In this document: in pieces, positions 1-35,900 of the stretch
How positions within the stretch are numbered: the stretch's first letter is position 1
How the letters are laid out: every line of letters begins with the position of its first letter
NCBI GenBank assembly: GCA_002726315.1
Contig: PBSS01000006.1
Span: forward strand, 6,025-41,924
Source: Acidimicrobiaceae bacterium
Lineage (GTDB): Bacteria > Actinomycetota > Acidimicrobiia > Acidimicrobiales > MedAcidi-G1
Reading direction: 5' to 3'
DNA: 35,900 bases
The notes under the pieces: generated by a model
What the model was told of the DNA's origin: nothing
Database searches by the model: none
The model's input: only the letters and a program-made list of their open reading frames with translations
Program-made: the position numbers and the translations under genes

Positions 1-128
1 CCGTCGGTGACCCGGTACTGAATGGTGATGGGCAAGTCCCCGGTGCCTTCGGGTACCCCAGGGTGTTGAGCAGCGATCTCATCGAGTGTCGCTATCCACT
101 CTGGTGAGAGGTAGGCGGCAGCGGTCAC
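1..128 (-). CDS. SCP2-like sterol/lipid carrier domain protein, N-terminal part (truncated by window edge)
   Basis: Only the first 42 codons lie in the window; the gene runs off the left edge. The N-terminus contains YLSPEWIATLDEIAA followed by a short loop and LPITIQYRVTDG. This is how small SCP2-type (sterol carrier protein 2) proteins of Actinobacteria typically begin: a helix with an LSPEW motif, then the first beta strand. Such proteins bind lipids or acyl-CoAs in the cytoplasm. The GTG start at 128 is chosen because an in-frame TAG lies just upstream (138-140 on the minus strand) and because a TAGGCT hexamer sits six bases before it, as at other leaderless starts here. It diverges from the swivel-domain gene with 41 bases between the two starts. 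The family call rests on a short stretch and could be wrong. Confidence 0.55.
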   Translation of the reverse strand, partial: MTAAAYLSPEWIATLDEIAAQHPGVPEGTGDLPITIQYRVTD

Positions 129-134
129 CAAAGC

Positions 135-140
135 AGCCTA
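135..140 (-). promoter_or_regulatory. Leaderless-type -10 element for the SCP2-like gene
   Basis: TAGGCT on the minus strand, six bases before the GTG at 128. It matches the TANNNT pattern seen before many first genes in this window. No clear -35 hexamer is visible. Confidence 0.45.
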
Positions 141-156
141 GATGCAGACTCGGGGC

Positions 157-162
157 TACGGT
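157..162 (+). promoter_or_regulatory. Leaderless-type -10 element for the swivel-domain gene
   Basis: TACGGT, seven bases before the GTG at 170. It supports 170 rather than the upstream in-frame GTG at 86, which would overlap the divergent gene. Confidence 0.45.
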
Positions 163-169
163 CCGGTCT

Positions 170-523
170 GTGGTTCTAGTTGCAAGTGGAGAAAAGACCT
201 ATGGCTTCGAGCCGGTAAGTGGCATTTGGCGAAGGTTGGAGGGTCCCGAGGAGGTCCTAGAGCTCATGGATTCTGGTGCCGACGGGGTTGTAGCCGTCGT
301 GCGGGATGCAGGGGCAACATTCCTCTCACCGATCTTTGACGAACTAGCCGGTGTGGTCTGCACAGGAGGGACCATCCGAAGCCACATCGGGATTGTCAGC
401 AGGGAGTTCCGGGTACCTGGCATCGTGGGTGCCGAGATCCTCAACGAACCCGCCGACGACACCCATGTTGAACTGGACGGCACGGGTGAAGTTGGAATCG
501 TCCGGGTGGTTGGTGGGGGCTGA
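170..523 (+). CDS. Stand-alone PEP-utilizing enzyme mobile (phosphohistidine swivel) domain protein
   Basis: The protein is about 117 residues and consists essentially of one domain. Its core, CTGGTIRSHIGIVSREFRVP followed by GIVG, matches the GG-x-x-SH-x-x-I-x-x-RE-x-x-x-P signature of the swiveling domain in PEP synthase, pyruvate phosphate dikinase and enzyme I. The histidine of the SH pair is the residue that carries the phosphate in those enzymes. The ATP-grasp nucleotide-binding domain and the PEP/pyruvate barrel are both absent, so it should work with a partner, as in split systems such as phenylphosphate synthase. Its TGA overlaps the ATG of the next gene (TGATG), implying translational coupling. 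The start at 170 is inferred from the promoter position and from avoiding overlap with the divergent SCP2-like gene; an in-frame GTG at 86 is the alternative. The substrate is unknown. Confidence 0.7.
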   Translation: MVLVASGEKTYGFEPVSGIWRRLEGPEEVLELMDSGADGVVAVVRDAGATFLSPIFDELAGVVCTGGTIRSHIGIVSREFRVPGIVGAEILNEPADDTHVELDGTGEVGIVRVVGGG

Positions 524-1629
524 TGGCTGGTAGTCCACTTGAGCGGGTTAACAGTCTCTTGGAGGCGATAAACCCTGTATCAGCCCGGCTGGTTGCGGAG
601 CGAACCGGCTACTCGTCACAACTTGTTCCCGTGACCCCGTACGTCGCGGTGTCTGTAGTTGAGGCCTTCCACAGATATCCGGATGCGGTCAAAGCCATCA
701 CAGCGGCCATGTCTCCGGAGGAGATCGGGGAGGCCGCGCGGAAGCCGGGCTGTCAGGCCAACTCCGTGTTTCTGTGGGGAGTTGCGAACTTCTGGCTACT
801 CGGGCGCAATGTAATGAACATGGTCGATCCGTCCTTGGACTCAGTGGACCTAGCCCACACCGTGTTGGACTTCTGGGCCAGGGTGTCTCAGGCATACAGG
901 GGAGGGGGACAACTCCATGCAGCAGACGCGGGGAACCAGATAATGGTCCTGGAACATCCGGACCTCGAGGCTCTGGCGGAAGGAACTATTGGCCTTGACA
1001 GCCAGCGAAGGGAGAGTGTGAGACGCCTAAATGCCACACTCATCAACCACCTTTTCCTCCTCTATTTCGATACTAGAGTGGGTCACGGTGACACGGGGCC
1101 CTATCACTTGCCCGACGGTAGGACGATGCTCGTCAGGGACTACCACAGGCTTGGACCCAGCGACTTCTGGTGGTCTGGAGTCGCGGCAGACATGCCGTAT
1201 TCGAGCCTCACGGCAGCCCTCGTTCTGGACCCACAGGTCGATGTTGCCATCAATGACTTTGGTACCGCGATCACCAATCCCGAGAACTACCTTGAGAACT
1301 TGATTGGATTCGGACTGTTCACTACTGACAGCGGATCCCTCGTTCCTGTGTTGGAAGAAGAATTCCCCGTATTGGCCGATGCGGCGAGGCTCGCACAGCG
1401 GCAGCACTACAGGGATATTGTCGCAATGGACCGTGACGACAAGATCGCCTGTGGTGCATACGTGTACTTCACATTCCTGAGACCGTTTGCCGAGATTGCT
1501 GGGGTGGCCGACACTATTGACTGGAGTTGCCCGCGCGACACCCCTGATGACATCTATCAGATGGTTACCGTCGATGCGGATCCGCCGGAACGGAGTCCTG
1601 ACGACGTTCCTTACCCCCTCTACCAGTGA
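523..1629 (+). CDS. Hypothetical protein, 368 aa, coupled to the swivel-domain gene
   Basis: I do not recognise this family. The protein is soluble-looking, acidic and rich in aromatic residues, with no signal peptide, no convincing membrane span and no Walker, Rossmann or metal-binding signature. Local features are an FLWGVANFWLLGRNVMNMVD stretch, an HGDTGPYHLPDG segment near the middle, and a proline- and aspartate-rich C-terminal tail. Its ATG overlaps the stop codon of the upstream swivel-domain gene, so the two products are probably made together and may form a complex. The CrtC/AttH-like gene follows after 14 bases. It could supply the missing catalytic or substrate-binding part of a split phosphotransferase, but nothing in the sequence proves this. 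The coding assignment is strong because of its length and coupled start. Confidence 0.75.
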   Translation: MAGSPLERVNSLLEAINPVSARLVAERTGYSSQLVPVTPYVAVSVVEAFHRYPDAVKAITAAMSPEEIGEAARKPGCQANSVFLWGVANFWLLGRNVMNMVDPSLDSVDLAHTVLDFWARVSQAYRGGGQLHAADAGNQIMVLEHPDLEALAEGTIGLDSQRRESVRRLNATLINHLFLLYFDTRVGHGDTGPYHLPDGRTMLVRDYHRLGPSDFWWSGVAADMPYSSLTAALVLDPQVDVAINDFGTAITNPENYLENLIGFGLFTTDSGSLVPVLEEEFPVLADAARLAQRQHYRDIVAMDRDDKIACGAYVYFTFLRPFAEIAGVADTIDWSCPRDTPDDIYQMVTVDADPPERSPDDVPYPLYQ

Positions 1630-1643
1630 ATGTGTAGGACCAG

Positions 1644-2591
1644 ATGAGAGTCCCGGACGGAGTAGACGAGTATCGCCACGATCCCACCCCTGACCTGTTG
1701 TGGAACGAGTCGTATTATCTCGACTGGTTTAATGCCGAGGGTAAGAGTGGTGGGTATGTTCGCTTGGGCCTCTATCCGAACCTGGGTGTTTCATGGTTCT
1801 GGTGCTGCTTAGTGGGAGAAGGCCAACCAGTTGTCCGCGTTATCAACCATCAGGTACCCCTGCCAGAAGAATCGGGGTTGAAGGTTCGGTCTCCGGGCCT
1901 AAGGGCCGAGATGGTCGTGGAAAAGCCCCTGGCACGCTTCAGCGTCGGTGTTGACGCAGATGGCATTGCTGTAGACAATCCGGCTGATGCTTACGACGGT
2001 GGTTCCACCGGTATCCATGGAAACAAGGTTGCGGTGGGTGTTGACCTCATCTGGCGAACTGACGGTCCAGTAGACCCACCTGAGGGAGCTGATCCGTGGG
2101 CGTTCTACTACGGGTTGTCCACCCGTTACGAGGTGCCGTGCCGAGTAACCGGTGAGGTGATGGTTGGTGATCGGCATTCAAGGATTGATGGATGGGGTCA
2201 ACGGGATCACTCTTGGGCCGTTCGTGACTGGTGGACCGATGGTTGGATCTGGTTTTCCGGACGACTGGACGATGGTGAGCGCTTCCACGCAGTCGCTGCT
2301 GTGGGTCGGGAAGGGGGTATCGGTTACTGGTCGACTCCTGCAGGGCTAATGGGAACTTACAAGGTGACATCGAGACCGGAGTCGGGACCGGACGGCATCC
2401 CTACTAGCGGGAAGGTGACCCTTGGTGAGGTGACATTTGAGTTGAGACCTGTGGGTTGGGCGCCAGTACTGCTTGTCAACCCCGATGACGGTTGTGAGTC
2501 GAGGCTTCCGCGTGGCCTCATGGCGGTTACGACCGATGATGGTCGCAGGGGCCATGCCTGGGTGGAGTACAACCAGCCACAGGTTGGCTGA
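1644..2591 (+). CDS. CrtC/AttH-like lipocalin-type protein (DUF7064-like)
   Basis: The protein is 315 residues, beta-rich and has no signal peptide. The segment DGWGQRDHSWAVRDWW (about residues 183-198) is the hallmark of a family resembling hydroxyneurosporene hydratase CrtC and AttH, whose fold is a tandem lipocalin-like barrel that holds hydrophobic ligands. Members are common in Actinobacteria beside acyl-CoA, terpenoid or steroid genes; most have no proven activity. Further aromatic motifs (WIWFSGRL, GYWSTP) fit a ligand-lining role. An AGGA sequence lies five bases before the ATG, and the gene follows the 368-aa gene by 14 bases, so it is probably the third cistron of the swivel-domain operon. 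It ends one base from the end of the convergent popT gene. A ligand for the operon could be a terpenoid or sterol, which is only inference. Confidence 0.6.
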   Translation: MRVPDGVDEYRHDPTPDLLWNESYYLDWFNAEGKSGGYVRLGLYPNLGVSWFWCCLVGEGQPVVRVINHQVPLPEESGLKVRSPGLRAEMVVEKPLARFSVGVDADGIAVDNPADAYDGGSTGIHGNKVAVGVDLIWRTDGPVDPPEGADPWAFYYGLSTRYEVPCRVTGEVMVGDRHSRIDGWGQRDHSWAVRDWWTDGWIWFSGRLDDGERFHAVAAVGREGGIGYWSTPAGLMGTYKVTSRPESGPDGIPTSGKVTLGEVTFELRPVGWAPVLLVNPDDGCESRLPRGLMAVTTDDGRRGHAWVEYNQPQVG

Positions 2592-2592
2592 C

Positions 2593-3504
2593 TCAGGATC
2601 GGCGACGGGTTAGGGCGTCAAGGCCGAGTACTACAATCATCGCTGCGATTGCGAGCAGCAGGGGCACAAGTGACTCCGAAATGGTCGGCCAGTCAAGGAC
2701 TGCACCCGGGGCTGTCTTAGACCCATTCCTGCCTATCACACCGACACCATTGGGCCATGGCCAGAGAACCCTTAGAGAGCCAAGCATCAGTCCGATCAGG
2801 GCAGCTAGAACGAGGTCGTGGTGGTGCTCCAGGAGGCGTTTAAGCAGGGTTGAGAACAGAGCAAGGCCGACGACGGCACCGAGGCCAAATAGGGCTAGGT
2901 CGCTCAGCACTCTTTCATCGACTGCTTCTAGAGCGTGGTTGTACATTCCGAGCATCAACATGATGAAGGCACCCGAAATTCCGGGAAGGATCATTGCGCA
3001 AATGGCGATCGCTCCGGACGCGAACAGGACAAGAGCCGACGGATTCGCTACCGGGCCGGCCTGCCAGCCCAGGGCCATGAAAAGGACGACAGCGACTAGG
3101 GAAGTCAGGCCCACCTGACCACGAGTCCAGGATTTGGGTAGCCGCGCAGTGATCAAGATCGAGGCCAGAACAAGTCCAAGGAAAAGTCCGGCCATGGGCT
3201 CCGGATGGTCGATGAGGCTGGCTTCGATTGGTCCTGCAAGTGCCATCACCGCTATGACCACACCGGCCAGCAAGGAGAAAAGAAAAGTCCATTCGATGGC
3301 CCTTGCATAGGTCAACGAGCCGCGAAGGTCGTACCGGAGAAGAAGGCCCAGTGACTTTGCTCCGTTGCTGACCGAACTGATGAGGCGTTCGTAGATACCG
3401 AGCAGGAGGGCAATCGTCCCACCCGACACTCCCGGGACCACATCTGCTGCGCCCATGCACATACCGCGGAACAGGTGTACCGCCATGCGGCGGCATCTGG
3501 TCAC
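2593..3504 (-). CDS. popT: DUF368 family polyprenyl-phosphate transporter (PopT-like)
   Basis: The protein is 303 residues and polytopic, with about eight to nine hydrophobic spans. It carries the DUF368 hallmark GAADVVPGVSGGT at residues 18-30 and a second, related PGISG at 174-178, consistent with the internal repeat of the family. DUF368 proteins have been linked to recycling undecaprenyl phosphate across the cytoplasmic membrane for cell-wall synthesis, with the best evidence at alkaline pH or under sodium stress. The C-terminus ends in basic residues (LTRRRS). The GTG start overlaps the stop of the upstream thioesterase gene (GTGA), so the pair is translationally coupled; an ATG six codons further in is an alternative start. 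The neighbouring thioesterase has no obvious link to wall synthesis. Confidence 0.85.
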   Translation of the reverse strand: MTRCRRMAVHLFRGMCMGAADVVPGVSGGTIALLLGIYERLISSVSNGAKSLGLLLRYDLRGSLTYARAIEWTFLFSLLAGVVIAVMALAGPIEASLIDHPEPMAGLFLGLVLASILITARLPKSWTRGQVGLTSLVAVVLFMALGWQAGPVANPSALVLFASGAIAICAMILPGISGAFIMLMLGMYNHALEAVDERVLSDLALFGLGAVVGLALFSTLLKRLLEHHHDLVLAALIGLMLGSLRVLWPWPNGVGVIGRNGSKTAPGAVLDWPTISESLVPLLLAIAAMIVVLGLDALTRRRS

Positions 3505-3914
3505 GTGCCGCTGTCCGCCGCGAATGGTGCGAGTGCTTCAGCCAACTCGGTCGGGGCCCTGGTCGGCCTACCGTTCGAGTTGGTTATCGCCGCCCGGACT
3601 TGTTGGGTGGCCATCACCTCGGCATCCCGGAGAATTCGTTGGTGCCAGATCGAAGATGCCCGGCGGGTCTCGACCACTTTGGTCTCCACCATGAGCGAGT
3701 CGCCGGCCTCGACCGACTTTAGAAAAGCGGTTTCAATGTTGGTGACCACGAATCTGTAGCCCCGTTCGTCAAGATCGCTGAGGCCTAGGCCAACCGCCTC
3801 TAACAACTCGATTCGACCAGTCTCGAAGAGTTGAACGTAGACCGAATGGTTGAGGTGCCCGTAAGGGTCCAACTCGTAGAAGCGGACTTTCACTGGATGT
3901 AGATGGACTGGCAC
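3501..3914 (-). CDS. Hotdog-fold acyl-CoA thioesterase (4HBT/YbgC-like)
   Basis: This is a small single-domain hotdog protein. The segment VKVRFYELDPYGHLNHSVYV matches the 4-hydroxybenzoyl-CoA/YbgC thioesterase motif, in which the aspartate of the DPYGHLNH stretch is the usual catalytic residue. The rest (ETGRIELLEAVGL, then VVTNIETAFLKSVEAGDSL) follows the family order of helix and strands. It should hydrolyse an acyl-CoA thioester in the cytoplasm; the substrate cannot be told. I place the start at the GTG at 3914 because a TAGCGT hexamer lies seven bases upstream and because this gives the compact N-terminus typical of the family; an in-frame ATG at 3956 is the alternative. The stop overlaps the popT start by four bases. 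Confidence 0.8.
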   Translation of the reverse strand: MPVHLHPVKVRFYELDPYGHLNHSVYVQLFETGRIELLEAVGLGLSDLDERGYRFVVTNIETAFLKSVEAGDSLMVETKVVETRRASSIWHQRILRDAEVMATQQVRAAITNSNGRPTRAPTELAEALAPFAADSGT

Positions 3915-3921
3915 CCGCGTG

Positions 3922-3927
3922 ACGCTA
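3922..3927 (-). promoter_or_regulatory. Leaderless-type -10 element for the thioesterase-popT pair
   Basis: TAGCGT on the minus strand, seven bases before the GTG at 3914. If translation started at 3956 instead, this would be internal and meaningless. Confidence 0.35.
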
Positions 3928-3984
3928 GTGCGTTGTTGCCCGTTGCCCGTCGCCATGACCGGGTCAAGACAGAAATTGCGTGGT

Positions 3985-3990
3985 TAGCCT
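3985..3990 (+). promoter_or_regulatory. Leaderless-type -10 element for the alpha/beta hydrolase
   Basis: TAGCCT, eight bases before the ATG at 3999. It lies in the short region between the divergent thioesterase and hydrolase genes. Confidence 0.4.
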
Positions 3991-3998
3991 CTGCTCCC

Positions 3999-4826
3999 AT
4001 GGCCGAGGAGATCAAAGTCGACCTGTTCGTTGAGGTCTTCGGTGGCGATGACGCCGAACCGGTATTGCTCATCTCAGGTGCAGACGCCCATTGCATCCGT
4101 TGGACACCAGCACTTGTTGAACCTCTTGTTGACGCCGGTTACCGCGTGGTTCGTTTTGACAACCGGGACAGTGGGCTCTCAACCAAGGTTCCCACCAATA
4201 TTGGTTACACCCTTGATGACATGGCGGCCGATGCCCTATCGGTACTAGACGGTCTCTCAATTGAGTCAGCCCACGTGATTGGACGGTCTATGGGTGGCAT
4301 GGTTGGCCAGGTGTTGGCCCTCACAAATCCTGAGAGGGTTCGGTCGCTGGCCCTTTTTTGTTCATCACCGGGGCTTGGTGATGAACGGCTCCCATCAGCA
4401 GATGAATGGTTAGTCGACAAGATGGCCGAAAGGCTCTTTGCTCCGCTCCCCGTGGAAGAGGCCGAGCGGGTTGCCTGGATCGTCGAACAGGACCGCCTCT
4501 TTGTAGGCCCTCGCTATCTGTTCGACGAGGAGGCATCTAGGTCCATAGCTGAACTAGAGGTTGATCGCTGCTGGTACCCGGAATCGGGTCACGGTCCAGC
4601 TGTTGGGGCCTCACCATCACGCCTCGACAGGCTCAGCGAGATCACTGCGCCAACACTCGTGGTCCACGGTACAGCGGATCCGATCTTTCCAGTCGAACAT
4701 GCGTTGGCACTGGCTGACAGAATCCCCGGAGCACAGCTCTGGTTGGTTGAAGGCCTGGGACACGAGGTTCCTGATGCATGCATCCCGGACCTCATGCCAA
4801 TGCTCTTGCAACACCTAGCCGCTTGA
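3999..4826 (+). CDS. Alpha/beta hydrolase
   Basis: The protein is about 275 residues with the alpha/beta-hydrolase plan. The nucleophile elbow is GRSMGG, the acid is probably the aspartate in GTADPIFP, and the histidine is in GLGHEVPD near the C-terminus; together these give a complete Ser-Asp-His triad. The early VVRFDNRDSGLST segment resembles the aclacinomycin methylesterase/RdmC-like branch, so esterase activity on a small or polyketide-like ester is plausible, but the substrate is not known. The reading frame is open upstream to 3903, but that start would overlap the divergent thioesterase; ATG 3999 is preferred because a TAGCCT hexamer precedes it. No signal peptide is seen. It stands alone between two minus-strand operons. 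Confidence 0.85.
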   Translation: MAEEIKVDLFVEVFGGDDAEPVLLISGADAHCIRWTPALVEPLVDAGYRVVRFDNRDSGLSTKVPTNIGYTLDDMAADALSVLDGLSIESAHVIGRSMGGMVGQVLALTNPERVRSLALFCSSPGLGDERLPSADEWLVDKMAERLFAPLPVEEAERVAWIVEQDRLFVGPRYLFDEEASRSIAELEVDRCWYPESGHGPAVGASPSRLDRLSEITAPTLVVHGTADPIFPVEHALALADRIPGAQLWLVEGLGHEVPDACIPDLMPMLLQHLAA

Positions 4827-4889
4827 AACACTACGCAAAATTTCTTCCGTCTAAGCCAGATTGGAGTCGGTTGGTGAAGTTGGGTGAGG

Positions 4890-5660
4890 TCAGCGCTGGC
4901 CAGACAGGGCCCGGTTCTTTACCTTGGCTTTCACGTAGTCACGGTTCAGGTAGGCGATGAAGTCGAGACTTATCTCCTTCGGGCATGCCTCGTGACACTC
5001 ACCATGGTTAGTGCAGGAACCGAAGTAGGACTCCATCACCTCGACCATCGCTTCGGTACGACTCCAGCGTTCAGGTTGGCCCTGTGGCAAGAGCGCCATA
5101 TGGCCAACCTTGGCAGAGGTGAATAGTTGAGCGGCTGAGTTCGGACAGGCAGCGACGCATGCGCCACAGCCGATGCAGGCAGCTGCATCGAAAGCCTTCT
5201 CAGCCGCCTCCCTGGCGACAGGTGTGAGGTTGGCGTCAGGAGCGGCGCCGGACCCCACCGATATGAAGCCGCCACTCTCGATGATGTGGTCTAGCGGCGA
5301 TCGGTCAACGGCAAGGTCACGTATGACGGGGAAACCCGCTGCGCGGAAAGGCTCGATGACGATCTCGTCTCCGTCTTCAAATTCACGCATGTGGAGCTGA
5401 CATGTGGCCGTGGCTTTCTGAGGGCCATGAGCGCGGCCGTTGATCATCAAGCCACAGGTACCGCAGATGCCTTCACGGCAGTCGGATTCGAAGACAATCG
5501 GTTCCTCGCCGCGGTCGTTGAGCTGTTCATTGAGGAGGTCGAGCATTTCGAGAAACGACGCGTCGGTAGTTATCTCTTGAGGGTGGGTTTCGAACCGGCC
5601 CGGGGCATCAGGGTTTTCCTGTCGCCACACCTTGATGGTGACGGAAATTGTGTCGTTCAC
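4890..5660 (-). CDS. sdhB: Succinate dehydrogenase iron-sulfur subunit
   Basis: The protein is 256 residues and carries electrons from the flavin subunit to the quinone site in the membrane complex. The ferredoxin-like N-terminal domain holds the [2Fe-2S] cysteines C61, C66, C69 and C87 (CREGICGTC, then TC). The C-terminal domain has CIGCGACVAACP (C162, C165, C168, C172) and C216, C222, C226, giving the [4Fe-4S] and third clusters. The length and cysteine set are those of the complete family. It is the last gene of sdhC-sdhA-sdhB, nine bases after sdhA. The gap of 63 bases to the convergent hydrolase shows no obvious terminator. Confidence 0.97.
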   Translation of the reverse strand: MNDTISVTIKVWRQENPDAPGRFETHPQEITTDASFLEMLDLLNEQLNDRGEEPIVFESDCREGICGTCGLMINGRAHGPQKATATCQLHMREFEDGDEIVIEPFRAAGFPVIRDLAVDRSPLDHIIESGGFISVGSGAAPDANLTPVAREAAEKAFDAAACIGCGACVAACPNSAAQLFTSAKVGHMALLPQGQPERWSRTEAMVEVMESYFGSCTNHGECHEACPKEISLDFIAYLNRDYVKAKVKNRALSGQR

Positions 5661-5669
5661 GTCCAGCTC

Positions 5670-7604
5670 CTACTTGTAAGAGCGCTGTGAGAGCGCGACG
5701 TTGTCGAATGTGAGCTCCTCGATGTGGCGTGTCTGCGCTATGTCGGGACCGTTCCACTCCCAAGCAGCAACGTGGGAGAAGTTTTCATCATCACGTCGGG
5801 CCTCTCCTTCAGTGGTCTGGTGTTCCTCCCTGAAGTGGCCTCCACATGACTCCTCGCGCTCGAGCGCATCGCGGGCCATTAGCTCGGCCAGGTCGAAGAA
5901 GTCGGCAACTCTTCCCACCTTCTCGAGAGACTGGTTAAGTGTGTTCGCGCTTCCGAGGACCCGCACATCTCTACAGAACTCTTCGCGGAGGGCTGGGATG
6001 TCTGACAGGACTTGTCTGAGCCCCCTTTCGTTTCTGGCCATTCCGATGTTGTCCCACACCATGCGCCCCAACTCGCGATGGAAGTGGTCGACTGACCTGG
6101 TTCCGTCAGTCGATAGCCACCTACCGGTTTCATCTTCGATTCCCGCGACCGCTGATGTGAAAACCGGATCATTGGTTGGTACGACGGGATCTCCCAACAG
6201 GTCGGCTAGGTCGTCTCCGATCGTGTATGGGAGGACGAAGTAGCCGTCGGCCAGACCTTGCATGAGAGCACTGGCACCCAGGCGGTTGGCTCCGTGGTCG
6301 CTGAAGTTCGCCTCACCGATGGCGTACAGACCCGGCACATTGGTCATCAGGTGGTAGTCGACCCAGAGTCCACCCATTGTGTAGTGGCTGGCGGGGTAGA
6401 TACGCATCGGTGTCGAGTAGGGGGTTTCTCCGGTGATGCGCTGGTACATGTCGAAGAGGTTTCCATAACGGGCGGCAATCGCATCGTGGCCATCGCGTTC
6501 GATTGCTGCTGCGAAGTCGAGGTAGACACCGTTGAGGAGTGGTCCTACCCCGTGTCCAGCGTCGACAACCGTCTTTGCATTGCGTGAAGCGACATCTCTA
6601 GGGACGAGGTTTCCGAAGGCCGGGTACTTGCGTTCGAGGTAGTAGTCGCGCTCAGCCTCGGGAATGTCGCCTGGCAACCTTCCTTCATCCGATGCTGAGG
6701 GAACCCAGATGCGGCCGTCATTGCGCAGGGACTCAGACATCAACGTCAACTTGGACTGGAAGTCGTCACTGGCCGGGATGCACGTCGGGTGGATTTGTGT
6801 GTAGCAGGGGTTGGCGAAAAGGGCCCCCCGCCGGTGGGCCCTCCAGGCTGCAGTGACGTTGCACATCATTGCATTTGTCGACAGGAAGTAGACGTTGCCG
6901 TACCCACCGGTGGCTAGGACCACGGCATGCGCGGAGTGGGGAGTGATCTCGCCTGAGAGCAGGTCCCTGGTGACGATTCCACAGGCTCGACCGTCCTTGA
7001 CAACTACGTCGAGAAGTTCGGATCTGTTGTGGAGTTCTACGCTGCCGGCAGCGACCTGTCGCATTAGCGCCGAATAGGCACCCAGTAGAAGTTGCTGACC
7101 AGTCTGGCCACGTGCGTAGAAGGTGCGTGAGACCTGTGCTCCTCCAAATGAGCGGTTGTCTAGGAGACCGCCATAGTCGCGGGCGAACGGCACCCCCTGC
7201 GCAGTTGCCTGATCGATGATATTGACCGATACCTCCGCGAGGCGGTGGACGTTTGCCTCCCGGGAGCGGTAGTCGCCGCCCTTAACGGTGTCGTAGAAGA
7301 GGCGATGGACGGAATCACCGTCGTTCGGGTAGTTCTTGGCACCGTTGATGCCGCCCTGGGCGGCGATGCTGTGGGCCCGACGCGGGCTGTCGTGGAAGGT
7401 GAAGGACTTGACCCTGTAGCCGAGTTCGCCAAGGGTCGCTGCGGCGGATGCCCCGGCCAGGCCGGTGCCGACAACTATGACCTCAAACTTGCGTTTGTTT
7501 GAGGGGTTGACCAGATTCATGGAGAACTTGTGGTTTTCCCACATGTCAGCAATCGGTCCGTTAGGGACCTTTGGGTCCAGCAGAGGAGTGGGGGTCGGTT
7601 CCAT
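5670..7604 (-). CDS. sdhA: Succinate dehydrogenase flavoprotein subunit
   Basis: The protein is 644 residues, the usual length for the cytochrome-b558-type enzyme. It oxidises succinate to fumarate with covalently bound FAD in the TCA cycle. The dinucleotide-binding GTGLAG is at 46-51, and the flavin-linking histidine is H78 in [11 protein letters not shown]. The substrate-site segments [10 protein letters not shown] and [15 protein letters not shown] are also present. The ATG overlaps the stop codon of sdhC (TAATG), so the two are translationally coupled. It could in principle run as fumarate reductase, but the context gives no hint of that. Confidence 0.97.
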
Positions 7605-8443
7605 TAGTGACCTTCTGCCTGCTCAGCGAGACAAACCAGGCCAGTGCTGTCATTGACGGGGCACGGCCGGTTGTCCTCGTTGATAAGGCCCGTCTGGGTG
7701 AGGATTGGAAATGACAGGTTGCCAACCAGGATGAGTCCAGCTATGCCGGTTGCTAGGCCTCGCCGTAAGTGGTTGTAGCGGGGGTTGTTGACACCGAGGC
7801 TCTGGAAGATCGACCAGGCGCCGTGGAAAATGTGGAGGGCCAGGGCGACGTTGGCTGCCACATAGAGGGCTGCCACTGGGAGGCTTGCCAGCGAGGTGGC
7901 CACGTTGTGGTATGGATCACCTCGGACAAAGTCGGGACCGAGCCACCATCCCCAGGTCAGGTCGGCAAGGTGGAATAGTAGGTAAAGCGCGATAATCGGA
8001 CCGGTCCAGCGCATCGTGCGACTGGCATAGGTGGCGGCTATGTGGTCCCGGCCACCGGCGTACTTCTTGGCTCCGCTCATTATTCCGGAATCCTCGCTGG
8101 AGTGGCGGCTCATGTCCTTAAGAGTGATTGCTGCGTGCAGGTGGAGGGCGAACATCCCTGCGAGGCCGAAGCGCATTAGCCAGAGAATCAGGCCCTTGGG
8201 GACGAGGCCACCACCTAGGGTGCGGAGGGTCTCCGCATACTCATACATGCGCGCTGGACCCTCGTACACGTGCAGGTTGCCCACCATGTGGATTAGGACA
8301 AAGCCGACCAGGCCTATGCCTGTTAGGGCCATGACCCACTTACGTCCGACAGCACTCTGGTAAATGTTGAGTGGAAATGGCCAGTTGCGCTTGTGGGCGC
8401 GTACCGGTTGCACCCGATAACGCTCGCGGATGCTTTGCACCAT
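7604..8443 (-). CDS. sdhC: Succinate dehydrogenase cytochrome b558-type membrane subunit
   Basis: The protein is 279 residues with about five hydrophobic spans, as in the single-polypeptide cytochrome b subunits of the b558 family that replace separate SdhC and SdhD. Several histidines sit in or near the spans (for example [44 protein letters not shown]) and can supply axial ligands for two b hemes. It anchors SdhAB and passes electrons to the quinone. A GGAGAAGG sequence ends two bases before the ATG. As the first gene of the operon it carries the promoter region; a possible TACCTT -10 lies about 50 bases upstream (8494-8499). Confidence 0.92.
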
Positions 8444-8493
8444 CGCCTTCTCCGGGTTCTGGGGCGGTCGGGTGGGTTCCCGGCCTGCCTCAG

Positions 8494-8499
8494 AAGGTA
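8494..8499 (-). promoter_or_regulatory. Possible -10 element of the sdhCAB operon
   Basis: TACCTT on the minus strand in the 124-base gap between sdhC and the MaoC gene, about 50 bases before the sdhC ATG. No convincing -35 hexamer is visible, so this is tentative. The rest of the gap is GC-rich with no other clear signal. Confidence 0.2.
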
Positions 8500-8567
8500 G
8501 CGGGGAGATCCGGCGTACGCGCGCTTTGGGCGGGGCTTGGGTGGTCAGGTGTCACAGGAGCTGTTGG

Positions 8568-9407
8568 TCAGCCCCGGGTCATCGTTCCGTTATCGAACAC
8601 GACCCTGTCTGCGACCCTCGTCTGGAAGAGGACATCGTTGTCATCTGTCCAGATATGGATATCCAGGGTTTCACCAGGCATTACGGGCGATTTGAAGCGA
8701 CCTCCCATGTTCAGGAAGCGGTTCGGGTCGGAGTCACAAGCACCGTGCAGGAGGGCGCGGCCGGTAAAGCCGTAGGTGCAGAGGCCATGGAGTATGGGTT
8801 TGTCGAAGCCGGCCATTGTGGCGAACGTGGGGTCTGAGTGAAGTGGGTTCCGGTCGCCGTTGAGGCGGTATAGGAGGGCTTGGTCTGTTCGTGTGTCATA
8901 GGAGATGATCTGGTCAGCCGGTCGGTCAGGCAGCTCCCATGTGTTTGACGGGCCGCGGTCACCTCCCCAGCCTCCCTCACCGCTGATGAACAGGCCTGAT
9001 CTGATTGACCAGAGGGGGTTTCCATCAGTATCAGCTACATCGGCTTCGATGTATACGAGCGCTGCCTTTCCCTTGTCGTAGATCTCGGAAACCCTGCCAA
9101 CTGAAACGGCGGTTCCCTCGGCTGCTAGTGGTTGGTGCAAAGTGATGTGTTGTTCGGCATGGAGCAGCGCCGCCAAGTTGAAGTCACCAAAGCCGGGCCT
9201 GTTCCCGCCGCCCATTACCACGACCTGGGTAGGTAGGGCAGCCTGAGTTACCTCGTGGCTGTTTTCCGTGGTGAATTCCAACTCAAAGCCAGTGGGGTCG
9301 GTGATCCCGGCACCGACGCCAAGCGAGTAGAGCAGGCTGTCTGCGGAGGTCCAAGAAAACTCGGAGGGCTCACCTGTGGTTCCTGCTGCATCCGGGTCGA
9401 TCGGCAT
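8568..9407 (-). CDS. MaoC-family enoyl-CoA hydratase 2 (double hotdog)
   Basis: The protein is 279 residues, the length of two fused hotdog domains as in the hydratase 2 part of peroxisomal multifunctional enzyme 2. The N-terminal half begins LLYSLGVGAG. The C-terminal half has the hydratase signature NGDRNPLHSDPTFATMAGF followed by PILHGLCTYG; the Asp and His in D-x-N-P-L-H are the catalytic pair. It should hydrate trans-2-enoyl-CoA to (R)-3-hydroxyacyl-CoA in fatty-acid or steroid side-chain breakdown. An AGGAG sequence six bases before the ATG sets the start. It diverges from the ACAD10-like phosphotransferase, a common partner of acyl-CoA metabolism genes. Confidence 0.9.
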   Translation of the reverse strand: MPIDPDAAGTTGEPSEFSWTSADSLLYSLGVGAGITDPTGFELEFTTENSHEVTQAALPTQVVVMGGGNRPGFGDFNLAALLHAEQHITLHQPLAAEGTAVSVGRVSEIYDKGKAALVYIEADVADTDGNPLWSIRSGLFISGEGGWGGDRGPSNTWELPDRPADQIISYDTRTDQALLYRLNGDRNPLHSDPTFATMAGFDKPILHGLCTYGFTGRALLHGACDSDPNRFLNMGGRFKSPVMPGETLDIHIWTDDNDVLFQTRVADRVVFDNGTMTRG

Positions 9408-9438
9408 CTCATGCTCCTAGGTTGCTGTTGTGGGCAAG

Positions 9439-9468
9439 ACGCTATTTGACCCCGTGAGCCGGAGCCAA
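9439..9468 (-). promoter_or_regulatory. Promoter of the MaoC hydratase gene
   Basis: On the minus strand a TTGGCT (9463-9468) and a TAGCGT (9439-9444) are separated by 18 bases. Transcription would start near 9432, giving a leader of about 25 bases that contains the AGGAG ribosome site of the gene at 9407. Confidence 0.45.
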
Positions 9469-9493
9469 CAGCGGGTCGACAACTCCTACTTAC

Positions 9494-9499
9494 TACGGT
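9494..9499 (+). promoter_or_regulatory. Leaderless-type -10 element for a leader ORF before the phosphotransferase
   Basis: TACGGT, six bases before an ATG at 9506. The spacing is the same as at leaderless starts elsewhere in this window, but that ATG opens a ten-codon ORF instead of the main gene. Confidence 0.4.
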
Positions 9500-9505
9500 C
9501 TTGAC

Positions 9506-9538
9506 ATGTTGCGCCCCGACGGAGGATGGGTTCTGTGA
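9506..9538 (+). CDS. Possible 10-aa leader peptide MLRPDGGWVL
   Basis: The ATG at 9506 opens ten codons and a TGA at 9536-9538. That stop overlaps the GTG at 9535 (GTGA), the likely start of the phosphotransferase gene. A GGAGG sequence (9521-9525) lies inside the ORF, nine bases before the GTG. The arrangement fits a leaderless short ORF that delivers ribosomes to the next cistron or regulates it. No homology can be judged at this length. It may simply be untranslated leader. Confidence 0.35.
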   Translation: MLRPDGGWVL

Positions 9539-10551
9539 GTAGCAGCGACCAGCATGATCCGTATCCGGGCCTTCTTCGGATCGAGCCACTCCGGAAGTGG
9601 TTCGATGAAGTTGGATTGGGTCGGGGATCCGACATCAGTTTTGAGCGAGTGGCTGCTGGTGAGTCCAACGAGGTGTTCGTGGTTCGTCGGAGTGGTTCCA
9701 CCTGGGTGTTGCGACGGCCATCTGCAGTTCCCCTATCAGTGGAGGGGGCCAACAAGATAATGGCCCGTGAATACCGCTTTCAGGGTGCACTGGCTGGTTC
9801 AGGAGTGCCACATGCGAAGCCACTGGCCTTGTGTTGTGATACCTCGGTGACCGGAGCGGTCTTTTACGTGATGGAGTTCGTGGACGGGGTGGTCCTCGCT
9901 GATCCGCCAGCCGAGGAGGTTGGTGGTGAATCTGCTGGGCGCTTGGTGATGGAACAGATGATTGACGCCCTCGCTGATCTGGCGGTGATTGATGTGGACA
10001 AGGTAGGAGTCTCTGACCTCGGCAAGCCCGATGGTTTTCTAGAACGTCAAGTTAGGCGGTGGCGCGACCAACTTGATGGCTACAGCAGGCGGGATCTTCC
10101 CGGCATCGACGGGGTCGGGGATTGGTTAGAGGAGAATCGACCGACGGGGATGCGACCGGGGATTATGCACGGTGACTTCAACCGCCACAACATGTTGTTT
10201 ACGAGGGAACGTCCGACCCGTTTGGCAGCGGTGCTGGACTGGGAGAATGCCACCGTTGGTGACCCATTGATGGACCTGGGTTACTTGCTAAGTAGTTGGC
10301 GACCAGACGATCCAGGCCTTCCCGTGCGTGCCGAACTGGTAGGCCGCTGGTCAGACCGCGCGGGACGTACGCCTGAGGCTCTCGGCTGGTATGCGGTCAT
10401 GAGTACTTTCAAGCTGGCCTGCATGCTTGAGGGGGTCCGAGTCCGCCAACTAGATGATCCGACTCGGGAGGTGACACCATTCTTGGCTGACACTGTGATC
10501 GAACTAGTTGCCCGAGCGGCTGTGTTGATCCATGAGGCTGACACCTGGTGA
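9535..10551 (+). CDS. Aminoglycoside-phosphotransferase-fold kinase, ACAD10-like
   Basis: The protein is about 338 residues with a protein-kinase-like fold. The N-lobe contains FERVAAGESNEVFVV and STWVLRRPS; the catalytic loop is MHGDFNRHNMLF, with the presumed base Asp, and the metal-binding part is VLDWENATVGDPLMDLGYLL. This pattern is typical of phosphotransferases found with acyl-CoA dehydrogenases (ACAD10/11-like), which phosphorylate the hydroxyl of 4-hydroxyacyl-CoAs so that they can enter beta-oxidation. The divergent MaoC hydratase supports a role in acyl-CoA breakdown. The start is set at GTG 9535 because GGAGG lies nine bases before it; ATG 9526 directly abuts that GGAGG and is less likely. 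Confidence 0.85.
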   Translation: MSSSDQHDPYPGLLRIEPLRKWFDEVGLGRGSDISFERVAAGESNEVFVVRRSGSTWVLRRPSAVPLSVEGANKIMAREYRFQGALAGSGVPHAKPLALCCDTSVTGAVFYVMEFVDGVVLADPPAEEVGGESAGRLVMEQMIDALADLAVIDVDKVGVSDLGKPDGFLERQVRRWRDQLDGYSRRDLPGIDGVGDWLEENRPTGMRPGIMHGDFNRHNMLFTRERPTRLAAVLDWENATVGDPLMDLGYLLSSWRPDDPGLPVRAELVGRWSDRAGRTPEALGWYAVMSTFKLACMLEGVRVRQLDDPTREVTPFLADTVIELVARAAVLIHEADTW

Positions 10552-10592
10552 GCCGGAATTGGCCATGAATGCGGGTTTTTCTCCTCCACCCC

Positions 10593-10622
10593 TTGCTTTT
10601 ATAGGAATGACAGTGGTGTAAT
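10593..10622 (+). promoter_or_regulatory. Possible promoter of the first whiB gene
   Basis: TTGCTT at 10593-10598 and TGTAAT at 10617-10622 are separated by 18 bases. The -10 falls inside the 22-base palindrome. Transcription would start near 10629, leaving an untranslated leader of about 84 bases that ends with a Shine-Dalgarno sequence. Confidence 0.4.
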
Positions 10623-10632
10623 TACACCACTG
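10611..10632 (+). promoter_or_regulatory. Perfect 22-bp palindrome, probable operator
   Basis: The half-site CAGTGGTGTAA is followed directly by its exact reverse complement. It overlaps the proposed -10 of the whiB gene, where a dimeric repressor would block transcription. As a hairpin it would have a nine-base-pair stem with an AATT loop, but no T-run follows on either strand, so a terminator is less likely. I cannot name the regulator family. Confidence 0.55.
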
Positions 10633-10712
10633 GGGTCCGTTGTGGGCACCAGACCCACGAGTATGGGTTCAGGCAACCGTCCGAGGGACCGGGCGACGGA
10701 AGGCAGAACAAG

Positions 10713-10991
10713 ATGGGCATCTTCGCGAAACCAGACCTAGACATCGATTGGCAGGAGTATTCGAACTGCCTCGGTGTCGATCCAGATCTGTTCTTTCCCG
10801 AGCGTGGCGCGAGTACCAGGGAGGCCAAAGAGGTATGTCGTGCATGCGTGGTCCGAACAGACTGTCTCGAGTTTGCACTCCAGAATGGTGAGAAGTTTGG
10901 CATCTGGGGAGGTATGAGCGAGCGAGAGCGTCGTCGCATCAGGCGTCAACGTGCTCTTGAACGCGCGGCGGCTGTTGCGCAGACGGGCTGA
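10713..10991 (+). CDS. WhiB-family iron-sulfur transcription regulator
   Basis: The protein is 92 residues with the full WhiB plan: cysteines C19, C42, C45 and C51, which ligate a [4Fe-4S] cluster, then GIWGG at 63-67 and a basic C-terminal stretch (ERRRIRRQRALER) for DNA contact. WhiB proteins are found only in Actinobacteria and their phages; they bind the principal sigma factor and respond to oxidants or nitric oxide. A GGAAGG sequence nine bases before the ATG sets the start. The gene has a long leader with a perfect palindrome over its promoter. tatA follows with its own leaderless-type promoter. The subfamily cannot be fixed by eye. Confidence 0.95.
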   Translation: MGIFAKPDLDIDWQEYSNCLGVDPDLFFPERGASTREAKEVCRACVVRTDCLEFALQNGEKFGIWGGMSERERRRIRRQRALERAAAVAQTG

Positions 10992-11012
10992 CTCACCTTC
11001 GTAAGTGGCGGT

Positions 11013-11018
11013 TAGAGT
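11013..11018 (+). promoter_or_regulatory. Leaderless-type -10 element for tatA
   Basis: TAGAGT, six bases before the tatA ATG. There is no Shine-Dalgarno sequence between them. Confidence 0.5.
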
Positions 11019-11024
11019 GATGGT

Positions 11025-11225
11025 ATGAACGTTTTCGCATTTCTTAGTACCAACGAGTTGCTTATTGTTCTAGTAGTGGGCGTCGTGCTGTTTGGCGGTA
11101 GCCAAATCCCGAAGCTGGCACGGAACTTGGGCCGCGCCCAGAAGGAACTCCAGAAGGGCTTGGCAGAGGGGGCCAAGGAAGTCGATGCTGCAGATGGAGA
11201 CTCTGAGGCCAACTCAGACTCATGA
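11025..11225 (+). CDS. tatA: Twin-arginine translocase subunit TatA
   Basis: The protein is 66 residues. One membrane span (about residues 11-24) is followed by the FGG hinge and the amphipathic helix SQIPKLARNLGRAQKELQKG, then an acidic tail. This is the TatA/TatE layout, which oligomerises to form the pore for folded proteins in the cytoplasmic membrane. No tatB or tatC is nearby, as is common for tatA in Actinobacteria. The stop overlaps the start of the next gene (ATGA), suggesting coupled translation. Confidence 0.92.
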   Translation: MNVFAFLSTNELLIVLVVGVVLFGGSQIPKLARNLGRAQKELQKGLAEGAKEVDAADGDSEANSDS

Positions 11226-11500
11226 CTGATGCAGTCACCGAGGTTGAACCCCAGCCACCGGTGGGCGATGTCACTGTCGTCTACCTAGGGCCTGTAGCCC
11301 CCCATTGGGAGGTCAGGTCTACCTTCGGTGACCGCCAGTTGATTGAGTCGTTTCGTGACCGCATCAGCGCACGTCTCATGTTGCTGCCGCCCCACGACCC
11401 ACAGTTCCGACGCAACCGTGAGCGCATCAACCGTGATGCCGAACGGGAGAACGTGTTGGTTTTCTGGGACCTCGGCTACGAGGAGGAAGAAGAGGCCTGA
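11222..11500 (+). CDS. Hypothetical small acidic protein coupled to tatA
   Basis: The protein is 92 residues, family not recognised. It has one predicted soluble domain with VTVVYLGPVAPHWEVRSTFG, a basic RRNRERINRDAER helix and a strongly acidic end (YEEEEEA). No signal peptide or membrane span is seen. Its ATG overlaps the tatA stop by four bases, which supports it as a real gene and suggests co-expression with TatA. A role in Tat export is only implied by position. Confidence 0.65.
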   Translation: MTDAVTEVEPQPPVGDVTVVYLGPVAPHWEVRSTFGDRQLIESFRDRISARLMLLPPHDPQFRRNRERINRDAERENVLVFWDLGYEEEEEA

Positions 11501-11528
11501 GCCTCACCTCTACAGACGCGACAGCAGC

Positions 11529-11543
11529 CCCGACTAGGTCGGG
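11529..11543. terminator. Possible hairpin between convergent units
   Basis: CCCGAC and GTCGGG form a perfect six-base-pair stem around a TAG loop, 28 bases after the stop of the small acidic gene. No T-run follows, so any terminator would be non-canonical. Confidence 0.25.
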
Positions 11544-11557
11544 ACCACTGCCGAGAA

Positions 11558-11581
11558 GGGGGCGTTGAGGGGGCCGCCCCC
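11558..11581. terminator. Second GC-rich hairpin at the convergent junction
   Basis: GGGGGCG (11558-11564) pairs with CGCCCCC (11575-11581) across a ten-base loop, close to the 3' end of the minus-strand whiB gene. There is no T-run on either side. Confidence 0.25.
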
Positions 11582-11590
11582 GGCTGGCGG

Positions 11591-11848
11591 TCAGGCCGCT
11601 GTGGCTGCGACCTCTCGACGTTGCCTGCGTATCCGTCGTCGTTGCCGCTCAGAACAGCCACCCCAGACTCCGTGTTCAACCCGGTGGGTGAGCGCGTACT
11701 CGAGGCACTGTTCTAAGACCGGGCAGCCGGCACAGGCCTGTTTCGCTAACTCCACCCCCACGCCGTCGCTCGGGAAGAAATGTGACGGATGAGTGTTGGC
11801 ACATCTCGCCCGGGTCATCCAGTTGTCGTGAAGTTGAATTGTTCCCAT
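11591..11848 (-). CDS. Second WhiB-family iron-sulfur transcription regulator
   Basis: The protein is 85 residues. Cysteines C16, C39, C42 and C48 form the cluster-binding set, GVWGG is at 60-64, and the tail is strongly basic (ERQRRRIRRQRREV). An extra cysteine directly follows the GVWGG motif. It differs clearly from the whiB product at 10713, so the two are paralogs rather than a recent duplication. ATG 11848 is used; an in-frame ATG ten codons in is possible and would keep all four cysteines. It diverges from the Na/Pi symporter operon, and the 153 bases between them hold a PHO-type repeat. Confidence 0.93.
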   Translation of the reverse strand: MGTIQLHDNWMTRARCANTHPSHFFPSDGVGVELAKQACAGCPVLEQCLEYALTHRVEHGVWGGCSERQRRRIRRQRREVAATAA

Positions 11849-11950
11849 GGGGCCCCGAATCTGTTATTTCCTGCTTTCGGTACGCTATTCATCTCATATG
11901 GCACCGAAAATTGCCGTAAAGGATCGGTGAAACCAGCCAACTTGAATATT

Positions 11951-11968
11951 GTTCACCTCGCATTCAGC
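11951..11968 (+). promoter_or_regulatory. Possible PHO-type box before the phosphate operon
   Basis: GTTCACC (11951-11957) and ATTCAGC (11962-11968) are direct repeats with an 11-base period and a shared TTCA core. This is the spacing used by PhoP/PhoB/RegX3-type response regulators, whose actinobacterial sites often contain GTTCACC. The box ends 20 bases before the -10, where a -35 element would lie, and no good -35 hexamer is present; this suits an activator. Confidence 0.5.
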
Positions 11969-11988
11969 GTGAGATAACACGGGACACC

Positions 11989-11994
11989 TAGGTT
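11989..11994 (+). promoter_or_regulatory. Leaderless-type -10 element for the Na/Pi symporter operon
   Basis: TAGGTT, seven bases before the ATG at 12002. No Shine-Dalgarno sequence lies between. Confidence 0.5.
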
Positions 11995-12001
11995 CATAAC
12001 G

Positions 12002-13168
12002 ATGTCTGAGACGAGTGAGGTCCCACTGACAGGTAGTGGGACCAGTGACCGGGGGGCAGTAAGGCTTCCGACGACGGCGCGAGCTGTGTTGGTGGTCCTC
12101 CTCCTTTACCTGTTCCTGACAGGGGTGAGTCTGCTCGGAGATGGGTTCAAGGGCCTTGGCAGGGACTTCGTGGACGGCCTCTTTGAGGGGGTGTCCAATC
12201 CGGTCGGTGGCCTCTTTGTGGGCCTTTTGGCAACGGTCTTGGTCCAGTCCTCGTCGGTGTCGACCTCCGTGATCGTTGGGCTGGTTGCCAGCGGTGTGGT
12301 CGGGATTGACGATGCCGTCCCCATGGTTATGGGAGCCAACCTGGGTACGACGGTTACCAACACACTCGCCTCCCTCGGTCACCTGCGCCGTGACCACGAG
12401 TTCCGTAGGGCCTTTGCCGCTGCCACGATCCATGACTTCTTCAACATCCTGGCGGTGCTCGTATTCCTGCCCATTGAATTATTAACCGGGTACCTGTCCC
12501 GATCGGCAGGTTGGATCACTGACATGGTCATTGACAGCTCGGGTGCTTCATTCAAGAGTCCGCTGAAGACTGCGGTGAAAATGCCGGCAGGTTGGGTAAA
12601 GAGTTGGCTCTCGGACCTGGGTGCCAGCGGGGACTTGAAGGGTGCCCTGATGATTGTCACCGGCCTAGCCTTCATCTTCTTAGCTCTTGCATACATAACA
12701 AAGAACATGCGCCTGTTGGTTGCCAATCGCGTCGAGCTGGCGATCAACAGGGCCCTTCAAGCCGGTTCGGGATTCGTAGCGATCATGATTGGAATGGTCA
12801 TTACCGTTTCCGTCCAGTCCTCTTCGATCACAACGTCGGTGCTTGTGCCTCTGGCCGCATCGGGGGTACTGACTCTGCCAAATATCTATCCGGTGACCCT
12901 GGGTGCCAATGTCGGCACGACGATCACAGCAATGTTGGCTTCCCTGGCCACCGGTAGTCCGGCGGCGGTTACCGTCGCGGTGGTGCACACGCTGTTCAAC
13001 ATCAGCGGAATCATGCTCTTTTATCCCATCTCGGCACTGCGCAACCTTCCGATCCGTCTGGCAGTTGCCCTAGCTGACGTGGCGGCCGAACGCCGCAGTG
13101 CAGCCCTTCTCTATACGATCGGCGTGTTCGTAATCCTGCCATTAGCAGGAGTAATGGTCCTCCGATGA
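12002..13168 (+). CDS. Na+/phosphate symporter (NptA/PNaS family)
   Basis: The protein is 388 residues, polytopic, and takes up inorganic phosphate with sodium. The two inverted halves show the family signatures: VQSSS at 81-85 with GANLGTTVTN, and VQSSS at 271-275 with GANVGTTITA. The QSSS motifs line the substrate and sodium sites. Unlike many bacterial family members it has no fused C-terminal PhoU domain; instead a separate PhoU gene follows by 37 bases. A PHO-type repeat in the promoter suggests induction by phosphate starvation. It diverges from the second whiB gene. Confidence 0.92.
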   Translation: MSETSEVPLTGSGTSDRGAVRLPTTARAVLVVLLLYLFLTGVSLLGDGFKGLGRDFVDGLFEGVSNPVGGLFVGLLATVLVQSSSVSTSVIVGLVASGVVGIDDAVPMVMGANLGTTVTNTLASLGHLRRDHEFRRAFAAATIHDFFNILAVLVFLPIELLTGYLSRSAGWITDMVIDSSGASFKSPLKTAVKMPAGWVKSWLSDLGASGDLKGALMIVTGLAFIFLALAYITKNMRLLVANRVELAINRALQAGSGFVAIMIGMVITVSVQSSSITTSVLVPLAASGVLTLPNIYPVTLGANVGTTITAMLASLATGSPAAVTVAVVHTLFNISGIMLFYPISALRNLPIRLAVALADVAAERRSAALLYTIGVFVILPLAGVMVLR

Positions 13169-13205
13169 AAGTCACACCAAACCTTTGGGGAAGGAATACA
13201 CAACT

Positions 13206-13874
13206 ATGGTTATGAGCTTTTTCCGTGGCTCTACCGAGTCCGGCTTCGATGCCATCGATGCCCAGGTGCAACGAATGGTTACTGATGCGCGCCATACCTT
13301 CGACCTGGCAATGAACGCGATAACTGGTGGTGCAGTTGAGACCGTCGCCGAAGATGTAAGGCAAACTGACCGCCAGATCAACGTCACCGAGATGGAGATA
13401 CGTAGGGCGCTGGTCGTCCACGCTTCGGTTCATGGAGGTACCGACACACCTGAGGTTCTGGTGGTCATGAACATGATCAAGGACCTGGAGAGGATCGGCG
13501 ACTACAACAAGAACATCTTCGATATGGCCGAGGAAGGTGTGTCCTTCGCCGGATCAGACTATGTCGACAGCGTGCTCGCCTATCGTGATGAAGTATCGAC
13601 ACGAATCGCTCTGTTAGGCGAGATTCTTTCGGTTCGAGACGAGGACCGTACCCGCGCCTACATCCAGCGTGGCGACGAGTTGCGACGCGAGTTCGATGAC
13701 CACATCAACGATCTGATTCACTCTGCGGATCCCGGCATAATGGCTGTGCCCCGAGCTCTGCTCTACCGCTTCCTGAAGCGTGTCTCCGCCCATGCACTGA
13801 ACGTTGCTTCGGCAGTGATCATGCCCGTGGATCGACTCGACTATTTCGACGAAGCCGACGACACTCGAGGCTGA
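13206..13874 (+). CDS. phoU: PhoU-like phosphate regulator
   Basis: The protein is about 222 residues and all-helical, with two PhoU repeats. The clearest motif is NMIKDLERIGDYNKNIFD, matching the metal-binding E-x-x-D element of the first repeat; the second repeat is weaker (ALLYRFLKRVSAHALNVAS). PhoU proteins restrain phosphate uptake and signalling. Here it follows a Na/Pi symporter rather than pst genes, so it may act on that transporter, which usually carries this domain as a fusion. The start is set at ATG 13206, ten bases after GGGAAGGA; an in-frame TTG at 13185 and an ATG at 13212 are less likely. Confidence 0.88.
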   Translation: MVMSFFRGSTESGFDAIDAQVQRMVTDARHTFDLAMNAITGGAVETVAEDVRQTDRQINVTEMEIRRALVVHASVHGGTDTPEVLVVMNMIKDLERIGDYNKNIFDMAEEGVSFAGSDYVDSVLAYRDEVSTRIALLGEILSVRDEDRTRAYIQRGDELRREFDDHINDLIHSADPGIMAVPRALLYRFLKRVSAHALNVASAVIMPVDRLDYFDEADDTRG

Positions 13875-13890
13875 TGCTGGTGGAGTGTCC

Positions 13891-14679
13891 ATGAAGGTGC
13901 TCGTCACAAACGACGACGGCATATCCTCACCGGGCTTGGCCGCTCTGGCTGCAATGGTCGTCGATGCTGGAATGAACCCGGTCGTGGCGGCTCCAGCCCA
14001 GGACCACAGTGGTGCTGCAGCGGCCCTAGGACCTTTGGCTGATCCTTCCAGAGTTGTCGTGGACCAGGTGGCAATAGGCAGTCTGACTGCCCATTCGGTG
14101 CATGCTCCCACGGCACTGATCGTCATGTTGTCAATGCTCGGAGGGTTTGGAGAGCCACCGGACTTGGTGTTGTCTGGGATCAACAATGGACCCAACACAG
14201 GCCGTTCTACGCTCCATTCAGCAACCGTTGCAGCTGTGCTGGTGGGTGGCTACTTCGGTCGGTCTGGTCTGGCAGTAAGCCAAGTTGTAGGAGGTCCTCA
14301 GCTCTGGTCAACGGCTACGAGAGCGGCTGAGCCATTGTTGGCATGGCTGCGAGATGCGCCCTCACCAACGTTGTTGAACCTCAACGTTCCCAATACCGGT
14401 CACGATGAGATAAGGGGTCTGAGACAGGCAGCACTGGCAGACGTGGGTGGGGTTCAGACCGTGATCGTTGGTCGCGACGAGGGGGGGATAGACATCGACC
14501 TGATGAGCACGACAGACTCCCTTCCCCCCAATGTCGATTCTGCCCTACTCCGAGATGGTTATGCGACGGTCAGCGCTATGGCGCCACCTACCGCCATCGA
14601 TCTTGAACTTCCTACAGAGCACTGGTGGATCGCTTCAAGCGGGTCTGAAGCCGGATCGAAGCGGATCCCAACAGCCTGA
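13891..14679 (+). CDS. surE: SurE-like 5'/3'-nucleotidase
   Basis: The protein is 262 residues. The N-terminus MKVLVTNDDGISSPG holds the metal-binding D8 and D9, S40 lies in QDHSG, and N98 lies in LSGINNGPNTG. SurE enzymes release phosphate from nucleoside monophosphates and similar phosphomonoesters using a divalent metal. Placed 16 bases after phoU, in what appears to be a phosphate operon, it may recover phosphate from nucleotides. The usual SGTV segment after the metal site reads HSATV here. The start ATG 13891 has GGTGGAG five bases upstream; the in-frame GTG at 13885 falls within that sequence. Confidence 0.88.
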   Translation: MKVLVTNDDGISSPGLAALAAMVVDAGMNPVVAAPAQDHSGAAAALGPLADPSRVVVDQVAIGSLTAHSVHAPTALIVMLSMLGGFGEPPDLVLSGINNGPNTGRSTLHSATVAAVLVGGYFGRSGLAVSQVVGGPQLWSTATRAAEPLLAWLRDAPSPTLLNLNVPNTGHDEIRGLRQAALADVGGVQTVIVGRDEGGIDIDLMSTTDSLPPNVDSALLRDGYATVSAMAPPTAIDLELPTEHWWIASSGSEAGSKRIPTA

Positions 14680-14746
14680 ACTAATCACCACTGTCAGGAA
14701 TTTAGATTACAACCACGAACTTGGGCGGCCCTGAGGGTAGGTCCCG

Positions 14747-14752
14747 TAGCCT
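14747..14752 (+). promoter_or_regulatory. Leaderless-type -10 element for the MFS gene
   Basis: TAGCCT, six bases before the GTG at 14759. No Shine-Dalgarno sequence is present. Confidence 0.45.
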
Positions 14753-14758
14753 TAGAAC

Positions 14759-16111
14759 GTGGACACAGAGGATCTCTCCACACCTCGCTCTGTAGCTAGC
14801 CCGTTTACAAGGCTGGCTCGTACCCACGCGTTGGGGGCGATGTCAGACGCCATGATCGCTGTTGCTCTAGCAGGCTCAATCTTCTTTTCCATTGACCCTG
14901 ACGCAGCGCGCTGGAGAGTCGGCCTATACCTGGTGCTCACTATTGCTCCATTTGCTGTTGTCACTCCACTGATCGGCCCTCTAGTGGATCGGATTCGTGG
15001 TGGCCGTAGGGGGATGATCCTGTTTACGGTGCTTGGTCGAGCGACGCTCGCATACCTCATGGCAAGGCACATTGATGGCCTACTCCTGTTTCCCGAGGCA
15101 TTCGGTTTCCTGGTGCTACAGAAGGGTTATTCGGTGGCCAAGAGTGCGGTCGTTCCCAAGCTCGTGAGGTCTGACTTGGAATTGGTCGAAGCCAACTCAA
15201 AGTTGGCGTTGCTGAGCGCCATCAGTGGCATGGTTGGTGCCGGCATCGGTGGTCTGGCGACGCTCGGTGCGTCTTCGTGGGCTGCAAACGCAGCGCTGGT
15301 TGGGTTTGTGGTCACGGCTTTGTTCGCCGTCCAATTGCCGCGTATAAGGGTGGCGGATCAGCCAGTTACGGCAGGCGAGCGAGCCGAGTTGCGACAGGCC
15401 GGGATCCTCCTAGCTGCTTCGGCGATGGCGATACTGCGCGCAGCGGTAGGTTTTATGACGTTTCTCCTGGCTTTCGAGTTCAGGGGTGGTGATGAGGGCC
15501 TCAGCCTGGACGGTCCCGGGAGGGCTGTAGGAGCGGCGGTCGGTGTAGCGCGTGGGCAGGACATCTTGGGGAGTCCCGGCGCTCCTGTCTGGCACTTCGG
15601 AGTGGTATTGGTGTGTGCCGGCTCGGGAGTACTCTTCGGTGCGTGGTTTGCACCGCGCCTTCGGCGGACTGCCGGTGAGGAGCGAATTATTACCGGGGTT
15701 CTCGTGGCGGCGATGCTGGGCGGGGTGTTGGCCAGTTGGCTGGGCTCACTTCATGGTGCGATGGTCCTGGCTGTAGTGGTGGCGGGTTCGTCAGCTGCAG
15801 CCAAGTTGGCGTTTGACTCGTTGGTCCAACGTGATGCACCCGACGCCAACCACGGTCGTTCGTTCAGCAGGTTTGAGGGTCGATTCCAACTGAGTTGGGC
15901 TGTGGGCGCCTTCGTGGCAGTCGTGGCTCCACTGCCGGTAGAACTCGGTTACGGGCTTGTAGCCGTGGGCACCGGATTTGCTCTTGTCTGGTACTTGGCG
16001 GGGTCACGGGCAGCTGGCAGGGTGGACACACCAATTGACCCTGAACGTCCCGATGGCCAGCTCGGCTTTTGGAACCGGGAGAGTGGCGACCAGCCTCCCA
16101 CGACCGCCTAG
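14759..16111 (+). CDS. MFS-type membrane transporter
   Basis: The protein is 450 residues with about ten to twelve hydrophobic spans. The loop LVDRIRGGRRGMI, between early spans, matches the D-R-x-G-R-R element of the major facilitator superfamily. A second cytoplasmic-looking loop has APRLRRTAGEERI, and the C-terminus is hydrophilic and proline-rich. It resembles actinobacterial MFS proteins of unknown substrate; drug or metabolite efflux would be a guess. The GTG start follows a TAGCCT hexamer by six bases. Its end overlaps the end of the convergent zincin gene by four bases. Confidence 0.75.
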   Translation: MDTEDLSTPRSVASPFTRLARTHALGAMSDAMIAVALAGSIFFSIDPDAARWRVGLYLVLTIAPFAVVTPLIGPLVDRIRGGRRGMILFTVLGRATLAYLMARHIDGLLLFPEAFGFLVLQKGYSVAKSAVVPKLVRSDLELVEANSKLALLSAISGMVGAGIGGLATLGASSWAANAALVGFVVTALFAVQLPRIRVADQPVTAGERAELRQAGILLAASAMAILRAAVGFMTFLLAFEFRGGDEGLSLDGPGRAVGAAVGVARGQDILGSPGAPVWHFGVVLVCAGSGVLFGAWFAPRLRRTAGEERIITGVLVAAMLGGVLASWLGSLHGAMVLAVVVAGSSAAAKLAFDSLVQRDAPDANHGRSFSRFEGRFQLSWAVGAFVAVVAPLPVELGYGLVAVGTGFALVWYLAGSRAAGRVDTPIDPERPDGQLGFWNRESGDQPPTTA

Positions 16112-17382
16112 GCCCCTAGCGTCTCCAGGCTGTCGGGGTCATCGTCTAGGTCTATCCGGGCCAGCCACAGGCCTGGAGCATCAACTTCATTTGGTGTGGG
16201 AAGGTGGGCCTTTTCTGTCCAGAGTCGCTTCAGGGCCTCAGGACTGGCCCGTTCGACCACCCCGGATATGAAGTTGTTGCCACGGTCGATCTGTTTCTGG
16301 GTCAGGTTCAGGCCCAGGATACGTTCAACGAAACGATCGGCTCCGCTGGTCTCAACCCGCCGTCGCCGCAGTGCCTCTGTGACCATCGGATAGGTCGAAA
16401 TCAGGCGACTGCCGATCTCATCCATCACGTGGTCCACGTAGCCGATGAGGACAGCAACAAGTGATTCGATCCTCGGTAACAGGGCCTCCTGGTCTGGTGA
16501 TCTGACCGCTCCGAGGAGCATTTCAGGGTCCAGTATTTGCTGTAGCTGGGTGATGGAATCAGGTCCAGCCATGAGGTCGATTTCACCCAGATGTTGTTGA
16601 AGTTCTGTGGGGTCGTTGTGGAATGCACCGGCGTGGCGGATCAGGAGATCTGTGAGGGAGTCACCAACATGGGGGACACTGAGCACACTGTGGTGGGTTA
16701 GTTCATGCAGACAGACCCAGAGCCGTAAGTCGGCGGCCGGGATACTCCAGTCGGTGGCAAAGGCCTCAATGCTGGGGACGATCAACATGACACGGTCAGC
16801 ATCCGGTGAGGTCGGGTCCCCGGGGATTGGGAGGTCGTAGCTGCCGAGGCTTCGGGAGCCGAGGCGACCGACCATCGTGCCCGTCGTCAGGCTTGACATT
16901 AGTGGGGCGATCGCTTTCACCAGGCTGGATATCCATGCAGACATAGGATCGTTTCCAACTTCAGCCTCAGGTTCGTGATGAGTGTCAGGGGTGGCATGGA
17001 GGGATCCGGATACCCGTTTGAGGAGCGGTTGGAGCGTGTCGACCATGCGGGCTGTCCAGACCGCCTTGGTGACAGGTTCGATCGTGACGGATCCCTTCCT
17101 GCCGGCTGGGAGCCCGGTTCGGTCGGCGACGTGGAGCTCTGCGACCCGTGCGAGGGATTCGTATTCCATGCGGACAGTCGGGTCCACGTTTGGTTCACTT
17201 TCACCACCAGTCGCAATGGTCACTGCTAGCTGGCGTGTCGCAGACGCGTCCGTTCCTTGGCTCTTCATTGCATGAAGAACTCCTTCGAACATGTCACCGA
17301 AGGAGCCACCGAAGACCTGGCCCATGACGTCATCGATGGAGGGATGCTCATCATCAGACTCGGGCATCTCAGGCAAGTCCAT
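16108..17382 (-). CDS. Zincin-like metallohydrolase, DUF2342 family
   Basis: The protein is about 424 residues. HELTHH is at about 226-231 of the preferred product; the two histidines and glutamate of HExxH would bind zinc and catalyse. The order of segments (GTMVGRLGSRSLGSYDLPIP, then IVPSIEAFATDWSIPAADLRLWVCLHELTHH) is characteristic of the actinobacterial DUF2342 family, often labelled 'coenzyme F420 biosynthesis-associated'. No activity is well established. The N-terminus is acidic. I prefer ATG 17382 because TACGAT lies six bases upstream; an in-frame ATG at 17436 would add 18 residues. In mycobacteria the homolog lies beside the PDZ-Lon and UPF0182 genes, which are about 3 kb away here. 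Confidence 0.88.
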   Translation of the reverse strand: MDLPEMPESDDEHPSIDDVMGQVFGGSFGDMFEGVLHAMKSQGTDASATRQLAVTIATGGESEPNVDPTVRMEYESLARVAELHVADRTGLPAGRKGSVTIEPVTKAVWTARMVDTLQPLLKRVSGSLHATPDTHHEPEAEVGNDPMSAWISSLVKAIAPLMSSLTTGTMVGRLGSRSLGSYDLPIPGDPTSPDADRVMLIVPSIEAFATDWSIPAADLRLWVCLHELTHHSVLSVPHVGDSLTDLLIRHAGAFHNDPTELQQHLGEIDLMAGPDSITQLQQILDPEMLLGAVRSPDQEALLPRIESLVAVLIGYVDHVMDEIGSRLISTYPMVTEALRRRRVETSGADRFVERILGLNLTQKQIDRGNNFISGVVERASPEALKRLWTEKAHLPTPNEVDAPGLWLARIDLDDDPDSLETLGA

Positions 17383-17388
17383 AGGTGC

Positions 17389-17394
17389 ATCGTA
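17389..17394 (-). promoter_or_regulatory. Leaderless-type -10 element for the DUF2342 zincin
   Basis: TACGAT on the minus strand, six bases before the ATG at 17382. It would be internal to the gene if ATG 17436 were the true start. Confidence 0.35.
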
Positions 17395-17481
17395 GGGGCA
17401 GTTCGGGGGGTGCTCACCTCGGTTGGGCCTCTTCATCGGTTTGTTCTGACAGGCTGCCGTCGATCAGTGGGATGGTGGTCG

Positions 17482-17487
17482 TACCAT
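17482..17487 (+). promoter_or_regulatory. Leaderless-type -10 element for the moaE operon
   Basis: TACCAT, seven bases before the ATG at 17495. It overlaps an earlier in-frame ATG at 17486, which would then not be transcribed. Confidence 0.35.
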
Positions 17488-17494
17488 GACGACG

Positions 17495-18019
17495 ATGTCA
17501 TCCATGGCACCAGTCGACTCCGACACGTGGCTCGGCCTTATTGAGGGAATTCTCCCAGTCGAGGAGGCTCTCGCGTGGGCCGGCCGGCATGACTGTGGTG
17601 CTGTGGTCCTGTTCAGTGGGAACGCTCGGAACCATGCTGAAGGTCGCACTGATGTGACCAGACTCGTCTATGAGGCTTACGAGGAACAGGTGGTGCCGAG
17701 ACTTCAGCGTGTCGCTGACGAGGCTCGTCGGCGGTGGCCTGCGGTTGTTCGAATTGCCCTCTTGCACAGGATTGGGGTGGTGCCTATCGGGGAGGCTGCT
17801 GTGGTTGCAGTCGTGTCCTCTGCTCATCGCCAAGCTGCATTTTCGGCAGGGTGTTTTTGTATCGATGCTTTGAAGGCAACCGTCCCCATCTGGAAACTTG
17901 AAACATGGGACGGTGGCGAGCATTGGGGAATAGGGGCTCAACACCTCGTGGACCTCGACGACCTGGAATGGCCTCCTGGTGCCTCGGTACCTGTTGATAC
18001 TTCCGGCGGCCAAGCATGA
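17495..18019 (+). CDS. moaE: Molybdopterin synthase catalytic subunit MoaE
   Basis: The protein is about 174 residues, somewhat longer than typical MoaE. Family segments appear in order: FSGNARNHAEG, VTRLVYEAYEEQVVPRL, HRIGVVPIGEAAVVAVVSSAHR and LKATVPIWKLE, which contains the conserved lysines near the active site. MoaE pairs with sulfur-carrying MoaD to convert precursor Z (cPMP) to molybdopterin. No other molybdenum cofactor gene is nearby. The start ATG 17495 is favoured by a TACCAT hexamer seven bases upstream; ATG 17486 is the alternative. It overlaps the next gene by four bases (ATGA), beginning a tight three-gene unit that ends with mreB. Confidence 0.9.
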   Translation: MSSMAPVDSDTWLGLIEGILPVEEALAWAGRHDCGAVVLFSGNARNHAEGRTDVTRLVYEAYEEQVVPRLQRVADEARRRWPAVVRIALLHRIGVVPIGEAAVVAVVSSAHRQAAFSAGCFCIDALKATVPIWKLETWDGGEHWGIGAQHLVDLDDLEWPPGASVPVDTSGGQA

Positions 18020-18240
18020 ACTCCAGCCTCGTGTTCCTCCTTGGAGCCATCATCATGGCCAGCTTGGGATCAGTGCTGATCTGGCTATTGAGCCGCCCCA
18101 AGAAACACAACCTTGACCCTGACGAGTTCCGGAGGACCCTGCGGCAGTTGAACCGTGACCAACACCCTGGTTCGCACAGTTCCAGTGCCGTGCAGATGAT
18201 CGCTGACGAGGACGCTGATAGCGGCGGGAGACCTGTCTGA
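18016..18240 (+). CDS. Small single-span membrane protein between moaE and mreB
   Basis: The protein is 74 residues, not recognised. An N-terminal membrane span (about residues 4-25, LVFLLGAIIMASLGSVLIWLL) is followed by a basic SRPKKH stop-transfer and a hydrophilic tail predicted to be cytoplasmic. It overlaps moaE by four bases and ends one base before the mreB start codon, so it is translated with both. It might tether or regulate the MreB-like filament, but only the position supports this. Confidence 0.7.
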   Translation: MNSSLVFLLGAIIMASLGSVLIWLLSRPKKHNLDPDEFRRTLRQLNRDQHPGSHSSSAVQMIADEDADSGGRPV

Positions 18241-18241
18241 G

Positions 18242-19246
18242 ATGGCACGTGATCTAGCAATCGACCTCGGCACAGCGAACACCCTTGTCTATACGCGCGG
18301 CGAGGGTGTTGTTCTGGCCGAACCGTCGGTAATTGCAATGAACGAGCGGACTAGTGAGGTCCTGGCGATGGGCCGTGATGCCTGGAGGATGATCGGTAGG
18401 ACGCCGGCTCACATAGTTGCCGTCAGGCCCCTCAGGAAGGGAGCTATCACCGACTTCGACGTGACCCAACGGATGATTCGACTCCTCCTGGAAAGAGTCG
18501 GGGTGAGTCGGTTGAATCGACCCAAAGTCCTGGTGTGTGTTCCCTCCGCAATTACCGCGGTTGAGCGGCGAGCGGTCACTGAAGCTGCGAAGAACGCCGG
18601 GGCAGCAGATTCCCAGTTGATCGAGCAGCCACTTGCAGCTGCGATAGGAGCCAACCTGCCGATCAGTGAGCCAGTCGGCAACATGGTCGTCGATATCGGT
18701 GGCGGTACCTCCGAGTCGGCTCTGTTGTCCCTCGGGGGTGTAGTCGCCATAGAGGCCCTCAGGATCGGATCATTCGATATAGATGCTGCGATCCAAGCTC
18801 ACGTGCGTAGGGAGTACGGCGTTGCGATCGGAGAGGTGACGGCAGAGGAGATCAAGTTGGTCTGCGGGTCAGCCTCTGAAACGCCGGGTGAAATGCGTGC
18901 CGAGGTTCGTGGCCGCGAGCTTGTCAGTGGCCTTCCCAAAACGATTGTCCTCACTCCGGCTGAGATCCGCCAGGCCATCGATGAACCCGTCTCAGCAATC
19001 ATTGACTCAGTGGTCTCATGCCTTGCTCAGGCACCCGCGGAGTTAGCACAGGACCTGCTCGTGCAGGGACTGCACCTGGTAGGTGGTGGCAGCCTCCTCA
19101 GTGGTTTCGACAAACGCTTGGCAGATGAGACCGGCATTCCAGTTACCCATGTGGAGGCCCCCATGGAATGTGTAGTGCTGGGTGCCGGTCAGTGCATCGA
19201 GTCCTTCGAGGCGATGAGGGCCATGTTCATTGATCCCAGGCGTTAG
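18242..19246 (+). CDS. mreB: MreB-family actin-like protein
   Basis: The protein is 334 residues, full length for MreB. Actin-fold nucleotide-binding elements are present: AIDLGTANTLVY (phosphate 1), VDIGGGTSESALLSLGG (phosphate 2) and LHLVGGGSLLSGFDKRL (adenosine). The segments VCVPSAITAVERRAV and LIEQPLAAAIGANLPI are typical of MreB rather than DnaK. MreB forms membrane-bound filaments that guide wall synthesis. No mreC, mreD, rodA or pbp gene is adjacent, unlike the usual cluster; instead it is coupled to a small membrane protein and moaE. The gap of 142 bases to the next candidate ORF shows no clear terminator. Confidence 0.93.
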   Translation: MARDLAIDLGTANTLVYTRGEGVVLAEPSVIAMNERTSEVLAMGRDAWRMIGRTPAHIVAVRPLRKGAITDFDVTQRMIRLLLERVGVSRLNRPKVLVCVPSAITAVERRAVTEAAKNAGAADSQLIEQPLAAAIGANLPISEPVGNMVVDIGGGTSESALLSLGGVVAIEALRIGSFDIDAAIQAHVRREYGVAIGEVTAEEIKLVCGSASETPGEMRAEVRGRELVSGLPKTIVLTPAEIRQAIDEPVSAIIDSVVSCLAQAPAELAQDLLVQGLHLVGGGSLLSGFDKRLADETGIPVTHVEAPMECVVLGAGQCIESFEAMRAMFIDPRR

Positions 19247-19388
19247 CGATCGGGTGCTACAAGACTCGCTCCTAAAATGTGCACCTTGGGTCTCAGGGCC
19301 CCCCATTCAAGTGAAGAACTAGTTAAGTAGCGAGCATGATTAGGTCGATTCAAGAATCTCGAGCTAAGCCTCATTGAGGTGAGCGAGA

Positions 19389-19439
19389 ATGGAGCTGCAG
19401 AAGTTGGGTTTTGCACTCTGCTATGTGGGTGCTACGTGA
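19389..19439 (+). CDS. Possible 16-aa small ORF with a strong ribosome site
   Basis: GAGGTGAG at 19376-19383 is a near-perfect Shine-Dalgarno sequence, five bases before the ATG of a 16-codon ORF (MELQKLGFALCYVGAT). It ends just before the end of the convergent HEAT gene. It lies in the 194-base gap after mreB, which otherwise shows no gene. The encoded peptide is mildly hydrophobic. No homology or promoter is evident, so this is a weak call. Confidence 0.2.
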   Translation: MELQKLGFALCYVGAT

Positions 19440-19440
19440 C

Positions 19441-20079
19441 CTATCGTCCCAGAAGGTCCTCGGCCGCCTGCCTCACCTGCCAGTCCCGGTCCTTGAGTGC
19501 TACTAGGAGGGCGGCTTCCGCTCTGGGATCATCGAATGCGGCAAGCGCTAGAACCGCCCGACGTCGAACCGGTGGTCGGTCCCCTAGGGCTGTCAGCACA
19601 GCTGGGAGGCCAGCGTTGTGGGCGAGAGAGCCGAGGGAGGCTACGGCTGCTTCGCGACAAAGGGCATCTTTGTGATCGGTAGCAATGCAACAGAGCAAAG
19701 CAACCGTCAGCCCGGCAAGATCACTTCTCTCTCCTGCAGCCCAGCAAGCAACTTCTGTGACGCTGGAGTCATCGTCTGATAGAAGGGCCACCAGACCGTG
19801 GCGTCCGGCCGGATGGACCGTAGTGACGACCACCTCAAGTGCCCGTCGCCGAACCTGAGGCTCCGGGTCGGCGAGGGATTCTTTCAACTCCGTATCGGTG
19901 ATGCAGCCGAGTCTGTGGAGTGCACCGATGGCAGCGGACCGGACCGATGGCTCCACATCTCCAAGGCATCGACGGGCTTCCGCTGGGTGTCCCAAGTGCC
20001 CGGCCAGGATCACCTGCTGGCGGCGGAGTGCACTTTCATAGGTCGGAGGTGGTTTGGTGTGCTCGTGGCGGGGCGTCAC
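19441..20079 (-). CDS. HEAT-repeat protein
   Basis: The protein is 212 residues and made of about five to six helical repeats of roughly 30 residues, such as DVEPSVRSAAIGALHRLG, DPEPQVRRRALEVVV, DDDSSVTEVACWAAGE and DRDWQVRQAAEDLLGR. The D-x-x-x-x-V-R-x-x-A-A pattern is that of HEAT or PBS-lyase-type repeats, which form a protein-binding solenoid. There is no catalytic domain, so it is probably a scaffold or adaptor. The GTG start is three bases after the stop of the upstream small membrane protein gene, indicating a two-gene operon. The partner is not known. Confidence 0.8.
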   Translation of the reverse strand: MTPRHEHTKPPPTYESALRRQQVILAGHLGHPAEARRCLGDVEPSVRSAAIGALHRLGCITDTELKESLADPEPQVRRRALEVVVTTVHPAGRHGLVALLSDDDSSVTEVACWAAGERSDLAGLTVALLCCIATDHKDALCREAAVASLGSLAHNAGLPAVLTALGDRPPVRRRAVLALAAFDDPRAEAALLVALKDRDWQVRQAAEDLLGR

Positions 20080-20082
20080 CGT

Positions 20083-20346
20083 TCAGCCGATGGCCTGTTC
20101 GAGTAGGAATCCGGCTCCCATGACCATCAGGCCGATCACAGTGGCGAGGACGATCCCACCGATGACCACGAACCCTGTCAGCAGGATGACTGAGCGCAGC
20201 CTGTGCCACCAGCGTATTCGTGCCCGTTTCCCAATCAGCACCTTGTGGGGCGGATGGAACCACAGGCCAGAGAGGGCGGCAGCACCCCATTGTCGGTCCA
20301 CGGCGTACTCGTACTTCTGTTGTGTATTCATGATGGCGTGCCCCAT
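20083..20346 (-). CDS. Small membrane protein upstream of the HEAT gene
   Basis: The protein is 87 residues, family not recognised. A hydrophilic N-terminal half (QQKYEYAVDRQWGAAALSGL) is followed by a basic RARIRWWHRLR segment and a long hydrophobic stretch (about residues 52-84) that could form one or two spans. An in-frame ATG five codons in is an alternative start. It lies three bases before the HEAT gene, so the HEAT protein may act at the membrane through it. No promoter of the common leaderless type is visible. Confidence 0.6.
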   Translation of the reverse strand: MGHAIMNTQQKYEYAVDRQWGAAALSGLWFHPPHKVLIGKRARIRWWHRLRSVILLTGFVVIGGIVLATVIGLMVMGAGFLLEQAIG

Positions 20347-20444
20347 GACTCAGCGGCTGTCATGGCAGGCTGGGTGCTACCAGCCCTGTGGAGGGTCTGG
20401 TACGAGTTGTCGAACCTTGGGCCATCTGGATGTGTACCACGAAC

Positions 20445-21581
20445 ATGGCAACGAGGATGAGGCACGGGAACAGGTTGGTTACGAGCATTGTGAACACAGC
20501 AGACGACAGACTACAGCCGGGTATTGATCCAACCGGTGGCGCCCCTCGACATGTGAAGCCCGTTGTGGCAGTTGGCCTTCTCCTCCTAGGCCTGATGGCC
20601 GCGGCACTGACATTCGTGAGGTTGCCGTACTTCATATTTCGACCAGGCACCGTTAATGCACTGTCTGAACGCATTGTCGTTTTCAAGGGCGAGAGCTTCC
20701 CGGCTTCCGGTGAGGTGTACTTCACAACGGTCCAGCAGGACTCGACAGTGAACGGTTGGGAGTACCTGTGGGCAACCGTTGACGATTCCAGCCTGGTCGT
20801 GAACCAAGAAGACGTGCTAGGCGAACGGAGCCGCGATGAGAACCGAGAGTTCAACATCGAGTTGATGCGGGTGTCTAAGTCGACCGCTGAAGCCGTTGCG
20901 TTAAGGCACCTGGGCCTTGATCCATTCGTGGCAACAGGTGTTGGCATGGCCACTGTGCACGACCCTGCCGCTGAGTACCTGACCACCGATGACGTGATTG
21001 TGGCAATAGATGGCATTGCGACAATGCATGTTGAGGAATTGGTGGCTCTGGTCAAGGGGCGATCTCCGGGCGATGAGATCGAGATCCTCGTCGAGGACTT
21101 GGACGGAGACAACCTCAGGACAGTGGTCGTCGAACTGGCTGCCCGTGAGGACGATCCGACCGTCGGGTTCCTCGGTATCGGTCCCCAGACACGCTGGGAG
21201 GACGTAGATGACCTTCCAGTTGATGTGGGGATCCGGACTGACAAGGTTGGTGGAAACTCGGCTGGTCTAGCCCTAACCCTGGCGATTCTCGAGGTCCTGA
21301 CACCCGGCGAGTTGACAGCGGGCCTGCGGGTTGCGACAACCGGCACAATCGACATCGATGGTGTCGTCGGCCCCATCGGTGGGATCAGACAGAAGGTATT
21401 TGCGGCCCGTCAGGCCGGGATTGACTTGTTCCTGGTTCCCGAACACGAGGCATCTGACGCTCGGGATGTGGCCGGCGACCTTCGGGTGGAGGGTGTCGGG
21501 AACCTGGAAGACGCATTGGCGGTGTTGGCCGAACTTGGTGGCAACGCCAACACTTTGGCACTTCCATCTGCTTCCGGGTAG
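20445..21581 (+). CDS. Membrane-anchored PDZ-Lon protease (YlbL-like)
   Basis: The protein is about 378 residues. One membrane span (about 38-56) is followed by an extracytoplasmic part with a PDZ domain (about 160-230, LTTDDVIVAIDGIA) and a C-terminal Lon-type proteolytic domain. The catalytic serine S272 lies in KVGGNSAGLALTLAIL and the lysine K317 in GGIRQKVFAARQAG, giving the Ser-Lys dyad. There is no AAA+ domain, as in Bacillus YlbL and the mycobacterial homolog, which also neighbours a UPF0182 gene. The start is uncertain: 20388 (GTG), 20445, 20457 and 20490 are all in frame and none has a good ribosome site or hexamer. The substrate is unknown. Confidence 0.88.
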   Translation: MATRMRHGNRLVTSIVNTADDRLQPGIDPTGGAPRHVKPVVAVGLLLLGLMAAALTFVRLPYFIFRPGTVNALSERIVVFKGESFPASGEVYFTTVQQDSTVNGWEYLWATVDDSSLVVNQEDVLGERSRDENREFNIELMRVSKSTAEAVALRHLGLDPFVATGVGMATVHDPAAEYLTTDDVIVAIDGIATMHVEELVALVKGRSPGDEIEILVEDLDGDNLRTVVVELAAREDDPTVGFLGIGPQTRWEDVDDLPVDVGIRTDKVGGNSAGLALTLAILEVLTPGELTAGLRVATTGTIDIDGVVGPIGGIRQKVFAARQAGIDLFLVPEHEASDARDVAGDLRVEGVGNLEDALAVLAELGGNANTLALPSASG

Positions 21582-21632
21582 AAGTCGGCTAACCGACACG
21601 CTTGCCCGTAGGGCCAAAATCAGAACCGGCGT

Positions 21633-21638
21633 TAGGCT
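21633..21638 (+). promoter_or_regulatory. Leaderless-type -10 element for the UPF0182 gene
   Basis: TAGGCT, six bases before the ATG at 21645. A small GTCGG/CCGAC hairpin (21584-21597) lies between it and the end of the protease gene. Confidence 0.5.
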
Positions 21639-21644
21639 ACGACG

Positions 21645-24611
21645 ATGCGCCCTGAGGATGCACCACCACCACGTCCCCGCCCTATGCCCCGTAGGGGAAA
21701 ACGGGCTGGGTCGGGAAGGTTCCGGCTAATGGCGCTCGGAGCAGTGGCCGTCTTTTTCATTGGCATGGTGTCGTTGCGGGGACTGGCCAGCTTCTACACA
21801 GACTTTCTCTGGTTCGACTCTCTTGGCCACCGCGACGTGTTCACGTCGGTACTCGGTGCCCAAGTGGTCCTCGTCGTTCTCTTTGCGGTGCTGTTCTTCG
21901 GGAGTCTCTACGGGAACCTGGTCATTGCCGAGCGCCTGGCCCCAGCCGTTCGGCCACCCGGGCCCGAGGAGGAACTCCTTGTTCATTACCACCTCATCGT
22001 GGGTAGTCGCGGCAGGTTGCTACGACTAGGGGTGTCAGTTCTCTTCTCGCTGATTGCTGGCTTCGGAGTGTCAGACAAGTGGCAAGAGTGGCTTCTCTAT
22101 ACCAACCGCGTCGACTTCGGCATCGAGGATGCCCAGTTTGGGCGTGACATTGGATTCTTCATTTTTCAACTCCCGATGCTCACCTTTGTAGTCGGATGGC
22201 TCTTCTCGACTCTCGCCGTGACTCTCGTCATTACGTCCATTTCCCATTACCTAAACGGCGGTATCAGGTTCCAGACGATCGGCGAAAGGGTTAAGCCTCA
22301 GGTGAAGGCCCACCTTTCGGTATTGCTCGGCGCTATAGCCCTAGTGAAGGCCGCTGACTACTGGCTGGCCAGGTTCGAACTGACGACCTCAACCCGAGGG
22401 GTTGTTGACGGTGCCTCATACACGGATGTCAAAGCCGAACTTCCTGCAACCAACCTGCTGATCCTAATTTCACTGCTGGCTGTTGTGCTGCTTCTGGTGA
22501 ACATCCGACGCCGCGGTTGGGTACTGCCGACGTTGGCCGTCGGCCTGTGGTCGTTTGTGGCGCTAGTCATGGGTGGCATATACCCGGCCGTCATACAGGG
22601 CCTCAGGGTTGAGCCTGCCGAGTCCGAAAAAGAGGCTCTCTACATCGAACGAAACATTGAAGCGACGAGGACCGCCTACGGCCTTGACGAGATTCAAGAG
22701 GTGACGATTGACGATTTTGACACCGAGATCACAGCAGCGGACCTGAGATCAAATGTCAGGACGGTGCAGAACATCCGAATATTGGATCCGCTTATTGTCC
22801 AGGCAACCTTCGATCGCCTCCAGGGCGAGCGTGAGTTTTACCAGTTCAGCGAAATCCTCGACGATGGCCGGTATCAGGTTGACGGTGAGACGGCCCAGGT
22901 GATCCTTGGTGTTCGCGAACTGGACCTCAACACGACTCGCTCATGGGAGGCCCAACACGTTGCATTCACACACGGCTACGGCGCGGCGATGGCGCCGGTT
23001 AGCCAGGTGAAGGGCTCCGGAGACCCCAACTTCATTATCGGAGACCTACCGGTGGCAATCGATGACGGAGTCGACGTGGTTCTCGACACTCCACAGGTCT
23101 ACGTCGGGGAAGGCCTTGAGGGCTATGCAGTCGTCGGTGCGAGCCGAGACGAAGTTGACTTCACCGATGAGAACCAAGAGACCAGGGTGATCCGCTATTC
23201 CGACATCGGAGGCGAGGGAGGTGTTCAGATCGGGTCGGTCTTGCGCAAGTTGGCCTTCGCCCTCAGGTTCGGTCAGATAGAGCCCCTGATATCCAACTTC
23301 ATCACCGACGACTCTCAGATCATTTACGTGCGCGACGTACGTGAGCGAGTCGAGAAGTTGGCTCCATTCCTCCATGTCGACGCCGATCCTTATCCTGTGC
23401 TCGTAGACGGCGGGATCTACTACATAGTCGACGGCTACACGACCACCGACAGGTACCCGTACTCGCAACGTGCCCCGGTTTCGGACCTACCGGGAACCAG
23501 CGACCTCCGCCACAGGCTGAACTATGTGCGCAACTCGGTCAAAGCGGTTGTCGACTCCTTCTCCGGTGACGTCACCTTCTATGTTTCCGATCCTGACGAT
23601 CCATTAATTAGGGCCTATCAGGGTGCATTCTCTGGCCTATTTACACCGATGTCGGAAATGCCACCATCGCTGGCCGGGCACCTTCGCTACGCCGAGGACC
23701 TCTTCCGGATCCAGACTGAACTCTGGGGCGCCTACCACGTCGATGACACCGAGAACTTCTACCAGCGGGCAGCAGAATGGGCTGTCTCCCAGGACCCGGG
23801 CCGGACCGGGCAGGGTGCCGCCAACCTGACCGTCAGGGACGAACAGGGGATTCCATCGGGAACCAGAGATGCACGGATGGCGCCTTACCGCACAATGGTC
23901 GACCTTCCCGGCGGAGATCCCGACGGAGCTGAGTTCGTGATCATTAGGGCATTTGTTCCGCTTGATGAAGACGATGCCCGCAAGGAATTAGCTGCCTACA
24001 TGGTGGGCCGAAGCGACGGCCCCAACTACGGGGAGGCTGTCGTCTTCCGTCCACCGACATCTAACTTTGATGGTCCCGCCCTGGCCGAGGAGCGGATCCG
24101 TAACGACGAGGAGGTTGCAAGCCTTCAGACCCTGCTAAGCCAGCGTGGCTCGTCAGTGCTGTTCGGTGAGTTGCTGCTTGTACCGATTGAGAACTCAATT
24201 TTGTACGTGAGGCCACTTTATGTGCAGGCCGAGGGGGATAGGACCGTGCCTGAGTTGGAGCGCGTGATCGCCTCAGTTGGCGAGCGAGTCGTAATGGCTA
24301 ACTCGCTCAAGGAGGCGCTCGAGGAGTTGACCGGGGCTGACCTGAGCGACCTGTTCGGCGGAGTTGTCGCACCAAAACTGGCTGAAGGTAACGGTGAGGA
24401 GGGTTCCACGGCAGCTGATTCTGCTGACAAGTCAGCTGGTATCCCCTCAGTCATCGTGGACGGCGTGGCCGAGATCGTGGCCGAGATTGAACGGCTTCAG
24501 GCTGGTGCTGCAGGTGCGCTTGCCGAAGATCCGGCTGATTGGCTGGAGTTCGGGCGCATCCAGGCCCGCATCCAGGAACTAGTGACTGTCCTGGCTGACT
24601 ACGCCGACTGA
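21645..24611 (+). CDS. UPF0182 family large membrane protein
   Basis: The protein is 988 residues, the normal length of UPF0182. A proline- and arginine-rich cytoplasmic N-terminus precedes about seven hydrophobic spans in the first 310 residues. The long remainder is a hydrophilic, probably extracytoplasmic domain with typical segments such as EKEALYIERNIEATRTAYGL, FTHGYGAAMAPVSQV and LRHRLNYVRNSVKAVVDSFSG. The C-terminus is acidic. Function is not established. It follows the PDZ-Lon protease as in mycobacteria, which suggests a shared process at the cell envelope, possibly with UPF0182 as a partner or substrate of the protease (inference). The hexamer at 21633 suggests it can also be transcribed separately. 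Confidence 0.95.
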   Translation: MRPEDAPPPRPRPMPRRGKRAGSGRFRLMALGAVAVFFIGMVSLRGLASFYTDFLWFDSLGHRDVFTSVLGAQVVLVVLFAVLFFGSLYGNLVIAERLAPAVRPPGPEEELLVHYHLIVGSRGRLLRLGVSVLFSLIAGFGVSDKWQEWLLYTNRVDFGIEDAQFGRDIGFFIFQLPMLTFVVGWLFSTLAVTLVITSISHYLNGGIRFQTIGERVKPQVKAHLSVLLGAIALVKAADYWLARFELTTSTRGVVDGASYTDVKAELPATNLLILISLLAVVLLLVNIRRRGWVLPTLAVGLWSFVALVMGGIYPAVIQGLRVEPAESEKEALYIERNIEATRTAYGLDEIQEVTIDDFDTEITAADLRSNVRTVQNIRILDPLIVQATFDRLQGEREFYQFSEILDDGRYQVDGETAQVILGVRELDLNTTRSWEAQHVAFTHGYGAAMAPVSQVKGSGDPNFIIGDLPVAIDDGVDVVLDTPQVYVGEGLEGYAVVGASRDEVDFTDENQETRVIRYSDIGGEGGVQIGSVLRKLAFALRFGQIEPLISNFITDDSQIIYVRDVRERVEKLAPFLHVDADPYPVLVDGGIYYIVDGYTTTDRYPYSQRAPVSDLPGTSDLRHRLNYVRNSVKAVVDSFSGDVTFYVSDPDDPLIRAYQGAFSGLFTPMSEMPPSLAGHLRYAEDLFRIQTELWGAYHVDDTENFYQRAAEWAVSQDPGRTGQGAANLTVRDEQGIPSGTRDARMAPYRTMVDLPGGDPDGAEFVIIRAFVPLDEDDARKELAAYMVGRSDGPNYGEAVVFRPPTSNFDGPALAEERIRNDEEVASLQTLLSQRGSSVLFGELLLVPIENSILYVRPLYVQAEGDRTVPELERVIASVGERVVMANSLKEALEELTGADLSDLFGGVVAPKLAEGNGEEGSTAADSADKSAGIPSVIVDGVAEIVAEIERLQAGAAGALAEDPADWLEFGRIQARIQELVTVLADYAD

Positions 24612-24616
24612 TCCGA

Positions 24617-24632
24617 CAGACGGGTGAGTCTG
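24617..24632 (+). terminator. Possible terminator after the UPF0182 gene
   Basis: CAGAC (24617-24621) and GTCTG (24628-24632) form a five-base-pair stem with a six-base loop, followed after a few bases by two T-runs (24639-24642 and 24647-24651). The stem is short, so this is a weak candidate. Confidence 0.3.
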
Positions 24633-24658
24633 GCCATGTTTTCCGGTTTTTCTGTGGC

Positions 24659-25048
24659 CTAGTTTGCCGGTTGCCAACCACTGGTGCGTCGGCTCCCAGG
24701 AGCGCGGGCTGGTGAGTCTGCGCTTAGGTCTTCGAAGGCCTCGTCGTCTGCAAGGGAGGGTGTGGAGGGGTCATCTTCGAAGGTGAGCCCAGCCTGGTTT
24801 CCCAATTCGGCGATTCTGCCGCGTAATTCCACGGTCACTCTCGACAGCTCAGCGGACAGGCGGGCTGCGTGGAGGCGTAGTTCCATCACAGCGTCATCGT
24901 CGCCACTGGTGGCATGTTCCCCCAACGAATCGAAGCGGTTCTCCAAGGTGGAGACACGGTCTTCAACATCACGGAGCCCGTTGACGAGGTCGAGCAACAT
25001 CTGGTCGGGAGCCAGGTCGGTCGACAGTCGCTCTCTTCTTCGTCGCAC
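24659..25048 (-). CDS. Predicted coiled-coil protein, hypothetical
   Basis: The protein is 129 residues, family not recognised. A basic start (RRRRERL) is followed by a heptad-rich helix at about residues 18-85 (LVNGLRDVEDRVSTLENRF, then LRLHAARLSAELSRVTVEL), likely a coiled coil, and then an acidic, disordered tail. It is soluble-looking, without signal or membrane span. The GTG start has a TACCAT hexamer six bases upstream, supporting it as a real first gene. It is convergent with UPF0182 and diverges from the lipoprotein gene. Confidence 0.65.
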   Translation of the reverse strand: MRRRRERLSTDLAPDQMLLDLVNGLRDVEDRVSTLENRFDSLGEHATSGDDDAVMELRLHAARLSAELSRVTVELRGRIAELGNQAGLTFEDDPSTPSLADDEAFEDLSADSPARAPGSRRTSGWQPAN

Positions 25049-25054
25049 GGCTCG

Positions 25055-25060
25055 ATGGTA
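25055..25060 (-). promoter_or_regulatory. Leaderless-type -10 element for the coiled-coil gene
   Basis: TACCAT on the minus strand, six bases before the GTG at 25048. Confidence 0.45.
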
Positions 25061-25154
25061 CTAAGTGCCCCCTAGAGGTAGGTGGCGCGAGCACAGCTTG
25101 TCGTTAATAGGTAGATGACCGTTGGGCCGACCCCTGCCGAGATCAACCTGTGGG

Positions 25155-25160
25155 TACCCT
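25155..25160 (+). promoter_or_regulatory. Leaderless-type -10 element for the lipoprotein gene
   Basis: TACCCT, six bases before the GTG at 25167. It favours that start over the in-frame GTG at 25122. Confidence 0.45.
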
Positions 25161-25166
25161 GCTGTC

Positions 25167-26021
25167 GTGCCAAAATGGTCCACAAGGCCGGTCCTCGCCA
25201 CAGCTCTGGCCGCCATCGTCTGTATTGCACCAGGTTGTGCGACTGATCTTGGCCGGGGCCTGTCAGACGCTCATGACCCGGTGGTTGCTGCCCCAGTCAC
25301 AGCACCTCCTCGAAGTTCCACTTCCAACGTGTCGTTCGCACCTCCGGCAGTGTCACCTGTTGGTTCGTGGGTCTTCCTCCCGGTGACCCCATCTCTTTCT
25401 ATTGAGCGACTGACGGGCACGATCGAACCGGATGGAACGTTCGACATGGCGTTTCCGACTGTTGATGGTTTGGGTGTGGCTGCGGGAGTGGGTTCCCAAC
25501 TGCGACAACCGGTGGAGCACGCTAGGGCCCTATTCGCAGCCGACCTGTTCGAGGACGAGTCGTCAGACATCGAGCCGAGCCACCTTTTTGGTAGCGGAGT
25601 CGTGTCCCTGCTCGACACTCGGGTGGTAAGTGTCGAATATGACCTGACCGTTGAATGGGGTGGCGCTGCCAGTGGAGACCAGTGGGTAGCAGCGGTTGTA
25701 GTGGATCTTGCTGATGGCAGCCTTTTGGGTCCACTTGACGTCTTTTATGACGACAGCCCATGGTTGGAAACTCTCGCGAGGGTGGCTAACGCCGATCTGA
25801 CGGAACGCTTTGGCAAGGACGTGGTTTGGACTGAGGGCCTGGCAGTTGAAGCATCCAACTTCGAGAACCTTGCCCTCAGTGCAGACGGGGTAGTCCTGTT
25901 ATTTGATCGCTACCAGGTAGGTCCGGGTGTCCTTGGGGCTCCAAGGGTGACAGTACCGTGGTTGGAGATCGGAAAGTTTGTCGATCCGAATGGCCCTGTT
26001 GGGCACCTAGTCGGTGGTTGA
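25167..26021 (+). CDS. Putative secreted lipoprotein with a DUF3298/RsiV-like domain
   Basis: The protein is about 284 residues. The N-terminus (VPKWSTRPVLATALAAIVC) is a signal peptide with a basic n-region and hydrophobic core, ending near APGC, a somewhat atypical lipobox. A proline- and serine-rich linker follows. The C-terminal part, with YDDSPWLETLARVANADLTE, then FENLALSADGVVLLFDRYQV and GAPRVTVPWLEIGKF, resembles the DUF3298 domain of the anti-sigma factor RsiV and related cell-surface proteins, where it can bind lysozyme. No sigma factor is adjacent. The start at 25167 rather than 25122 gives a clean signal peptide. The domain assignment is by pattern only. Confidence 0.65.
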   Translation: MPKWSTRPVLATALAAIVCIAPGCATDLGRGLSDAHDPVVAAPVTAPPRSSTSNVSFAPPAVSPVGSWVFLPVTPSLSIERLTGTIEPDGTFDMAFPTVDGLGVAAGVGSQLRQPVEHARALFAADLFEDESSDIEPSHLFGSGVVSLLDTRVVSVEYDLTVEWGGAASGDQWVAAVVVDLADGSLLGPLDVFYDDSPWLETLARVANADLTERFGKDVVWTEGLAVEASNFENLALSADGVVLLFDRYQVGPGVLGAPRVTVPWLEIGKFVDPNGPVGHLVGG

Positions 26022-26032
26022 GCCTGTTTGGT

Positions 26033-27604
26033 TCAGTCGAGTCCAAGCCTTACAAACTGTTCACTAGGGGCTTCAACTTCGATGAGGGCGTGGCGGAGCA
26101 GGGCCACGTAGTGGTTGGAGCGTGCTGAGTCTGCTAGATCCTCGGATTCTTCACTGTCGGAGGTGTCGTAGAGTTCCGATTCTGCTCCAGCAGTCTGACC
26201 TGCAAGGTAGACAGCACCGCTGTTGAGGTCATCGGCGGTGAATGGCTGTCGGATCACTGGGATGTCACTTCCCGGCATGCGGTCGAGTGTCGCCCTATCG
26301 TCAGGTCGGGCAAGACTGAGTCGCGGAAAGGCGTGGACGGGCATTGTCGACCACCTGTTTGACCAGACACTTACGTCGGTCCGTTCACCCTCAACCCCGC
26401 GGATGTACTTACCTTCTCTATCGATGACGTTGACTTCGCGTCCGAAATAGCCCTGCAGGAGATACTCGTGTGCCGTGGGTCGGGTTCCCTCGATCACACC
26501 TCGGAGCGAAACCCCGTGTGTGCGGTGCTCAATCTCAAGGTTGAACAGGTCGGTGAGTGTGGCATGGACATCGACGCTAGTGGTGAGGGCATCCCGACTG
26601 CCGGGTTCGACCCCGGGCCACGCCACGAGCATCGGGATGGCTCCGAGCAGGTTGTAGATGGGGGACAGGGGCTTTCCGAACATTTCATCTCGTTCGCCTA
26701 GGTAGTGGCCATGGTCCGTGACTAGGAACAGAGCAGTGTCATCCCACAGACCATTGTTGTCCATGGAGTCCAGGACTTTCCCGAGCCAGTGATCGATCAT
26801 CGACAACTTGGCTCCGTAGTTGGCCCTCAACTGCTCGGCCTGATGTTCTGTGATGAAGCCTTTCTCAATCACGTGGCGGCCATAGGGCGGCCATATCTGA
26901 AGGGGTTCGTCGCGCTGGTCGTGATAGCGGTAGGCCCAGCGCTCGGGTGTGTCAAACGGCTCGTGGGGGTCAAACTCATCGACGAACAGGAAGAACCTGT
27001 CATGATGTCCGGCATTCCGGTCAAGCCAGTCTGCAGTCGCCTGCATGGTCCGCGGTCCGGGAAAGTCGGCCTCATCGCGGAACCATGTTCTTGAGGTGTC
27101 GTAGCCCCTGTGTACCCAACCCTCTGTGGCCGGCAGTGCGGGGGTACCCACCCAAGAAGGATCCTCTCTGAGCCGCCATGGGTCGCCCTCGTGACCCCTT
27201 ACGTAGTCCCACATCCCAAAGTCGGTGTGGTAGTTCTCACCACCGGTCTCAAAGAGGTGAGGGTGGTCGGTGATGATGCCGGTGGCGACACCGTGCATTC
27301 GCATCTCGCGGGCGATGTTGGATTCCCAGATCTCGATAGAACCCCACGGTCTCCATAGGAAGTCCCAGGCACCACAGAGGATGTCGTGGCGTGCAGGCAT
27401 GCACGGCAGTGAAGCCGAGTAATGACGATCGAAGCGAAGTGAGCGGGCCGCAAGCCTGTCAAGGTTCGGTGTTTCGAATTCAGTGCCTCCATAGCAGCCC
27501 AGCATTCGCCGGTTGAGGCTGTCGAGCAGGATGACCACGACGTTGCGTGGTCCCGAACCGTCGATGAACGGCTTTGGTTCCGGCGTCGCGAACTGGTCGG
27601 TCAC
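26033..27604 (-). CDS. Type I (formylglycine) sulfatase family hydrolase
   Basis: The protein is 523 residues with the alkaline-phosphatase-type sulfatase fold. Metal-binding D28 lies in VVILLDSLNRRMLGCYGG, and the C68-M-P-A-R72 motif supplies the cysteine that is oxidised to formylglycine. Later conserved parts are FVDEFDPHEPFD and LVTDHGHYLGERDEMFGK, which complete the calcium site and lysine. No signal peptide is seen, so it should act in the cytoplasm. It could be a sulfatase or a related phosphonate or phosphodiester hydrolase. The GTG start at 27604 follows the mgtC stop by five bases; an in-frame ATG at 27706 would overlap mgtC heavily. It ends a four-gene minus-strand run. Confidence 0.85.
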   Translation of the reverse strand: MTDQFATPEPKPFIDGSGPRNVVVILLDSLNRRMLGCYGGTEFETPNLDRLAARSLRFDRHYSASLPCMPARHDILCGAWDFLWRPWGSIEIWESNIAREMRMHGVATGIITDHPHLFETGGENYHTDFGMWDYVRGHEGDPWRLREDPSWVGTPALPATEGWVHRGYDTSRTWFRDEADFPGPRTMQATADWLDRNAGHHDRFFLFVDEFDPHEPFDTPERWAYRYHDQRDEPLQIWPPYGRHVIEKGFITEHQAEQLRANYGAKLSMIDHWLGKVLDSMDNNGLWDDTALFLVTDHGHYLGERDEMFGKPLSPIYNLLGAIPMLVAWPGVEPGSRDALTTSVDVHATLTDLFNLEIEHRTHGVSLRGVIEGTRPTAHEYLLQGYFGREVNVIDREGKYIRGVEGERTDVSVWSNRWSTMPVHAFPRLSLARPDDRATLDRMPGSDIPVIRQPFTADDLNSGAVYLAGQTAGAESELYDTSDSEESEDLADSARSNHYVALLRHALIEVEAPSEQFVRLGLD

Positions 27605-27609
27605 CTGAG

Positions 27610-28287
27610 TCAACCGGTCGGGGGTGGCGGGCTGATTTCGATGACGTCGGGTCGGTCGGCGAGTTGAAGTAACAGGTTGTCCAACCGGGGTACTGCAATT
27701 CCCCACACCACCACACTCGTGCGGCGGATGTCGCCCTCATCGGCTGTCTCGATCATGCTGAGGCGTCCACCGGAGTCGCCCACTTCGGAGATGAGGGTGT
27801 CAAGGGTGTCGTGGCCCCCGAGGTGACTGATATCGAGACGGCGCCGTGAGCGGGGAGAAAGTACGTATGGCTTCAGTGGACCGAAGGCCAGAACCACGAT
27901 GAGTGCCATTGCTCCCGATGCAACCGACACCAGGTAGAGGCCCATACCTGCAGCTACACCGAAGGCCGCCGCCATCCAGAGCGTGGCAGCTGTGGTGATC
28001 CCCGTGATCGTGACACCGCTACGGATCATGGCGCCAGCGCCGATGAAGCCGATTCCGGTCACCACCTGAGCTGCAATCCTGGAGGGGTCGTTTTGAACAC
28101 CCACCACGGCGAACGCTCCGGCGATCGTGAACAGTGCTGCTCCGAGTGCTACCAGGGTGTGGGTGCGTAGTCCGGCGGTCTTGTGACGGGTCTCGCGTTC
28201 GAGGCCGAGCACTGCGCCGAGTACCACGGCCAAGGCAAGTCGGGCAATCAGTTCCAGTTCTGTTGGAGCGGTCATGGCTCCAAGCAT
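27610..28287 (-). CDS. MgtC/SapB family membrane protein
   Basis: The protein is 225 residues. The signatures LGAVLGLERETRHKTAGLRT and GIGFIGAGAMIRSG followed by GITTAATLWMAAAFGVAAGMG define the MgtC/SapB membrane domain, with about four spans in the first 145 residues. A short cytoplasmic domain of about 75 residues, ACT-like in some family members, follows. MgtC proteins affect growth at low magnesium and can inhibit F-type ATP synthase in some pathogens; many homologs have no known role. ATG 28275 is an alternative start. It lies 21 bases after the MttB-family gene, an unexpected companion. Confidence 0.9.
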   Translation of the reverse strand: MLGAMTAPTELELIARLALAVVLGAVLGLERETRHKTAGLRTHTLVALGAALFTIAGAFAVVGVQNDPSRIAAQVVTGIGFIGAGAMIRSGVTITGITTAATLWMAAAFGVAAGMGLYLVSVASGAMALIVVLAFGPLKPYVLSPRSRRRLDISHLGGHDTLDTLISEVGDSGGRLSMIETADEGDIRRTSVVVWGIAVPRLDNLLLQLADRPDVIEISPPPPTG

Positions 28288-28308
28288 GGCACCTGGTCTG
28301 CTGGGTGG

Positions 28309-29889
28309 CTACCAGCGACTGCTGGCGGTCAACTCTTCGACGGGAAGGTGGATGTCGAACTGCTGGCGCACGGCATCATCCACAGCGGGTGGGATGTGGG
28401 AGGGGAAATGTGTTGAGAGCACATTTTGGACGTGCTCCCGGGCCCGTTCGTCGACGGACTTGGAACCGGCGTCATACCAGTTGTCGGGGTTAAGTCGGTC
28501 GCCAACCTCAGGGTATAGATACTCGGTCTGCATCATAGCGAGCGTCTGGTCATGGCCCAGGAAGTGTCCTGGCCCGCGAACAACGTCATGGATCACCTCG
28601 GCCGACAGGGTCTCGGGAGTGACTTCAATTCCCCGAATGGAGCGGTTGATGGCTCCGAGCATGTCGTTGTCGATGACGAGGGCTTCGAACGAGCAAGCCA
28701 GCAGGCTGGCAAGCATCCCGGCTGACTCGTAGACGAGGTTGGCACCCGCGTGGCCCGCTAGGGCCACAGTGAGTCCCTTCTCATATCCGGCCTGGGCATC
28801 GGGCAACTTGGAGTCGGTCATGCCCGCGGCAACCCCTGAGGGAAGTCCCAGCCAATTGCAGACCTGGGCCGACGCTGCGTTGATTACAGCCTCCTCGCCT
28901 GATCCTCCGCTCATGGCACCTGTGCGTAGGTCTGACACAAATGGCCAGAGGGCCATGACACAGGGGTGCCCGGCCTTGAGGAGGTTGACGCATGTCAGTG
29001 CCCCTAGGCACTCGGCGAGACCTTGGGCGAGTGATCCGGCCAGGGCAGCCGGTGAGGTGGCACCGGCCTGTCCGGCCGACACCAACTTGATCGGCATCCC
29101 GAGCCTGGTTTGGGCAACCATGCATCTGGCTGCTTCCTCAGCGAAGCGCAGCGGCGGTACGACAAAAGTATTGTGCGCCATACAGAAGGGTCGGTCGGCA
29201 AAGGCACCCTGGCGCTCGAGCATGGTGTCGAACATCTCGATCGTCTCGAAGACATGCTCGGGTTGGAAGAACGAGATACCGATCGGCTTGGTGGTGCCCA
29301 TAGCTACCGCGTAGGCAGTGTTGAGGTCCAGGTCGTGGCTGTCGGCCATGTCTCTTGGGACGAGGGTTCGGCCGTGGAAGTGGATGTGGTCGAGGGTGTC
29401 GATGAGGCGGGATGTGTCATAGATGTCCAGGAGCGTTGACGGCCGGTGGGTACGGGTTTCGTGTTCCCAGATCGATACGGCCGCACCCGCGGTGCCGAAG
29501 TGCACTCCGCTGCCGCCGATGTCGATGGAGCGATTGTGGTCAAGGCCGTGCCAGGTGAATGTCTTGGCGGCTGTTGCAATGGCATGTTCCACGACTGAAC
29601 GGGGGAAGAGGAGGCGCTGGTCTTCGTCCAGTCGACCTCCGGCAGCCGTGACCACTTCAATGAACTCCTCAATGGCACCGGCCATGCCGACGTCTTCGAG
29701 CAAGCACAGGGCGGTTTCGTAGACCTGTGCGCAGTCCGATTCGGTGAGGGGGATGTAGCGGCCACCGGGATAGCCGGGTTTCACAGCCAATTCGTACTCG
29801 GAGGGGCCAGTGACCCGGGCTGCGACCCGGGCGGCACGGCCACCGGACCTGCGTCGTGGCGCCTCCCCAGTGGTTGCAGTGTCGCTCAT
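28309..29889 (-). CDS. MttB-family trimethylamine/betaine methyltransferase, non-pyrrolysine type
   Basis: The protein is 526 residues and matches the trimethylamine methyltransferase (MttB) family throughout, for example GLDHNRSIDIGGSGVHFGTA, GTTKPIGISFFQ and AGQAGATSPAALAGSLAQGL. The frame has no internal TAG, so it lacks pyrrolysine, as do members such as the glycine betaine methyltransferase MtgB. Characterised members move a methyl group from a quaternary amine to a corrinoid protein. No corrinoid protein or activating enzyme is encoded in the window. A G-rich ribosome site (GGGGG) precedes the ATG. It follows the dimethylglycine/sarcosine dehydrogenase-like gene by 29 bases, which supports stepwise demethylation of betaine or a similar compound. 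Confidence 0.88.
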   Translation of the reverse strand: MSDTATTGEAPRRRSGGRAARVAARVTGPSEYELAVKPGYPGGRYIPLTESDCAQVYETALCLLEDVGMAGAIEEFIEVVTAAGGRLDEDQRLLFPRSVVEHAIATAAKTFTWHGLDHNRSIDIGGSGVHFGTAGAAVSIWEHETRTHRPSTLLDIYDTSRLIDTLDHIHFHGRTLVPRDMADSHDLDLNTAYAVAMGTTKPIGISFFQPEHVFETIEMFDTMLERQGAFADRPFCMAHNTFVVPPLRFAEEAARCMVAQTRLGMPIKLVSAGQAGATSPAALAGSLAQGLAECLGALTCVNLLKAGHPCVMALWPFVSDLRTGAMSGGSGEEAVINAASAQVCNWLGLPSGVAAGMTDSKLPDAQAGYEKGLTVALAGHAGANLVYESAGMLASLLACSFEALVIDNDMLGAINRSIRGIEVTPETLSAEVIHDVVRGPGHFLGHDQTLAMMQTEYLYPEVGDRLNPDNWYDAGSKSVDERAREHVQNVLSTHFPSHIPPAVDDAVRQQFDIHLPVEELTASSRW

Positions 29890-29918
29890 CGGGTCCCCCT
29901 AGCCTCTTCGCTTTTCGT

Positions 29919-32363
29919 TCAGGCTCTAAGCCGCTCGTTAGCCGGGTCGTAGGCCGGGCCATCCAGCACGGTCGCTATGCGGCGTTCGCCCAGCAGTCCG
30001 ATCTCGAAAGTCGAGCCGGGCTCTTGGAACGCCGGATCGACATAGGCGAAGCAGAGTGACCTCTCTACGGTGTGCCCCCAAGCTCCACTGGTGGTGATTC
30101 CCATGATGGTGTCGGTTCCCGCCTCGTAGACAGGCTCATTGCCCCGGCAGTCGGAGTCAGTGGAATCGACTTCGCAGTAGACGATTACCATGGTTAGGCC
30201 GGTATTGTCATCGCCGGCCAGTTCCCGTCGGGCCACGACAGCTTGACTCCCCAGGAACTCACGGTCGAGGGTCACGAAGCGACCCAAGTCTGCTTCGACG
30301 GGTGTGATCTCGGTGGTGAGTTCGTTACCCCAGGCCTTGTAGGCCTTCTCCAAGCGCATGGAGTTCATGGCGTAGGCGCCGAAGTGGACCATGCCGTGGG
30401 GAGCGCCGGCTTCAACAAGCGCCGCGTAGAGTTCGGGCATTCTGTCAATCGGATGGTGCAGTTCCCAGCCCAACTCCCCCACATAGGACAGCCTCAGGGC
30501 GATACAGGGCAGGCCGGCGACAGTGATCTCTTGGCCTGTTAGCCAGGGGAACGCGTCGTTCCCGAGGTCAGCGTCTGTCAGGCCAGCCAGCACCTCGCGT
30601 GCTCGAGGGCCACTCACGGCCAGTAGACCCAGGCTGGTGGTTACGTCCGTGACAGTCGCCTGTTCTCCGGGATGGATGTGCTGCACGAGCCAATCAAGGT
30701 CGTGGGACTCGCCCGAGATCGACGAGTTCAGGTAGAAGCGATCGTCGGCCAGTTTGGTAATGGTCATTTCGCACTCGATGCCACCGAGGTCGGTGAGCAT
30801 GTGTACGAGGCGGGTACCGCCCTGTCGGATAGGCAACCGATTGGCCGACAATCGGTCTAGCAGGGCGCCTGCATTGGGACCGGTGACCTCGAACTTGGCG
30901 AATGCTGTGAGGTCTGCCAGCCCCACGTGCTCCCGGACCCCGCGACATTCGTCGCCCACGGCCTCGAAGGCATTGGAGCGTCGCCACGAGTAGTCCTCGA
31001 CAGGGCCGTAGTAGCTGACCCTCTCCCAGCCCCAGACGTCCTGCCACTGGGCACCACAGGCCTCGAGTTCTGCCCAAACCGGTGTCTTCCCAAGGGGCCG
31101 GCCGGCAGAGCGGTGTTCGCCCGGCATGCGAACCTGGTACATCTCGTGGTACTCGTCTGTTGACTTGTCGATCGTGTAATCAAGGGTCGCCCATGGTCCG
31201 AAGCGGCGTGGGTCCATCTCGCGGACATTCACCTCGGTTTGACCGTGCACCATCCACTGGGCCAGGTACCTTCCGTCGCCTGGCCCCTGAGCTACGCCTA
31301 TGGACGAGCCGACGCACATCCAGTAATTGCGCAAACCCGGTGCAGGGCCCATGAGATATCCACCATCGGGGGTGTGGGTGATGGGGCCACTGATCACCTT
31401 CTTGATGCCGGCATCGCCGAACACGGGTATCCGCTGGGCAGCCAGTTCCAGCCACGGTGCTAGGACCTCGACATTGGGTGGGGTGAGGTGGAAGTGGAGG
31501 TCCCAGTCGACGCCGTCGACTCCGTAGGTGCGAGCGCCAGCCCGTTCGTAGGGGCCAACAAGGAGGCTGTCGATCTCGCGCCGGTAGTAGCACGATGCCC
31601 GGGGGTCGCGTAAGACCGGTGGTTCGAAGCCCAGTTCGACCATCTCGGGGAGTGTTTCGGTTATGAGGTATTGGTGGATCATCGAGACGATCGGGACCTC
31701 TATGCCAGCCATGGCTGCGACCTGGGGGCCGTAGTGGCCGGCGGCATTCACGACGTGGTCGGCAACCACCCGACCCTGCTCACCGTCGTGTTCAGTGATG
31801 ATCTCCCAGCGTCCGTCAGGAAGCTGGTTCATGTCGGTCACAAGCGTGTGGCGGGCGATCTCACAACCCAGTTGGCGGGCCCCGACGGCCATGGCATTGG
31901 TGGCGCTTGTAGGGTCGGCCCAGCCATCGTCGGGGGTCCAAAGCCCGAAGATGACGTCTGAGAGGTCGTCGACCAGGGGCTGGTGTTCTCGGATCTCGGA
32001 GTGTCCGATGAGATGTGCCTCTACTCCGATTGAGTCGAGCATCCCCTTGACGTATTGAAACCAGTCAGCCTCATCCGGGTTGGTGGCTAGGCGGATAGAA
32101 CCACAGGAGTGCCAGCCCGTGGACATTCCGGTCTCAGCCTCAAGTTGCTGGTAGAGCTTGACCCCGTGATCGTGGACCTTGGCCATGTTGAGGCTGCCGA
32201 TGAAGTTTGTGACAAGGCCAGCTGCATGCCAAGTGGAGCCGGAACTGAGCTCACCCTTTTCTATCAGGAGAGTGTCGGCCCAGCCCTCGTGAGCTAGGTG
32301 GTAGAGGAGGCCGACGCCGAGGGCCCCACCACCCACGATCACACACTGTGTCTCATCACGCAT
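29919..32363 (-). CDS. Dimethylglycine/sarcosine dehydrogenase-like flavoprotein with GcvT domain
   Basis: The protein is 814 residues. The N-terminal DAO-type FAD domain begins VIVGGGALGVGLLYHLAHEG and contains GSTWHAAG, whose histidine H46 corresponds to the one that binds FAD covalently in mitochondrial dimethylglycine and sarcosine dehydrogenases. From about residue 430 there is a GcvT-like domain that binds tetrahydrofolate and collects the released methyl as methylene-THF. It should oxidatively demethylate an N-methylated amino acid in the cytoplasm. A TAGGAGGTGG sequence before the ATG is a very strong ribosome site. It leads a minus-strand run with the MttB-family gene and diverges from the first SDR gene. 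Confidence 0.9.
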   Translation of the reverse strand: MRDETQCVIVGGGALGVGLLYHLAHEGWADTLLIEKGELSSGSTWHAAGLVTNFIGSLNMAKVHDHGVKLYQQLEAETGMSTGWHSCGSIRLATNPDEADWFQYVKGMLDSIGVEAHLIGHSEIREHQPLVDDLSDVIFGLWTPDDGWADPTSATNAMAVGARQLGCEIARHTLVTDMNQLPDGRWEIITEHDGEQGRVVADHVVNAAGHYGPQVAAMAGIEVPIVSMIHQYLITETLPEMVELGFEPPVLRDPRASCYYRREIDSLLVGPYERAGARTYGVDGVDWDLHFHLTPPNVEVLAPWLELAAQRIPVFGDAGIKKVISGPITHTPDGGYLMGPAPGLRNYWMCVGSSIGVAQGPGDGRYLAQWMVHGQTEVNVREMDPRRFGPWATLDYTIDKSTDEYHEMYQVRMPGEHRSAGRPLGKTPVWAELEACGAQWQDVWGWERVSYYGPVEDYSWRRSNAFEAVGDECRGVREHVGLADLTAFAKFEVTGPNAGALLDRLSANRLPIRQGGTRLVHMLTDLGGIECEMTITKLADDRFYLNSSISGESHDLDWLVQHIHPGEQATVTDVTTSLGLLAVSGPRAREVLAGLTDADLGNDAFPWLTGQEITVAGLPCIALRLSYVGELGWELHHPIDRMPELYAALVEAGAPHGMVHFGAYAMNSMRLEKAYKAWGNELTTEITPVEADLGRFVTLDREFLGSQAVVARRELAGDDNTGLTMVIVYCEVDSTDSDCRGNEPVYEAGTDTIMGITTSGAWGHTVERSLCFAYVDPAFQEPGSTFEIGLLGERRIATVLDGPAYDPANERLRA

Positions 32364-32412
32364 CCGCCACCTCCTAATACTTCACAGGCGAGAAGTTACA
32401 CCCCGCTGGCCT

Positions 32413-32442
32413 TTGTTGTAGTTGTTGTGGGCGGTCTACGGT
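32413..32442 (+). promoter_or_regulatory. Promoter of the SDR-SDR-MBL unit, leaderless type
   Basis: TTGTTG (32413-32418) and TACGGT (32437-32442) are separated by 18 bases; the -10 is seven bases before the ATG at 32450. This is one of the few leaderless-type sites here with a recognisable -35. Confidence 0.5.
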
Positions 32443-32449
32443 TGTCCCC

Positions 32450-33202
32450 ATGACCATCAGCGACTACCGGGCCGCACTGGTGACTGGTGCCTCGGCGGGC
32501 ATCGGGGAGGCCGTTGTTGCCGACCTGTGTGCAAGAGGCCTGACCGTTCACGCCGTGGCCCGACGGAAGGACAAGTTGAAGGCGCTAGGTGTGGCAACCG
32601 GATGCACCACCCATGTGATGGACGTGCAAGACACCACTGCCATGGATGACCTGTTCGGCTCCCTCGGGGTAGACGTGCTTGTCAACAACGCCGGTGTGGG
32701 TCGGGCGATTCAGTCACTTCCTGATGCCAACCCGGCCGACATTGACCAGACCATCGGGACCAACGTGACCGCGGCTCTGCATGCGGTTCGTGCTGTCCTT
32801 GGGCCGATGATCAAGCGAGGGCACGGACACATAGTCAACATCGGCTCTGTTGCAGGCCTGTACCCGCTTGGGTCAGGTGTCTACGGAGCGTCTAAGGGAG
32901 CAATCCACCTGATGTCCACCAACTTGCGCTTGGAGTTGGCGGGTACCGGTATACGGGTGACCGAGATCTGCCCCGGGCGGGTGCGCACCGAGTTCTACGA
33001 TGCCGCCATCGATGACCCTGACCTCCGGCACAGGTTCAAAGAGGCCGGCATCACCGAGATAACCAGTGAGGACGTCGCTGCTTCGATTGCCTATGCCTTG
33101 GATGCCCCCTGGTATGTGAATGTGGCCCGAGTGGAATTACAACCGATCGAACAAACCTTTGGGGGTGTCAACCTCGACCCCATGGAGGGACAGGGACAAT
33201 GA
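32450..33202 (+). CDS. Short-chain dehydrogenase/reductase (SDR)
   Basis: The protein is 250 residues and classical SDR in plan. The cofactor loop TGASAGIG starts at about residue 13, the NNAG motif is present, and the catalytic set includes the serine in NIGSVAG and the Y-x-x-x-K of YGASK. ARRKD after the second strand suggests NADP(H) rather than NAD(H). The later segment CPGRVRTEFYD is typical of YdfG/serine 3-dehydrogenase-like SDRs, so a hydroxy acid such as 3-hydroxypropanoate or serine is a possible substrate. It overlaps the next SDR gene by four bases (ATGA) and diverges from the dimethylglycine-dehydrogenase-like gene. Confidence 0.9.
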   Translation: MTISDYRAALVTGASAGIGEAVVADLCARGLTVHAVARRKDKLKALGVATGCTTHVMDVQDTTAMDDLFGSLGVDVLVNNAGVGRAIQSLPDANPADIDQTIGTNVTAALHAVRAVLGPMIKRGHGHIVNIGSVAGLYPLGSGVYGASKGAIHLMSTNLRLELAGTGIRVTEICPGRVRTEFYDAAIDDPDLRHRFKEAGITEITSEDVAASIAYALDAPWYVNVARVELQPIEQTFGGVNLDPMEGQGQ

Positions 33203-33954
33203 GTATCGAAATGCTCTCCGGGAAGGTCACTGTCGTCACCGGTGGCGCCTCGGGGATGGGTGCAGCCACAGTGTGGGCCTTCGTCAAAGCTGGTGCCATC
33301 GTCACTCTGGTCGACAGGGACGAGGCCGGTGCCTGCCTGGTAGCCGAAGAGACAGGTTCATCCGTCATTGTCGGCGATGTCAGCGATCCGGATTTCTGTA
33401 ACGGCACGGTCGACAGTGTTGTTGCGACACACGGCTGCATCGACGTCCTCGTCAACGCTGCGGGGGTGATCCATCGGGCCGATGCCCGGGACACAGTTGA
33501 CGAGGATTGGCGGAGGGTGATGTCGGTCAACGTGGATGGTGTCTTTTTCATGTCACGAGCGGCGGTCCGACACATGGTCCCCCGGGGGTCCGGATCAGTC
33601 GTCAACTTCGGTTCTATCTGGGGCGGGGTGGGTGCGGTCGGGGTGCTGGCCTACTCCGCCTCCAAGGGAGCGGTGCACCAGATCACGAGATCCATGGCCC
33701 TCGACCACGCTGACCACGGGGTCCGCATCAACGCTGTGGCACCCGGAGAGGTCGACACGCCGATGCTGGCCTCAGGGCACGAAGTTCCACCGACAGCAGC
33801 CGACCTAGAGAGGCTGGCCGAGGAGACTATTCCTGTGAAGCGTCTGGCCCATCCGGACGAGATCGCCCGGGTAGCCCTGTTCTTGGCTTCTGATGAGGCG
33901 AGCTACATGACCGGTGCGATCGTGCCAGTGGATGGCGGATATTCAGCCAGCTGA
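33199..33954 (+). CDS. Short-chain dehydrogenase/reductase (SDR), FabG-like
   Basis: The protein is 251 residues. It has TGGASGMG, then an acidic LVDRDE end of the second strand that favours NAD(H), NAAG, the serine of NFGSIWG and YSASK. The C-terminal RLAHPDEIARVALFLASDEA and PVDGGYSAS are characteristic of FabG-type SDRs. It probably oxidises a secondary alcohol in catabolism rather than serving fatty-acid synthesis. The ATG overlaps the stop of the first SDR gene, and sequence differences between the two argue against recent duplication. Confidence 0.9.
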   Translation: MSIEMLSGKVTVVTGGASGMGAATVWAFVKAGAIVTLVDRDEAGACLVAEETGSSVIVGDVSDPDFCNGTVDSVVATHGCIDVLVNAAGVIHRADARDTVDEDWRRVMSVNVDGVFFMSRAAVRHMVPRGSGSVVNFGSIWGGVGAVGVLAYSASKGAVHQITRSMALDHADHGVRINAVAPGEVDTPMLASGHEVPPTAADLERLAEETIPVKRLAHPDEIARVALFLASDEASYMTGAIVPVDGGYSAS

Positions 33955-33998
33955 CCGTTTCTTCTTCGATCGGCCAAGAAAAGAGGAGAGTGATTTTC

Positions 33999-34820
33999 GT
34001 GGATGTTGTGTTAACCGGAACGGGTTCGCCGCTGCCTGACCCCAATCGGGCCGGACCATCGACACTCGTAAGGGCGGGTAAAACCTGCATCCTCATCGAC
34101 GCAGGTCGTGGTGTCGTGATGCGTATGGCCGGAGCGGGACTATTTCCTAGTTTCTTGGCTGCTGTTCTCGTCACTCATCTCCACAGCGACCATATTTGTG
34201 CGTTGAATGATGTCATTACCACCCACTGGGTCATGTCCCAAGGCAGTGCCACACTGACGGTCTACGGACCAGCTGGGATTGCCCAGTTCGTCGAACGTCA
34301 AATGGCTGCGCTCGAGGCCGACATCGGTTACCGCATCGAACACCACGACCAGCTCACCGAGGGTCCAAAGGTCGATGTCATCGAGATCGAAGCAGGGGAC
34401 TCATTCCAGGTCAATGACATCACTGTCTCGACGGCTCCCACCCAGCACTCACCGGCGCGACCGACTATCGGCTTTCGTCTTGAGCACGAGGGCAGTGTTG
34501 CCGCGATCGTCGGTGACACGCTTCCCTGTGATGGGGTGGACACGCTGGCATCGAATGCTGACGTTTACGTCCAGACGGTTATTAGGCGAGACCTGGTCGA
34601 ACTTGTACCCATCGAGATGCTCCAGGACATCCTCGACTACCACTCGGGTGTCATCGAAGCGGCCCAGACTGGAGCCCGGGTGGGAGTCAAGCAGATTGTG
34701 TTCACCCACATGGTCCCGGCGCCGAGTCCAGACCAGTACTCGGAATGGGTCGCTCGTGCCGCCGAGCACTTCGATGGTGAGATCGTGCTCGGTGAAGACC
34801 TCACCACCATCACTATCTGA
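33999..34820 (+). CDS. Metallo-beta-lactamase-fold hydrolase (RNase Z/AtsA-like)
   Basis: The protein is 273 residues. The zinc motif VTHLHSDH is at about residues 58-65, with a further histidine in APTQHSP, the aspartate in IVGDTLPC and a late histidine in FTHMVP. The opening LTGTGSPLPDPNRAGPST is typical of the arylsulfatase-AtsA/RNase Z-like branch. It is more likely a small-molecule hydrolase than tRNase Z, because it sits with two SDR genes. The start GTG 33999 is chosen because AGAGGAG lies ten bases upstream; the in-frame GTG at 33990 abuts that sequence. It follows the second SDR by 44 bases. Confidence 0.85.
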   Translation: MDVVLTGTGSPLPDPNRAGPSTLVRAGKTCILIDAGRGVVMRMAGAGLFPSFLAAVLVTHLHSDHICALNDVITTHWVMSQGSATLTVYGPAGIAQFVERQMAALEADIGYRIEHHDQLTEGPKVDVIEIEAGDSFQVNDITVSTAPTQHSPARPTIGFRLEHEGSVAAIVGDTLPCDGVDTLASNADVYVQTVIRRDLVELVPIEMLQDILDYHSGVIEAAQTGARVGVKQIVFTHMVPAPSPDQYSEWVARAAEHFDGEIVLGEDLTTITI

Positions 34821-34934
34821 GTTCACTGTCCCAGAGTTTCTCGACAAGGCGGTGCATGCGGTCACCTTTGGTACTGCTGAAGCACTTTGTCGTAACGACG
34901 GGTCGACTCCAGGAAGTGGTCGTCGATGCGCCGG

Positions 34935-34940
34935 TATATT
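34935..34940 (+). promoter_or_regulatory. Leaderless-type -10 element for hutF
   Basis: TATATT, six bases before the hutF ATG, and the closest to the TATAAT consensus of all such sites here. A short inverted repeat GTCGTAACGAC lies about 40 bases further upstream and could be an operator. Confidence 0.55.
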
Positions 34941-34946
34941 CGGTTC

Positions 34947-35900
34947 ATGAACAGCTACTGGTGTGAGGCGGCATGGCTGGGCCGCGGGCAGGTGGAACCC
35001 GGCATCCTCATTGATACCGCGGATGGTTTCGTGTCCGCCGTTGTCGCCGGGGTGGCTGCGCCACCACCGGGTGCAAAACGGCTAACGGGCCTCACCCTGC
35101 CAGGCTTTGCCAATGCCCACAGCCATGCCTTCCACCGGGCCCTGCGGGGACGGACCCAGGCAGGGACCGGGACCTTCTGGACCTGGCGGGAGCAGATGTA
35201 TGAGGTGGCCCGTCGCCTGGATCCCGACGCCTGTTATGCCCTTGCGAGGGCCACCTACGGCGAGATGGCACTGTCCGGTGTGTCGGCCGTTGGGGAGTTT
35301 CACTACCTCCACCACCAGCCCGACGGCACACCGTATGTGAATCCGAACGCCATGGGTGAGGCGATCCTGGCAGCAGCAGCCGATGTGGGCATCAGGATCA
35401 CCCTGCTGGATTCCTGCTACCTGCACGGTGGCCTGTCGGCAGATGGGTATCTTCCGCTCGGGGAGGACCAGAGGCGTTTCGGGGACGGATCGGTTGATGG
35501 CTGGGTGCAGCGGGTCGAGGGATTGAGGTCGGGACTACTGGCACAGATAGGAGCGGCTGTGCACTCGGTCCGCGCCGTCGATCCGGCGGCGATCGCGGAG
35601 GTGGCGGCATGGGCTGAGGGCCGGGAGGCACCCCTGCACGTGCACCTCTCGGAGCAGCCGAGGGAGAACGAGCAGTGTGCTGCCAGCCACGGCTGCAGTC
35701 CCATCGGCCTATTGGCCGGGCTGGGTGTGTTAAGAGAAGGGCTCACGGCCGTGCATGGCACCCACCTGACACCGGCCGACGTGGGCCTGCTGGGTGCCGC
35801 CGGGGTCGGTGTCTGCATGTGTCCGACCACAGAGCGTGATCTGGCCGATGGCATCGGTCCTTCGGGGGCGTTGGCAGCCGCCGGTTCCCCACTCAGCCTG
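34947..35900 (+). CDS. hutF: Formimidoylglutamate deiminase HutF (C-terminus beyond window)
   Basis: The frame is open from ATG 34947 to the window end, giving 318 codons of an enzyme usually about 450 residues long. It belongs to the amidohydrolase superfamily: LPGFANAHSHAFHRAL with H58 and H60 is the first metal motif. FWTWREQMYEVARRLDP and GEFHYLHHQPDG are diagnostic for HutF, and LHVHLSEQ and MCPTTERDLADGIGP follow. It converts N-formimidoyl-glutamate to N-formyl-glutamate in the five-step histidine degradation route. The remaining metal ligands lie past the edge. The gene is much richer in GC than the one before it, and it has its own promoter, so it may start a hut operon that continues to the right. 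Confidence 0.93.
   Translation, partial: MNSYWCEAAWLGRGQVEPGILIDTADGFVSAVVAGVAAPPPGAKRLTGLTLPGFANAHSHAFHRALRGRTQAGTGTFWTWREQMYEVARRLDPDACYALARATYGEMALSGVSAVGEFHYLHHQPDGTPYVNPNAMGEAILAAAADVGIRITLLDSCYLHGGLSADGYLPLGEDQRRFGDGSVDGWVQRVEGLRSGLLAQIGAAVHSVRAVDPAAIAEVAAWAEGREAPLHVHLSEQPRENEQCAASHGCSPIGLLAGLGVLREGLTAVHGTHLTPADVGLLGAAGVGVCMCPTTERDLADGIGPSGALAAAGSPLSL

Follow-up and report, generated by a model that had tools for sequence, protein, structure and literature searches.

What can a phosphohistidine swivel do when it is encoded as a protein of its own, apart from any ATP-grasp or PEP-binding domain? The question is raised by three ORFs at the start of a 35,900-nucleotide stretch of DNA (the window) from an Acidimicrobiaceae bacterium (Table 1). 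The swivel gene overlaps the gene for a 368-residue protein (P368), whose ATG sits within the swivel stop codon, and after a gap of 14 nt an ORF with DUF7065 and DUF7064 domains follows; no ATP-grasp or PEP-binding gene adjoins the three. An earlier note, made from the sequence alone, had described a swivel that keeps its His and has no ATP-grasp or PEP-binding domain, overlaps an unrecognised gene and faces a divergent SCP2-like gene. This description was borne out by the PF00391 match and our reading of the swivel sequence, by the TGATG overlap and lack of Pfam or NCBIfam matches for P368, and by the PF02036 match of the SCP2 gene. The latter starts at position 131, and its remainder lies beyond the window. 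The swivel ORF starts with GTG at 170; the ORF tool placed the start at 86, homologues start at about 170, and the latter position was therefore used. Compared with the closest relative, all three ORFs show purifying selection, with dN/dS of 0.08-0.10. Convergent with the DUF7064/7065 gene lies an undecaprenyl-phosphate translocase-like gene (PF04018; window 2593-3504, minus strand).

Table 1. Features of the locus and of related proteins in other genomes (G and L numbers are our own handles).
Feature	Genome or sequence	Position	Strand	Remarks
SCP2 sterol-carrier-like gene, 5' part	Window	1..131	-	PF02036 E = 1.2e-8 for the complete gene (L031:5763-6155)
Free-standing phosphohistidine swivel protein, 117 aa	Window	170..523	+	PF00391 E = 7.8e-9
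Codon of predicted phospho-accepting His, residue 72	Window	383..385	+	Read from sequence
TGATG stop/start overlap, swivel/P368	Window	521..525	+	Read from sequence
P368, 368 aa, proposed acceptor-side subunit	Window	523..1629	+	No recognised family or fold
DUF7065 + DUF7064 protein, 315 aa	Window	1644..2591	+	DUF7065 61.5 bits (cut-off 27), DUF7064 63.2 bits (cut-off 24.7)
Half-PPDK	G034	L142:3687-5216		
Half-PPDK	G024	L144:3187-4737		
Swivel-P368 fusion, 540 aa	G636			Ala/Pro-rich linker
Swivel-P368 fusion, 542 aa	R. oxybenzonivorans			
Swivel-P368 fusion, 793 aa	R. opacus B4			Winged-helix-like tail, weak TrmB match
Swivel-P368 fusion	R. pyridinivorans			

The swivel scores 35.5 bits with PF00391, above the gathering cut-off of 23.1, and its profile matches the swivels of PEP synthase, RPH and EI in the PDB. 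In the window its His lies in the motif TGGTIRSHIGIVSREF. This His, on whose conservation in orthologs the earlier note had made its proposal depend, is kept in all 55 swivels compared. The S-H pair and the flanking I and R are invariant among these very diverged sequences, and the canonical GG of the His loop has its second Gly replaced, mostly by Thr or Ala. The window swivel itself was not modelled; that of a natural fusion to P368 (G636, see below) is matched by Foldseek to PPDK and RPH swivels with a probability of 1.00.

P368 is of a different kind. None of 16 diverse members matched a Pfam family, NCBIfam gave chance-level matches only, to one member, and profile searches of the PDB found no convincing sequence relative. 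A match of one member to GvpA (E 0.001) was taken as chance. An AlphaFold model of P368 (pLDDT 90.2, pTM 0.91) gave nothing better than E = 1.5 in a Foldseek search of the PDB and a best Z of 3.6 with VIA-align. With no PDB match at E < 1, assignment to a known fold was rejected, a weak or missing match being no proof of a new fold. Similarly, profile comparison with six RPH/RedH-like acceptor regions gave a probability of 0.2%, which, with the fold searches matchless, does not exclude homology. Neither a DNA-binding domain nor a known sensor domain was seen in P368. Residues G94, R95, F178, R185, G192, P193, P253 and Y315 are invariant across the deep family and R205 is nearly so; judging from this sequence conservation, the arginines would suit a phosphoryl-transfer site. 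In the open-licence literature we found no paper describing a free-standing swivel together with a protein like P368. An anti-phage role for the locus was rejected, as PADLOC gave no match.

The swivel and P368 together are a real and widespread module. In a sample of 345 genomes from the order of the window's organism, P368 was found in 55 (23 of 182 genera), and in a phylum-wide sample of 396 genomes it was found in 6; the named contigs in which relatives turned up belong to MAGs that bear the labels Candidatus Microthrix, Acidimicrobiia, Acidimicrobiales or Acidimicrobiaceae. Of 57 P368 genes that we inspected, in Acidimicrobiales, in other Actinomycetota and on plasmids of proteobacteria, 55 have a swivel within 3 kb, either as a separate gene or fused. 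One exception (L137) sits 0.5 kb from a contig end, and in its congeners the swivel is encoded about 1.1-1.2 kb upstream. For the second exception, on Novosphingobium pSA1, the swivel gene is part of the same cluster at a distance of about 8 kb. A search of 72,556 plasmids gave nine records with P368, and exactly these nine carry this swivel subfamily. Moreover, the two proteins are naturally fused in at least four genomes, with the swivel N-terminal (Table 1).

The fusion from G636 also served for predicting a complex of the two proteins, a step that the earlier note had proposed. Its AlphaFold model has a mean pLDDT of 89.0, a pTM of 0.88 and a 38-residue low-confidence linker. By a simple estimate, pTM would be about 0.61-0.75 with the swivel unplaced relative to P368 and 0.79-0.91 with it placed; the two domains thus seem to be placed together confidently, and the model, made from a fusion with mostly unpaired rows, seems to set the swivel against P368. 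In searches with this fusion, the confident matches extended over about 110-130 columns and were to swivels, namely those of PPDK, RPH and related proteins. The view of the earlier note that the two proteins form a unit is upheld by the conserved pairing, the fusions and the two-domain model, and its core idea, that the swivel system is split, is strongly supported by the comparisons.

A split system needs a phosphate donor, and here lineages differ. On Rhodococcus plasmids and in Paraburkholderia, Novosphingobium and genomes G194, G526, G550 and G540, a PPDK-like protein with an ATP-grasp domain and a swivel of its own is encoded beside the pair. The PPDK-like protein of these remote operons is a truncated PPDK, and the PEP-binding domain had no Pfam match in the three scanned. 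In most of the remote operons, the PPDK-like gene has as its neighbour a gene for a winged-helix-like protein of about 200 aa. In the window's family, we found neither of the two next to swivel and P368. The split dikinase of the earlier note therefore stands in part: an ATP-grasp protein of PPDK type joins the operon in remote relatives, whereas no dedicated ATP-grasp partner was found in the window's lineage. Elsewhere in the window's own genome, where the note had suggested looking for an ATP-grasp or PEP-synthase gene, the only PPDK_N (ATP-grasp) match lies at a contig end far from the locus, and a dedicated partner was rejected. No PEP-binding match was found in that genome; together with the PPDK_N fragment at a contig end, this would fit a PPDK gene broken by incomplete assembly.

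We found no PPDK_N match in 13 high-completeness P368 carriers (G034, G031, G027, G009, G010, G015, G023, G024, G750, G743, G659, G583 and G536), of which G583 is assembled as one contig of about 3.6 Mb. A PEP-binding domain is present in all 13, in open frames of about 517-625 aa, and each thus retains a conceivable PEP-dependent donor. Both frames examined in full (L142 and L144) encode a swivel and a PEP-binding domain without ATP-grasp, a "half-PPDK" (Table 1). Similar PEP-binding frames occur in G583, G659, G009, G007 and G012; the last two genomes are without P368, and the half-PPDK was therefore rejected as a dedicated partner. The donor is most likely the operon's own PPDK-like ATP-grasp and swivel protein in the remote relatives; in the window's lineage it is likely to be a housekeeping PPDK or the half-PPDK. 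As a separate observation, ORFs of 560-640 aa resembling RPH/RedH, with a C-terminal swivel and no ATP-grasp, are present at L140, L141, L143 and L146 (G034, G024 and the window's own genome, G000). Some of them are in genomes without PPDK_N and are likewise without an obvious donor.

Neighbouring genes offer hints at the acceptor. An SCP2 gene is found within 3 kb of P368 at 28 of the 57 loci, in several families of the order. A DUF7064/7065 gene lies within 3 kb of 29 of the 57, as detected with a narrow profile built on the window's type, and Methylibium, Paraburkholderia, G526 and G550 have further, diverged copies next to the pair. In G193 (L188) a DUF7064/7065-like gene lies elsewhere in the genome, with neither swivel nor P368 next to it, among flanking genes that, read by eye, resemble those of the window. 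Thus, of the three-gene order whose conservation the earlier note had proposed to examine, the swivel-P368 part holds, whereas the DUF7064/7065 gene has no more than a loose tie to these two. An association of DUF7064/7065 proteins with aminoglycoside-type kinases is suggested by the R. opacus B4 locus and by Rv3168/Rv3169. As a marker of such kinases the protein was rejected: crude ORF reading, with no family search, showed no such neighbour at its second copies in relatives, and an AMP-ligase is the only neighbour confirmed.

Further neighbours of the pair in relatives are P450, alcohol and aldehyde dehydrogenases and AMP-ligases. In one Acidimicrobiales genus, thiolase-like and DUF35-like genes were read by eye near the pair, and the Novosphingobium cluster has a biotin carboxylase set and a thiolase. 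In the Hpe pathway, a two-component kinase phosphorylates a phenol, and biotin-dependent carboxylation follows (PMC9618137). The Novosphingobium carboxylase recalls this pathway, and SCP2 and the catabolic neighbours make a hydrophobic organic molecule a plausible acceptor.

We lean towards the view that the swivel and P368 are the two subunits of a split phosphotransferase whose donor acts in trans. The donor protein would phosphorylate the swivel His, and the phospho-swivel would then dock on P368, which would bind the organic acceptor and receive the transfer of phosphate onto it. Known swivel enzymes have a domain that binds rifampin or pyruvate; P368 would stand in for it, with no detectable sequence similarity to it and no recognised fold, and SCP2 and the DUF7064/7065 protein may deliver or process the hydrophobic acceptor. 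Consistent with this are the pairing, the identical plasmid sets, the invariant His, the fusions and the pTM of the fusion model, the swivel fold and the remote PPDK-like genes. The Novosphingobium biotin carboxylase set also fits, the Hpe pathway being one in which a split kinase carries out the step before carboxylation. A more specific form, in which the swivel would be a mobile, separate phosphohistidine carrier (as HPr is in the PTS) serving an acceptor enzyme of new fold and charged by interchangeable donors (ATP via the PPDK-like protein, PEP via the half-PPDK), is tentative and less likely than not.

Several facts sit uneasily with a split phosphotransferase, and some of them point to other roles. 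In the window's lineage the pair has no linked donor gene, and some genomes without P368 have the half-PPDK as well. The operon PPDK-like proteins already own a swivel, and why a second should be needed is a fair question. The winged-helix-like protein tied to the module in relatives would fit regulation too: in a phospho-relay, the PPDK-like protein or half-PPDK would report ATP or PEP status through the swivel, with P368 as sensor or effector. Such a relay agrees with the place of the winged-helix-like gene in most remote operons and with the tail of the R. opacus B4 fusion, and VadK, a PPDK-derived mycobacterial kinase, is reported as regulatory (PMC12636432). However, the winged-helix-like gene is missing beside the pair in the window's family, catabolic enzymes neighbour the pair in several taxa, and P368 shows no domain for DNA binding or known sensing, all of which make a relay unlikely.

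The altered Gly of the His loop, which also counts against a phosphotransferase, and the 13 carriers without a PPDK ATP-grasp match would be accounted for if the swivel were no longer a phosphocarrier and had become a structural or binding subunit of a P368 with some other activity. This is the least probable of the readings, and we consider it very doubtful: the S-H pair with its flanking I and R has stayed invariant through strong divergence, PPDK-type proteins recur in the remote operons, and the long disordered linker of the fusion is what would be expected of a moving domain.

The novelty of a split phosphotransferase would be narrower than the earlier note supposed when it called a split dikinase a new type of system, since the two-component small-molecule dikinases HpeHI, CreHI and PpsAB are already known (PMC12167813). 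By mechanism, they and RPH are the nearest systems (PMC12167813). Shared with the dikinases are the catabolic setting and, as we infer it here, split swivel-based phosphotransfer to a small molecule; the remote relatives add an ATP-grasp protein in the operon and, in Novosphingobium, the biotin carboxylase set. In the dikinases, however, the acceptor component ends in the swivel at its C terminus, and its acceptor domain resembles that of RPH (PMC12167813). Here, by contrast, the swivel is encoded on its own or fused at the N terminus, and P368 has no detectable similarity to that domain. In the HpeHI type a separate ATP-grasp component is encoded alongside the swivel component; the remote relatives have such a gene, whereas none lies beside the genes of the window.

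The swivels of RPH and RedH/PigC-like proteins are homologous to that of the window; RPH unites ATP-grasp, acceptor and swivel in one chain, of which only the swivel is matched here. PPDK, PEP synthase and PTS enzyme I also have a homologous swivel with a phospho-His loop, but the window genes have no ATP-grasp or PEP-binding domain, within or beside them. VadK (Rv1127c) resembles the remote operon proteins, which also look PPDK-derived and have no Pfam PEP-binding match; it is reported to act on the methylcitrate cycle, and the abstract mentions no swivel-P368 pair (PMC12636432).

If a split phosphotransferase is the right reading, the swivel phosphotransferases would gain with P368 a family of acceptor-side enzymes that has not been described before. 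It would also account for genes annotated as "PEP-utilizing enzyme" or "hypothetical protein" on Rhodococcus and Methylibium plasmids; in Paraburkholderia and Novosphingobium the swivel and P368 genes are present but unannotated. A question raised by it is how the swivel gets charged where the PPDK ATP-grasp domain seems to be lost.

On plasmid RPME01 of Methylibium petroleiphilum PM1 (L084:6426-10217 and 14329-17194), a few kb separate the swivel, P368 and DUF7064/7065 genes from genes for B12-binding, AMP-ligase, MeaB and mutase proteins, which we take to be those of the tert-butyl alcohol pathway; a link to tertiary-alcohol metabolism is conceivable. A protein of about 152 aa, whose G194 copy had no Pfam match, is encoded between P368 and the swivel both there (L084:9285-9746) and in G194 (L076:5971-6429), and the two copies are 76% identical.

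Follow-up and report, generated by a model that had tools for sequence, protein, structure and literature searches.

What does a perfect 22-bp palindrome in front of a whiB gene stand for, and which protein, if any, would recognize it? The palindrome, CAGTGGTGTAATTACACCACTG (10611–10632), is located in a 161-bp gap between an APH-family kinase gene (9526–10551) and whiB (10713–10991), within the 35,900-bp stretch of DNA that was analyzed (the window). The original prediction took it for the operator of a repressor that was left unnamed. We consider it highly probable that an operator of the MerR-family protein McdR (ResR, the Rv1830 orthologue) at the whiB promoter underlies the palindrome, and that from it McdR would repress whiB. 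The features of this region are as follows:

10593–10598, + strand: putative −35-like element, TTGCTT, of which TTGC is conserved in family orthologs
10606–10623, no strand assigned: main McdR-type box, AATGACA-GTGG-TGTAATT, an exact fit to AATnACAnnnnTGTnATT
10611–10632, no strand assigned: perfect 22-bp palindrome, comprising the shared core TGTAATTACA and spacer bases that are symmetric by happenstance in this species
10617–10622, + strand: putative −10-like element, TGTAAT, inside the main box after an 18-nt spacer, placed by comparison
10620–10637, no strand assigned: second, weaker box, AATTACA-CCAC-TGGGGTC, with 3 mismatches and offset by 14 bp
10629, + strand: predicted transcription start (approximate), placed from leaderless orthologs
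10713–10991, + strand: whiB, the regulated gene, 92 aa (PF02467, E 5e-26)

The palindrome

The palindrome is as it had been described, with arms of 11 and 11 nt, zero mismatches and zero spacer, and it is the sole perfect zero-loop palindrome with arms of at least 8 nt in the window. Dinucleotide shuffles of the window contained a mean of 0.015 palindromes with arms of at least 11 nt and only 3 of 200 shuffles held one, in agreement with the claim that such a sequence is very unlikely to arise by chance. A search for further copies, which had been suggested, was run and recovered no second copy of the 22-mer within 3 mismatches in the 1.44-Mb genome (88% complete). Across 36 distinct whiB orthologs the 22-mer paired at a mean of 0.66, equal to the 0.66 that independent columns would give; outer pairs 4, 5 and 6 were formed in 28%, 25% and 31% of them, where independence predicts 28%, 25% and 35%. 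Symmetry of the 22-mer as a conserved unit was rejected, as the outer pairs match the independent-column expectation.

The conserved box and its overlapping partner

The comparison of orthologous upstream regions, also suggested with the original prediction, gave a divided answer: the perfect palindrome is not conserved, while a box inside it is. As judged from these alignments, the conserved unit is the dyad AATnACA-N4-TGTnATT, centred 7 bp upstream of the centre of the 22-mer, rather than the 22-mer itself. The main box matches AATnACAnnnnTGTnATT with 0 mismatches, including the 4-nt spacer; no other site in the window has fewer than 3. It overlaps the weaker box by 4 bp and shares the core TGTAATTACA with it; this core sits at the heart of the palindrome because the two inner half-sites of both boxes stand back to back.

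Close whiB orthologues (E ≤2e-44) were present in 43 of the 48 genomes of the window's family, and 42 of these had readable upstream DNA. The main (left-hand) box was exact in 34/42, carried one mismatch in 3/42 and two to six mismatches in 5/42. All five of the latter belong to a single genus, g5, in which the left box has decayed in 5 of 6 genomes; in 4 of the 6, with the left box at 3–6 mismatches, the right-hand box has 2 mismatches (TGTAACC), compared to 3 in the window. Within this one genus, the pattern resembles turnover between the overlapping pair. Except in g5, family orthologs have in common a promoter-like element, TTGC(T/A)(T/A)TT followed by (G)AATnACA GTGG TGTAATT.

Further afield, 80 named loci with a close WhiB were read, of which 78 have upstream DNA (L054 and L083, without it, were dropped) and 13 were set aside by hand as belonging to the window's own family. 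In the other 65 loci, all outside the family, the left box was found with at most 1 mismatch in 58, a descriptive figure rather than a blind test as the sites were picked using a related consensus, and either box was found within the same limit in 60/65; none of 65 composition shuffles of the 300-nt upstream stretches scored below 3 mismatches. Sites at L059, L060 and L098, where the automatic pick lay in another register, were re-anchored by hand. The core TGTAATTACA is nearly invariant across the named loci (columns 11–20). The consensus RATnACA-N4-TGTAATTACA was derived from the family and named whiB loci before the published McdR motif was encountered. Separately, in the whiB upstream region of L127 (about 1350–1385) the usual core gives way to repeats of the motif TTGAAATTACAAG.

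The predicted whiB promoter

The main box stands upstream of a PF02467 gene whose assignment to the WhiB2 class was made by similarity alone. In 8 of the 42 family orthologs 6 nt separate TGTAAT from the start codon of whiB, an arrangement that points to TGTAAT as the −10 element and to a start near 10629 in the window; this assignment, drawn from relatives, is plausible. The claim that the palindrome covers the −10 thus gains comparative support for TGTAAT, while a strict sigma-70 scan does not call the promoter and TGTAAT lacks the usual A at position 2. On the predicted positions, the main box would extend from about −23 to −6 and the weak box from −9 to +9. The predicted whiB leader in the window is ∼84 nt, and whiB transcripts are probably leaderless in genera g2 and g3 (L036, L038, L040, L041, L046, L047, L048 and L052). 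A class-wide leaderless start at a conserved RTG behind the site was rejected since the reading frame was inconsistent. A second whiB gene in the window (11591–11848, − strand; PF02467) has no box within 3 mismatches in front of it.

In the proposed mechanism, a McdR dimer would bind AATGACA-N4-TGTAATT (10606–10623), lying across the last part of the promoter spacer and all of the −10, and would obstruct RNA polymerase. With whiB held down, cell division would be held down as well.

The McdR-like protein

The window's genome encodes a McdR-like MerR protein of 184 aa, on contig C18, in the order gcvH-FHA-FtsR-(phosphoribosyltransferase-like ORF)-DUF151-MerR. This is presumably the gene order of Rv1826–Rv1830. 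The FtsR neighbour scores 182.8 bits against an NCBIfam cut-off of 150; the 166-aa ORF beside mcdR, which we take to be DUF151, adjoins the McdR-like gene in 30 of 30 fetched loci, that of this genome included. In one 6.0-Mb genome the five genes all occur in this order, and a box stands upstream of whiB. Compared with specific models, the McdR-like protein yielded no McdR-specific match and only a weak HspR match in NCBIfam; across 37 McdR-like proteins the stretch VTYRQLDYW in the helix-turn-helix hardly varies. McdR-like relatives are present in 67 of 119 phylum genomes. An exact box was found in 43 of these 67 versus 4 of the 52 genomes without such a protein (counts uncorrected for kinship and base composition); the remaining 24/67 have the protein but no exact box.

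In mycobacteria, McdR (Rv1830) represses whiB2 by binding AATnACAnnnnTGTnATT, and changes to the half-sites or to spacer length abolish the effect of McdR whereas changes to the spacer bases do not (PMC9040748). ResR/McdR binds the whiB2 promoter and McdR is described as conserved across actinobacteria (PMC10336103). The assignment to McdR rests on the exact fit to the published motif, the McdR-like gene, and the co-occurrence of box and protein. The original reading as a promoter-overlapping repressor site is probably right, judging from the sequence comparisons, and its unnamed repressor can now be replaced by a candidate, McdR/ResR.

The site resembles the mycobacterial whiB2 operator in its motif and spacer length, in its whiB target (WhiB2 type by similarity) and in the accompanying McdR-like gene (PMC9040748). 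A repressor site of the McdR motif at whiB is already published for mycobacteria, and the present one is ordinary in kind. It differs in occurring in another class of the phylum and in its predicted placement over the spacer and −10 with a second overlapping box, where the box in mycobacteria is reported to be located around the transcription start (PMC9040748); further boxes are also found here at smc, recA, mcdR, ribonucleotide reductase, dnaE1 and crgA. The 18-bp recognition sequence is likewise that given for M. tuberculosis ResR/McdR, for which the main text stresses translation genes (rplN) as targets and does not mention smc (PMC10336103).

Boxes at other genes

In the window's own genome, an exact box, AATAACACCGGTGTGATT, lies just upstream of smc. 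Within the family, RATNACANNNNTGTNATY occurred in 29 places in 16 genomes, versus 1 for the reversed control; among 15 fetched loci, 10 closely precede smc and 2 whiB, one is at the crgA-TrpG locus, and 2 are at neither. More broadly, AATNACANNNNTGTNATT was found in 162/247 class genomes (reversed control, 12) and 105/296 phylum genomes (reversed control, 13). Gene identities at these loci were checked using Pfam and NCBIfam; the sepX-like gene of the class does not reach the cut-off of its model, and no family is matched by the small gene next to crgA. Among the matches listed were 26 further class loci: 11 precede whiB and 5 precede dnaE1; 3 are at the crgA locus; smc, recO, a ribonucleotide reductase gene and a sepX-like gene account for one apiece; and 3 are at none of these. 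At the phylum level, 13 of 18 loci were at reference genes (5 whiB, 2 dnaE1, 3 TrpG/crgA and 1 each recA, smc and nrdR) and 5 had no reference gene within reach, as was also the case for 12 of 18 hand-picked phylum loci, the other 6 having one. The association between box and gene is weaker outside the class.

Thirteen sites with 1–2 mismatches were read in the genome itself, and those beside recA, crgA and mcdR were kept. A one-mismatch box is located directly behind CGAACGCCTGTTCG (L308, about 1485–1518), which precedes recA and which we assume to be a LexA-type site. Just before the start of mcdR is AGTCACAGAGGTGTAGTT, with 2 mismatches, and boxes with 1–3 mismatches precede the mcdR start in 7 of 7 other family genomes read. 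This position suggests self-repression, so that McdR is predicted to repress its own gene. The site at L309 was discarded as it falls inside a coding frame, presumably PhoH-like; the remaining sites shared no common theme and were treated as chance.

At ribonucleotide reductase genes, the element TTGACA-N4-TGTAATTACATGCGTG was found in 10 of the 12 family genomes searched, in 9 of them without mismatch, and a reductase match adjoins it in 9/10 loci. The site was not found in the window's own genome (88% complete) or in 1 of 6 other genomes of the same genus. These reductase promoters (L321–L330, site ∼1500) carry an almost invariant 26-bp element. From their sequence, the sites can be read as two overlapping degenerate boxes, and NrdR may have a role there.

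Alternative explanations

Classical MerR proteins activate by twisting promoters with unfavourable −10/−35 spacing, and McdR might do so here, given that the dyad lies partly in the spacer and the −10 (TGTAAT) is poor. We regard this as unlikely. The spacing is 18 nt rather than 19–20, the box runs through the −10, and the box at mcdR, just before the start codon, suits blocking. In mycobacteria, moreover, McdR represses whiB2 (PMC9040748).

It is also improbable, to much the same extent, that the site serves some other regulator whose dyad coincides or overlaps with this one, such as NrdR, a WhiA/WhiB complex or a further MerR protein, and that it matches the McdR motif by convergence. Several MerR paralogues exist in the family, and the element is also found in front of ribonucleotide reductase genes and, in a single genome, in front of nrdR; NrdR boxes are AT-rich 16-bp paired boxes. 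Against this, the motif is that of McdR letter for letter, 4-nt spacer included, in front of the same kind of target gene, the box accompanies McdR-like proteins across 119 genomes, and the published BldM, FtsR and WhiA motifs do not fit. FtsR (Cg1631/Rv1828) is also a MerR-family regulator of cell division, encoded close to McdR, yet its operator is a 25-bp sequence, AACCCTAAAGTAAAGGTTGAGGGTA, unlike the box in the window when compared by eye (PMC6683498). The BldM group I site of Streptomyces is likewise a palindromic, developmental operator, while its motif, TCACcCgnncGgGTGA, differs from the present site by the same visual comparison (PMC4125116). The WhiA site is GACAC, where the dyad has GACAG (10609–10613). 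The BldC motif was compared as well and was rejected.

An account in which a conserved asymmetric promoter was extended into symmetry by chance, its dyad having no protein-binding role, is very improbable: the outer symmetry does follow independence and a few shuffled windows hold such a palindrome, but this account holds for the outer bases only, and symmetric AATnACA-N4-TGTnATT also occurs at smc, dnaE1, recA and further genes without the context of a whiB promoter. That the kinase gene upstream ends here in a terminator or RNA hairpin can practically be dismissed, as had been argued from the lack of a T-run, since the 9-bp hairpin that the palindrome could form as RNA folds well (z −3.4) but the terminator scan found neither T-run nor terminator-like site at the palindrome, the hairpin-forming symmetry is not kept among whiB orthologs, and the whiB start codon follows directly in 8/42 of them.

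The crgA-side element

In the window's own genome the crgA box (one mismatch; C49:7396–7413) is not at a promoter; it falls in the gap between two convergent genes, downstream of both crgA and a small zinc-ribbon-like gene. A 9-mer resembling TTATCCACA (at most 1 mismatch), which we take to be a DnaA box, occurs within 80 bp of the box at 15 of 15 crgA loci, exactly in 11, and in 2% of their shuffled flanks. These loci span the phylum and were grouped after the pairing had been noticed (L310 around 1501, L150–L152, L157, L158, L163, L167, L215, L225, L229, L252, L254, L255 and L293). Near boxes elsewhere, the 9-mer was found at 0/17 whiB, 0/12 smc, 0/3 recA and 2/7 dnaE1 loci. CCACAGG/CCTGTGG repeats at the crgA loci could be terminators of the convergent genes.

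A tentative extension, which we hold to be possible and somewhat short of an even chance, is that McdR/ResR is a phylum-wide cell-cycle regulator and that the crgA-side element is a replication control site where McdR and DnaA meet. In principle such an element would be comparable to datA and DARS of E. coli.

Significance

McdR/ResR has been described as essential in M. tuberculosis, and a link to antibiotic resilience has been reported (PMC9040748, PMC10336103). A full-text search with the motif string returned the mycobacterial paper only, and none of 9 papers that name at least two of McdR, Rv1830 and whiB2 is listed as dealing with McdR in other bacteria, in a literature collection without most subscription journals. 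To the extent of these searches, McdR-type boxes have not been described before in another class, at smc, at genes of replication and repair, at mcdR, or as an element beside crgA.

If the tentative extension holds, one class of box would couple division (whiB, sepX-like), segregation (smc) and replication (dnaE1, ribonucleotide reductase), and would also cover repair (recA, recO) and mcdR itself, such that the role of McdR would exceed the regulation of division and stress in mycobacteria. The occurrence of the box from Acidimicrobiia outwards at whiB, smc, dnaE1, ribonucleotide reductase, recA and mcdR suggests an ancestral role, which may have been to tie DNA replication and segregation to division.
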